From a virus, in IMG/VR virus record IMGVR_UViG_3300035670_000700, positions 1 through 36,261 of that record: DNA of 36,261 bases; one strand, 5' to 3'. How positions within the stretch are numbered: the stretch's first letter is position 1; each line of letters begins with the position of its first letter. The notes under the pieces were generated by a model that saw nothing but the letters and a program-made list of their open reading frames with translations, was not told the DNA's origin and did not search any database. The position numbers and the translations under genes were made by a program. This document shows positions 1 to 36,261 of the stretch, piece by piece.

Positions 1-71
1 TTGAAAGCCACTTCCGCAGCACGTTCCGCAATAGCTTCAATCTGGTCATCAGTTAAAGGTAGCTTTTCCAT
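1..71 (-). CDS. 5' part of small membrane protein gene (duplicate of 36056-36241)
   Basis: This is the first 23 codons of the 61-residue membrane protein annotated in full at 36056-36241, present twice only because the window ends overlap. The ATG is at 71-69, two bases beyond the TAA of the collar-fibre gene, so on the circle this gene directly follows the fibre gene in the leftward late operon. It should be counted once. Confidence 0.9.
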   Translation of the reverse strand, partial: MEKLPLTDDQIEAIAERAAEVAF

Positions 72-91
72 GGTTAGCTTTTCATGATATA
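1..91. repeat. Left copy of 91-bp terminal direct repeat
   Basis: Bases 1-91 are identical to 36171-36261, the last bases of the window. The repeat covers the start of the small membrane-protein gene (complete copy at 36056-36241) and the stop codon of the collar-fibre gene. It shows the contig closes into a circle of about 36,170 bp. An odd length of 91 is typical of a k-mer overlap left by an assembler, so it need not be a physical terminal repeat of the virion DNA. Confidence 0.95.
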
Positions 92-799
92 GGCAAGGGC
101 GTAGTACGGAGGCAGATTAGCGTTAGTTCCGCTAGATCCTGCTGAGTTAATTGTATGTGTGTGCGTTGCGTTAATGTTAAGTGTTTGAAACCCAGTTGTA
201 TTTGCAGAACCAGCATCTGCTGTTGTGGAATTTGACCCAGAAAATATCCCGGAGGGGCTACTAAATCGCGTTGCGTTAGTAGTGCCATTCACAGACCCGG
301 TTAGTGTTGTTGAGTCGGCAGTGTGCGTATGGCTTACGACAATGGCGTCAGCAGAACCTCCTGTACCAGCAACTGAGTATGTACTTCCAGCGCCAACGAT
401 AAAACGATTACGCAAGTCAGGAGTGCTATTTGTGCCATCGCAAAGCAGCCAACCACTAGGGATAGTAGCGACTGAACCAGACCACATAACAATTACGCCA
501 GTAGGAACAATGTCTCTGACAAATGCAGTCGTTGCAATCTTGGTGCTGTCATCCGACGCGCTAACAGTAGGGGCAGCAGTAGTGCCTGTCAGCGTAGTCG
601 TGCCAGTAACAGATAAGTTGCCGCCTACCGTAAAGTTATCGCCATCTGCACCCGTCTGCTGGTCTTTAAGCTGCGCCATTAGCTCACGTATAGCATTGTT
701 AATACCAGACGGAGCGCAACCCTCAGCTATGTTGATGTTGCCGATGTCTGTATTGTTAGCCGCTGTAGAGCTAAACTCGCTAATCTTGTTCTTTGCCAT
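74..799 (-). CDS. Tail fibre with phage tail-collar domain
   Basis: A 241-residue virion protein, probably a distal tail fibre contacting the host surface. The N-terminal third is Ser/Thr/Gly-rich beta-type sequence with TTTLTGTT-like stretches. Residues ~98-140 match the phage tail-collar domain pattern (GVIVMWSG, P-SGWLLCDGT, TPDLRNRFIVGAG) and the C-terminus ends in the usual LPPYYALAYIMK block. Between them is a Ser/Thr/Gly-rich variable segment containing two HTH triplets (SHTHT, THTHT), a common place for receptor-binding variation. It follows the 572-residue virion protein by three bases. A second, larger fibre lies at 9243-10754. Collar-domain assignment is strong; the exact virion position is inferred. 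Confidence 0.85.
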   Translation of the reverse strand: MAKNKISEFSSTAANNTDIGNINIAEGCAPSGINNAIRELMAQLKDQQTGADGDNFTVGGNLSVTGTTTLTGTTAAPTVSASDDSTKIATTAFVRDIVPTGVIVMWSGSVATIPSGWLLCDGTNSTPDLRNRFIVGAGSTYSVAGTGGSADAIVVSHTHTADSTTLTGSVNGTTNATRFSSPSGIFSGSNSTTADAGSANTTGFQTLNINATHTHTINSAGSSGTNANLPPYYALAYIMKS

Positions 800-802
800 G
801 AT

Positions 803-2521
803 TTAGTTCCCTAACAATCCATAAGTGGGCGTTAATGCTTGCTGCATTTGTTGCTGTTCCGCTGCCATTAAAGCTCGACCAAATCCAACTCTACCTGATT
901 CTGGAACAATGCCACCAGCCCTAGAAACACCACCATAAATATTTCCAATTACGCCTTGTGGCTGAGAGCCAAGGTATCTTTGTGCCAATATGTTTCTTAC
1001 TGGGCCAGATGTGGCAGCAAAGGCAGGAATAGAAGAAAGCAATCCAGCAACATCAGCAATATTACCAAAAGATAATCTTTCAGACGTTCCGCTAGATGGA
1101 AACGCCTTTGGAAATCCGCCACTCAGCATTGCAGCAGTTTCTACTGGCGTTTTAGTCCGACCGTAAGTTGGCTTTTTTGAAAGCTCTCTAGAAAGAGTAG
1201 CAGCACTAATATTCCCAGTATTAGGATTAAATGCTTCATTAATCAAATACCAGTCCGATAACTGTTTTCTTCCTTGTCTAAAATCATTTAATGTTTTTTC
1301 TCCGGTAGTTCTCATCATATTACCGGGAGCAGCCAACGAGTTTTCAATAGACTGCTCAAAAGCATCTTTAAGTTCTTTAAAGGCATCAATAGCGGCAGAT
1401 GATTTTTTCTCTGCTTTTTGTGCAGAAAATAAATTATCACCAATTGCTTTTGATCTAATAAATGCTTCTTTACCGCTAATTGGATTAGTAGCGTAATCTT
1501 TATATTGAGTTAAGACTTTAATAGCTTGTTTATCGGAGGCAGTTCTTTGAGATGATGGGACTTTATTTAATACGTTAAGTTGCTTATTAATTCTTTGAAC
1601 AAAATTAGCATCACCCTGAAGGCTAGGAACTCTCTCCAATGACTTGTATTTATTCAACGCGCTAGTATAAGAAGCCCTGATGCTATCGTTAGTAAGGGGC
1701 GTTCCTTCAGGCAACTTAAGTAGCTGTCTTGCAATATTATTTGTTTTTTCCTGATTGCCTTCTTCAAAGCGGGTGAAAGCCTTTCTGGCAAAAGGAAGAT
1801 TGCTTTTAATACCCTCTTTAAGTTCCGCTCCATATCCAGTAATCTGGGTAGGATCAAGTTGAAACCCTTCATCCAAAGCACGACGAGCAACTTGTTGTTG
1901 CTGCTCTGTAAGATTAGGAGGTAATTGAGGTGCTAACCCAACTTGACGTAAGCCAAATTGTGTCGCTCCGCCAGTAACGCCGCCAAGCCCAGATCTAGAC
2001 AACATTTCTGATGTTGACGCACTTGGAACAGTAAGCCCATATAAAGCACCACCAGCAGCAGCTTGCGGGACTGTAGTTGGCAATAATGCGCCACCTGTAG
2101 CCTCAGCAGCCCCACCAACAACAGGAAGTTTCCCAGCAGCTTTAAGAACACCACCACCAAAAATAGAAGAAAGAATATCAGTTGCTGTAGAGCCAATAAT
2201 TTCAGCCCCACCAGTAGGTTCTGTGGATCTATAGGTTGGAGACAACACTGATCTAGATTCTTGAATGCGAGATTCATAATCTGCCAACGTTTGGGGATCA
2301 GTGATACCAAAAATATCAGTTAATCTTAATCCAGCACCATAGAGCGCTTCTCCTGCTTGAGCCGCTCTTTTGCCCATGCCAGTAATAACGCCACCCTCTT
2401 GTGGTTTGCGAGATTCTTGTATTTTCTTTATCTCAGCGGCAAAAAGATTAGCAGATGTAGTATCACCAGCCTTATCAGCTTCAAGTAATGCTCGCTCTAA
2501 GTCTTGAATAGTTATCGCCAT
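803..2521 (-). CDS. Large Gly/Ala-rich virion protein, probable internal/ejection protein
   Basis: A 572-residue protein with no catalytic motif that I recognise. Residues ~105-175 form a long Gly/Ala-rich, weakly hydrophobic region (short motifs such as SSIFGGGV and KLPVVGGAAEA), followed by a helical, Lys/Gln-rich central region and a Gly/Ser-rich C-terminus. Long proteins of this composition between tail-tube and fibre genes in podoviruses are commonly internal virion proteins that leave the capsid with the DNA and help it cross the cell envelope. It sits between another large protein of similar composition (2538-4226) and the collar fibre in the leftward late operon. The function is inferred from composition and position only. 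Confidence 0.6.
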   Translation of the reverse strand: MAITIQDLERALLEADKAGDTTSANLFAAEIKKIQESRKPQEGGVITGMGKRAAQAGEALYGAGLRLTDIFGITDPQTLADYESRIQESRSVLSPTYRSTEPTGGAEIIGSTATDILSSIFGGGVLKAAGKLPVVGGAAEATGGALLPTTVPQAAAGGALYGLTVPSASTSEMLSRSGLGGVTGGATQFGLRQVGLAPQLPPNLTEQQQQVARRALDEGFQLDPTQITGYGAELKEGIKSNLPFARKAFTRFEEGNQEKTNNIARQLLKLPEGTPLTNDSIRASYTSALNKYKSLERVPSLQGDANFVQRINKQLNVLNKVPSSQRTASDKQAIKVLTQYKDYATNPISGKEAFIRSKAIGDNLFSAQKAEKKSSAAIDAFKELKDAFEQSIENSLAAPGNMMRTTGEKTLNDFRQGRKQLSDWYLINEAFNPNTGNISAATLSRELSKKPTYGRTKTPVETAAMLSGGFPKAFPSSGTSERLSFGNIADVAGLLSSIPAFAATSGPVRNILAQRYLGSQPQGVIGNIYGGVSRAGGIVPESGRVGFGRALMAAEQQQMQQALTPTYGLLGN

Positions 2522-2537
2522 TATCTACCCCATTAAA

Positions 2538-4226
2538 TCACGGCTTTTTGTCAAGACCGTATTTTTTCTGAACGTCTACCGGCAAAGTGCTTTCTGGGCC
2601 AGCTTGTGATTTACCTCTGAGTCGAGCAATATCTTGAGCAGTAAATACTCGATCAAGTCCTTGTAAGCGCAATTCTTCTTGGAAATTTTTAATGCTATAT
2701 CTATTTTCTTCAACCAATTTAGCTCTAATATCTGCTGCGGCTGCGGAACGATCTGCTAATCTTTGAGCATAAACAGCCATCAATTCACGACCCTCAGTTG
2801 TATTAAACAAAGAAGGAATAGCAGAAAGGAACGATTTAATTTCAAAATCAGAAGTTGCGCCAGAACCTTCAACCCTAAGCGTAGGAGCAAGTTTTGCCCT
2901 AATTGCTTCTGCTGCTTGTCTTGATGTAGCCAATTGTTCTAGCTGCGTTCCGGGCAAATATGCACCAATAGAACCAGCAAAGTCTTGCAAAGCGCCGCCA
3001 CGATAAGGCTTGAGAATGTCTACAATTGCCGCCACATCAGATGCAGCATTTTGTGCGTTAATAGCAGATTCCTCGGCTCTTGATTGAGCCTTAGCTCTTT
3101 CTCCAGCCAAAACTTTATCGCCGACATTAACTTGCATAAGACTTCTGCTTAATTTACGAAGCTCTTTGTCCTTATCAAACATTGCAGCATCAATTTTTGC
3201 AAGTATTTCAGGAGTGTAATCTTTTGGATCAACGTTAGGGGCAACTTTTTGACCTATACGATAGGCTTCTTTAGTAAAGTCTTTTTGCGCTCGGGTATAT
3301 TCAAGTTCTTTTGCGTTATAGTCGTTAATATCCTTTTGAATAGACTGAACTCTTTGAGCATATTGATCTGGAGTAATCTCACCAGTGGCAGCAATATTAA
3401 TTAAATTATCAATTTGACCTTGGAATTGCGGAGGCGCTGAATTTCTAAACGACTGCAAATCACCACTTAAGTCAGCAACTGATACTTTAGTAATTTCTTT
3501 GTTAATTGCCTCAAGCCGCTTTAGACTTTGGTCAACAATTTTTCCTGCTCTCTCATTACCGGCAAATTGAGGATCTGAATAAATACGTATTGTATTTTCA
3601 ATGTTTTGTTTTTCTGCTAAACGAGCATTAATAGGATTGACCGGATTAACTGCAACTGGAGGCAATGGCTTTTCTTGTCCATCCATTACAGGGGCAGGTT
3701 GAGTTGCTACAGGTTGAGTTGCTGCTGGCTGAGTTTGTGGCACAGCCGGTGCTGTTTGACCAGCACGTTGCAATGGCAACAACTCTGAATACAGTTTCAG
3801 CGCCTCATTAGGATTCGCCCTAATGTAAGCAACCTTGAGAGGATCTCCAGCAATCTCAGGAGACTTCAGCAACTCCTCAATAGCGCCTTGTTGCGCTACC
3901 GTCTGTTGACGTTTAAGAAGTGCGTCCTGCTGTGCAAGTTGAGTCTGTGCAATCTGTTGCTGTGTAACGTAATTCTTAACGCCCTGATCGTAAGCACCAC
4001 CAGCAGCACCAAAGCCACCAGCCAATGCACCTAAGATATTCTCAGCAGCAGAACGTCGAGGGCCAGTGCGTGACATACCCTGAGCAAGCGCCAGACCAGC
4101 ACCAAGCAAGCCTTGTACGTTAGCTCTGCCTTGCAGCTTTTGAGTCTCCTCAGCGCCTAATAACCCCTGTAGATAAGTAGGGGCAGCAGATCCGAATACG
4201 TTAGGGAGATAGTCTTCAATTGCCAT
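2538..4226 (-). CDS. Large helical virion protein, probable internal/ejection protein
   Basis: A 562-residue protein, mostly helical. Residues ~25-80 contain a Gly/Ala-rich segment (GLALAQGM, LGALAGGFGAAGGAYDQG) that could associate with membrane, followed by Gln-rich helix and a proline-rich linker at ~165-190 with three TQP repeats (TQPAATQPVATQPAP). The rest is charged helix with likely coiled coils. ATG at 4226 has an AGGTGA site. Together with the proteins at 803 and 4234 it makes a set of Gly/Ala-rich, Gln-rich proteins that resembles the ejection-protein trio of podoviruses in order and composition. No sequence family is recognised with certainty, so the role is an inference. Confidence 0.6.
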   Translation of the reverse strand: MAIEDYLPNVFGSAAPTYLQGLLGAEETQKLQGRANVQGLLGAGLALAQGMSRTGPRRSAAENILGALAGGFGAAGGAYDQGVKNYVTQQQIAQTQLAQQDALLKRQQTVAQQGAIEELLKSPEIAGDPLKVAYIRANPNEALKLYSELLPLQRAGQTAPAVPQTQPAATQPVATQPAPVMDGQEKPLPPVAVNPVNPINARLAEKQNIENTIRIYSDPQFAGNERAGKIVDQSLKRLEAINKEITKVSVADLSGDLQSFRNSAPPQFQGQIDNLINIAATGEITPDQYAQRVQSIQKDINDYNAKELEYTRAQKDFTKEAYRIGQKVAPNVDPKDYTPEILAKIDAAMFDKDKELRKLSRSLMQVNVGDKVLAGERAKAQSRAEESAINAQNAASDVAAIVDILKPYRGGALQDFAGSIGAYLPGTQLEQLATSRQAAEAIRAKLAPTLRVEGSGATSDFEIKSFLSAIPSLFNTTEGRELMAVYAQRLADRSAAAADIRAKLVEENRYSIKNFQEELRLQGLDRVFTAQDIARLRGKSQAGPESTLPVDVQKKYGLDKKP

Positions 4227-4233
4227 AGATCAC

Positions 4234-4797
4234 CTAAATAAGTGAGATTCTAGGTGCTTGGGGTAAAGCACTAGCAATCTGTACGTCTTGAATACCGCCA
4301 CGCTGAATCTGTCCAGCAGGTGCAAATTGTGCTTGAGGCTGCTGCATCATTTGTTGTGCAGACTGCAAACCCATTTGAGTTAAATTAGGATTACGTTGTG
4401 CATAATTGCCAATTTGGTCAAGAAATCCCGGAGGAGTTGCTAATGAAGATGGAACCATTCCAGTAGTCGGGCCACCACCTAGCATTGGAGCTTGGTAAAT
4501 TGAACTACCTATCCCTTTGCTGAAATCAATCGCACTTGGAGCCAACAAATTTGTGGACTGACCAGCCGCAATAGAGTTAACGCCACCTGCATTAGCAAAC
4601 ATAGTATTTGCCGCATTAGAAGCACCTGCACCAGTTAATCCGCTACCAGCGCCAGCGGTTAAACCACCAGCACCCATCAATGTAGCACCGCCAAATCCAC
4701 CAGCAGCCCCAAGCAAAGCACCCTTAAGAGGATCTTTAGAGTTGGACATAGCTCCAATAGAGCCGCCAACAATAGCCATAGTTACCGGATCACCCAT
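4234..4797 (-). CDS. Gly/Ala-rich small virion protein (putative ejection protein)
   Basis: A 187-residue protein. The first ~70 residues are a Gly/Ala-rich hydrophobic region (motifs SIGAMSNSKDP, GALLGAAGGFGGA) of the kind seen in phage proteins that insert into or pass through membranes; the remainder is Gln/Pro/Gly-rich. Its ATG (4797-4795) shares one base with the TAA of the upstream gene, and its strong AAGGAGG site is made by the last codons of that gene, so the two are translationally coupled. No enzymatic motif is visible. The membrane or ejection role is inferred from composition and neighbours. Confidence 0.55.
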   Translation of the reverse strand: MGDPVTMAIVGGSIGAMSNSKDPLKGALLGAAGGFGGATLMGAGGLTAGAGSGLTGAGASNAANTMFANAGGVNSIAAGQSTNLLAPSAIDFSKGIGSSIYQAPMLGGGPTTGMVPSSLATPPGFLDQIGNYAQRNPNLTQMGLQSAQQMMQQPQAQFAPAGQIQRGGIQDVQIASALPQAPRISLI

Positions 4798-5513
4798 TAT
4801 TTTCCTCCTTGTGGTGTAGCCGTTTGCTCTGTCGTAGTCTCAAGCGGAGCGCCGTAAAAGATATTAGTAGCACGTTGCAGACGGTTAAACGGTACGTCAG
4901 CAGCAGCCAATTGACCTTGAATCCGAGCCTGATCGTAAGCCTCACGACCTTGACCAACCTGCAACAGTCTCTGAATGTCAGCATAGTCAGCAGCAGCCAT
5001 CTGAGGAGCAGCACCAACCGCTTGCATCTGTCTAGCTCTCTCTGCCTCAGCCGAACCGTAAGCCAGTTGACCAGCTTGTTCAGCCAATGCCCGAGCAAAT
5101 ACGTCTTGAGCATTCATCTGCTGTTGACCTTGAGCAGCAGAACCATAGCGGCCCATTGAGGAAGCCTGTGATTGCAGATTCTGAATGTTCCTTGTGTAAG
5201 CATCGCCAGCCTGACGATTTACGCCAGCCAAAGCACCCTCTAGGAATGGATTAACGCCTCGCCCTTGGATCGTAGCAAGTTGCTCTTGCTGTGCAGCCTG
5301 AACCAGTGGAGAGCCAGCCATAGCCCGTTCCTGAGCCATCTGGAGGGCAGACTGAGTTGCTTGGGAAGGGTCAACGTAAAGTTGCTCAGGGATACCACTA
5401 GGCTGCTCGTAAATGCTCTTAGCTTGACCTAGCGCATATTGCACATACGGCTTAAAGTCCGGACTTAGTTCCGTCGTTGTCTTACTCTCTTGAGTTCCGC
5501 CGCCGCCACCCAT
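4797..5513 (-). CDS. Gln/Ala-rich virion-associated protein
   Basis: A 238-residue protein starting with MGGGGG and a Thr/Glu-rich stretch, then almost continuous Gln/Ala-rich helix (short motifs QYALGQAKSIYEQ, SSMGRYGSAAQGQQ). Proteins with this start and composition recur beside portal/tail-tube/ejection genes in marine and freshwater podoviruses; no biochemical role is known to me. The C-terminal codons QGGK build the ribosome-binding site for the next gene at 4797. It is probably a minor virion or virion-assembly component. Confidence 0.55.
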   Translation of the reverse strand: MGGGGGTQESKTTTELSPDFKPYVQYALGQAKSIYEQPSGIPEQLYVDPSQATQSALQMAQERAMAGSPLVQAAQQEQLATIQGRGVNPFLEGALAGVNRQAGDAYTRNIQNLQSQASSMGRYGSAAQGQQQMNAQDVFARALAEQAGQLAYGSAEAERARQMQAVGAAPQMAAADYADIQRLLQVGQGREAYDQARIQGQLAAADVPFNRLQRATNIFYGAPLETTTEQTATPQGGK

Positions 5514-5514
5514 A

Positions 5515-5913
5515 TTACACCTCGCAAATCCATTGTCTAGGACGGAAGCCTAATTGTGCCGCCCTGCGTTGCCAGCCCTGTCTATGGCTAGAGAATGTCA
5601 AGTATTTCGCACCACCTTGACTTGCCAAATCTTTTATGTATTTTAATCCACTTTCAACTATTTGATAATTATTTTCTAACGTCCAAGCAGCCCAAACGTG
5701 AAGCGTCTTACCTTGTGGTTGAAGAATAAAGAAGCCTGAAAAGTGGTTATTCTCTAAGACTACCCAAAGCATAGCCTTCTGGTTAAAGCAATCTGTGTAC
5801 ACATCTTCCGGTATCCAGTTCTCCGGACTACGTGTCTTAATCTTATCCAAACCGGGGCGAATACTAGGCCACCAGTCACGTAATTGATCCACCGCAATGA
5901 ATCTAAATTCCAT
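5515..5913 (-). CDS. GNAT-like small protein in the virion gene block
   Basis: A 132-residue protein whose alternating beta/helix pattern and C-terminal half (KYLTFSSHRQGWQRRAAQLGFRP) resemble GNAT-fold acetyltransferases, where a helix and the GF-RP segment close the fold. A clear acetyl-CoA pyrophosphate loop (R/Q-x-x-G-x-G/A) is not obvious, so catalytic activity is doubtful. GNAT-like proteins in this position occur in T7-type phages, where they act in virion assembly. Its TAA ends one base before the next ATG region, and its last codons (CEV-stop) supply a GAGGTG ribosome-binding site for the gene at 5513. Confidence 0.5.
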   Translation of the reverse strand: MEFRFIAVDQLRDWWPSIRPGLDKIKTRSPENWIPEDVYTDCFNQKAMLWVVLENNHFSGFFILQPQGKTLHVWAAWTLENNYQIVESGLKYIKDLASQGGAKYLTFSSHRQGWQRRAAQLGFRPRQWICEV

Positions 5914-6233
5914 TAGCCCACCACAATGTACATAAACTCACATACATGAGCATTGCTTGCATGGTTTATGACCGCCGATCCCTGAGACCGTGTACCAACC
6001 CATAGTTTTGACATTTCTTGAGCCGCCTTATCATTCATCGGAGTAAATATAATTGCCGAATCGTAACCTATTCTGGGATCATTTAGGGTTGTTGTGGTTG
6101 CACTTACTGTACTTGTAAAGTAACCGCTGTTATTCGTCCTGCCATCCATGATTCCACGGACAACCTCAGAGACTTCCCGTTGATCTGCCCCAAATGGCGG
6201 TAAAGTCCGAAACTGTACGCTCTTTGTAGTCAT
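5913..6233 (-). CDS. Small conserved virion-region protein
   Basis: A 106-residue protein, Thr/Asn-rich and predicted mostly beta (TVSATTTTLNDPRIGYDSAIIF). Its ATG overlaps the TGA of the gp10-like gene in an ATGA, and its TAA overlaps the next ATG in a TAATG, so it is translationally coupled on both sides. Similar short proteins accompany tail genes in podoviruses; it could be a small tail or fibre-adaptor component. No family name is recognised. Confidence 0.5.
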   Translation of the reverse strand: MTTKSVQFRTLPPFGADQREVSEVVRGIMDGRTNNSGYFTSTVSATTTTLNDPRIGYDSAIIFTPMNDKAAQEMSKLWVGTRSQGSAVINHASNAHVCEFMYIVVG

Positions 6234-7648
6234 CGATTACCCTGCTTAACGAAGTCAATTTCAAGACCTACCGCTGTTTTCCAGCTAGGGCCAGTCGGAG
6301 TCAGGCTTAAGCGATGATAATCCCCGTTAGAACGCAAAGACACTCGGTTCTCAGCGTCAGCAGGGATAGCCGTACCGAATTCCACCTGCTCAGTCAGCAA
6401 ATCACGGCTTGCAACGGCAATATTTGCACTGCCATTGTCCACAATAGGCTTGGCAAGCGTAATAACAGACCTACCAACGTCAATATCACCCGTTGATATA
6501 GTCGCAGTCTTAGGCTGACCTGAGAAGCTGATGATCTTTTCACCAGAAACACCCGCAAACAGCAGTTGTCCACCGGCAAATACCCGTGAATCCAGCGGAA
6601 TATCCAAGGCATCAATGCTTGCGCTGTAGTTATCCACTTGCTCAAGCGTAGCCGATGGAGTCAAAGCATAAGCAACAGCCGTTGCAGTAGTCTCAGCATA
6701 AGACCACTTACCTAAGTCAATGGAATACATCAGCAAAAAATTACCGCCGAACGTATTGTTAAACTTCCAGATTACTAATTTATTAACTGGGTCAACTGTT
6801 GCACTCATGCCAGTAGGAATTTGACTAGCAATAGCATTGTCAAAGAACCAACGGTTAACCTTTTCTACGCCAATAGACTTAGTAGATTGACCATCGCAGA
6901 CATAAAATCCATCGTCAGAGAGGAAGTAAGTCAGACCACCGTATTGAGCAATTGAGCCGTTAGAAATACAGCCAAGAGACCGTGAGATAGCGTCAAACTG
7001 AAAGAAGAATGGAGAGCCAGAGTAGCTCATCCGGTAGATAGCACGTTCCAAGAATATCAGACCGTACTCACCACCAGCCAAGCCAGTAATATCACCACCG
7101 TCAGGGATAAGCTGAAAGTCAGACTGAGAAGCAGCACCGGGAGTCCAGTCTGTCTCGTCGTTAATGTCAGACCAGTAAACCTTGTTCGTATCCGTACCGT
7201 CATTAGCAGCAACCACAAAGTCACGGACAACTGTTACAAACTTAGCAATGGGAGCGGAGGCATCTAAGTCACCAAAGGAAGTCGATGAATTAAGTGTCCA
7301 TGCTTGCAGCTTATCCTGACCGTTAGCCAAGATCATCTGAGGGCCAAACTGAGTTACATCCCAGCCTTCTACTGCCGAATAACCCGTAGTCGTTAGGGCA
7401 TCCAAACTTGCATCACTACTGTCAAACTTGTAGATCTGTGTCGCACTAGCAGCAAACAAGGAGCTAACTCCGCCTACCTTGCCAGCAAAGACAATAAGCA
7501 AATTAGTACCAGCATCATCAGAGTAATTCGCCTCACTAAGAAATGGCGCATATCCGTTAGCTACTGGATAACAATTCTTAGCATCTGTTACGTTACCAGC
7601 AACGCCCGGCTGATCTGGCAACCACTCACCGAATAGGATTTTCTGCAT
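6230..7648 (-). CDS. P22 gp10-like tail/DNA-stabilisation protein
   Basis: A 472-residue protein from the ATG at 7648. Repeated beta blades, such as GGEYGLIFLERAIYRM, GLTYFLSDDGFYVCDGQ and VYWSDINDETDWTPG, are the pattern of the P22 gp10 DNA-stabilisation/tail-hub family and related beta-propeller tail proteins, which cap the portal and adaptor to keep DNA inside. The reading frame extends 15 bases further to a TTG, but the ATG at 7648 overlaps the upstream TAA (TAATG) and has a GAGG site six bases ahead, so it is the preferred start. Position between the fibre region and virion proteins agrees with a tail-hub role. Confidence 0.75.
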   Translation of the reverse strand: MQKILFGEWLPDQPGVAGNVTDAKNCYPVANGYAPFLSEANYSDDAGTNLLIVFAGKVGGVSSLFAASATQIYKFDSSDASLDALTTTGYSAVEGWDVTQFGPQMILANGQDKLQAWTLNSSTSFGDLDASAPIAKFVTVVRDFVVAANDGTDTNKVYWSDINDETDWTPGAASQSDFQLIPDGGDITGLAGGEYGLIFLERAIYRMSYSGSPFFFQFDAISRSLGCISNGSIAQYGGLTYFLSDDGFYVCDGQSTKSIGVEKVNRWFFDNAIASQIPTGMSATVDPVNKLVIWKFNNTFGGNFLLMYSIDLGKWSYAETTATAVAYALTPSATLEQVDNYSASIDALDIPLDSRVFAGGQLLFAGVSGEKIISFSGQPKTATISTGDIDVGRSVITLAKPIVDNGSANIAVASRDLLTEQVEFGTAIPADAENRVSLRSNGDYHRLSLTPTGPSWKTAVGLEIDFVKQGNR

Positions 7649-8298
7649 TACTGCCTCGTCCAAATGTCATTGACTGTTGTTGTCTTAATCCAGTAATCGT
7701 AACGATCATCGGTGTAGCCATCTCCCCAATAATCAATCTCAACGTAAGGATCAAAAAGGCTATTGCTAAACCAAGTCCCAGAACTAGGCGCAACAGGTGT
7801 CCAAATGTTACTAGACGCAGACTGTTCAGTCCATGTATCCGTTTGAGGAACAACATCCGACCATTCCTCACCAATTATCTGACCCGTAGCAGAACATACC
7901 GTTACGGCTTGAATAGAGGCGTTTCCAGCCCATGTAGCATTAGGATAGGCAGATACACTAGCCAGTCCATTAATCGCCGCAAAACCCTCGTAAATGACTC
8001 CACCAAGGGCTGTGACTGTGGCTACACCATTAACGCTACCAGAACCAAACTGAACACGACTAGCCGATGCAGTTAATGTTGCTAATCCAGTAATGGCGGC
8101 ACTGCTAAATTGAACCCTAGTACCAACTGCGCTAACTGTTGCTAAACCGTTAATGCTTCCTGAGAAAAACTGTACTCTTGAGCCAAATGCGGAAACACTA
8201 GCCTCTGCCGTTACCGATGCACTTCCAAACTCCAAAATCGCATCGCCTTCAGCATAGCCGTATTCCCAGTAATCATAGACAACGTATTGAAGGCTCAA
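7648..8298 (-). CDS. Beta-repeat virion protein with six ~20-residue repeats
   Basis: A 216-residue protein with a TTG start at 8298, supported by an AGGA site eight bases upstream and by the lack of any in-frame ATG nearby. Residues ~20-140 are six imperfect 20-residue repeats of the form VQFxSGSINGLATVSAxGTR, giving a strict period that suggests a stacked beta structure such as a beta-helix or fibre shaft. Both ends carry Tyr/Trp-rich DYWEYGY and DYWGDGYTDD motifs, a striking near-symmetry. It lies directly before the gp10-like tail gene, so a tail-fibre or tail-hub accessory role is likely but not shown. Confidence 0.6.
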   Translation of the reverse strand: MSLQYVVYDYWEYGYAEGDAILEFGSASVTAEASVSAFGSRVQFFSGSINGLATVSAVGTRVQFSSAAITGLATLTASASRVQFGSGSVNGVATVTALGGVIYEGFAAINGLASVSAYPNATWAGNASIQAVTVCSATGQIIGEEWSDVVPQTDTWTEQSASSNIWTPVAPSSGTWFSNSLFDPYVEIDYWGDGYTDDRYDYWIKTTTVNDIWTRQ

Positions 8299-8529
8299 TT
8301 ACATTCCTAAAGATGCTTTAATCTCGTCAGGTGTTGCTGCTGCGTCAATATCTGCTTGGACTGTTGCGTACTTCTCACGGATAGCTTGACGAGCAATCTC
8401 TGCACCGTCTGCTTGACCAGGTATCTGCTTGGCTATAGCTTCGTCGTAAGGCTTGAATTCTTCAGCACGAGCAGCACGACGCATATCGTGACCAATAGTT
8501 TTAGCTTTTGAAATGTCTATGGTAATCAC
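8299..8529 (-). CDS. Small tail-region protein (tail-assembly-like)
   Basis: A 76-residue helical protein with the pattern KAKTIGHDMRRAARAEEFKPYD...REKYATVQADIDAAATPDE. This RRxAR-EFxPxD / IRxKYA arrangement is familiar from small proteins encoded beside phage tail-fibre genes. It starts with GTG in a GTGA overlap with the previous gene; no ATG is available. Its final AGGAATGTAA creates the ribosome-binding site for the TTG-started repeat protein downstream. A tail-fibre chaperone or assembly role is possible. Confidence 0.5.
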   Translation of the reverse strand: MITIDISKAKTIGHDMRRAARAEEFKPYDEAIAKQIPGQADGAEIARQAIREKYATVQADIDAAATPDEIKASLGM

Positions 8530-8753
8530 TGGCTAACTCCCGATGGAGGAACAGTTTGATCAATAACCCAAGCAGACCTAAACAGGCGATCTGATGGAAC
8601 GTCTGCTACATCAACGATCCAATAGGGTACGCCACCACTAGGCACATCTTTTTGGGCGATCTCGGAAATGGTTAAGCCACACTCAGCGGCTGGGATAATG
8701 ACAGCGACACCGCCGTCATCTGTTGGGTAAATCACCCTCTTATTTATTTCCAT
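8526..8753 (-). CDS. Small conserved tail-region protein
   Basis: A 75-residue protein with the pattern VIYPTDDGGVAVIIPA...PYWIVDVADVPSDRLFRSAW. Short proteins with this WIVD-x-x-x-(L/I)PSDR-FR-AW signature are common near fibre genes in phages, function unknown. The ATG at 8753 lies ten bases inside the 3' end of the HNH gene, and the AAGGAG site that serves it is encoded by that HNH gene's last codons. It overlaps the next gene by GTGA. Confidence 0.5.
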   Translation of the reverse strand: MEINKRVIYPTDDGGVAVIIPAAECGLTISEIAQKDVPSGGVPYWIVDVADVPSDRLFRSAWVIDQTVPPSGVSQ

Positions 8754-9226
8754 CTTGCGTACTCCTTAAAGTTTTCTTTTGAGGCTTTTACATAAGCAGC
8801 ATGGGCCATTTCTGGCGTATCGTAAGTGCCTAAATATTTACTGGCTCCGTTTATGCAAATTGTAGCGGCAAACTTTTTTGATGTTGTCGAATATATCCCT
8901 TTGAAACCCGTTGAGTTGTTTGCCCTGACTTTCCTGTTCATTGCGTTTTGTGCTTTTGTTGCTGGTCGCAAATTTTCAATCTTGTTATTTAATGGATTTC
9001 CATCAATATGGTCTAAAAACTCAGGCACTTCGTTGTAGTGCAAAAACCAAATAACCCTATGCAAAAGATATTTCTTTCCATCAACTGTTATGTATATTCT
9101 ATTTTTTGCTGCGCCTGTTTTTTGTAATGTGCCTGCTTCGTCTCCAGCGTGTACGCAACCACGATTAACGCGCCAGAATAGTTTTCCGTCTGCGTATTCA
9201 AATAAATCGTGTAGCCGTTGGTTCAT
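8744..9226 (-). CDS. HNH homing-type endonuclease with AP2-like domain
   Basis: A 160-residue protein. Residues ~38-95 form an HNH_3-type nuclease core (LLHRVIWFLHY, FLDHIDGNPLNNKIENLR), with His and Asn metal/catalytic residues present. Residues ~100-155 form an AP2-like DNA-binding domain (STGFKGIYSTTSKKFAATI...LGTYDTPEMAHAAY). This combination is typical of free-standing homing endonucleases in phages. It lies between the tail fibre and small tail genes and has good AAGGAC spacing at its ATG. Its 3' end overlaps the next gene by ten bases and supplies that gene's ribosome-binding site. Confidence 0.85.
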   Translation of the reverse strand: MNQRLHDLFEYADGKLFWRVNRGCVHAGDEAGTLQKTGAAKNRIYITVDGKKYLLHRVIWFLHYNEVPEFLDHIDGNPLNNKIENLRPATKAQNAMNRKVRANNSTGFKGIYSTTSKKFAATICINGASKYLGTYDTPEMAHAAYVKASKENFKEYARWK

Positions 9227-9242
9227 TGGTTGTCCTTGTTAG

Positions 9243-10754
9243 TTAGCGAAAGAACGCAAGCGTGATGTTTGCCATATCCACCAGTACCGTTGGGGTGTTG
9301 GTGACCACGCTGTAAAAGCGGAACGCGGTGGTTGTTCTTGTATTGCTATCAATATCGTAACCAAGAGTTGCGCTGACACCGCCACCATACTGACCAGCCA
9401 TACAAGAAGTGCTGTAGTTTGCGTCTGGAAGAGCTGATGAGAAATTTACAGTGTAGCTTCCAGTACCGTTATCCGTAATGCTCGACACATTCCCACTAGC
9501 ACGAATAGCAACTGTACCTGTGCCGTTGAAGTTGACCCATGCTCTGGCACCGTAAAGTGGAGCTGAACCTGTTTGACCACCAGTCAATCCTGCAAATACA
9601 GTACCGTTCTGTCTAAAGTCTCCAGTGACGTTAATATCGCCAGTAACGTCTAATTTATAGCTCGGCGTAGTATCACCAATCCCCACGTTGCCGGAGGAGT
9701 CGATACGCATACGTTCGGTTCTACTTGTTGATCCAGAAGGCGTGGTATTGAACGCCAAAAATGTAGGATGACTGCCTGTTGTCGGAGTGGACTCAATACC
9801 TCCAACAACAGAAACTGTGTTTACAAATGTCGTTCCGTCGCTGGTTGTGGAACCGACAAAATTAATCGGGTTAGACGAGGATGCCGTAGGAGATGCGGCA
9901 GTGCCACCAGCATTCCGCACATTAATAGACGGAGCAACACCATAAGCTGTTGCAGTAAGTGCTGTGTTTATGGTTCCGTTGTTGAACTGAAGAGCCTGCA
10001 ATGAATTAGTCACTGGCGACGATGTGCCAATACCTACGCGACCGCTGGTATCAATCCGCATCGCCTCGCTGCCTCCGGTGTAGAAGGTCATGGGGAGGTA
10101 AGTACCGGTGCCAACAGCCTGTGATTCCAACGCAGCCGTAGTGGAAGATATTGACATCACGAAATTGGCGTTATTCGCGGTGTCGGAAGTTCCGTATAGA
10201 CGTAACGCTGAAGTAGTACTGCTGCCGTTTGGCAGTGCGCTCAGAACCGTATTTCCGTTTGTCGTGCTTGTCTGGAACATCACACGGTTAGCAATTGTCG
10301 CGTTGCTGAAGTCACCCGTGATGCGATTGCCTGTGCCGGTGAAGGTCAGGTTGCCGGAGTCGGTTAGGCTAGTAAATGATCCAGTACTAGGTGTTGTAGC
10401 ACCGACCGTTGTGCCATTAATAGCACCGCCTGTAATGCTTACATTACTAGAAGCCTGTGTGGCAATAGTGCCAAGACCAAGATTCGTTCTAGCGCCAGAT
10501 GCATCCGATGCACCTGTGCCACCGTCAGCCACAGCCAGATCAGTGATGCCCGTAATCGTGCCGCCAGTAATCGTTGCGCTACTGATAATAGCGTTAGTGT
10601 AAGTCGCTGTTGTGCCGCTAATGCTCGTTACGGTAAGGCTTGCAACAGTATCACCAGATTGAATCTTGTCTGTATTAAGGTTCGTAAAGTTGGCATCTAC
10701 CTCGTTATGAGTAAGCGCACTACCTTTACCAGCCCTTGTTACGATAGTAGACAT
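9243..10754 (-). CDS. Long tail fibre / receptor-binding protein
   Basis: A 503-residue fibre protein. The N-terminal ~40 residues (RAGKGSALTHNEVDANFTNLNTD) match the virion-attachment start of many phage fibres. The middle is Thr/Ser/Gly-rich beta repeat (SISGTTATYTNAIISSATITGGTITGI). Two GIG-x-x-(S/T)P motifs, GIGTSSPVTNSL and GIGDTTPSYKLDVTGDI, are typical of trimeric shafts, and a distinct C-terminal ~100-residue tip follows that may bind the receptor. No peptidase-like intramolecular chaperone is seen. It is followed closely by an HNH gene and preceded by a small virion protein. Confidence 0.8.
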   Translation of the reverse strand: MSTIVTRAGKGSALTHNEVDANFTNLNTDKIQSGDTVASLTVTSISGTTATYTNAIISSATITGGTITGITDLAVADGGTGASDASGARTNLGLGTIATQASSNVSITGGAINGTTVGATTPSTGSFTSLTDSGNLTFTGTGNRITGDFSNATIANRVMFQTSTTNGNTVLSALPNGSSTTSALRLYGTSDTANNANFVMSISSTTAALESQAVGTGTYLPMTFYTGGSEAMRIDTSGRVGIGTSSPVTNSLQALQFNNGTINTALTATAYGVAPSINVRNAGGTAASPTASSSNPINFVGSTTSDGTTFVNTVSVVGGIESTPTTGSHPTFLAFNTTPSGSTSRTERMRIDSSGNVGIGDTTPSYKLDVTGDINVTGDFRQNGTVFAGLTGGQTGSAPLYGARAWVNFNGTGTVAIRASGNVSSITDNGTGSYTVNFSSALPDANYSTSCMAGQYGGGVSATLGYDIDSNTRTTTAFRFYSVVTNTPTVLVDMANITLAFFR

Positions 10755-10764
10755 TACTTACCCC

Positions 10765-11151
10765 TTACGACAGAGTTACAGACAAGGAACCTATTGCAAT
10801 CTTGAAAATATCGCCAGTATCAATCGGCTTAGCCACATCCAAAGCCGTGTGATACAGCAGATTGCCGCTCGTAGAAGCATCCAGAATTCCGATATAAGCT
10901 ACCGTCCCCCATGAACCAGTGGCTTGCGGGAATTCAATAGCAGCATCATTAAGGGAAGTGCCGTTACTAGGAGCGCCAAAGCTAGCAGCAGTCCGAGCAT
11001 AAGAACCACCTGAAACTTCTGTACCAGTATTAGCATCTGTAGGATCACTCGTGTAAAGACCGACATAGACCGTTGCTGGGCTTGTGTAGCTTGTGTTCCG
11101 CAGAGTCGCGTTAATCAGCGCTGTCTCTAAAAAATTACTCATTTCGGCCAT
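10765..11151 (-). CDS. Small phage fibre-family virion protein
   Basis: A 128-residue protein with LETALINATLRNTSYTSPATVYVGLYTSDP, GGSYARTAASFGAPSNG and ATGSWGTVAYIGILD segments. This is the pattern of a widespread small phage virion protein usually labelled tail fibre or head-associated protein; a decoration or fibre-base role is plausible. The ATG at 11151 has an AGGAG site encoded by the last codons of the preceding HNH gene (QE-stop), so the HNH gene feeds translation of this structural gene. Confidence 0.6.
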   Translation of the reverse strand: MAEMSNFLETALINATLRNTSYTSPATVYVGLYTSDPTDANTGTEVSGGSYARTAASFGAPSNGTSLNDAAIEFPQATGSWGTVAYIGILDASTSGNLLYHTALDVAKPIDTGDIFKIAIGSLSVTLS

Positions 11152-11153
11152 GA

Positions 11154-11702
11154 TTACTCCTGAAATTTATTTTGTTTACTACGGTTTTCAAACTGGGTTA
11201 TAACTCTCAGATTCCAAGGAACGTGCAAACCACATACGTTTTTACCCATTAAAGGAACTATGTGATCCACCTCATATTTAGTCCCAGTTTCTTTAGTTTT
11301 TAACCTAGCCTCAACGTAAAAGCTTTGTATCTGTTCTTTTAAAGTTTCATTTATCCATTTAGGAACAGCATTTCTTTTTGCTGCCCTTGCTAATGCTTGC
11401 CAAGCAAACTTTGTATATTTTGTTTTTTCGTAACACTTTTTGGCTATTCCTCTATATCTTTCTTTGTTTTTGCTCTGCCATTCGTGAGCTTTTTTAATTT
11501 TATATTCTTTGTTTTTTTCATAGTTATCATAATGATATTTCATTGCTTTGGCACGTTCTGATTCAGCATTCTTAGCGTACCATTCTTTTTTTGCAACTTT
11601 AGCGCAATCTTTGCACCAACGATGCAAACCGTCTTTATTAGCCCTTGAGTTTGAAAACATCTCATAAGGCTTACTAACATTGCATTTTGAGCAATGTTTC
11701 AC
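11154..11702 (-). CDS. HNH endonuclease with N-terminal zinc ribbon
   Basis: A 182-residue protein. The N-terminus has a four-Cys zinc ribbon (CSKCNVSKP...HRWCKDC), the middle is Lys/Tyr-rich helix, and residues ~140-175 form an HNH core (YEVDHIVPLMG, GLHVPWNLRVIT, NRSKQNKF) with the DH pair and downstream Asn. It starts with GTG at 11702, eight bases after a GAGG site made by the end of the adaptor gene. It is notably AT-rich compared with the flanking virion genes, consistent with a mobile free-standing nuclease inserted between adaptor and fibre genes. Confidence 0.85.
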   Translation of the reverse strand: MKHCSKCNVSKPYEMFSNSRANKDGLHRWCKDCAKVAKKEWYAKNAESERAKAMKYHYDNYEKNKEYKIKKAHEWQSKNKERYRGIAKKCYEKTKYTKFAWQALARAAKRNAVPKWINETLKEQIQSFYVEARLKTKETGTKYEVDHIVPLMGKNVCGLHVPWNLRVITQFENRSKQNKFQE

Positions 11703-11706
11703 AGAT

Positions 11707-12327
11707 TTACCTCACGTTATAAGACATTGACATAGGCTGACCGCTGTACTCACTAGACTGGTCAGATGTATTGATTGACGTAATTGCACGTTCATACAGA
11801 GCAGCCCACGTCTGAATCCTTGCATCGTTCATTAGATACGGCTCTGCCTCAGCCAAAGCACCGTAAAGCAGCGCATCAGGGTAATTCGCAAGGAATACGT
11901 TAGAAGCATTACTGTCCGACAATGCAGTCGGCTTACCGTAATACAGCATCTGGAGCGTATATGCAGTGTCAGGAATAGGGGCTAGCTGCATCTCAGAGCC
12001 AAGCACCGTGTAGTCCACAGGTCTTCCGCTCTCAGTCGTTCTAGCGGTCTCATAGAAGCTATTGGGAGCCTTGTAACGCATTGTAGAGACCGGCGTAGTA
12101 TTCGCATGAATATCCCGCATCTCTAAGAAGTCTGTCGGCAATCCGACAGTTGAATCACCGCCTGTTGTTGTTGCTGTTGCTACCACCAGCATCTGACGGG
12201 TTCTGAGCTCTCGCTGTAACCGGATCTCAGCTAAACGAATAAAGTTAGGAATAACCGACGTTAGATCGCTACGAGCAAGGTAATTTGCTATCGTAGTCTT
12301 AAGTTCCGAGTAGCTAGTAAACGCCAT
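11707..12327 (-). CDS. Head-tail adaptor protein (SU10-adaptor-like)
   Basis: A 206-residue protein. The start FTSYSELKTTIANYLARSDLTSVIPNFIRLAEIRLQRELR and the later EMQLAPIPDTAYTLQMLYYGKP are the signature of the SU10-type/T7-gp11-type phage adaptor that docks on the portal and forms the first ring of the tail. AGAGGAATAAC precedes the ATG. It lies downstream of capsid genes and just before fibre genes, as expected. Confidence in the role is high; the exact subfamily is not certain. Confidence 0.8.
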   Translation of the reverse strand: MAFTSYSELKTTIANYLARSDLTSVIPNFIRLAEIRLQRELRTRQMLVVATATTTGGDSTVGLPTDFLEMRDIHANTTPVSTMRYKAPNSFYETARTTESGRPVDYTVLGSEMQLAPIPDTAYTLQMLYYGKPTALSDSNASNVFLANYPDALLYGALAEAEPYLMNDARIQTWAALYERAITSINTSDQSSEYSGQPMSMSYNVR

Positions 12328-12328
12328 G

Positions 12329-12982
12329 TTATTCCTCTAATTGCTCAAAGTCTTTCCAGCCATACTCGTAAGTGCCAATGTGCCGGATGTGCATTGATAG
12401 CTCATGGTCTACATACGTTGGGAAGCCCTCAGAACCGGCCTTAACGCAGAAATACACGTCTTCCCCACATACTCCACTACTACCCCAACCAGCGTCAAAC
12501 CACGGCCTACCAGTCTTCTCAAATACCTCTTTGCGGATCATGACAGCACCAAAGCCAACCGCTGTCACTTCCTCAATCCCTTGCTTGCCACGGGAATCTA
12601 TGTTCTCCCACTTATGCACCAAGGTATCGCCATCCATATACTTCGTCATCAACTTAGCAGTAGGTGTTACCGGCTTGCGTCTTGTCGTAGCATTTACACC
12701 AACAATCGGCACTTCACGGCTTAACAGAATGCTAATGATGTCAGGCGGGAATCTCATGTCACTGTCGATAAACAGGACAGCATCACAGCCTTCTTTCATC
12801 GCTACTTCTGCCAACTTCTCGCGCTGGTCAAAGATCAAGGTTCCCGGCATTGTGTAAAGGCTTAGTCCACCTTTACCGTCCTTGCATCGAACAGAAGCAT
12901 CGTGTGCTGCCATCTTTGCAAAGTCAAAAGCAAAACCTGTGTGAACCTCATCCCTACACGGTACGCAAACACCAACTCTCAT
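12329..12982 (-). CDS. GT-A glycosyltransferase in the capsid-tail block
   Basis: A 217-residue enzyme from ATG 12982; the frame extends to a TTG at 13006, but the ATG overlaps the upstream TGA (ATGA) and has a GGGGGA site. It has a GT-A type fold: an N-terminal beta-strand and nucleotide-binding start (RVGVCVPCRDE), a metal-binding DSD at residues 73-75 (FIDSDMRF), then AVGFGAVMIRKEVFE and a GEDVYFC acceptor-side motif. This resembles family 2-like glycosyltransferases. Being inside the virion gene cluster suggests that it glycosylates a phage structural protein or a host surface sugar; which one is not known. Confidence 0.75.
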   Translation of the reverse strand: MRVGVCVPCRDEVHTGFAFDFAKMAAHDASVRCKDGKGGLSLYTMPGTLIFDQREKLAEVAMKEGCDAVLFIDSDMRFPPDIISILLSREVPIVGVNATTRRKPVTPTAKLMTKYMDGDTLVHKWENIDSRGKQGIEEVTAVGFGAVMIRKEVFEKTGRPWFDAGWGSSGVCGEDVYFCVKAGSEGFPTYVDHELSMHIRHIGTYEYGWKDFEQLEE

Positions 12983-13281
12983 ACAGTCCCCCGGTACGTT
13001 TTCCAAGCAGCATTATCAGGATTGTTCAGCCATCTAGCAAACCCTACTTCGTCAACAATCGTAAAGCCCTTCATAACACCCGTCTTATTCAGTTCATCAA
13101 TCACTGTGAAGGGTATTCTGGCTACGTGGTGCAACTCATTGAGCCCACCTGTACGCTGCTGATCGTAGAAAAGTTGCTGCTTATTGGCTTCTACTATCTC
13201 GCTTACATCCTGTTTAGTCTCGATAACGATACCACCGTCACCGTCTTCATATGCTGTCTGAGTCCGTATCGGATTACTCAT
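12979..13281 (-). CDS. Small conserved podovirus protein downstream of capsid
   Basis: A 100-residue protein with charged N-terminus (RTQTAYEDGDGGIVIETKQDVSEIVEANKQ) and a helical C-terminal half (VARIPFTVIDELNKTGVMKGFTIVDEVGFARWLNNPDN). Similar proteins recur immediately after the capsid gene in podovirus-like phages; the role is unknown. The gene has a good AAGGAATTT site, begins just after the capsid-gene hairpin at 13300-13325, and overlaps the glycosyltransferase by ATGA. Confidence 0.5.
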   Translation of the reverse strand: MSNPIRTQTAYEDGDGGIVIETKQDVSEIVEANKQQLFYDQQRTGGLNELHHVARIPFTVIDELNKTGVMKGFTIVDEVGFARWLNNPDNAAWKTYRGTV

Positions 13282-13299
13282 AAATTCCTTAGTTGTAGG

Positions 13300-13325
13300 T
13301 ATCCCCCACCGTTAGGCAGGGGATA
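13300..13325 (-). promoter_or_regulatory. RNA hairpin after the major capsid gene
   Basis: In the leftward transcript, 11 bases (13325-13315) pair with 11 bases (13310-13300) around a UAAC loop. In that RNA all 11 positions pair, nine Watson-Crick and two G-U wobbles; on the other strand the wobbles become C-A mismatches. The element therefore acts in leftward RNA. No U-tract follows, so it is not a standard terminator; it could stabilise the capsid mRNA, be an RNase site or cause partial termination. Confidence 0.75.
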
Positions 13326-13356
13326 TTTGCTACTTTATATCAGCTCACGCGTCAAA

Positions 13357-14301
13357 TCAGAGGCTGAAATCAAGATCCGCAATTATTCCATGAGCGGCTT
13401 CATTCTTAACTTCCAGCGTGACTTCAGCCAGAAGCTGAGTGTTCTCGCTGTCACCAGTCTTAGCCAGATCATTAGTCTGGAATGGACGCAGGTAAGCCAG
13501 TGCTGCGTACTCAGGATCCAGAACCAGAGCATCACGGGTACGCATGAAGCGGTTAGGAACAACCGACATCGTGCCGAAGTCAGACATATAAACGTCAGCA
13601 GCGCCGATAATGGTCGTTGGAGTGTTCGACGGAGCCATGTAACGCTGAGCAGCGATACCAGTAAACGACGAAACCTTCTGCTTACCAGCAGCACCAACCA
13701 TCAGGATCTTAGGCGAACCACCCGACTCGAACACCTCAGCAACAACAGTCTTCAGCAGAGCCTCGGTAAAGGTACGCTGTGTACCGTCAGTACGAGTCGA
13801 AACGCCGATGGTTGCTGGATCAGAACCGTCAGAAGCTTTGTCGGAATTAGTCTTGATCCAAGACAGCAGCGAACCCAGCTTACGAGCAGTTGTCGAAGTA
13901 CCAGCAGAACGGCCCTGATTAGCCAGCAGGATCGTTTCAAGATCGCGCTTGAGTTCAGCAGAAGCCTTAGCCAGTTGATATGCTTTCTCAGACTTACGAC
14001 CTGCCTTGTTCACCACGTCCAGAGTACCGGAGACCTGAACAGTCTTCTGCACGATTTGGGTGTAGTTACCAAGACGAACGGTAGGAGCCAGAGTTGCCGA
14101 AGTTGCATCAGCACCTTCAATCGCAGCGTTAGCAGTGGTTGCAGCAGCCAGCGAGTCAGTCTGCCACTCGTGGTAAACAGCAGTTGCTTTGGTCTTGCCA
14201 ATCGAGGACATAAATGGTGTCTCGGTAGGCGAGATGTCATAGATGATATCGGTGAGGTCTTCACGCTGACCAATAGCGGTATGTGCGGTAAATGTTGCCA
14301 T
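13357..14301 (-). CDS. Major capsid protein (SU10-type, DUF5309-like)
   Basis: A 314-residue protein. Features of the SU10 capsid family (HK97 fold) include the start TAIGQREDLTDIIYDISPTETPFMSSIGK, then HEWQTDSLAAA, QKTVQVSGTLDVVNKAGR, and the C-terminal PEYAALAYLRPFQTNDLAKTGDSENTQLLAEVTLEVKNE. It forms the icosahedral shell. A strong AGGAG ribosome-binding site precedes the ATG, it follows the scaffold gene by twelve bases, and a stable RNA hairpin lies after it, all consistent with high expression. Confidence 0.9.
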   Translation of the reverse strand: MATFTAHTAIGQREDLTDIIYDISPTETPFMSSIGKTKATAVYHEWQTDSLAAATTANAAIEGADATSATLAPTVRLGNYTQIVQKTVQVSGTLDVVNKAGRKSEKAYQLAKASAELKRDLETILLANQGRSAGTSTTARKLGSLLSWIKTNSDKASDGSDPATIGVSTRTDGTQRTFTEALLKTVVAEVFESGGSPKILMVGAAGKQKVSSFTGIAAQRYMAPSNTPTTIIGAADVYMSDFGTMSVVPNRFMRTRDALVLDPEYAALAYLRPFQTNDLAKTGDSENTQLLAEVTLEVKNEAAHGIIADLDFSL

Positions 14302-14313
14302 GATTAGTTACTC

Positions 14314-15300
14314 CTAAAGAAATTTCTCAAATGCTCTTGCGGCATCAGCGACCCTTCCGGATTGCTTTGCTCGCGCCTTTAACTTACGCAATTCCTCGCT
14401 CTGGCTATCACGAGGCTGAGAAACACCCGACTTAATTACCTTCGGAGCTTCACTAACCTTCTTCGTTATGCCCGGCTTTGCAGACTGTAACTTGTCATAC
14501 TGCATTGCCTTGTATAGCGTCAGAACTGCCCGCGAATCATAAACATTCGCTAATTCACCATCAGAGAAACCAGCCTTTAAGCCAAACTCCCGTAGCTGCT
14601 GCCTGATTGTTTCACCCTTCTGCGGATCAGCATACTCAGGAATCGCTTCTGCTAGCTTACGAGCTTCGGCCTGTACAACCTTGCCTAACTCCTCTTGGCG
14701 CTCCATCTGCTGCTGCTGTGCAATTCGCTGTCGCTCGGCCTGAACTTGAGCTAATTGCTTTTCCCGCTGAGAGAGTTCTGCAACCTTAACAGCGTACCCA
14801 ATCGGGTCATTCTCTTTAAGGTAATCCAGATTCTCCTCTTGCGGCTGCTGGTTGAGCATCTGCTCTATAACCTGCAACCTATCCGCATACTGATCTCGAA
14901 GTTGTCTAGCTTCATCGATACGCTGGCGCTCTGCTTCAACCGCCTTGCGTTCCTCAGCTACGGCTTGCGATTTCTTTGTATAGTCTGTGCCAAGTTGATA
15001 AGACTTGATTAGCTCGTCTAGGGTTACCTCACGTTCCTCACCAGCGGCTTTAACCCGGTATTTCGGAGGCTCCTCTTGCTCATCACTTTCATCATCTTGT
15101 TCTACCTCCGACTCGTCTGATTCATACGATTCAGGCTCATCAGATTCGGCCTCGCTATCGTTGGCTTCGGTCTGCGCTTCAGGTTGTTCCGGTTCGGAGC
15201 CCTCGTCACTGCCCATAAGACCCAAAATAGCGTTAGCTGCACCACCTACAGTTAACTCCGCATTTCCCGATTCGGGAGTCGTGCCTTGAGTATCGCTCAT
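14314..15300 (-). CDS. Scaffolding protein
   Basis: A 328-residue protein. The N-terminal ~80 residues are very acidic (Glu/Asp/Ser-rich), residues ~85-130 carry RVKAAGEEREVTLDELIKSYQLGTDYTKKSQAVAEERK, then long Glu/Gln/Lys coiled coil and a basic C-terminal helix (ELRKLKARAKQSGRVADAARAFEKFL). An acidic start, coiled-coil body and basic capsid-binding tail, encoded right before the capsid gene, are the marks of a phage scaffold that directs procapsid assembly and leaves. It follows a hairpin at 15318-15340. Confidence 0.85.
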   Translation of the reverse strand: MSDTQGTTPESGNAELTVGGAANAILGLMGSDEGSEPEQPEAQTEANDSEAESDEPESYESDESEVEQDDESDEQEEPPKYRVKAAGEEREVTLDELIKSYQLGTDYTKKSQAVAEERKAVEAERQRIDEARQLRDQYADRLQVIEQMLNQQPQEENLDYLKENDPIGYAVKVAELSQREKQLAQVQAERQRIAQQQQMERQEELGKVVQAEARKLAEAIPEYADPQKGETIRQQLREFGLKAGFSDGELANVYDSRAVLTLYKAMQYDKLQSAKPGITKKVSEAPKVIKSGVSQPRDSQSEELRKLKARAKQSGRVADAARAFEKFL

Positions 15301-15317
15301 ATATCTTTCCTAAATTA

Positions 15318-15340
15318 TATCGGGAACCGCCCGATTCGGG
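15318..15340 (-). promoter_or_regulatory. Hairpin between 76-residue gene and scaffold gene
   Basis: In leftward RNA, ATCGGG and CCCGAT pair perfectly around a CGGTT loop within 15318-15334, directly after the stop at 15341-15343 and upstream of the scaffold ribosome-binding site (AGGAAAG). An overlapping CCCGAATCGGG (15330-15340) offers an alternative fold. The same 11-base motif is found again at 15266-15276 inside the scaffold gene. There is no U-tract. A role in mRNA processing or in setting scaffold translation is possible. Confidence 0.5.
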
Positions 15341-15571
15341 TTACAAAATCTTTAACCGCTTCTCATCTATGAGCTTCTGAGAAACAAATCCCTCTAAGTA
15401 AGTCTCTATCAATTCCAATGCCCTAAGCTGCATATAAGCGTTCTCACGTACTTCTTTATCGTTCATATCGCTCATTGCAAACTTGTTAATCTCTACCGAG
15501 CGTAGTTCCTGCATCATCTCTTGGAACCACTCGTCTCGTAGCATATGTTCAGCCCATGCTGATTTATCCAT
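15341..15571 (-). CDS. Small helical protein between portal and scaffold
   Basis: A 76-residue all-helical, charged protein (WAEHMLRDEWFQEMMQELRSVEINKFA...LETYLEGFVSQKL-like). Its ATG shares one base with the portal TAA (TAATG), so translation is coupled to the portal. Short helical proteins in this position are common in P22/SU10-type capsid operons; a head-assembly function is likely by context, not shown. Confidence 0.55.
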   Translation of the reverse strand: MDKSAWAEHMLRDEWFQEMMQELRSVEINKFAMSDMNDKEVRENAYMQLRALELIETYLEGFVSQKLIDEKRLKIL

Positions 15572-17673
15572 TACATAACCTTATTCAGATTGCCAAGCTC
15601 GCGGATTGCCTTTAAGACAATATCGGCTTGCTTGTTACGGGATTCCTCATCAGCAATGTCCATAGCCAGAATAGCCTGAAGCTGCTTCACCGCTAGTTCT
15701 GCTTCCCTTAGACGCATATCCGCCGCATCGTTCTGTTGCTTCATCTGGAGTTCTATACCTTTACGGGTATATTCTGCCTCCAATGTCTGACGCTCCAGAT
15801 CCAACTTAGCTGCATCAATCTGCGACTTAGCTTGTGTCTTCTCACGCTCCACCTGAGCCAGCATCTCTGCTACCTGAGCCTGAGCATCAGGAGTCGGAGG
15901 CTGAGGCTGGGAGAACTGAGCGTCTTGCTCTGGCGTAATCTCATTCATGAAGACACTAGCATCCTTAAAGCCAGCAGCCTCAATGAACTTGCCCAATGTG
16001 TTCCGATACTGACCAACGCTAACGAGAGGATTGGACGGGCCATAAGCCTGAATAATCTGCTCCTGCTTGGCTAGGATCATCTGCAACATGGCAATCTTCT
16101 GATCCCTGTCACCTGAACCCAGACCAACATTAACCGACACATCGTACTCATTCTGCCAAGTCCGAGGATCGTATTCAACATACTTGCCACGCATACGAAC
16201 TAGCTTAGGCTTGTCCTGATACTTGCCCAGCAGATGCAAGATACCCTTGAACAGGCTCTTAACGCCAGTCTCAGCGAACACCCGCGCAATCAGCTCCATC
16301 TTGCCTGAGTTGGACTTCATCATCGCAGCCACAGCAGCCGCAGTGACGTTAGACAACACATCAGGATCTAGACCCTGTTGAGCATCGCTAATGCCTGTAC
16401 GCTTTGTCTGAACCTCGTCCAAGTATTGCAACATTGGCATTGCCTGACCGAACGTAGACGCAACAGCCAGCGGAACCAGAGCAGTCGGGCTTTTCATGCG
16501 GATCACACCACCCGGCGTAGCATTCAGCACATCATCTAGGTTCACCTGACCATCAACCACGCCAACCCGGTTATGGTTAGTCAGATACAGGTTATCCAGC
16601 GACTGACGAACAATCGTGGACTTGATAAGTTGCAGGTCAACGGTACGGTCAGCAAGCGACTGTCCAAAGAACTTGTGCGGGATAGGGATAGGGCAGATCG
16701 AGTGGAACGGGATATAGTCACACTCCTCGTCATACAGTATTTCACTGCCACAATAGACAATACGGCGCAGCTCTGCGATACCGTCATCATCCTCGTCAAT
16801 GCGGATATAGCACTCGTAGACCTCCACGGTCTGCATTGCAGGGTCAAGGCTCTGCTGCTCGTCTGGCTGTTCACCCGAATCAAAGCGAGCAACCCGCTCC
16901 TGAGAAAACGTCAGATCATCATAAGAAGGTAGCTCATAGACAAGGTCTTCATCGTAGCCCATGGCGATCAAATCCGACCTCGGCATTAGCTTACGATGAG
17001 CTACAAAAGGAGAAGTCTCAATGTCCCTAGCAGCCTTGGAGATAAGGAACTCCTCTGGCGGGACATTCTCAATGCGTACACAACCGTACTTCTTGATCTT
17101 CTTGACCTTGACCTCATAGCGAGGCACAACGATAGGCTGACCCATCATGTCCATGCCGCCATCGTCGAACTCTACTTCCTGCTCGACAACCTCCAGCGAT
17201 TCATCCGACAACAGCATTGCCAGTTCCATCTCGCTCAGGTTCTTGTATTTCTCTACAGTAACGTCCTCACGCTTGTCCCAGTACGTCTTAACAACGCCAA
17301 CCTTCTGAAGCAGGGCATCCTTGAACCAATTGTGCAGGATCAACAGACCATCGTTCTCACGATAGAACACCCAGTTACAGTAGTCAGTGGCTTGTTTAGC
17401 GGATTCTTCAGCCTCTGGATTCTTAGGCTCGAAATAGACAATATCCTCAGTAGTCGTGAATACCCGGATAAGTTGTGGCAATGCACCATCGATAGCCTCA
17501 GCTACCTCGCCAGTAACGATCTGGCTGCGACCTTCTACCTCATTGCCGTAAGGATTACGGAGATAGTAATCTAGGGCTTTACGACGAGCCTCTGTGGTTT
17601 CTGTGTCAATGTAGCCCAGACTGTTATCAATCTCGGCTTCCAGAATACCCTTAACTTGGCCTTCATCCATCAT
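15571..17673 (-). CDS. Portal protein (P22/SU10-type)
   Basis: A 700-residue protein, size typical of P22-like portals. It shows YLRNPYGNEVEGRSQIVTGEVAEAIDGALPQLIRVFTTTEDIVYFEPK at the start, ENVPPEEFLISKAARDIETSPFVAHR in the middle, SICPIPIPHKFFGQSLADRTVDLQ and GISDAQQGLDPDVLSNVTAAAVAAM typical of the portal stem/crown, and a long Gln/Glu/Lys coiled coil at the C-terminus. Two ATGs stand in tandem; the first (17673) has AAAGG upstream. The portal forms the dodecameric DNA channel at the capsid vertex. It follows the large terminase and precedes the scaffold in the standard order. Confidence 0.9.
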   Translation of the reverse strand: MMDEGQVKGILEAEIDNSLGYIDTETTEARRKALDYYLRNPYGNEVEGRSQIVTGEVAEAIDGALPQLIRVFTTTEDIVYFEPKNPEAEESAKQATDYCNWVFYRENDGLLILHNWFKDALLQKVGVVKTYWDKREDVTVEKYKNLSEMELAMLLSDESLEVVEQEVEFDDGGMDMMGQPIVVPRYEVKVKKIKKYGCVRIENVPPEEFLISKAARDIETSPFVAHRKLMPRSDLIAMGYDEDLVYELPSYDDLTFSQERVARFDSGEQPDEQQSLDPAMQTVEVYECYIRIDEDDDGIAELRRIVYCGSEILYDEECDYIPFHSICPIPIPHKFFGQSLADRTVDLQLIKSTIVRQSLDNLYLTNHNRVGVVDGQVNLDDVLNATPGGVIRMKSPTALVPLAVASTFGQAMPMLQYLDEVQTKRTGISDAQQGLDPDVLSNVTAAAVAAMMKSNSGKMELIARVFAETGVKSLFKGILHLLGKYQDKPKLVRMRGKYVEYDPRTWQNEYDVSVNVGLGSGDRDQKIAMLQMILAKQEQIIQAYGPSNPLVSVGQYRNTLGKFIEAAGFKDASVFMNEITPEQDAQFSQPQPPTPDAQAQVAEMLAQVEREKTQAKSQIDAAKLDLERQTLEAEYTRKGIELQMKQQNDAADMRLREAELAVKQLQAILAMDIADEESRNKQADIVLKAIRELGNLNKVM

Positions 17674-17702
17674 AGCAAATACCTTTCAGGCAATTTTGCT
17701 TA

Positions 17703-18959
17703 TTATACAATCCAATTAGTCTTAATAGGCAATTCGCTTGACCATGAATCGTCAGATTCGTCAAGGCTTATCGCTAGGTATCTAAAGGCATCCGAGTAAT
17801 GAGAGGCCCAATTATGGAGTGGCTTGTCATAGAACACTTGTTGCTTCTCGTTATATTCCCGTCGATAGTTACGTAAGGCATCGAGTCCAGGCTTAGTCTT
17901 ATGGTCAAACCAGCATCTAGGCAGCATCCTACGGACAGCCTGAATACCATCAGCAATAGACAGTCTAGGAGCCACCGTTATAGATAACCCTGCTTCTTCG
18001 AGTACTTCCTTACGGCTTCTCCCTGTTCCCAGCTCTCTGACTTCAACGTCGTGGGGTAGATACTGTGTGAATCCTTCGTAGTTGTTCTCTCGCAACCATG
18101 ATACATAGTAGTCCAGACCGACTCCGTGGTTCTCCATGCAATCAATGATCCTAATCTCTTTACCAGCCAACTGAGCAACCCATAGGCAAGTGCTGTCACC
18201 CATCCCAAGATCCCAAGCAACAAAAGACTTGCAAAGATCATCACGGTCAATGGTAGTGATACGGCTTTTCGCCTCAAGATCATTGATAATCTGCCCATAG
18301 TAACTACCCTCGATAGCAGCGTTAAAGGAACATTCAAATTCCTGCTGGTACTTGTCCTCGCCCATCTCCTGACGAGCAGCCCATAGTTCCTTCTCAGGGA
18401 TAATCTGAGTTTGGGAAGCCTTGAACTCAACCAACGCCCAATCTTCAGTTTTCTCCGCCCTGTCACGCAAATCCTTAAAATGGTTATTGCCTTTCGGAGT
18501 ACCAATAAACAATGCCCATCCAAGACGGTCAGCCAAAGCAGGACGCAACACCTCGTTCCATACTTTAGGGTTCATATCGCCAACCTCGTCTAGCACTACC
18601 CCATCGTAATAAGCACCACGTAGGGAATCTGGATTGTCAGCACCATGCAAGGATATTCTGCGGCCCCAAAAGTCCACCCGAAGCTCGGCAATATTAGCCA
18701 CCGCACCTAGCGGCCTTGTGTACTTGACGAGATAGTCGAACGCAATCCGCTTGGCTTGGGTATAGGTAGGAGCTACGTAGGCGTATCTAGGAGCCTCTAG
18801 CTGGCACTCAATAGCCTGTTTGACGATCTGATTAATAGCTGCAACAGTTTTCCCAAATCTTCTATGCATGACTCCTACGACAAAGCGATTCTTGTCTAAA
18901 GCCTCATGCAGGGTTAACTGATGTTCCCGTGGCTTGTAGGGAATGACTATTTCATTCAT
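17703..18959 (-). CDS. terL: Terminase large subunit
   Basis: A 418-residue DNA-packaging motor. The ATPase domain has a Walker A-like HRRFGKT at 32-38 and a Walker B VVLDE at 121-125. The nuclease domain begins at VAWDLGMGDST (Asp250, Asp255), and the C-terminus has HYSDAFRYLA, the last acidic cluster of the RNase H-like nuclease. The ATG overlaps the HNH gene's TGA (ATGA). Unusually, that HNH gene separates it from the small subunit, which is otherwise next to terL in this kind of operon. Confidence 0.93.
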   Translation of the reverse strand: MNEIVIPYKPREHQLTLHEALDKNRFVVGVMHRRFGKTVAAINQIVKQAIECQLEAPRYAYVAPTYTQAKRIAFDYLVKYTRPLGAVANIAELRVDFWGRRISLHGADNPDSLRGAYYDGVVLDEVGDMNPKVWNEVLRPALADRLGWALFIGTPKGNNHFKDLRDRAEKTEDWALVEFKASQTQIIPEKELWAARQEMGEDKYQQEFECSFNAAIEGSYYGQIINDLEAKSRITTIDRDDLCKSFVAWDLGMGDSTCLWVAQLAGKEIRIIDCMENHGVGLDYYVSWLRENNYEGFTQYLPHDVEVRELGTGRSRKEVLEEAGLSITVAPRLSIADGIQAVRRMLPRCWFDHKTKPGLDALRNYRREYNEKQQVFYDKPLHNWASHYSDAFRYLAISLDESDDSWSSELPIKTNWIV

Positions 18960-19471
18960 GCAGAGCCTTTGCTGTTGCGGATATATGCAGCAATAGCCTC
19001 AAATACCTCGGGATCATCGCAATTAGATTTCAACCTATTGGCTTTCCAAGATATAACATTGACGTTTCCTTTTACATAACCCTTAAGCGGATTAACTTTG
19101 TCTAATGTCGGCGTAGAGTCTTGGTGAGTTCCCTTGCCCTTTGGGGATAATTTAATCTTAAGGACGGGACAAACCTCAGGTATTTTGCAATCCTCCGGCT
19201 CTATATTAAATGGCATCTGAGATTTGTTTGCCCTTGACCTAGCTTCAATCCAAATAGTTCTTTCTGGATTTCTATAATAACGCTCCTTGCGCCAAGCAAC
19301 CCAATCTTCACCAGATGCGTATTCTTTAACGCAAATCTTGCAATAAGACTGCCTACCAGTTAAAGACTTAATATTTTTATAAAATTCTTCTGGCAGCTTA
19401 TATTCTTTGCATTTACCGCAATGATGATGCTCAACACCATCAATTGTTTTTAATCTAATCTTTCTGTCCAT
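18956..19471 (-). CDS. HNH-like endonuclease between terminase subunits
   Basis: A 171-residue protein from the ATG at 19471, which has a perfect GGAGG site six bases upstream; the frame also reaches a TTG at 19489. The N-terminus has a four-Cys zinc ribbon (HHCGKCKEYKLPEEFYKN...YCKICVKEY). The C-terminal half (CPVLKIKLSP, DSTPTLDKVNPLKGYVKGNVNVISWKANRLK) matches the endonuclease VII/HNH-type phage nuclease signature, where S-LDR-x-P-x-GY-x-x-N-V is conserved. It is AT-rich compared with terL, and is probably a mobile or packaging-associated nuclease. Confidence 0.8.
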   Translation of the reverse strand: MDRKIRLKTIDGVEHHHCGKCKEYKLPEEFYKNIKSLTGRQSYCKICVKEYASGEDWVAWRKERYYRNPERTIWIEARSRANKSQMPFNIEPEDCKIPEVCPVLKIKLSPKGKGTHQDSTPTLDKVNPLKGYVKGNVNVISWKANRLKSNCDDPEVFEAIAAYIRNSKGSA

Positions 19472-19523
19472 TGATACCTCCAATGGCAATATTATAATAT
19501 TAATTCAATAAATATTCAAAGTA

Positions 19524-19835
19524 TTACTTCTGCCATGTAACCACGTGTTCTTGAGGCCCACCGTCAGCACCAGTCACCTCAGTCCTAGCCAGCTTAGGGA
19601 TATGGTACTCACTGAGCTTATTCATTAGGTCTAGTGCCTTGTACGGGTCTTCCTGCGCTACCTCGTTAAGCCACTTGTCCATATTCGGAGCATTGCGCTC
19701 TAGTAGGTTAGCAATAGCCTCTCTAACGATGGCTGTGGACTTATTAGGCACTCCCTTTGGCCTTCCCTTACCCATATTAGTAAGGTTTGCTATTCCTCCA
19801 CTTGCCTCTACTTTACTGGTTTCGTTTGTTTCCAT
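19524..19835 (-). CDS. Terminase small subunit (putative)
   Basis: A 103-residue protein with the GRPKGVPNKSTAIVREAIANLLE motif seen in small terminase-like DNA-recognition proteins, a helical middle (WLNEVAQEDPYKALDLMNKLSEYHIPKLARTE) and a short C-terminal tail. Position upstream of the large terminase supports the call. It would recognise phage DNA and stimulate packaging. It is shorter than most small terminases, so it may be a compact version. Confidence 0.7.
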   Translation of the reverse strand: METNETSKVEASGGIANLTNMGKGRPKGVPNKSTAIVREAIANLLERNAPNMDKWLNEVAQEDPYKALDLMNKLSEYHIPKLARTEVTGADGGPQEHVVTWQK

Positions 19836-19856
19836 TTTTGCATTACCTTTCAGGTG

Positions 19857-20567
19857 TCATGCGTAAAATACTTTGTACATATCCGGCCTGTTAGCCTTTA
19901 TCCACTCTCGTGGCTCCTCATGGCATTTCTTGTAGTCAGTCCCTACTGTCTGGCTTCCTGCATGATGCACATAAGCCCGGCTGACGAAATGCCTAAACCC
20001 CGCTTCTTGCAGGTCATGACATATTATATTATCGGAATACCAATTAGTGCTTGGGAATTTTGCTACCTCCCATGCCTTCTTACTTATCGTGGCAAAGATA
20101 GGCGCTATGACTCCCGTCTCCTTAATCTTAGCTTCACTAGCCCATCGTAATCCCTCTTGCCTATCATCGTGGACAGGGAATCTAATGTTTTGATCTTGCA
20201 ACACATAGTCCGATCTAGCTCCCAAGAATCCGAGATTTACGGCGTTTGATTCCAGAATTTTCGCGTCTTTAGCCAGCAGATCTAACGTAGTCGGCGTTAA
20301 TACCACATCATCGTTAGAGACAATCAGTGAATCGTGTCCTTGGCTGAAGGCATAATCGATACCCGCATTATATGCGTCTCCAAAATTGGTAGCAGGATTT
20401 GGCCTGTGGATAACATTAAGTCCCGACATTCTTGAACGGATGTCTCCCCAGAGTCTAAGGTCATTTGAGCATAAATAAATTGGTAGTTGTGGAGCATAAA
20501 CTTTAATGCTTTCCAGTAATATCGTTACGCCGGGATTGCCGATTGTGCAGATAACTATAGCTTGCAT
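19857..20567 (-). CDS. Glycosyltransferase (GT2-like)
   Basis: A 236-residue protein. A Rossmann-type start (AIVICTIGNPGVTILLESI) is followed by NFGDAYNAGIDYAF, a metal-binding SNDDVVL (NDD at 85-87), TGVIAPIFATISKKAWE and a His-rich acceptor region (AYVHHAGSQTVGTDYKK). This matches the GT-A glycosyltransferase family 2 plan. The ATG overlaps 13 bases of the methyltransferase gene, with a GAAGGTAA site within it. It may modify a host glycan, a virion protein or, less likely, DNA; substrate unknown. Confidence 0.75.
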   Translation of the reverse strand: MQAIVICTIGNPGVTILLESIKVYAPQLPIYLCSNDLRLWGDIRSRMSGLNVIHRPNPATNFGDAYNAGIDYAFSQGHDSLIVSNDDVVLTPTTLDLLAKDAKILESNAVNLGFLGARSDYVLQDQNIRFPVHDDRQEGLRWASEAKIKETGVIAPIFATISKKAWEVAKFPSTNWYSDNIICHDLQEAGFRHFVSRAYVHHAGSQTVGTDYKKCHEEPREWIKANRPDMYKVFYA

Positions 20568-21076
20568 AAAGTTACCTTCATGGAATCTACCGCCCTCGGA
20601 GTTCTCAATATTTCCTGATCGGAAAGTCCTGCTTCTGACATTTCTGAGCCTAGTTGCGATAGCTTGAACTGGAGTTCTTCTAGCTTAAAGCCTGACTCCC
20701 AGCCTAGATACCAGCACCAGTCAGTGTAATACAGCCAGCTATTCTCGTTGAATGCTCTTACATGAGTAGGATCTTGCCAAGCACCTAGACTTAGATCATA
20801 CGGAACAGAAGCTATCAATTTGCCGGTAGTTTTCAATAAGTCCCGACAGTTCCGCATGGCACTAATTAAATCCGGAATATGCTCTAAAACGTCATTTGCG
20901 ACGATTTTTTCAAACATCTCGGGCTTAATCTTGATCTGTCCGAATCGGGTTTCTATTACCTCACCCCATTGAACCTTAGATATGTCGCAACACCAGTCAG
21001 GATTTACCCTTGCCTGTATGTCGGAGTTTAGGCAATCTTCTCTCCAGTCTTTGCCGGAGCCTAGATTTAAGATCAT
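20555..21076 (-). CDS. SAM-dependent methyltransferase
   Basis: A 173-residue class I methyltransferase of the type-11 sort. Motif I is LNLGSGKDW at 3-11, a DI acidic end of beta-2 follows, the catalytic-site neighbourhood is IVANDVLEHIPD, and LIASVPYDLSL follows. It overlaps the downstream glycosyltransferase by 13 bases and the upstream gene by ATGA. Such a pair in polysaccharide clusters methylates a glycosyl group; here it suggests a sugar-modification module carried by the phage. Confidence 0.8.
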   Translation of the reverse strand: MILNLGSGKDWREDCLNSDIQARVNPDWCCDISKVQWGEVIETRFGQIKIKPEMFEKIVANDVLEHIPDLISAMRNCRDLLKTTGKLIASVPYDLSLGAWQDPTHVRAFNENSWLYYTDWCWYLGWESGFKLEELQFKLSQLGSEMSEAGLSDQEILRTPRAVDSMKVTLCKL

Positions 21077-21372
21077 TTTTTCTTGTTTCTAGCGGATATA
21101 TTGGCGGCTTTCTGCTTGGCATCAGCCTTTGAGGAAGCTCCCCATGCTCGTAAAGACAGTAACAAACGAGTAGGCTCACCATTAGGTTTCTTCTCCGGGC
21201 CGGGCATATTGCCCATTCTTGCTAAAAAGCTGGCTCTACGGGGATTGTCACCTGACTTGACTGGAGCCTTCAGGTTTGATCCGGGATTGGCAGCCTCATA
21301 GGACTTGCGGCCTTTCTCATTAAGACCGCCCTTGGCATTCTTGCCAGCCTTCTTAGTCCAAGCGGCTGTCAT
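21073..21372 (-). CDS. Small basic protein, DUF6321-like
   Basis: A 99-residue very basic protein: TAAWTKKAGKNAKGGLNEKGRKSYEAANPGSNLKAPV and NPRRASFLARMGNMPG, the pattern of the DUF6321 family found in many aquatic phages and bacteria. It probably binds nucleic acid, given its charge; no function is established. Both ends overlap neighbours by ATGA, forming a coupled cluster with the 60-residue basic gene and the methyltransferase. Confidence 0.7.
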   Translation of the reverse strand: MTAAWTKKAGKNAKGGLNEKGRKSYEAANPGSNLKAPVKSGDNPRRASFLARMGNMPGPEKKPNGEPTRLLLSLRAWGASSKADAKQKAANISARNKKK

Positions 21373-21551
21373 TTTTTTGCTTTGTTCTTAGCGGTACGGG
21401 AACCACGAACAGGCATGGCTGTCTTAGCTGCTTGCTTAAAGTCTGCCTTAGTAGGCGCTCCCTTAGTTCCCGGCTTCTTCATCTTCTCGCCAGAACCCTC
21501 GGCTATACGCTTGCGCTTGGCATGAATTGCAGCATAAAGTCCTTGTTTCAT
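21369..21551 (-). CDS. Small basic protein, conserved in aquatic phages
   Basis: A 60-residue, Lys/Arg-rich protein (MKQGLYAAIHAKRKRIAEGSGEKMKKPG, then PTKADFKQAAKTA). This KGLYA-IHAKRKRI-GSGEKM pattern recurs next to DUF6321- and DUF6496-type genes in aquatic phages. A GAGGA site precedes the ATG. Nucleic-acid binding is an inference from composition. Confidence 0.6.
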   Translation of the reverse strand: MKQGLYAAIHAKRKRIAEGSGEKMKKPGTKGAPTKADFKQAAKTAMPVRGSRTAKNKAKK

Positions 21552-21570
21552 AATAATCCTCAGTATACAC

Positions 21571-21596
21571 TATGGCTATTACAACTCGTAGCCATA
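21571..21596. promoter_or_regulatory. Inverted repeat between divergent genes
   Basis: TATGGCTA (21571-21578) and TAGCCATA (21589-21596) form a perfect 8-base inverted repeat around a 10-base spacer. It lies between the leftward basic gene (ATG 21551) and the rightward HNH gene (ATG 21603), ending six bases before the latter, which lacks a recognisable ribosome-binding site. It could be an operator or a hairpin that limits translation of the nuclease. Confidence 0.5.
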
Positions 21597-21602
21597 ACAG
21601 TC

Positions 21603-22142
21603 ATGAAACCAATAAATTGTATTTCTTGCAATAAAGAATTTATTCCAGCAAAAAACACAACTAAATCTTGCTCTCGTTCTTGTTCATCAAAATATGTTGG
21701 TTTAATACATGGCAAAACAAGATCAGAAAAACGAAAGACAGGTAAAAATTATAACTGTTTGCAATGTGGAACTATGTTTTATGCGCCTAAAAATAGAGAA
21801 AACACAGCAAAATTTTGTTCACGTAAATGCACCGCTACTGCTCATCCAGAAATTTCAGAAAAAGGAAGAAATAATAGCCCTATAATGCTTAGAGCAGGGA
21901 AAGCAGAGCAAAAAAAATACGTTGTTATTAGAGTTAATGGCAAACAAGTTCGAGAACATAGATACGTAATGGAACAACATTTAGGGCGCAAACTTGAATC
22001 TCATGAACACGTACATCATATTAATGGAAATCCAACAGACAATAGAATTGAAAACCTTCAAGTGTTAACAAATTCAGAACATCAAAAACTTGAACTTAGC
22101 TTTTTTTCTTCTTTGAAACCCCAGCAGATGAAAGAGCAATAG
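21603..22142 (+). CDS. HNH endonuclease on the opposite strand
   Basis: A 179-residue protein from ATG 21603, the first Met before the conserved part. Two N-terminal Cys-rich zinc motifs (CISCNKEF...SCSRSC, CLQCGTMF...KFCSRKC) are followed by an HNH_3-type core at ~125-165 (REHRYVMEQHLGRKL, HEHVHHINGNPTDNRIENLQVLT) with the expected His and Asn residues. It is the only rightward gene amid leftward ones from about 0 to 30 kb, is clearly AT-rich, and its last 47 bases overlap the DUF6496-like gene in antisense. These are signs of a recent insertion. Confidence 0.85.
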   Translation: MKPINCISCNKEFIPAKNTTKSCSRSCSSKYVGLIHGKTRSEKRKTGKNYNCLQCGTMFYAPKNRENTAKFCSRKCTATAHPEISEKGRNNSPIMLRAGKAEQKKYVVIRVNGKQVREHRYVMEQHLGRKLESHEHVHHINGNPTDNRIENLQVLTNSEHQKLELSFFSSLKPQQMKEQ

Positions 22143-22257
22143 CGACCGCTTGGCGCTTAGACTTAACAACAGGCCCACCTTTACCGCTATGCAGAGTTCC
22201 AGCCTTGAACTCGTTATAGACCTTGCTCATCTTCTTCTCGGCCTTCGTTTTCTTCAT
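22096..22257 (-). CDS. DUF6496-like small basic protein
   Basis: A 53-residue ORF. Its sequence has SKVYNEFKAGTLHSGKGG, then PVVKSKRQAVAIALSSAG, and a Lys-rich tail. This K-V-x-x-E-x-K-x-G-x-LHSG... KSR-QA-AIALS pattern is that of the DUF6496 family of phage and bacterial small proteins, function unknown. Its 5' end overlaps the Ref-like HNH gene by 44 bases, and its 3' end overlaps the opposite-strand HNH gene by 47 bases, which suggests that the HNH gene landed against or partly into its 3' end without destroying it. Confidence 0.75.
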   Translation of the reverse strand: MKKTKAEKKMSKVYNEFKAGTLHSGKGGPVVKSKRQAVAIALSSAGVSKKKKS

Positions 22258-22534
22258 TTAGCAACTCCTGTGTTTGCTCAAGTAGTTCTCGCTCAGTAAC
22301 CTCGTACTGGCGCTCAAAGGCTTTCCTACCTAGGCCATGATAGCCAATGTTCCCGCGATGGTGAGACGGGCATAAACCGATAGTTTGATAATGCGAACTC
22401 CTAACCCCCATTCCCAAGCCTATACCACGAACATGGTGAATTTCGCAGGGAGTACCCATATATCCTAGCCTACGACAGATTATACAACCCAAATCAGCTA
22501 TTTTTGACAGGTATTTCTTCTCGTCTTTTGTCAC
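22214..22534 (-). CDS. Ref-like HNH nuclease (RecA-dependent nuclease family)
   Basis: A 106-residue protein with the compact zinc-HNH pattern CIICRRLGYMGTPCEIHHVRG, then GLCPSHHRG and HGLGRKAFERQYEVTERELL. This arrangement is the one of the P1 Ref / recombination-enhancement nuclease family, which cuts DNA at RecA-made D-loops. It starts with GTG at 22534 after a GGAGA site. Its presence alongside an ERF annealing protein is consistent with a recombination role. A generic HNH nuclease is the alternative. Confidence 0.75.
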   Translation of the reverse strand: MTKDEKKYLSKIADLGCIICRRLGYMGTPCEIHHVRGIGLGMGVRSSHYQTIGLCPSHHRGNIGYHGLGRKAFERQYEVTERELLEQTQELLNEENEGREEDEQGL

Positions 22535-22601
22535 TGCGCTTTCTCCAAAGTGACTTCTTATAATTATCCTGCTGCGCTTCCTCGCGGGTTAGTGTGATCA
22601 T
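22494..22601 (-). CDS. Truncated copy of the LTREEAQQ cassette protein
   Basis: A 35-residue ORF starting MITLTREEAQQ, identical over these residues with the two full-length cassette proteins at 22598-22861 and 28984-29547, then diverging into an unrelated Lys/Arg-rich tail that ends 41 bases inside the Ref-like gene. Its ATG overlaps the stop of the previous cassette (ATGA). It is probably a recombination remnant, where the conserved gene start was joined to the region ahead of the nuclease gene; it may or may not be a useful peptide. Confidence 0.55.
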   Translation of the reverse strand: MITLTREEAQQDNYKKSLWRKRSDKRREEIPVKNS

Positions 22602-22861
22602 GTGTTCTTCTCCTTTAGCTTGGCTTCGATGGCGTTTGCTATTTCTTGGAATGAGTACCAGCCCATAATGTTCTGCATTTCGTACCAAGTCTTGTGCTTT
22701 TCCTCATCCGTCAGCCCCTGCCATTCGCGCTGTGGTGCGCTAAGTCGGGCGCTGAGGGTTTCGATAACCGGGATAAGCGCAGGCCAATGTGGCACTCCAC
22801 TGCATGACTTCAACGCATGAAACACTTGCTGCGCTTCCTCGCGGGTTAGTGTGATGGTCAT
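22598..22861 (-). CDS. Cassette protein family 1, copy A
   Basis: An 87-residue protein from ATG 22861 (a 101-residue extension upstream overlaps the preceding gene and lacks a good site). It starts TITLTREEAQQV and ends EAIEAKLKEKNT-like, exactly as in the 187-residue protein at 28984-29547, and the middle EWQGLTDEEK block is also shared, but the stretches between are different. The final codons encode AAAGGAGAAGAACAC, the ribosome-binding site of the next gene, whose ATG overlaps its TGA. Function unknown; probably an early accessory protein. Confidence 0.65.
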   Translation of the reverse strand: MTITLTREEAQQVFHALKSCSGVPHWPALIPVIETLSARLSAPQREWQGLTDEEKHKTWYEMQNIMGWYSFQEIANAIEAKLKEKNT

Positions 22862-22868
22862 TACGGCC

Positions 22869-23069
22869 TCACAGATCTGGATCAATCCAAAACCCTGCGC
22901 CAAAGATCAGCGGGATTGGATCGTAGTCATCACCCTCGGCATCTTGAATCTCTTTTTGCAAGTTCATACATTTCTCATGCAAATCCATCACTAAGGCGTA
23001 GACTTTTTGGCCTTCTTCTTGATATTGGTTGTGCAGTTTCTTTAATTCGTTGATTTCTTTTGGTGTCAT
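22869..23069 (-). CDS. Small helical acidic protein
   Basis: A 66-residue protein: a charged helix (TPKEINELKKLHNQYQEEGQKVYALVMDLHEKC) and an acidic-hydrophobic C-terminus (DDYDPIPLIFGAGFWIDPDL). The ATG overlaps the TGA of the TPGPW-type gene (ATGA) and uses the ribosome-binding site encoded by that gene's ATGEQQ tail. It is unlike the flanking cassettes in sequence. Function not recognised. Confidence 0.5.
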   Translation of the reverse strand: MTPKEINELKKLHNQYQEEGQKVYALVMDLHEKCMNLQKEIQDAEGDDYDPIPLIFGAGFWIDPDL

Positions 23070-23317
23070 TGTTGTTCTCCTGTAGCTTTGGCGATAATTG
23101 AGCGTATGTATTCATGCGTTTGCAGACCAAGCCCACCCCGTATGTATAACATCATCAATGCCCCCAATAATTCAGGTGCGGCAGCAATTAAAAGCGCGTC
23201 GGCTTTTTTTGGCTCAGTGTCAAATCCAGCTACAAGCGTGCCATTTGCAGAATTGATCTCTCCTACATACCCTTCTTCCCACCAATACCGCCATGGCCCG
23301 GGCGTGAATTCACTCAT
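23066..23317 (-). CDS. TPGPW-motif small phage protein
   Basis: An 83-residue protein from ATG 23317; the frame extends to GTG 23326. It has SEFTPGPWRYWWEEGYVGEI, NGTLVAGFDTEPKKADALLIAAAPELLGALMML, the well-known small phage protein pattern in which an (F/L)TPGPW start is followed by A(D/N)A-LIAAAPELLEAL. Its function is not known. It ends with KATGEQQ, the same tail as the family 2 cassettes, which encodes the AGGAGAACAAC ribosome-binding site of the next gene. Confidence 0.65.
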   Translation of the reverse strand: MSEFTPGPWRYWWEEGYVGEINSANGTLVAGFDTEPKKADALLIAAAPELLGALMMLYIRGGLGLQTHEYIRSIIAKATGEQQ

Positions 23318-23513
23318 TGTCGCCACCTTTTTCTTTGTGAGTGTTTATCTGCGTTGCGCCCCGACTGCCAGCAGGCCAGATGTATTGATTCTGGTTGATC
23401 GTCATGTCGTAACCAAACCGTAGCGCGTTGACTAGCTGTGGTGTCATCGCTGTAAACTGTTTAGGGTTCGGCTCGTCTGGGCAAATAGTGATTGTGTAAG
23501 GTAACTTAGCCAT
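23310..23513 (-). CDS. Small unknown protein
   Basis: A 67-residue protein, AKLPYTITICPDEPNPKQFTAM in its first part then a mixed helix/strand, with KEKGGDNE at the C-terminus. ATG 23513 lies eight bases inside the preceding cassette gene and uses the AGGAGAAAACA site encoded by its ATGENNG tail. Its own tail (KEKGG) supplies an AAAGGTGG site for the TPGPW gene. Not recognised as any family. Confidence 0.45.
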   Translation of the reverse strand: MAKLPYTITICPDEPNPKQFTAMTPQLVNALRFGYDMTINQNQYIWPAGSRGATQINTHKEKGGDNE

Positions 23514-23787
23514 TGTTTTCTCCTGTAGCTTTGATTAGTGCGGCTTTACATCTTTCGATATAGGGCTGGTCATCACTCAACGCCGCTTTTACAGCCTCCA
23601 CCAACTCAGCATTCACTCTCTCCAACTTCTCAATACGGCGCAGTCGATCTCCAGCCATTTTGTGTTGCCAGTCATGAGCCTCATGCAAGCGGCGTAGTTC
23701 GGCGGCGGCTTTTAAATCGTTAGCGTCGCATCCAAAAAGATCAAGCAGTTCAGCCAGCCGCAGGGCTTCGGGTTGTTTGTCAGTCAT
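23506..23787 (-). CDS. Cassette protein family 2, copy A
   Basis: A 93-residue, helical, probably coiled-coil protein. It shares MTDKQPEALRLAE, AAELRRLHE and NAELVEA blocks with the 77-residue protein at 29676-29909, and ends ATGENNG. The DNA for the first 13 codons is identical to that of copy B over 41 bases. Probably an accessory early protein; function unknown. The C-terminal ATGE codons provide the next gene's ribosome-binding site. Confidence 0.65.
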   Translation of the reverse strand: MTDKQPEALRLAELLDLFGCDANDLKAAAELRRLHEAHDWQHKMAGDRLRRIEKLERVNAELVEAVKAALSDDQPYIERCKAALIKATGENNG

Positions 23788-23788
23788 A

Positions 23789-23977
23789 TTAGTATCCTAG
23801 TATTTTTTTGACCTCACCTAAGAACTTAGGATCAGTCGGTCTATTTGCTCGGTAAATGCTCGGCGTAGTCCGGTTATAGCAACCAGCACAACGCCAGCCC
23901 CTAAGACTTCCTTCCTTACGATAGCCACCTTCCTCCGGCTTAGATTGCTGGCAGCTATTGCAAAAACGCATCTTCAT
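23789..23977 (-). CDS. Small zinc-ribbon protein
   Basis: A 62-residue protein with two CxxC pairs: RFCNSCQQSKPEEG and GWRCAGCYNR, spaced as in a zinc ribbon. A C-terminal helix RPTDPKFLGEVKKILGY follows. A tight zinc-binding fold such as this often binds DNA, RNA or a protein partner. The ATG overlaps the preceding stop by ATGA; a second Met two codons later (23971) is also possible. Function unknown. Confidence 0.6.
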   Translation of the reverse strand: MKMRFCNSCQQSKPEEGGYRKEGSLRGWRCAGCYNRTTPSIYRANRPTDPKFLGEVKKILGY

Positions 23978-24156
23978 TTATTCTTTCCTTGGAGTTTCTT
24001 CTGAACATCCAGAACCAGCGCTTTAATCTGGTCTGGATAGTAATACTTGAGATTACCGAAATGCTTTAAGCCGAGTTGTTCTACCTCATGCTCGGTTAAA
24101 TTCCGCAGCTTGATGGGCAATTCGCTGGTCTCGAATAATTGCCTTTGCCGGGTCAT
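23974..24156 (-). CDS. Small unknown helical protein
   Basis: A 60-residue protein (RQRQLFETSELPIKLRNLTEHEVEQLGLKHFGN, LKYYYPDQIKALVLDVQKKLQ). It overlaps the upstream zinc-ribbon gene by 71 bases, which is long, and has no strong ribosome-binding site, so it may start further on; but its composition is protein-like. It is coupled to the next gene by ATGA. Not recognised. Confidence 0.45.
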   Translation of the reverse strand: MTRQRQLFETSELPIKLRNLTEHEVEQLGLKHFGNLKYYYPDQIKALVLDVQKKLQGKNK

Positions 24157-24319
24157 AGCGTAAGAAAGATTCGCCCTCGTCGCATTCAGGACATACCGTT
24201 ACAGTTCCGTCAGAACAGCAAGGATCGTTCGCAGTAGGAACATCATCACTGTCTGTTACATAACCGCAATACTCGCACTGCACTAGATTGCTATCATCCA
24301 CTATGTTTGTGTCGTTCAT
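24086..24319 (-). CDS. Small acidic zinc-ribbon protein
   Basis: A 77-residue protein with CEYCGY, DPCCSDG, and VCPECDEG, four Cys-pair elements of a zinc ribbon (six cysteines), in an acidic N-terminal half, followed by a basic helix. AGGAGGATAAT, in which the stop of the previous gene is embedded (TAGGAGG), precedes its ATG. Function unknown; could bind nucleic acid or a host protein. Confidence 0.6.
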   Translation of the reverse strand: MNDTNIVDDSNLVQCEYCGYVTDSDDVPTANDPCCSDGTVTVCPECDEGESFLRYDPAKAIIRDQRIAHQAAEFNRA

Positions 24320-24328
24320 ATTATCCTC

Positions 24329-24658
24329 CTATTGTGTCGATCTATCTATATTCCGATTGCTGGCCTCCTGTGAGCGCCAAATATCCACCCTAGCCTGTGC
24401 TGCTACCAACATCCAACGAAGCCTCTCAGCCTCCTCTACAGCCTCCCTAAGCCCTTCCAATACAGCCTGATACTCTGGATGAGCATAAGCAGCCGCTTCC
24501 TTATCCGCAATAGTGTTGCCCATTGCAGCCTGAAAACATAATGCCTTCTTAGTCTTTCTGTATTCTGATAAATATGTAACGTCTGCTTTGGCTTTAGCAT
24601 ATGCAGCAGAATTCTTAATCATAAAATCGATCGCTTCATTCGGATTTATTTGTTTCAT
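24329..24658 (-). CDS. Conserved helical phage protein near replication genes
   Basis: A 109-residue protein from ATG 24658; upstream in-frame starts at ATG 24670 and GTG 24724 exist but have no better site. It is helical, with AYAKAKADVTYLSEYRKTKKALCFQAAM, ADKEAAAYAHPEYQAVLEGLREAVEEAERLRWMLVAAQARVDIWRS. This YLxEYRK-x-KA ... EAYAYAHPEY ... LRW-L-AAQARIE-WRS pattern belongs to a small phage family I have seen beside recombination and replication genes, without a known role. Confidence 0.6.
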   Translation of the reverse strand: MKQINPNEAIDFMIKNSAAYAKAKADVTYLSEYRKTKKALCFQAAMGNTIADKEAAAYAHPEYQAVLEGLREAVEEAERLRWMLVAAQARVDIWRSQEASNRNIDRSTQ

Positions 24659-24890
24659 ATTCGCAATCATATTTGTTTGGACAATAAGACAGGACGAGGG
24701 GTTGATATTTAACACCTTTCCCACACTGGCTAATCCCTCTCGGGGCTACATTCATCTTCCAAGGTGACCGTATCGTGGCCCAACCGTTCATCAACCGTTC
24801 TACCTTGTTTATGCAAGTACCTGTAGCAAGTCTGCTGCGCCGTCCTGTCAATAAAGCGCACTCGGTTTTCTTGGCAGCAACCCCGAACAT
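24636..24890 (-). CDS. Doubtful ORF downstream of structured RNA A
   Basis: An 84-codon frame with an ATG that has AGGA eight bases upstream. It has a basic first half (KKTECALLTGRRSRLATGTC) and Cys residues but no known pattern. Its end overlaps the next gene start (24658) by 23 bases. If it is real, it is the first ORF after the RNA element at 24930-25031 and could be the one controlled by it. If not, 24659-24929 is a non-coding leader. Confidence 0.35.
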   Translation of the reverse strand: MFGVAAKKTECALLTGRRSRLATGTCINKVERLMNGWATIRSPWKMNVAPRGISQCGKGVKYQPLVLSYCPNKYDCEYETNKSE

Positions 24891-24929
24891 GGGTTCATTC
24901 CTAACGCGACCAGTACGGTCTTAGAAAGC

Positions 24930-25031
24930 AAAAAGCCCTTGAGGCTTGGCTCTCCGTGTGTCAGGCACGTTCCCACTTAAGGGATGAGAACCAAAGCTCA
25001 AGGGCTTCAGTTGTTTGTCTAAGCCTGACAC
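24930..25031 (-). ncRNA. Structured RNA A: pseudoknot-capable stem ending in a U-tract
   Basis: In leftward RNA: a 9-base leader (25031-25023) complementary to 24966-24958; 15-base linker; a 22-base outer stem (25007-24986 with 24954-24933), 19 Watson-Crick pairs, two G-U and one mismatch; two internal hairpins (24984-24981/24974-24971 and 24969-24966/24958-24955); then a U-run (24934-24930). Two G-U pairs become mismatches on the other strand, so it acts leftward. It follows the gene ending at 25053 and could be an intrinsic terminator or an attenuator. See the twin at 28418-28519. Confidence 0.65.
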
Positions 25032-25052
25032 AAAGACGAGATAATTATAAAC

Positions 25053-25478
25053 CTATTTAGCAGCGTGTTGGTAAACATAATCAATAGCTTTTGCAAATTG
25101 CTTTCTTGTTAACGATAGCTGTAAGTTATCAGTAAGCACTAGCCCGTCACCTATCTCCCTCAAGTCGCTGCCAGATACGCCCCACTTGTTAGACTTTTCA
25201 AACCTAGCCTGTACCTTGAGCATGGCATCAAGCCCTATCCTGATCTGTTTAGCCTGATCTTCCTTGCCCTCAGCGTTAGCAGCCACTAACCCAATGTTCA
25301 GCCTAGCAACTATCGTGTTCCAGCTAAACTCGTCTCCGTAGCCCTCTCTTAGCTTTAGCAGCTCAGAATGAGGAGCTAGTTGCAAAGCCGTCTCTGCCTC
25401 TGCGTTATGCCTGATCGTTAGCGGTAGAGTCTTTGGTACGAACTTCTTAGGCTTTCTAGGCTTCTTATTTACAGGCAT
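25053..25478 (-). CDS. Conserved phage protein of unknown function
   Basis: A 141-residue protein. Basic start (VNKKPRKPKKFVPKTLPLTIRHNAEAE), then helical (HSELLKLREGYGDEFSWNTIVARLNIGLVAANAEGK, QAKQIRIGLDAMLKVQARFEKS). Proteins with this plan occur after VRR-NUC/helicase genes in phages; role not known. AAGGCGG precedes the ATG in the end of the VRR-NUC gene, which it overlaps by 14 bases. It is the last gene of the replication-type block, directly before structured RNA A. Confidence 0.55.
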   Translation of the reverse strand: MPVNKKPRKPKKFVPKTLPLTIRHNAEAETALQLAPHSELLKLREGYGDEFSWNTIVARLNIGLVAANAEGKEDQAKQIRIGLDAMLKVQARFEKSNKWGVSGSDLREIGDGLVLTDNLQLSLTRKQFAKAIDYVYQHAAK

Positions 25479-25749
25479 CTTTAACCGCCTTAATGGCTTC
25501 CTCTTTAGTCTTAACTACAGCGCATTGACCTCGCCATCCGTGATGCCAGATAACCTGCTGGGGAGTTAACTTACCGTCTCCCTCTTTAATCTCAAGCAAT
25601 ACGTTATAAGGTCTGCCGCCATTGCTGTGACCAACGATTAAGTCAGGACAACCCTCTCCTACCTTGTGCAAGTGCTGGACGGTATAACCTTCATCCCGCA
25701 GTGCAGCAACGATTTCCCTTTGGTTTGCATCTACTCGGTAAGCTCTCAA
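25465..25749 (-). CDS. VRR-NUC domain nuclease
   Basis: A 94-residue single-domain nuclease. The pattern QREIVAALRDEGYTVQHLHKVGEGCPDLIVG, then NVLLEIKEGDGKLTPQQVIWHHGW and a C-terminal VVKTKEEAIKAV is that of the VRR-NUC / Holliday-junction-resolvase-like family: E (helix 1), PD and ExK catalytic residues present. The TTG at 25749 overlaps the upstream TGA (TTGA) with GAGGGAGA at good spacing; a TTG at 25755 is less well placed. Probably processes branched phage DNA. Confidence 0.8.
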   Translation of the reverse strand: MRAYRVDANQREIVAALRDEGYTVQHLHKVGEGCPDLIVGHSNGGRPYNVLLEIKEGDGKLTPQQVIWHHGWRGQCAVVKTKEEAIKAVKDACK

Positions 25750-25967
25750 CGCCAATCTCCCTCTATCCCTCGGTTTCCTTTAGACCACTGTTCCTTGCAA
25801 TCCTTTGCTAGTTTCTCAGCGGTAATATCACCACGATGCTTACGAACTTTTGTCAGAAACTCCATAGCTTTTTCTCTGTCTTCAGCTCTCCAGCGCAACA
25901 CTTGCCGGACTTCACATCGATGCCTTTCTTCCTCAACTGCATGAATTTTCAATGAAACTTCATCCAC
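25746..25967 (-). CDS. Small conserved phage protein next to helicase
   Basis: A 73-residue protein with GTG start at 25967 overlapping the helicase stop by eight bases, AAGGGCAAG upstream. It has EEERHRCEVRQVLRWRAEDREKAMEFLTKVRKHRGDITAEKLAKDCKEQWSKGNRGIEGDWR: the RHRCEVR-x-x-L and C-EQW-KGNRG-GDWR ends mark a short phage protein family often found beside VRR-NUC nuclease genes. Function unknown. The longer frame upstream lies within the helicase gene and is not used. Confidence 0.6.
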   Translation of the reverse strand: MDEVSLKIHAVEEERHRCEVRQVLRWRAEDREKAMEFLTKVRKHRGDITAEKLAKDCKEQWSKGNRGIEGDWR

Positions 25968-26961
25968 TAAACTTGCCCTTATTATCAAAGTCCATAGGCG
26001 GAGATCCCGGATTCTCCACAAACTGCTGACTGCTGGCGTGATAAAACAACCCGTACCACTCCTGATACTCTCCGTTCCTCTGCTTTTCACACATCAAGTA
26101 AGCATCCGGCTGCAACTCATCTACCTGCTCTCCACGGTTCCTTGAGTTCTCTTTCTTCTTGTTACGCCACATTAGAAAAACGTTATCCACCTGATCCGAG
26201 ATAGAACCCGATCCTTTCAAGTCATTCTTATTCGGCTGGATTTCATCGTTAGCCTGTTTGCGGATATGGTGGACTAAGTGAATATGAACATTATGATCCC
26301 GAGCCAATGCTGTCAATTCGTCAACAAAATTCTTCTGACCGTTAAAGTCATCCTCACCCTTTACGCACTTCATCAGGCTATCGATCACGATATGCTGCAC
26401 ACCCAACTCTATGGCGCAATACCGGCACATAGCAATAACCTTCTCAGGCGAAGTTGATCCCTGCTGGTCATAAAGCCACATCTGCTCAGATAAGAACTTG
26501 TCCATGCGTGATAACAAATTTGTTATGTATGCCTCCCGGTCACTCGTCAACGGATCGTCTACGAACTCCCCTGCAAACTGACGCAGCATCCTCTCTAACG
26601 TTCTCTCAGGCTTCATCTCAAAGCTGGCAATACAAACCTTTTGTTGCTGCTTCACAAGATGCAAGGCTATCTGACCAGTAATCAACGACTTACCACCACC
26701 GTTACCACCAGCGTAAACAGTAACCTCTCCCAGACGATAAGCAAACTCACCCTGTGTCTTAGTCCAAGGCATGACAATCTGCTTATTCTTAACGCCAGAA
26801 AGATAGCTCTCCTTAATCGTATCCAGCCAGTCTGTCGCAGACTTTACCTGTAAAGTCACATCGTTATGCTTCAGGTACTTCTCAACGTCAATCTGCTCGG
26901 ACTTAACGATCCGTAACTTTCTTGCCTCGTCTAGGTCTATTGCACGTTCTTCAAGGCTCAT
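25960..26961 (-). CDS. Replicative DnaB-like helicase
   Basis: A 333-residue RecA-fold helicase without the DnaB N-terminal domain. Walker A is GGNGGGKS at 85-92, followed by LALHL-type helix, ASFEMKPERTLERMLRQ (typical DnaB H1a), VIDSLMKCVKG (Walker B), HIHLVHHIRKQ (H3) and KGSGSISDQVDNVFLMWRNK (H4/arginine finger region). It unwinds DNA at the phage fork. ATG 26961 is inside the previous gene's end; the frame extends 12 codons further but without need. Encoded after the primase-like domain. Confidence 0.88.
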   Translation of the reverse strand: MSLEERAIDLDEARKLRIVKSEQIDVEKYLKHNDVTLQVKSATDWLDTIKESYLSGVKNKQIVMPWTKTQGEFAYRLGEVTVYAGGNGGGKSLITGQIALHLVKQQQKVCIASFEMKPERTLERMLRQFAGEFVDDPLTSDREAYITNLLSRMDKFLSEQMWLYDQQGSTSPEKVIAMCRYCAIELGVQHIVIDSLMKCVKGEDDFNGQKNFVDELTALARDHNVHIHLVHHIRKQANDEIQPNKNDLKGSGSISDQVDNVFLMWRNKKKENSRNRGEQVDELQPDAYLMCEKQRNGEYQEWYGLFYHASSQQFVENPGSPPMDFDNKGKFSG

Positions 26962-27151
26962 TTTTATGCCCTCTAAATTCAGAAAACTCAGCATCAATCG
27001 CAGTTCTCCAAACTATAAAATTTTGCTTTTGCCCATGCTTTTCCATTAAATCATTAACGTCTTTTAAAATTTCATCTAGTTTTATTGGTGCAAAACTTGC
27101 CACCCTTATACTAAATTGTATTTCTTGCGTAACTGCATTAACGCTGCTCAT
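26951..27151 (-). CDS. Small unknown protein between primase and helicase
   Basis: A 66-residue protein (AVTQEIQFSIRVASFAPIKLDEILKDVNDLMEKHGQKQNFIVWRT). Ribosome-binding site TAGGAG overlaps the stop of the primase-domain gene, and its own end overlaps the helicase start by 11 bases. It is likely to belong to the replication operon, but no family is recognised. Confidence 0.5.
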   Translation of the reverse strand: MSSVNAVTQEIQFSIRVASFAPIKLDEILKDVNDLMEKHGQKQNFIVWRTAIDAEFSEFRGHKNEP

Positions 27152-27160
27152 GTTTTGCTC

Positions 27161-27589
27161 CTAGTTAATATAATTAGCTGCTTCGTTAATCCGCTCAAAA
27201 GCCTTTTTAAGCCGTTTTTTATCAGTGTCTGATACCTGCCTACCCTCGGACAAATCAAACGCCGCTATGGACGTAATAAGTGCCTCAAAATGGATTATTC
27301 GGAGTAGGTCTGTCGCATAAAATGGTCTACGCTCAGGTTTTTGTCGCTGATTGTCGCTTGTGTAGCCTAGTTTGTTTTCTTTAGGAAACAAGTCACCGAT
27401 GTCCATACCTACTGCCGAAACAACCTCGTAAGCGGTACAACCAGCAAAGCACTTGAGCAAGATTCGCTCGTCAGGCAGTAACGTTATGGCAAGACTAGGG
27501 CTTTTATCGCCATGAGCAGGACAACAAGCAGTCCATCGTCCTTTGGAACCCTTAACTTTCTCTAAGCGGTTGAGTAGATTACCAATCAT
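27161..27589 (-). CDS. CHC2 zinc-binding primase domain, stand-alone
   Basis: A 142-residue protein from ATG 27589, with a perfect AGGAGG site six bases upstream encoded by the previous gene's tail. Residues ~10-75 are a CHC2-type primase zinc finger: ACCPAHGDKSPSLAI, ILLKCFAGCTAYEVVSAVGMDIGDLFP. No TOPRIM catalytic domain follows; the rest is helical (HFEALITSIAAFDLSEGRQVSDTDKKRLKKAF). It may recognise priming sites and work with a separate polymerase domain, or recruit host primase. Confidence 0.8.
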   Translation of the reverse strand: MIGNLLNRLEKVKGSKGRWTACCPAHGDKSPSLAITLLPDERILLKCFAGCTAYEVVSAVGMDIGDLFPKENKLGYTSDNQRQKPERRPFYATDLLRIIHFEALITSIAAFDLSEGRQVSDTDKKRLKKAFERINEAANYIN

Positions 27590-28212
27590 TTGATCCTCCT
27601 GTCGTTCATCCACCAGTCTTTTTGCTGCGCTGCTTGCTGAACCTTTGGCTCATAAATATTTTGCCAGTCATTAACAATGCTATTTTGCAATACGATGGAT
27701 GTATCAATTCCCTTAGATTTCATATTTTCTAATTTGGAAATAATTATCTTCATTGCTCGGTCAGTCATAGGTTTGCCTATCTTTTTCCTCATAGCAATAA
27801 AATCTTTCCAATCGTTAACGTCAAGCCAATCAGGAATTTCTACTGCTACAGACTTCTTCTCTCTCTCTGTCTCTCTCTCTCCCTCTCTCTCTGGGATAGC
27901 AGGTTGATAGCAAGGTGCTAGCATTGTGCTAGCGTCAACAAAAAAACCATTATCAATCAATGGCTTAAGTCCAAACTCAATATCTTTGATAGCAATGTGC
28001 AAGCGAAATGCTAGCTCATCGCTAGCGGCATTAAATTCACCGTCTTTTGACTCACTTGCTAGCAGCCAAAGCAGTGGTGCTAGCGCCTTGCTAGCGATAG
28101 GAAGGCTTGCAAAAATTCTATCATTTAGGATATCTCGATGCAGCTTGATCCAAGGTGGACAACGATCCCGATAATGTTGGAACTTATCCCAATTCTTAGG
28201 CTTTAGGATCAT
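27586..28212 (-). CDS. Replication-initiator-like protein with N-terminal winged helix
   Basis: A 208-residue protein from ATG 28212. Residues ~15-90 (RCPPWIKLHRDILNDRIFASLPIASKALAPLLWLLASE, EFGLKPLIDNGFF) match the phage replisome-organiser winged helix. A GA-repeat-encoded linker rich in Glu/Arg (EREGERETERE) follows, then a C-terminal domain (DWKDFIAMRKKIGKPMTDRAMKIIISKLENM...NSIVNDWQNIYEP), typical of helicase-loader partners. The order initiator, primase domain, helicase fits a self-contained replication module. The last codons (DRRIK) encode the AGGAGG site for the primase gene. Confidence 0.7.
   Translation of the reverse strand: MILKPKNWDKFQHYRDRCPPWIKLHRDILNDRIFASLPIASKALAPLLWLLASESKDGEFNAASDELAFRLHIAIKDIEFGLKPLIDNGFFVDASTMLAPCYQPAIPEREGERETEREKKSVAVEIPDWLDVNDWKDFIAMRKKIGKPMTDRAMKIIISKLENMKSKGIDTSIVLQNSIVNDWQNIYEPKVQQAAQQKDWWMNDRRIK
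27853..27892. repeat. 40-base TC/GA tract within initiator gene
   Basis: A nearly perfect polypyrimidine TC repeat with a single G (27869) runs for 40 bases, coding the Glu/Arg-rich linker on the leftward strand. It is a simple-sequence repeat that could slip by two bases and shift the reading frame. It also forms a polypurine stretch in the mRNA. Confidence 0.75.
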
Positions 28213-28405
28213 CTTCGACCCCCATATTCCAAGCAGCATCTATTGCATCTTTATTGGTAAAAAACCAATTTTCAATTGCCCTAAATTGTTCTGGCGATAA
28301 ATAACAACGAATAACATCGCTGTACACTTCATTTCGTTGCTCTATATAAATTCTTCCATTTGTTTGATACCCAAAATAAACGGCTTCTGTAGGCTTTAAC
28401 TTCAT
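28196..28405 (-). CDS. Small protein directly after structured RNA B
   Basis: A 69-residue protein from ATG 28405; an ATG at 28417 is also in frame. The sequence KLKPTEAVYFGYQTNGRIYIEQRNEVYSDVIRCYLSPEQFRAIENWFF is not a family that I know. The first ATG follows the U-tract of RNA B with no gap, and GGAAAA before 28405 is the only ribosome-binding site, so expression depends on read-through of RNA B. Its end overlaps the initiator gene start by 17 bases. Confidence 0.6.
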   Translation of the reverse strand: MKLKPTEAVYFGYQTNGRIYIEQRNEVYSDVIRCYLSPEQFRAIENWFFTNKDAIDAAWNMGVEDDPKA

Positions 28406-28417
28406 AGCTTTTTCCAT

Positions 28418-28519
28418 AAAAAAAGCCCTAGGAGAGACTCTCACCGCATAACGGTGTTGGCAGACTGGCGGGTAACCAGCAGAGTCCCTTCTAGGGCTTA
28501 CCCTTAAACGCGCTGCCAA
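28418..28519 (-). ncRNA. Structured RNA B: pseudoknot-capable stem ending in a U-tract
   Basis: In leftward RNA: a 7-base leader (28519-28513) complementary to 28463-28457; a 13-base linker; a 19-base outer stem (28499-28481 with 28441-28423), 17 Watson-Crick and one G-U; inner hairpins 28479-28476/28468-28465 and 28456-28452/28446-28442; then seven U (28424-28418). The same plan and the same 102-base length as RNA A at 24930. The U-run meets the start of the next ORF. It may be an attenuator or a stand-alone small RNA with its own terminator. Confidence 0.65.
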
Positions 28520-28530
28520 GCACGTAATTA

Positions 28531-28629
28531 CTATACTTTAACCCCACGCAACTGGCAAGTTCTACAAACCAAGGATTCCTTAAACTGAATGCGACTCCTA
28601 GCCTTCTTACATCCTGGACAAGTTTGCAT
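28531..28629 (-). CDS. 32-residue zinc-ribbon miniprotein
   Basis: A 32-codon ORF: MQTCPGCKKARSRI, then LVCRTCQLRG; two CxxC pairs at a spacing that fits a small zinc ribbon. It overlaps the preceding gene by 23 bases and has a weak CGGA site. Conserved Cys positions in so short a frame are unlikely by chance but not proof. It could be a zinc-binding adaptor; function unknown. Confidence 0.5.
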   Translation of the reverse strand: MQTCPGCKKARSRIQFKESLVCRTCQLRGVKV

Positions 28630-28987
28630 TCCGAAATAAAATGTCTTGGTAGGGCTGCTTGATGGCGCTTGTACAGGTGAAGAAGGATCGTTGCTCAATT
28701 GGTTGACCTCTTGGCGATACTTTCGGAAGGACAGATTTTAACGGAGTAAATGGAACAGGCTCCCTTGGCGGAACAATGTTCTCACCAGTGGCTAGTTTCT
28801 CAATGTTGTTAGTGGGGAAGTAATAGTTACCGCCCTTACGAAGTTTCCCATAGCTAACAAGGATATTCAGTTCCTCTTTCAGCTCGGCACTGTTTTCGTA
28901 CTCAAATAGCCCATAGTTAATGATGAGCATATTGGCTGTCATTCCACCGTTAAGTGTGAAGGCTCTTACAATTGCGTCTCTGTTCAT
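28607..28987 (-). CDS. Winged-helix-like small protein
   Basis: A 126-residue protein. Residues 1-60 (RDAIVRAFTLNGGMTANMLIINYGL, LKEELNILVSYGKLRKGGNYYF) follow the helix-turn-helix plus wing pattern of a small DNA-binding domain; the rest is Pro/Arg-rich linker. The ATG overlaps the family 1 cassette stop (ATGA) and uses its KLKEKNT-encoded ribosome-binding site. A regulator is possible. Confidence 0.5.
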   Translation of the reverse strand: MNRDAIVRAFTLNGGMTANMLIINYGLFEYENSAELKEELNILVSYGKLRKGGNYYFPTNNIEKLATGENIVPPREPVPFTPLKSVLPKVSPRGQPIEQRSFFTCTSAIKQPYQDILFRNANLSRM

Positions 28988-29547
28988 GTGTTCTTCTCCT
29001 TTAGCTTGGCTTCGATGGCCTCAAGCAACGGCTGATCGTGCCAGTTTTCTGCATCTGCTTTTTCGTATATTGCTTTCTTTTCCTCATCCGTCAGCCCCTG
29101 CCATTCGCGCTCACTGCATTTAACGCAGTACAGCGCCCAACCGTCCGATGATTTCTTGCCGCATTCGGCGCAACCTTCTTCGCGCTGTGGTGGGGCGGTG
29201 TAAAGCGGTTTGCACTTGCCCTTGTGTTCATGCGGAAACTCGTTGCCTGTCCACGTAAACCCTTCCTCATCCATCCACGCCACCGGCTCCGGTTCAGGCT
29301 GCGCTTCGTAATTCGCCCTCACAAGCACTACGCTTGCGGCATGGTCTGGCAAAAACTCAACGCGCCATAGGTCGCCCTTAATCACCACATCACGATGCTC
29401 CGGTTCAGGTGCGCTAAGTCGGGCGCGGAGGGTTTCGATTAGCAATATGCACCTGTTGGCAACCCTAAAATCTTCAGTGCTGTCCCGATACTCGTCCAAC
29501 GCATCCAGCACCTGCTGCGCTTCCTCGCGGGTTAGTGTGATAGTCAT
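28984..29547 (-). CDS. Cassette protein family 1, copy B
   Basis: A 187-residue protein. It shares the start MTITLTREEAQQV, the LSAP block, EWQGLTDEEKK and the ending EAIEAKLKEKNT with copy A (22598-22861), but holds a ~100-residue insertion: a stretch with PEPVAWMDEEGFTWTGNEFP and a four-Cys zinc ribbon (CAECGKKS...LYCVKC). The mosaic layout (identical ends, different middle) suggests exchange through the conserved DNA blocks. Function unknown; the zinc ribbon hints at nucleic-acid or protein binding. Confidence 0.65.
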   Translation of the reverse strand: MTITLTREEAQQVLDALDEYRDSTEDFRVANRCILLIETLRARLSAPEPEHRDVVIKGDLWRVEFLPDHAASVVLVRANYEAQPEPEPVAWMDEEGFTWTGNEFPHEHKGKCKPLYTAPPQREEGCAECGKKSSDGWALYCVKCSEREWQGLTDEEKKAIYEKADAENWHDQPLLEAIEAKLKEKNT

Positions 29548-29556
29548 GTTGATTCC

Positions 29557-29679
29557 TTAAAGAATGAGTAATATGGCAATGACAATAAGCCAGCCAGAAT
29601 GCTCTATATCAACCGTATAACCCCACATACCTATTGCGCAAAAACCTACTGAAGCAATCGCTTTACCAATGTATTTCAT
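29557..29679 (-). CDS. 40-residue membrane miniprotein
   Basis: A 40-codon ORF with two hydrophobic segments (IGKAIASVGFCAIGMWGY, GWLIVIAILLIL) that suggest one or two membrane helices. It starts at the ATG in an ATGA overlap with the family 2 cassette (copy B), using its ATGEQQ-encoded site, and ends nine bases before the family 1 cassette, whose AAGGAATCAAC site overlaps its TAA. Such linkage supports it as a real gene. Function unknown. Confidence 0.55.
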   Translation of the reverse strand: MKYIGKAIASVGFCAIGMWGYTVDIEHSGWLIVIAILLIL

Positions 29680-29909
29680 TGTTGTTCTCCTGTAGCATAA
29701 GCATAAGCGGCTGCTGCAATGTTTCTTGCGCCTTTAGGATTGTCATGTGCAATGCAAAGCCCTATTTTTTCCAACGCAGTAACCAACTCAGCATTCACCT
29801 CATGCAAGCGGCGTAGTTCGGCGGCGTATGTTGGCTCCATCCTCATAATCCTAGATAGTCGTTCATCATGTTCAGCCAGCCGCAGGGCTTCGGGTTGTTT
29901 GTCAGTCAT
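29676..29909 (-). CDS. Cassette protein family 2, copy B
   Basis: A 77-residue helical protein sharing MTDKQPEALRLAE, YAAELRRLHE and NAELV with copy A (23506-23787), and ending YATGEQQ. The first 41 bases are identical at DNA level with copy A. It overlaps the upstream gene by ATGA. Together with the following membrane miniprotein and family 1 copy B it forms a shorter version of the block at 22.6-23.8 kb. Function unknown. Confidence 0.65.
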   Translation of the reverse strand: MTDKQPEALRLAEHDERLSRIMRMEPTYAAELRRLHEVNAELVTALEKIGLCIAHDNPKGARNIAAAAYAYATGEQQ

Positions 29910-30088
29910 AGTTTATTAGCCCTTATCAGTCTGCACTTCTGGCGGTCAGCATGAGTAAAGTCAGGACTAATCTCAGCTACCGAGCAGTTTAATTGCGCTT
30001 TAGGTTTAGCATCCACCGCCAATACAGCCATGTAAATAGATAACATTGCTATAACAGCAACATATACATAAATTGCAAGTTCTTTCAT
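29906..30088 (-). CDS. Small membrane-anchored protein
   Basis: A 60-residue protein from ATG 30088, which has an ideal GGAGGAAAT site; a longer frame to 30118 has no support. An N-terminal membrane helix (AIYVYVAVIAMLSIYMAVLAV) leads to a short Cys-containing tail (NCSVAEISPDFTHADRQKCRLIR), with the two cysteines outside the membrane. That SVAEISPDFT...C tail is common in phage early proteins. It is the first gene of the leftward transcript from the 30.1 kb promoter. Confidence 0.65.
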   Translation of the reverse strand: MKELAIYVYVAVIAMLSIYMAVLAVDAKPKAQLNCSVAEISPDFTHADRQKCRLIRANKL

Positions 30089-30116
30089 ATTTCCTCCATA
30101 GTTGTGCTGCCGAAAC

Positions 30117-30145
30117 ATAGTAACCCTATCTCAATTTCCTGCCAA
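30117..30145 (-). promoter_or_regulatory. Leftward sigma70-like promoter
   Basis: Reading leftward: TTGGCA (30145-30140), a 17-base spacer, TACTAT (30122-30117). TTGGCA matches the -35 consensus in five of six positions and TACTAT matches TATAAT in four of six. It is 29 bases upstream of the first leftward gene's ATG (30088), within an AT-rich region shared with a rightward promoter. Confidence 0.55.
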
Positions 30146-30189
30146 TAGTATTTTTAAATAGGAATATTGCATCCGATTAAAATTACTCA

Positions 30190-30218
30190 TTGACATAATT
30201 ATTGTGAAGGCGCATTAT
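30190..30218 (+). promoter_or_regulatory. Rightward sigma70-like promoter
   Basis: TTGACA (30190-30195), a 17-base spacer, CATTAT (30213-30218): a perfect -35 and four of six matches to the -10. It is followed by a small hairpin (CCGC-AAGT-GCGG, 30227-30238) and the AGGAGA site of the first rightward gene at 30255. With the leftward promoter it makes a divergent control region. Confidence 0.6.
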
Positions 30219-30254
30219 TCCTACACCGCAAGTGCGGACAACTAGGAGAACAAT

Positions 30255-30551
30255 ATGAATATCTATGAATTGCAGTCGTACCTGACAATAGAAGTTACCA
30301 CTGGCTACCCACAGGAGCTGACCAGTAACTTAGAAGATCCAAAAGAAGCACTAGATACCTTCATGATTCTGTGGGCATCTTACCGTGACGATCCGGTCAA
30401 GTTGCAGAGCAAGATCAGTCAGTTTATTGGTCAGCTTATTGAGGAAGCATCCAAGTCAATGCCTCACGATGATTACATTCCATCGCCAGAAGATGAGCGA
30501 GACTTGTACGAAAGCACTAAGTATCAAGCCAAAAAAGATCGTTACATCTGA
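30255..30551 (+). CDS. Small unknown early protein
   Basis: A 98-residue acidic helical protein (NIYELQSYLTIEVTTGYPQELTSN, EALDTFMILWASYRDDPVKLQSKISQFIGQLIEEA). AGGAGAACAAT precedes the ATG; it is the first gene after the rightward promoter. No family recognised. Being first suggests a regulatory or host-takeover role, by position only. Confidence 0.55.
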   Translation: MNIYELQSYLTIEVTTGYPQELTSNLEDPKEALDTFMILWASYRDDPVKLQSKISQFIGQLIEEASKSMPHDDYIPSPEDERDLYESTKYQAKKDRYI

Positions 30552-30559
30552 GGCAGACT

Positions 30560-30724
30560 ATGAACTACACATACTCAGACGGAGTTAAGGAAGGCATGGA
30601 GATAGCCAGAAAGATGCTTTGTGATGCTTTAAAAGTTGAGCAAGAATCACTAGGCAAGGCTGTAGCAGAAGCCCGGTTAATGAGAATTGAATTGGACAAA
30701 TATGAAAAAACTACTCGCAACTGA
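30560..30724 (+). CDS. 54-residue helical miniprotein
   Basis: A 54-codon ORF: NYTYSDGVKEGMEIARKMLCDALK, SLGKAVAEARLMRIELDKYE. It reads as a continuous amphipathic helix, possibly a coiled coil. It starts nine bases after the preceding gene and overlaps the next one by 23 bases. Function unknown. Confidence 0.5.
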   Translation: MNYTYSDGVKEGMEIARKMLCDALKVEQESLGKAVAEARLMRIELDKYEKTTRN

Positions 30725-30800
30725 TGATTGGCTGGCTAGACATCCTAAAGTGATAGCTGCCCTAATGGTTGTTCTTTACATTCTAGCGTGTGCAATATGA
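30702..30800 (+). CDS. 32-residue membrane miniprotein
   Basis: A 32-codon ORF with a basic start (MKKLLATDDWLARHPK) and one membrane helix (VIAALMVVLYILACAI). It overlaps the previous ORF by 23 bases and shares an ATGA with the next gene, as expected for coupled phage genes. Function unknown. Confidence 0.5.
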   Translation: MKKLLATDDWLARHPKVIAALMVVLYILACAI

Positions 30801-30970
30801 GCAAATGTATCTTAGACCCAGAGTTCAAATATGTCCCATCTTCTAAAACAAACATTGCTAAGACCTTTGCAAAGATTCGCAAAGAGATGCAAGCTAAGGC
30901 TAATAAGGTACAGCCTGTTCAGGAAGTTCGGGAACTCAATATCGTGCAGTATAAAAAATTCAAAGGTTAA
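30797..30970 (+). CDS. Small basic protein ahead of ERF
   Basis: A 57-residue protein from ATG 30797 (overlapping the preceding TGA). It has PEFKYVPSSKTNIAKTFAKIRKEMQAKANK, a basic helix. Short proteins like this often precede ERF recombinase genes in phages; the function is not known. It ends three bases before the ERF ATG. Confidence 0.5.
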   Translation: MSKCILDPEFKYVPSSKTNIAKTFAKIRKEMQAKANKVQPVQEVRELNIVQYKKFKG

Positions 30971-30973
30971 ATA

Positions 30974-31597
30974 ATGTCTGAATATCAAGTCTACGCAAAG
31001 CTGCAAAAGGCTCGGATGATGCTGCAAGCTGCGCCAATAAAGAAGTCAGGACACAATAAGTTTGCAAATTATCATTACTTTGAACTAGGCGATTTCCTTC
31101 CTACCATTAACCAGATATTCAATGAACTCGGACTATGCTCGGTTATTTCGTTTGATAAAGAACTGGCTACTTTGCGTATTGTTGACACTGATAACGGTAG
31201 CAGCATTACATTTACTAGCCCGATGGCTGAGGCTAATTTAAAAGGTACGCATCCTATACAAAATATGGGTGCGGTTCAGACTTATTCTCGTCGCTACCTT
31301 TACGTAAGTGCGCTAGAAATTGTCGAGCATGATGCGCTAGACGCTACCACTGGATCAGAGGCTCCTAAGTCAGCAAAGCCTATTACTAAAGACGTATTCG
31401 ACAGCATGACTAGCGAGGAACAGGAGGCTATTCGTAGCATCGGCGTTAATGTTATTTCCCTGCTGGCTTTAGATGACGTAGAAGGAGCTGTTCAGTTTAT
31501 TGAACAATCAGAGTTAGACGCAGATTCCAAAACAGCCCTTTGGAGTTTGTTGGATAGTAAGCAACGGGCAGCAATTAAGAAATTTACAACTCGATAG
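30974..31597 (+). CDS. erf: ERF family single-strand annealing protein
   Basis: A 207-residue protein. The ERF domain covers ~1-130: VYAKLQKARMMLQAAPIKKSGHNKFANYHYFELGDFLPTINQIFNELGL, then PIQNMGAVQTYSRRYLYVSALEI. This is a P22 Erf-like annealing protein that binds single strands and supports recombination and circularisation of phage DNA. The C-terminal ~75 residues are a separate helical region. It stands immediately before an SSB-like gene, a frequent partner. Confidence 0.88.
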   Translation: MSEYQVYAKLQKARMMLQAAPIKKSGHNKFANYHYFELGDFLPTINQIFNELGLCSVISFDKELATLRIVDTDNGSSITFTSPMAEANLKGTHPIQNMGAVQTYSRRYLYVSALEIVEHDALDATTGSEAPKSAKPITKDVFDSMTSEEQEAIRSIGVNVISLLALDDVEGAVQFIEQSELDADSKTALWSLLDSKQRAAIKKFTTR

Positions 31598-31604
31598 GAA
31601 ATAT

Positions 31605-31856
31605 ATGGCATACGATCCAAACAATAGTGGAGACCTCGGCAAGAACAAAGCCAAGACTCAAGAGAATCACCCGGATTACTCAGGAAAGATTACGGTAGAG
31701 GGCAAGCAGTACTGGCTCAATGGCTGGCTTAAGGCAAACAAAGAGACAGGTGAGAAGTTCTTTAGCCTGTCAGTAAAGCCTAAAGAGCCACGACCTCATA
31801 AAGAAAAAGTCTATGAGCCTATTGACGATGATATGGATCAGGATATTCCTTTTTAG
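31605..31856 (+). CDS. Small SSB-like protein with acidic tip
   Basis: An 83-residue protein. The core GKITVEGKQYWLNGWLKANKETGEKFFSLSVKPKE suggests a short beta-barrel of the OB sort, and the C-terminus IDDDMDQDIPF ends like bacterial SSB (DDDIPF), the tip that recruits replication and repair partners. It follows the ERF gene by seven bases. Too short for a full SSB domain, so a mini-SSB or an SSB mimic that recruits host partners are both possible. Confidence 0.65.
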   Translation: MAYDPNNSGDLGKNKAKTQENHPDYSGKITVEGKQYWLNGWLKANKETGEKFFSLSVKPKEPRPHKEKVYEPIDDDMDQDIPF

Positions 31857-32198
31857 TCTATGAGCCGAAAGCTGATGCTGTGATGCCTCTGACCCGTTTG
31901 CGGGAATTGTGGCGATAACCAGTAAGGCACAGACGCAGCGAGTAGGCTCACCTTATACGCCTAGCCGGTTGTGGCGCGTAACTCCGGCAGCAGGGGCTAG
32001 AACCTCCTTCGGATGCTCCAAGTCTAGTGACCCTGCACCAACACGCATGACCATTGCTGGATGCTATACGCGATAGCAGACTAACCCTGAAGCGAGAGTC
32101 CATGAGTCCCGGGCAACTCGGTGGTAGCAAGATGGGGAAATAGCAGTGGTCAGCCGTGTTGGTAAATGCGTAGCAACAACATAACTTAAGGAGATTTT
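31857..32198 (+). ncRNA. Structured non-coding region (candidate RNA)
   Basis: No credible gene in 342 bases between the SSB-like and HTH genes, but rich pairing in the rightward RNA. 5' domain: TGAGCC 31861-31866 with GGCTCA 31945-31950, GCTG 31871-31874 with CAGC 31936-31939, TGCCT with AGGCA, hairpin CCCG-TTTG-CGGG 31893-31904. Middle: CTAGCC 31961 with GGCTAG 31995, or GCAGGG 31990 with CCCTGC 32031. 3' domain: a 22-base stem (32037-32058 with 32142-32163: 19 Watson-Crick, one G-U) enclosing hairpins 32062-32078 and 32100-32124. Both wobbles favour the rightward strand. AAGGAGA for the next gene lies at its end. Confidence 0.65.
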
Positions 32199-32402
32199 GT
32201 GAAACTGTTAGACCATATTCAAGCGACTTACGAAATTAAGAATGATCGCCAGCTTGCTGACAAACTTGATATTTCAACACCCGTCATTAGCCGTATTCGT
32301 AACAAGAAATGCGGAGTTTCGTCAGATATGATGATCCGTATTCATGAGGTATTCGGTATGTCGATTGCGGACATTAAAGCAATCTGCAAGGAGTCCGAAT
32401 GA
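32199..32402 (+). CDS. Cro/CI-type HTH regulator
   Basis: A 67-residue helix-turn-helix protein: NDRQLADKLDISTPVISRIRNKKCGVSSDMMIRIHEVFG, the canonical XRE/Cro fold (two recognition helices around LDISTPVISRI). AAGGAGA precedes a GTG start (32199). It directly follows the structured region and overlaps the MazG gene by ATGA. As a small early regulator it may bind the divergent promoter region; not shown. Confidence 0.8.
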   Translation: MKLLDHIQATYEIKNDRQLADKLDISTPVISRIRNKKCGVSSDMMIRIHEVFGMSIADIKAICKESE

Positions 32403-32710
32403 GTTGGGCATTTACTGAACTTGAAGTTATCCGTTGGTCTGAAGTAAGAGGAATCATCCCTAACTCAACCTCACTAGCCCAGTTGTCTAAGGCTTATGAG
32501 GAAATGGAGGAACTAGAAAATGCTCTCAATCTTAGAGATAAACCCGGCATTATTGATGGTCTGGGGGACGTTCTTGTGTGCCTTATCAATGTTGCCGCTT
32601 TGGAAGACCTTGATCTCACCAGATGCCTAGAGGCTGCGTTTAGTGAGATTAAAGACCGTAAGGGTCATATGAACAAGGAAGGAATATTTGTCAAAGATGG
32701 ATCAAGTTAA
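32399..32710 (+). CDS. MazG-like nucleotide pyrophosphohydrolase
   Basis: A 103-residue protein. LSKAYEEMEELENAL (E34, E35, E37, E38) and DGLGDVLVCLINVAALEDLD (D53, D57) give the ExxE...DxxxD metal-binding pattern of MazG-type pyrophosphohydrolases, which hydrolyse NTPs and in phages are thought to lower (p)ppGpp or clear modified nucleotides. It overlaps the HTH gene (ATGA) and the next gene. Confidence 0.75.
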   Translation: MSWAFTELEVIRWSEVRGIIPNSTSLAQLSKAYEEMEELENALNLRDKPGIIDGLGDVLVCLINVAALEDLDLTRCLEAAFSEIKDRKGHMNKEGIFVKDGSS

Positions 32711-32900
32711 TAGCCCAGCGCATTACACAGACGGAGGCATTCAAACCATTGACTTCATTGAAGCTAAGGGATTGAACTTTCACTTAGGCAACGTAGTTAA
32801 ATATATATCTAGAGCAGGTAAGAAAGGCGATAACCTTGAAGACTTGCTCAAGGCACAATGGTATCTGAATAGAGAAATAGAGCGAAATGGTAAAGATTAA
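32688..32900 (+). CDS. DUF3310 (SaV-like) protein
   Basis: A 70-residue protein: DQVNSPAHYTDGGIQTIDFIEAKGLNFHLGNVVKYISRAGKKG, LEDLLKAQWYLNREIE. This is the DUF3310 family (nucleotide-kinase-related phage protein). The TTG at 32688 has AAGGAAGG at the right distance; the ATG at 32697 is the alternative and would begin right at the family's usual start. It overlaps the neighbours on both sides. Confidence 0.8.
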   Translation: MSKMDQVNSPAHYTDGGIQTIDFIEAKGLNFHLGNVVKYISRAGKKGDNLEDLLKAQWYLNREIERNGKD

Positions 32901-33225
32901 CCAAGAAACTTACGCTAGATTAATTAAATATTTATTAAGCAACGATGCCACAATTCATGATCTACACAATGAAACAGGGCTACACAAAATCACCGTATCC
33001 AGACTAATTAGAACCTTTAGAAAGCACAAACTGGTTCATATATGTGACTGGGAGGCTGATAAACGTGGACGGGATCAGACGATGGTTATTAAATGGGGAC
33101 AAGGAAAAGACAAGAAGCGCTTTTCAATGACTTCAACAGAGCGTCAAAGGCTATGCAGGGCACGTAAGAAAGAAGTAGCTACACACCCTATTAGTCTGCT
33201 CAAACCTTTAGAACTTCGCCCCTAA
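32887..33225 (+). CDS. Winged-helix DNA-binding protein
   Basis: A 112-residue protein with NDATIHDLHNETGLHKITVSRLIRTFRKHKLVHICDWEADKRGRDQT, a MarR-like helix-turn-helix and wing, followed by a basic tail (STERQRLCRARKKEVA). It is probably a regulator of phage transcription. It ends 26 bases inside the opposite-strand metallophosphoesterase gene: the junction of the two convergent transcripts. Confidence 0.7.
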   Translation: MVKINQETYARLIKYLLSNDATIHDLHNETGLHKITVSRLIRTFRKHKLVHICDWEADKRGRDQTMVIKWGQGKDKKRFSMTSTERQRLCRARKKEVATHPISLLKPLELRP

Positions 33226-34162
33226 AGACTACTAAACCCTCATCTTCATCGAGAACCTCACAGAGTTCTGGCGGTAACAACTTGCCTTCGTAAAAGGTCA
33301 GTACAGCAAAGCCAGACCTGTGATTCCTCGTCGAATCCTCTGTGTACAAGAATTGGTCTCCCCAGACATTAGCCAGGCTTCCGGTATCCACGCCATATCT
33401 CGTCCCAGTCAGATCCGTCCACGGCATCACCTTTAGGGAATGAAGGTGTCCGTTCACCGTACTAACGCCCGATTTTAAGGTAGCGTTATATGAGGCGTGA
33501 ATCCCGTTATACAGCCGATGTTTAATCTGCGTATGCTCGTTGACCATAATGCTCATGGAAAACTTCCACATAGGAAAGTGATCCTTAAGATCCATACCAA
33601 CAATACCCTTAAATCCATCCCCTACCTGAGCCGCTAAACGGGCGTTAAAGCGTTGATCGTGGTTTCCCCATGTCCAATGTAGGGAGGCGCCTTTTGCAGC
33701 CTTCTCGATCTCGTACAGGCGTTCCTGACAGGTCTCTAGCTCTTGTTTTACGTTAGGGATAGACTCCCAGCCTGAAACAGGGTGTCTTGAGATACTGGCT
33801 CCGTCAAACACATCACCATTCATAATGACCATCTTAGGCTTCAAGTCCTTAATGATCTTTACGAATGCACGATGAGCTGTGGAGATAATGCCGGGCCAAT
33901 AATGGCAGTCTGAACCGATTACAATAGTTCCGTTCGCCAGCTCTACATTTGTTCTTACGTTATTGTGAGCATAGGACACTAGAAAATCAGGGCTTTTTTT
34001 ATTAACAGAAACTAAGATATTCCCTGTCTTTGCCTCAATCCTTCTTCTTCGCCTAAAGACGCTTCGGTAATCTAGTCCCAGCATCTTGGCTATTTCACCA
34101 ACAGACCCAATCTTGTTCCATAAATCAATAAACTCTTGATCTGATACTTTTGATTTTGACAT
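33200..34162 (-). CDS. Metallophosphoesterase with N-terminal HTH
   Basis: A 320-residue protein. Residues ~8-45 are a helix-turn-helix (SVGEIAKMLGLDYRSVFRRRRRIE); residues ~80-245 are a calcineurin-like phosphoesterase: GSDCH (84-87), NGDVFD (115-120), GNHDQR (166-170) and GHLH (238-241), with metal ligands in place. The combination is frequent in phages and points to a DNA-related phosphoesterase or nuclease. It is the last gene of the leftward late transcript, facing the rightward operon. Confidence 0.82.
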   Translation of the reverse strand: MSKSKVSDQEFIDLWNKIGSVGEIAKMLGLDYRSVFRRRRRIEAKTGNILVSVNKKSPDFLVSYAHNNVRTNVELANGTIVIGSDCHYWPGIISTAHRAFVKIIKDLKPKMVIMNGDVFDGASISRHPVSGWESIPNVKQELETCQERLYEIEKAAKGASLHWTWGNHDQRFNARLAAQVGDGFKGIVGMDLKDHFPMWKFSMSIMVNEHTQIKHRLYNGIHASYNATLKSGVSTVNGHLHSLKVMPWTDLTGTRYGVDTGSLANVWGDQFLYTEDSTRNHRSGFAVLTFYEGKLLPPELCEVLDEDEGLVVFRGEVLKV

Positions 34163-34165
34163 GAT

Positions 34166-34366
34166 TTAATTAACGAAACGATGGAATTCACCACACCACT
34201 CATCCCTAGCAACTACCGGAAAAGTCGTGTCGTATTCATCTTCACCAACACTAATAACTATCGGTGGATAACGTCTGCAATGGCCTAGATTCTCCTTAGG
34301 TTCCGTAAGGAAGAAAGAACAACTTTGGCAAGAAGGCATACAATCATCAGGAATCTTTTTAGGCAT
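34166..34366 (-). CDS. Small four-Cys protein
   Basis: A 66-residue protein: CQSCSFFLTEPKENLGHCRRYPP, TTFPVVARDEWCGEFH. Four conserved Cys with the RYPP and WCGEF ends match a small phage/prophage protein family which probably binds a metal; function unknown. Its ATG shares one base with the upstream stop (TAATG). Confidence 0.6.
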   Translation of the reverse strand: MPKKIPDDCMPSCQSCSFFLTEPKENLGHCRRYPPIVISVGEDEYDTTFPVVARDEWCGEFHRFVN

Positions 34367-34674
34367 TATGAAGTACTGCCTTTGTACTCAGGTTCAGAAG
34401 GTAGTAACGTAAATGAGTCAACGTGCCAAGATCTAATCTCACCGCCATCAAAGACAACCAAGATTGAATTAGACCGTCTAGTCCAGCAAAACCTAACGTA
34501 AGAGCTAGTCCCAAAGGCATAGCCATCGTGCATATCCCTAGAACCACAATACTGGTCTCTCGTCGTTATGACAGTCCAGCCACCAGCATTGTTCTGAAAC
34601 CCTGCTGCTTGTGAATCTTCCGCAAAACTATAACAAGTTATTACTGATAAGACAACAGCAGCAAGTCGCTTCAT
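34366..34674 (-). CDS. Secreted two-Cys small protein next to endolysin
   Basis: A 102-residue protein from ATG 34674, preceded by AGGGTG at good spacing; the frame can begin at GTG 34683. A cleavable signal peptide (KRLAAVVLSVITCYSFAEDSQA) is followed by ~80 residues with two Cys (YCGSRD, RFCWTR) that could form a disulfide in the periplasm. It overlaps the M15 peptidase gene, so it may help lysis, protect the cell from superinfection or inhibit a periplasmic enzyme; no family recognised. Confidence 0.55.
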   Translation of the reverse strand: MKRLAAVVLSVITCYSFAEDSQAAGFQNNAGGWTVITTRDQYCGSRDMHDGYAFGTSSYVRFCWTRRSNSILVVFDGGEIRSWHVDSFTLLPSEPEYKGSTS

Positions 34675-34679
34675 GATAA

Positions 34680-35099
34680 TCACCCTATGGTTTCACCTGC
34701 CTGAAGTTGAGCCAATGTCTTACCTCCGGTATATTGGAAATGAGCCATCTCTTTAAACGTCTTCCACTCCCATGCCCACTCTAGGCCAGCTTCTTTACCT
34801 AATTCGCCAACCTTCATCCAAACCGGATCTTTAGTATTCCAATTAGGCTTACCGTTAGTCAGTGGGACAACATCAATAGCACACCGCCAGTTATGCCAAC
34901 TCTGCCCACCCTTGGCATTAGTAACTTTCCTGCCGGGCGCAGTACGTCCCTGAGCATACAAAGCGTTCTGGCTCTCATGGTCACGATAGGTAGACGTAAT
35001 CAGCAAATCAATGCCGTTTTCCTCACACAGCGCCTTAAACTTACGCACCTTCTCCTGAACCACTGGAAGCAAATCATCAATCTTGCGTGAGTTAATCAT
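34680..35099 (-). CDS. Endolysin, M15-type peptidoglycan peptidase
   Basis: A 139-residue L-alanyl-D-glutamate/VanY-type peptidase. LLITSTYRDHESQNALYAQGRT, SWHNWRCAID (His69, Asp76) and EMAHFQY (His120) give the zinc ligands of the M15 family. No signal peptide, so release would need the neighbouring holin. It follows the holin gene directly (ATGA-like coupling) as in many phage lysis cassettes. Confidence 0.9.
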   Translation of the reverse strand: MINSRKIDDLLPVVQEKVRKFKALCEENGIDLLITSTYRDHESQNALYAQGRTAPGRKVTNAKGGQSWHNWRCAIDVVPLTNGKPNWNTKDPVWMKVGELGKEAGLEWAWEWKTFKEMAHFQYTGGKTLAQLQAGETIG

Positions 35100-35506
35100 T
35101 TCTTAGCCTTCATATCAATAATCTTCTCCAGCGTTCTGCCGCCAAAGTAAAAGCTCATAACCAACATTCCCCACTGACCTAGCAACTCTACGAACGAGTC
35201 AGCAATATCGAGAGAAGAAGCGTCAATAAGCGCCAATGCTAAATACGCCACTAGAATGTAAATCAACGTCAGAGGACGGATATTCTTAGACAGCCAGCTA
35301 TCGCTCGCCATATCAGCCTGTTGGCGCTGAGTCAGGTTATTCTGCTCAGTCTTGTATAAATCGGTATCGTTAGCCATCTTGGCTAATTCACCGTCCTGAG
35401 CCATTCGAGCAAGCTCTAGCTGCGCCTTAGCCTTTTGTTCAGGATCTGGAATCAACTTGTCTATTAGTTTGCCACCAATCCCTAACAACGCCTCTAATCC
35501 AAACAT
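35096..35506 (-). CDS. Three-TM holin (GTA_holin_3TM-like)
   Basis: A 136-residue protein. EALLGIGGKLIDKLIPDPEQKAKAQLELARMAQDGELAKMANDTD, then NIRPLTLIYILVAYLALALI and LLGQWGMLVMSFYFGGRTLEKI. This is the 3-TM holin family pattern: a helical N-terminus followed by membrane helices. GGGGGTTGAT precedes the ATG. It would form the membrane hole letting the M15 endolysin out. Confidence 0.8.
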   Translation of the reverse strand: MFGLEALLGIGGKLIDKLIPDPEQKAKAQLELARMAQDGELAKMANDTDLYKTEQNNLTQRQQADMASDSWLSKNIRPLTLIYILVAYLALALIDASSLDIADSFVELLGQWGMLVMSFYFGGRTLEKIIDMKAKK

Positions 35507-35507
35507 A

Positions 35508-36059
35508 TCAACCCCCTAACGTAAACATCCAGATAATACCTGCGACTATTGCGACAGATACTGCTATGCCTAATATCACAGCAATAATGTTTTGGATAAA
35601 CTGAGCCTTCTTAGCTTTCTCTCGTCTAGCAGCCATTTCCAAAGCCTTTAGATGCAACTTATGGTCTATCTGCCTTTGCCGACGATCTGCCCTAAGTTTC
35701 TCCAGCCGACCCATAAACTCATCGTACAAACCGGGTTCCTGAAACTGGTAGATAAACATTTCTTTCAAATCTTTGTAGAACTGCTTTAGCTGACGTTCAG
35801 CGACCATCATCTCAATGACAACCTCAAAGTCATTGCGGCTATCTTCTGCCGGTGGATTGTCTTGCAGTTCTTTAGCGTGTGCTATGCCTTCTTCAGCCTT
35901 GCCAGCAGACGAAAAAAAACTGGTAAGCGCCCCTAATGATTCGTGAGCAGACTTACCAGCCTCAGCACATTCCCTGATCTCGTCAAACGCTTCCTTGGCA
36001 ACATCAAAAGCAGCCTTAGCCCCTTTGATGACCATCAGGGCTGTAGCTACTTCAATCAT
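35508..36059 (-). CDS. Coiled-coil protein with C-terminal membrane anchor
   Basis: A 183-residue protein: Ala-rich helical N-terminus (KGAKAAFDVAKEAFDEIRECAEAGKSAHESLGAL), long charged helices (RADRRQRQIDHKLHLKALEMAARREKAKKAQ) and a C-terminal membrane helix (IIAVILGIAVSVAIVAGIIWMF). The gene before the holin in this lysis block; similar proteins occur there in aquatic phages. Could be a lysis accessory or superinfection exclusion protein; unproven. Confidence 0.55.
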   Translation of the reverse strand: MIEVATALMVIKGAKAAFDVAKEAFDEIRECAEAGKSAHESLGALTSFFSSAGKAEEGIAHAKELQDNPPAEDSRNDFEVVIEMMVAERQLKQFYKDLKEMFIYQFQEPGLYDEFMGRLEKLRADRRQRQIDHKLHLKALEMAARREKAKKAQFIQNIIAVILGIAVSVAIVAGIIWMFTLGG

Positions 36060-36241
36060 TTAGGCAGCGTCCCATTACCAGCCATCCAGAACATGATACC
36101 CAATGCTCCAGCACCTACAATCCAGAATATTTTTTTAACGACAGAACGACCGACTTCCTCGTAAATCTTCTTGAAAGCCACTTCCGCAGCACGTTCCGCA
36201 ATAGCTTCAATCTGGTCATCAGTTAAAGGTAGCTTTTCCAT
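36056..36241 (-). CDS. Small membrane protein at the circular junction
   Basis: A 61-residue protein: charged helix (TDDQIEAIAERAAEVAFKKIYEEVGRSVVKK) and one membrane helix (IFWIVGAGALGIMFWMAG). It is coupled to the next gene by ATGA. The first 23 codons repeat at 1-71 because of the terminal overlap; on the circle it directly follows the collar fibre. It may take part in lysis; function not known. Confidence 0.6.
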   Translation of the reverse strand: MEKLPLTDDQIEAIAERAAEVAFKKIYEEVGRSVVKKIFWIVGAGALGIMFWMAGNGTLPK

Positions 36242-36261
36242 GGTTAGCTTTTCATGATATA
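36171..36261. repeat. Right copy of 91-bp terminal direct repeat
   Basis: Exact copy of 1-91. See the left copy; together they show that the contig is circular or terminally redundant. Confidence 0.95.

Follow-up and report, generated by a model that had tools for sequence, protein, structure and literature searches.

We identified, on the minus strand of a freshwater phage contig and directly upstream of its replication operon, a compact transcription unit (copy B) in which a sigma70-like promoter is followed by a leader hairpin, a 19-bp terminator-type hairpin, and then the operon itself. Judged from its predicted folds, element B is a terminator/antiterminator switch. We consider it fairly probable that it is an autoregulated antisense attenuator, in which the terminated RNA of ~100 nt is itself the antisense agent and captures the leaders of later transcripts. 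An earlier note on this DNA had proposed attenuation of the replication operon, and this proposal is well supported by the terminator-like hairpin, the lambda-O-like gene found directly downstream in many relatives, and the competing leader/interior pairing. Its overall interpretation held in part; the dedicated promoter and the second pairing were overlooked, as was a likely use in trans resembling that of the P4 CI and P1 C4 RNAs.

Results

Copy B combines a promoter, a leader, and a terminator-type hairpin

The window (the whole 36,261-nt stretch of DNA analyzed here) is a virus contig with identical 91-base ends (1–91 and 36171–36261) and is therefore probably complete and either circular or terminally redundant. 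The hairpin layout described earlier at 28519..28418 (−), with a leader UUGGCAG, a linker, an AAGCCCU...AGGGCUU stem, and a U7 run, is present in all its parts and lies beyond chance. The minus-strand RNA has a minimum free energy of −50.7 kcal/mol (z = −4.81) that 0 of 200 shuffles equaled, and the pattern AAGCCCT-N(40–70)-AGGGCTT occurs twice in the window (24933–25007 and 28423–28499) compared with 0 occurrences in 100 shuffles. The 19-bp stem (28499–28481 with 28441–28423) encloses two small hairpins, and the leader is complementary to this interior at two sites: the 7 bp already recognized (UUGGCAG/CUGCCAA) and a further 5–6 bp (GGGUAA/UUACCC). The element starts further upstream than 28519, with its promoter and leader hairpin (Table 1), and transcription is predicted to begin at ~28523–28525 (−). 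A promoter scoring at least 8/12 was found in 73 of 88 B relatives, with its −10 end 10–14 nt before the loop, compared with 6.7% at control positions.

Downstream of the element, and in the same direction, lie a 69-aa ORF, a lambda-O-like protein, a primase-like zinc-finger ORF, and a DnaB-like helicase. The ATG at 28417 does adjoin the U-run, as had been claimed for the start of the small gene; this ATG, however, aligns with the ribosome-binding segment of relatives (TTTATTGGAAAAAGCTATG), and the true start codon is probably 28405. The presumed start codon is 17–19 nt past the hairpin in most relatives. Elsewhere in the window, the small-ORF cassettes at 22554–24156 and 28981–29910 have near-identical blocks of 29–51 nt in common (families D3 and D6–D10), which suggests duplication or recombination of early small genes.

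Table 1. Positions of copy B, its flanking genes, and copy A in the window
Feature	Position	Strand	Remarks
sigma70-like promoter TTGCCA-17-TATAGT	28530..28558	−	counterpart in 73 of 88 B relatives
Leader hairpin ACGUGC-UUGGCA-GCGCGU	28508..28525	−	loop UUGGCA; five stem pairs, each changed on both sides
Leader element 1 (b1) UUGGCAG	28513..28519	−	pairs with 28463–28457; 100% paired in 89 sequences
Leader element 2 (a1) GGGUAA	28498..28503	−	pairs with 28475–28470; directly adjoins the long stem and overlaps its base
Terminator-like stem, 5' arm AAGCCCUAGAAGGGACUCU	28481..28499	−	helix 4; 12/19 pairs with compensatory changes
Inner hairpin 1 CUGG-UUACCCG-CCAG	28465..28479	−	loop presents element 2' (a2, 28475–28470); helix 5 and fold
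Element 1' (b2) CUGCCAA	28457..28463	−	unpaired between inner hairpins 1 and 2; antisense to b1
Inner hairpin 2 CACCG-UUAUG-CGGUG	28442..28456	−	fold; length and sequence variable among relatives
Terminator-like stem, 3' arm	28423..28441	−	covariation
U-run	28418..28424	−	completes an intrinsic-terminator shape; T-run conserved in relatives
Ribosome-binding segment GGAAAAAGC	between U-run and ATG 28405	−	read from sequence
Small ORF (69 aa)	28196..28405	−	downstream of the element; probable start codon 28405; no family found
Replication initiation O-like protein	27586..28239	−	phrog_26426 9e-34, phrog_678 9e-21; first known gene of the putatively controlled operon
DnaB-like helicase	25960..26997	−	PF03796 9.4e-21; operon direction shared
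Copy A	24933..25032	−	leader kissing sequence TGTGTCAGGC (about 25032–25023); hairpin 25007–24933 with matching interior

Relatives conserve the pairing and not the sequence

Searching with the O-like protein returned 80 viral loci and 15 distinct copies of the element upstream of an O-like gene, and pattern scans enlarged the collection to 88 other distinct copies of type B and 43 of type A. The first two viral scans demanded the letters of b1 and b2 and carry that ascertainment; independent of these letters are the 15 protein-anchored B copies, a stem-only scan, element a1, and all A copies, for which the search fixed the hairpin stem only. A second pattern scan of genome contigs gave 64 loci, one of them genuine and the others without a recognized B element, after a first, too strict scan of such contigs had found none. 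The genuine copy, in the isolate genome of Polynucleobacter sp. UK-Kesae-W10 (L232), has a CI-like regulator on one side and O-like/DnaC-like genes on the other. Its surroundings are a prophage region that also contains RecT-like and exonuclease genes, and an integrase lies 17 kb away; a covariance model detected the element in just 1 of 186 Polynucleobacter genomes. Among E. coli genomes, plasmids, and isolated phages, blastn with the B consensus retrieved only one Manatee Spring phage (two records); the plasmid matches to the consensus were rejected as chance. A tRNA/tmRNA search returned nothing, and Rfam, at gathering thresholds and at E ≤ 10, gave chance miRNA-like matches only. The open literature yielded precedents of the P4/C4 type and no description of this element, subscription papers being outside the scope of that search.

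In an alignment of 89 B sequences, 97.8% of 1068 leader/interior cells are paired, with a covariation score of 0.352 compared with 0.168 in shuffled and <0.1 in slid controls, in which only 27–52% of cells pair. The whole B structure is 95.2% paired compared with 83.8% in shuffles. Helix b1/b2 takes the forms TTGGCAG/CTGCCAA, TTGGCGG/CCGCCAA, and TTGACGG/CCGTCAA, and two pairs carry compensatory changes. Helix a1/a2 is paired in 94.8% of cells, and all five counted pairs have changed on both sides; element a1 was absent from every search pattern, yet its 17 variants have matching partners. Together with the ~20 matched sequences of A-type copies described below, this two-site covariation strongly bears out the proposal that pairing rather than sequence is kept. 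In close B pairs, the pairing letters differ at 0.21 per site and the remaining positions at 0.04 (237 pairs, with no phylogenetic correction); the corresponding comparison for A, with 13 pairs only, is weak. Element b1 is nearly invariant in B, which is not what a specificity role for b1 would predict.

The leader pairing and the complete stem are predicted to be mutually exclusive

The elements follow one another in the order b1, a1, 5' arm, a2, b2, 3' arm, so that b1–b2 and a1–a2 are mutually nested and both cross the terminator stem. By this geometry, pairing in cis should rule out the complete stem and vice versa, since a1 adjoins the base of the stem and a2 lies at the opposite end. When prefixes ending before the 3' arm were folded, the antiterminator was predicted in 72 of 88 B members (14–20 with shuffled leaders; the remaining 16 had another minimum free energy fold), and the leader/interior pairing was predicted in 39 of 41 A members. 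Folded at full length, the pairing was found in 0/88 B and 1/41 A members. For copy B of the window, the terminator reaches −50.7 compared with −35.0 for the forced antiterminator. The full terminator always wins thermodynamically, and antitermination would therefore have to be kinetic. Thus, the predictions contain two exclusive covarying structures, one of them a GC-rich stem with a U-run, and their difference between prefix and full-length folds is the mark of an attenuator in which antitermination is kinetic.

Copy A shares the design and little of the sequence

Copy A resembles copy B in its promoter, its leader hairpin, and the match between the leader loop and the interior of its terminator hairpin. 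It differs in having one longer pairing (8–11 nt), another stem sequence, a hypervariable loop, and a structured noncoding RNA after it. The design that had been proposed for both copies is thus common to them, whereas the details diverge: in the window, A pairs over 10 nt rather than 7 and has a U5 run, and the second pairing of B had escaped notice. A recent duplication, as the proposal of a duplicated RNA would imply, is not shown: the B covariance model scores copy A at only 18.3 bits (E about 0.1). The two copies resemble members of a single design that either separated long ago or converged on it. Among A-type copies, the leader loop matches the interior over 8–11 nt in 41 of 43 members, with ~20 different sequences, while noncognate combinations of leader and interior mostly match over 4–6 nt. 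One record (L177) carries two A copies with different kissing cores, and in L333 and L340 the hairpin is identical except for the core.

Several further observations concern copy A and its surroundings. At L341 9102–9181, an A copy has a leader (TGTGCGGGCA) and an interior (TGCCCGACAC) that match only partly, a natural mismatch. Right after copy A of the window, 24677–24922 (−) encodes a structured noncoding RNA of ~245 nt, with compensatory changes in 21 of 40 predicted pairs (15 sequences) and no Rfam match in the window. In L335 the slot after copy A is occupied by Rfam Betaproteobacteria-1 (4654–4771 (−); RF02932, 102.8 bits); A copies precede yet other noncoding-looking sequences in L321, L343, and L378, and ORFs in L248, L381, and the second A of L177. 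Downstream of B, a third sequence type built on the same plan was found (L086 3929–3990, L089 7093–7026, and L119 5029–4963), with stems such as AAGCCGTTACTCATGC and loops such as AGTCGTGT matched within the hairpin.

Discussion

We propose that the constitutive-looking promoter would start a transcript just upstream of the leader hairpin and that, in the nascent RNA, b1 and a1 would pair with b2 and a2 inside the hairpin that follows. This nested structure would sequester the terminator's 5' arm in a loop, favoring read-through into the replication genes. Were b1 and a1 already occupied, the terminator stem would form instead and transcription would stop. The finished hairpin exposes b2 (single-stranded) and a2 (in a loop), and the leader exposes b1 (in a loop) and a1 (single-stranded), which makes use in trans possible: the stopped RNA of ~100 nt could occupy the leaders of later transcripts. 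More phage copies or more phage RNA per cell would then cause more termination, a negative feedback on the replication genes, with immunity against phages of the same specificity as a potential consequence. The sequences themselves show the promoter-like motif, the anatomy, the covariation, and, in silico, the mutually exclusive folds; we infer termination in vivo, capture in trans, and the benefit to the phage (copy control or timing, and superinfection immunity).

The arrangement recalls known antisense systems. P4 CI RNA is described as an antisense RNA whose pairing with seqA and seqC terminates transcription prematurely (PMC4825925). Like the P4 system (CI RNA/seqA; RF01695, RF03163, and isrK, RF01394), the phage element lies in the early leader of a replication operon, presents in its leader a hairpin-loop element and then a single-stranded element, and has a long-stem putative antisense RNA with the complements in a loop and a single strand, in the order b1-a1-a'-b' (in P4, in L182 minus-strand coordinates, leader b1 1168 and a1 1152, and C4 a' 964 and b' 949). 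In P4, however, the antisense RNA (1008–921 of L182) lies ~110 nt past the leader terminator, and a further target covers the downstream ribosome-binding site (b2 916, a2 885), of which we saw no counterpart here; in the phage element, the antisense hairpin would double as the terminator, with target, antisense, and terminator fused in ~100 nt. The C4 RNA of P1 and P7 is transcribed from its target's strand, pairs at two short sites, and blocks icd/ant translation with Rho-dependent polarity. The phage element would likewise specify a same-strand antisense RNA with two short pairing sites; unlike C4, which is among the RNAs listed in PMC2864571, it has an intrinsic terminator in the RNA, and its sequence is unrelated at Rfam thresholds. 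A parallel in plasmids is the antisense attenuation of pIP501, reviewed in PMC4981023. The phage element resembles the pIP501/pT181 type in the steering of a terminator/antiterminator choice in a replication-gene leader, and it differs in that the plasmid antisense RNA comes from the opposite strand, whereas here it would be the terminated sense transcript. In such plasmids, this antisense steering in the leader serves copy control.

Outright membership in the C4 or c4-a1b1 antisense RNA family of P1, P7, and P4 is very improbable. The order and presentation of the elements are identical, and the C4-type layout, a long base stem around a loop and single-stranded elements complementary to two target sites, is there. 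Against this, the inner hairpins are ordered differently, RF01695 has no gathering match in the window and none at E ≤ 10 in 28300–28620, and its cut-off was reached in 0 of 13 carrier records (the P4 positive control scored 74.9 bits); RF03163 and isrK (RF01394) did not match in the leader, and both were detected in P4. Membership is thus refuted at Rfam thresholds. Nor does the window contain a downstream a2/b2 target of the seqC type near the ribosome-binding site; of 87 members, only 6 have the b1 7-mer again in the 150 nt that follow. The TTGGA ribosome-binding segment (54/87) was considered as a second target, and its 4-nt pairing with CCAA is too short to count. A function at the DNA level, as a replication origin or a priming or packaging hairpin, deserves equally little credence: origins often contain inverted repeats, and the element does adjoin the O-like gene, but G-U pairs are tolerated on the minus-strand reading (61/89 at columns 52/112), promoter, U-run, and ribosome-binding site all keep a fixed distance, and copy A has the same design before an RNA unrelated to replication.

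It is also quite unlikely that the hairpin is a constitutive terminator releasing a stand-alone small RNA for other phage or host RNAs, with the leader complementarity shielding it until processing. Its own promoter, the strong stem with a U-run, and an sRNA-sized product would suit such an RNA, whereas the exact two-site covariation in 89 sequences makes the leader its main partner, and the location right before the replication operon is conserved. The only full b1..a1 target on the transcribed strand of the window is the element's own leader (28519), with no other such site, which speaks against a stand-alone RNA and in favor of an attenuator acting solely in cis. In this latter reading, which we regard as unlikely, though less so than the others, polymerase speed, a phage or host protein, or a ligand would set the choice, and the terminated RNA would have no partner. 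Covariation and prefix folding all fit it, and the covariation supports it as well as it does trans capture. It leaves unexplained, however, why change is faster in the pairing letters than in the stem around them and why ~20 orthogonal A sequences and differing paralogs within one genome exist, and loop-to-single-strand kissing in both directions, as seen here, is typical of trans antisense pairs. A cis-only switch would need neither fast change of the pairing letters nor differing cores. The P4-like order and presentation, the faster-changing pairing letters, the cores of L333 and L340, and the differing cores of L177 favor trans action, which we consider likely.

As for the role of an autoregulated antisense attenuator in these phages, the 36 carrier records (22–59 kb) contain one integrase and no Peptidase_S24, resolvase, or ParA-type ATPase, an absence that is suggestive only because the completeness of these records is unreported. 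Either virulence prevails among the carriers, with the RNA serving as a brake or timer that depends on copy number, or RNA-based control lets some of them persist. With temperate markers nearly absent, we rank copy control first and immunity second and make no claim that lysogenic immunity is the chief function. A bolder and tentative idea, which we hold to be possible rather than probable, is that, where phages of freshwater bacteria lack integrase, S24 repressor, and ParA, the A and B attenuators together form an RNA-only system of copy control and superinfection immunity, in which interchangeable kissing sequences would set specificity groups, with B before the replication genes and A before a structured noncoding RNA.

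Few phage regulators are known whose terminated transcript is the antisense agent; the element would extend them by a widespread RNA family, here reduced to ~100 nt. Because the pairing letters vary while the scaffold stays, its natural variants could serve directly as a set of RNA switches that may be orthogonal. They would also offer a direct way to test whether RNA pairing is enough to define groups of immunity or incompatibility, even among phages without the usual lysogeny proteins.
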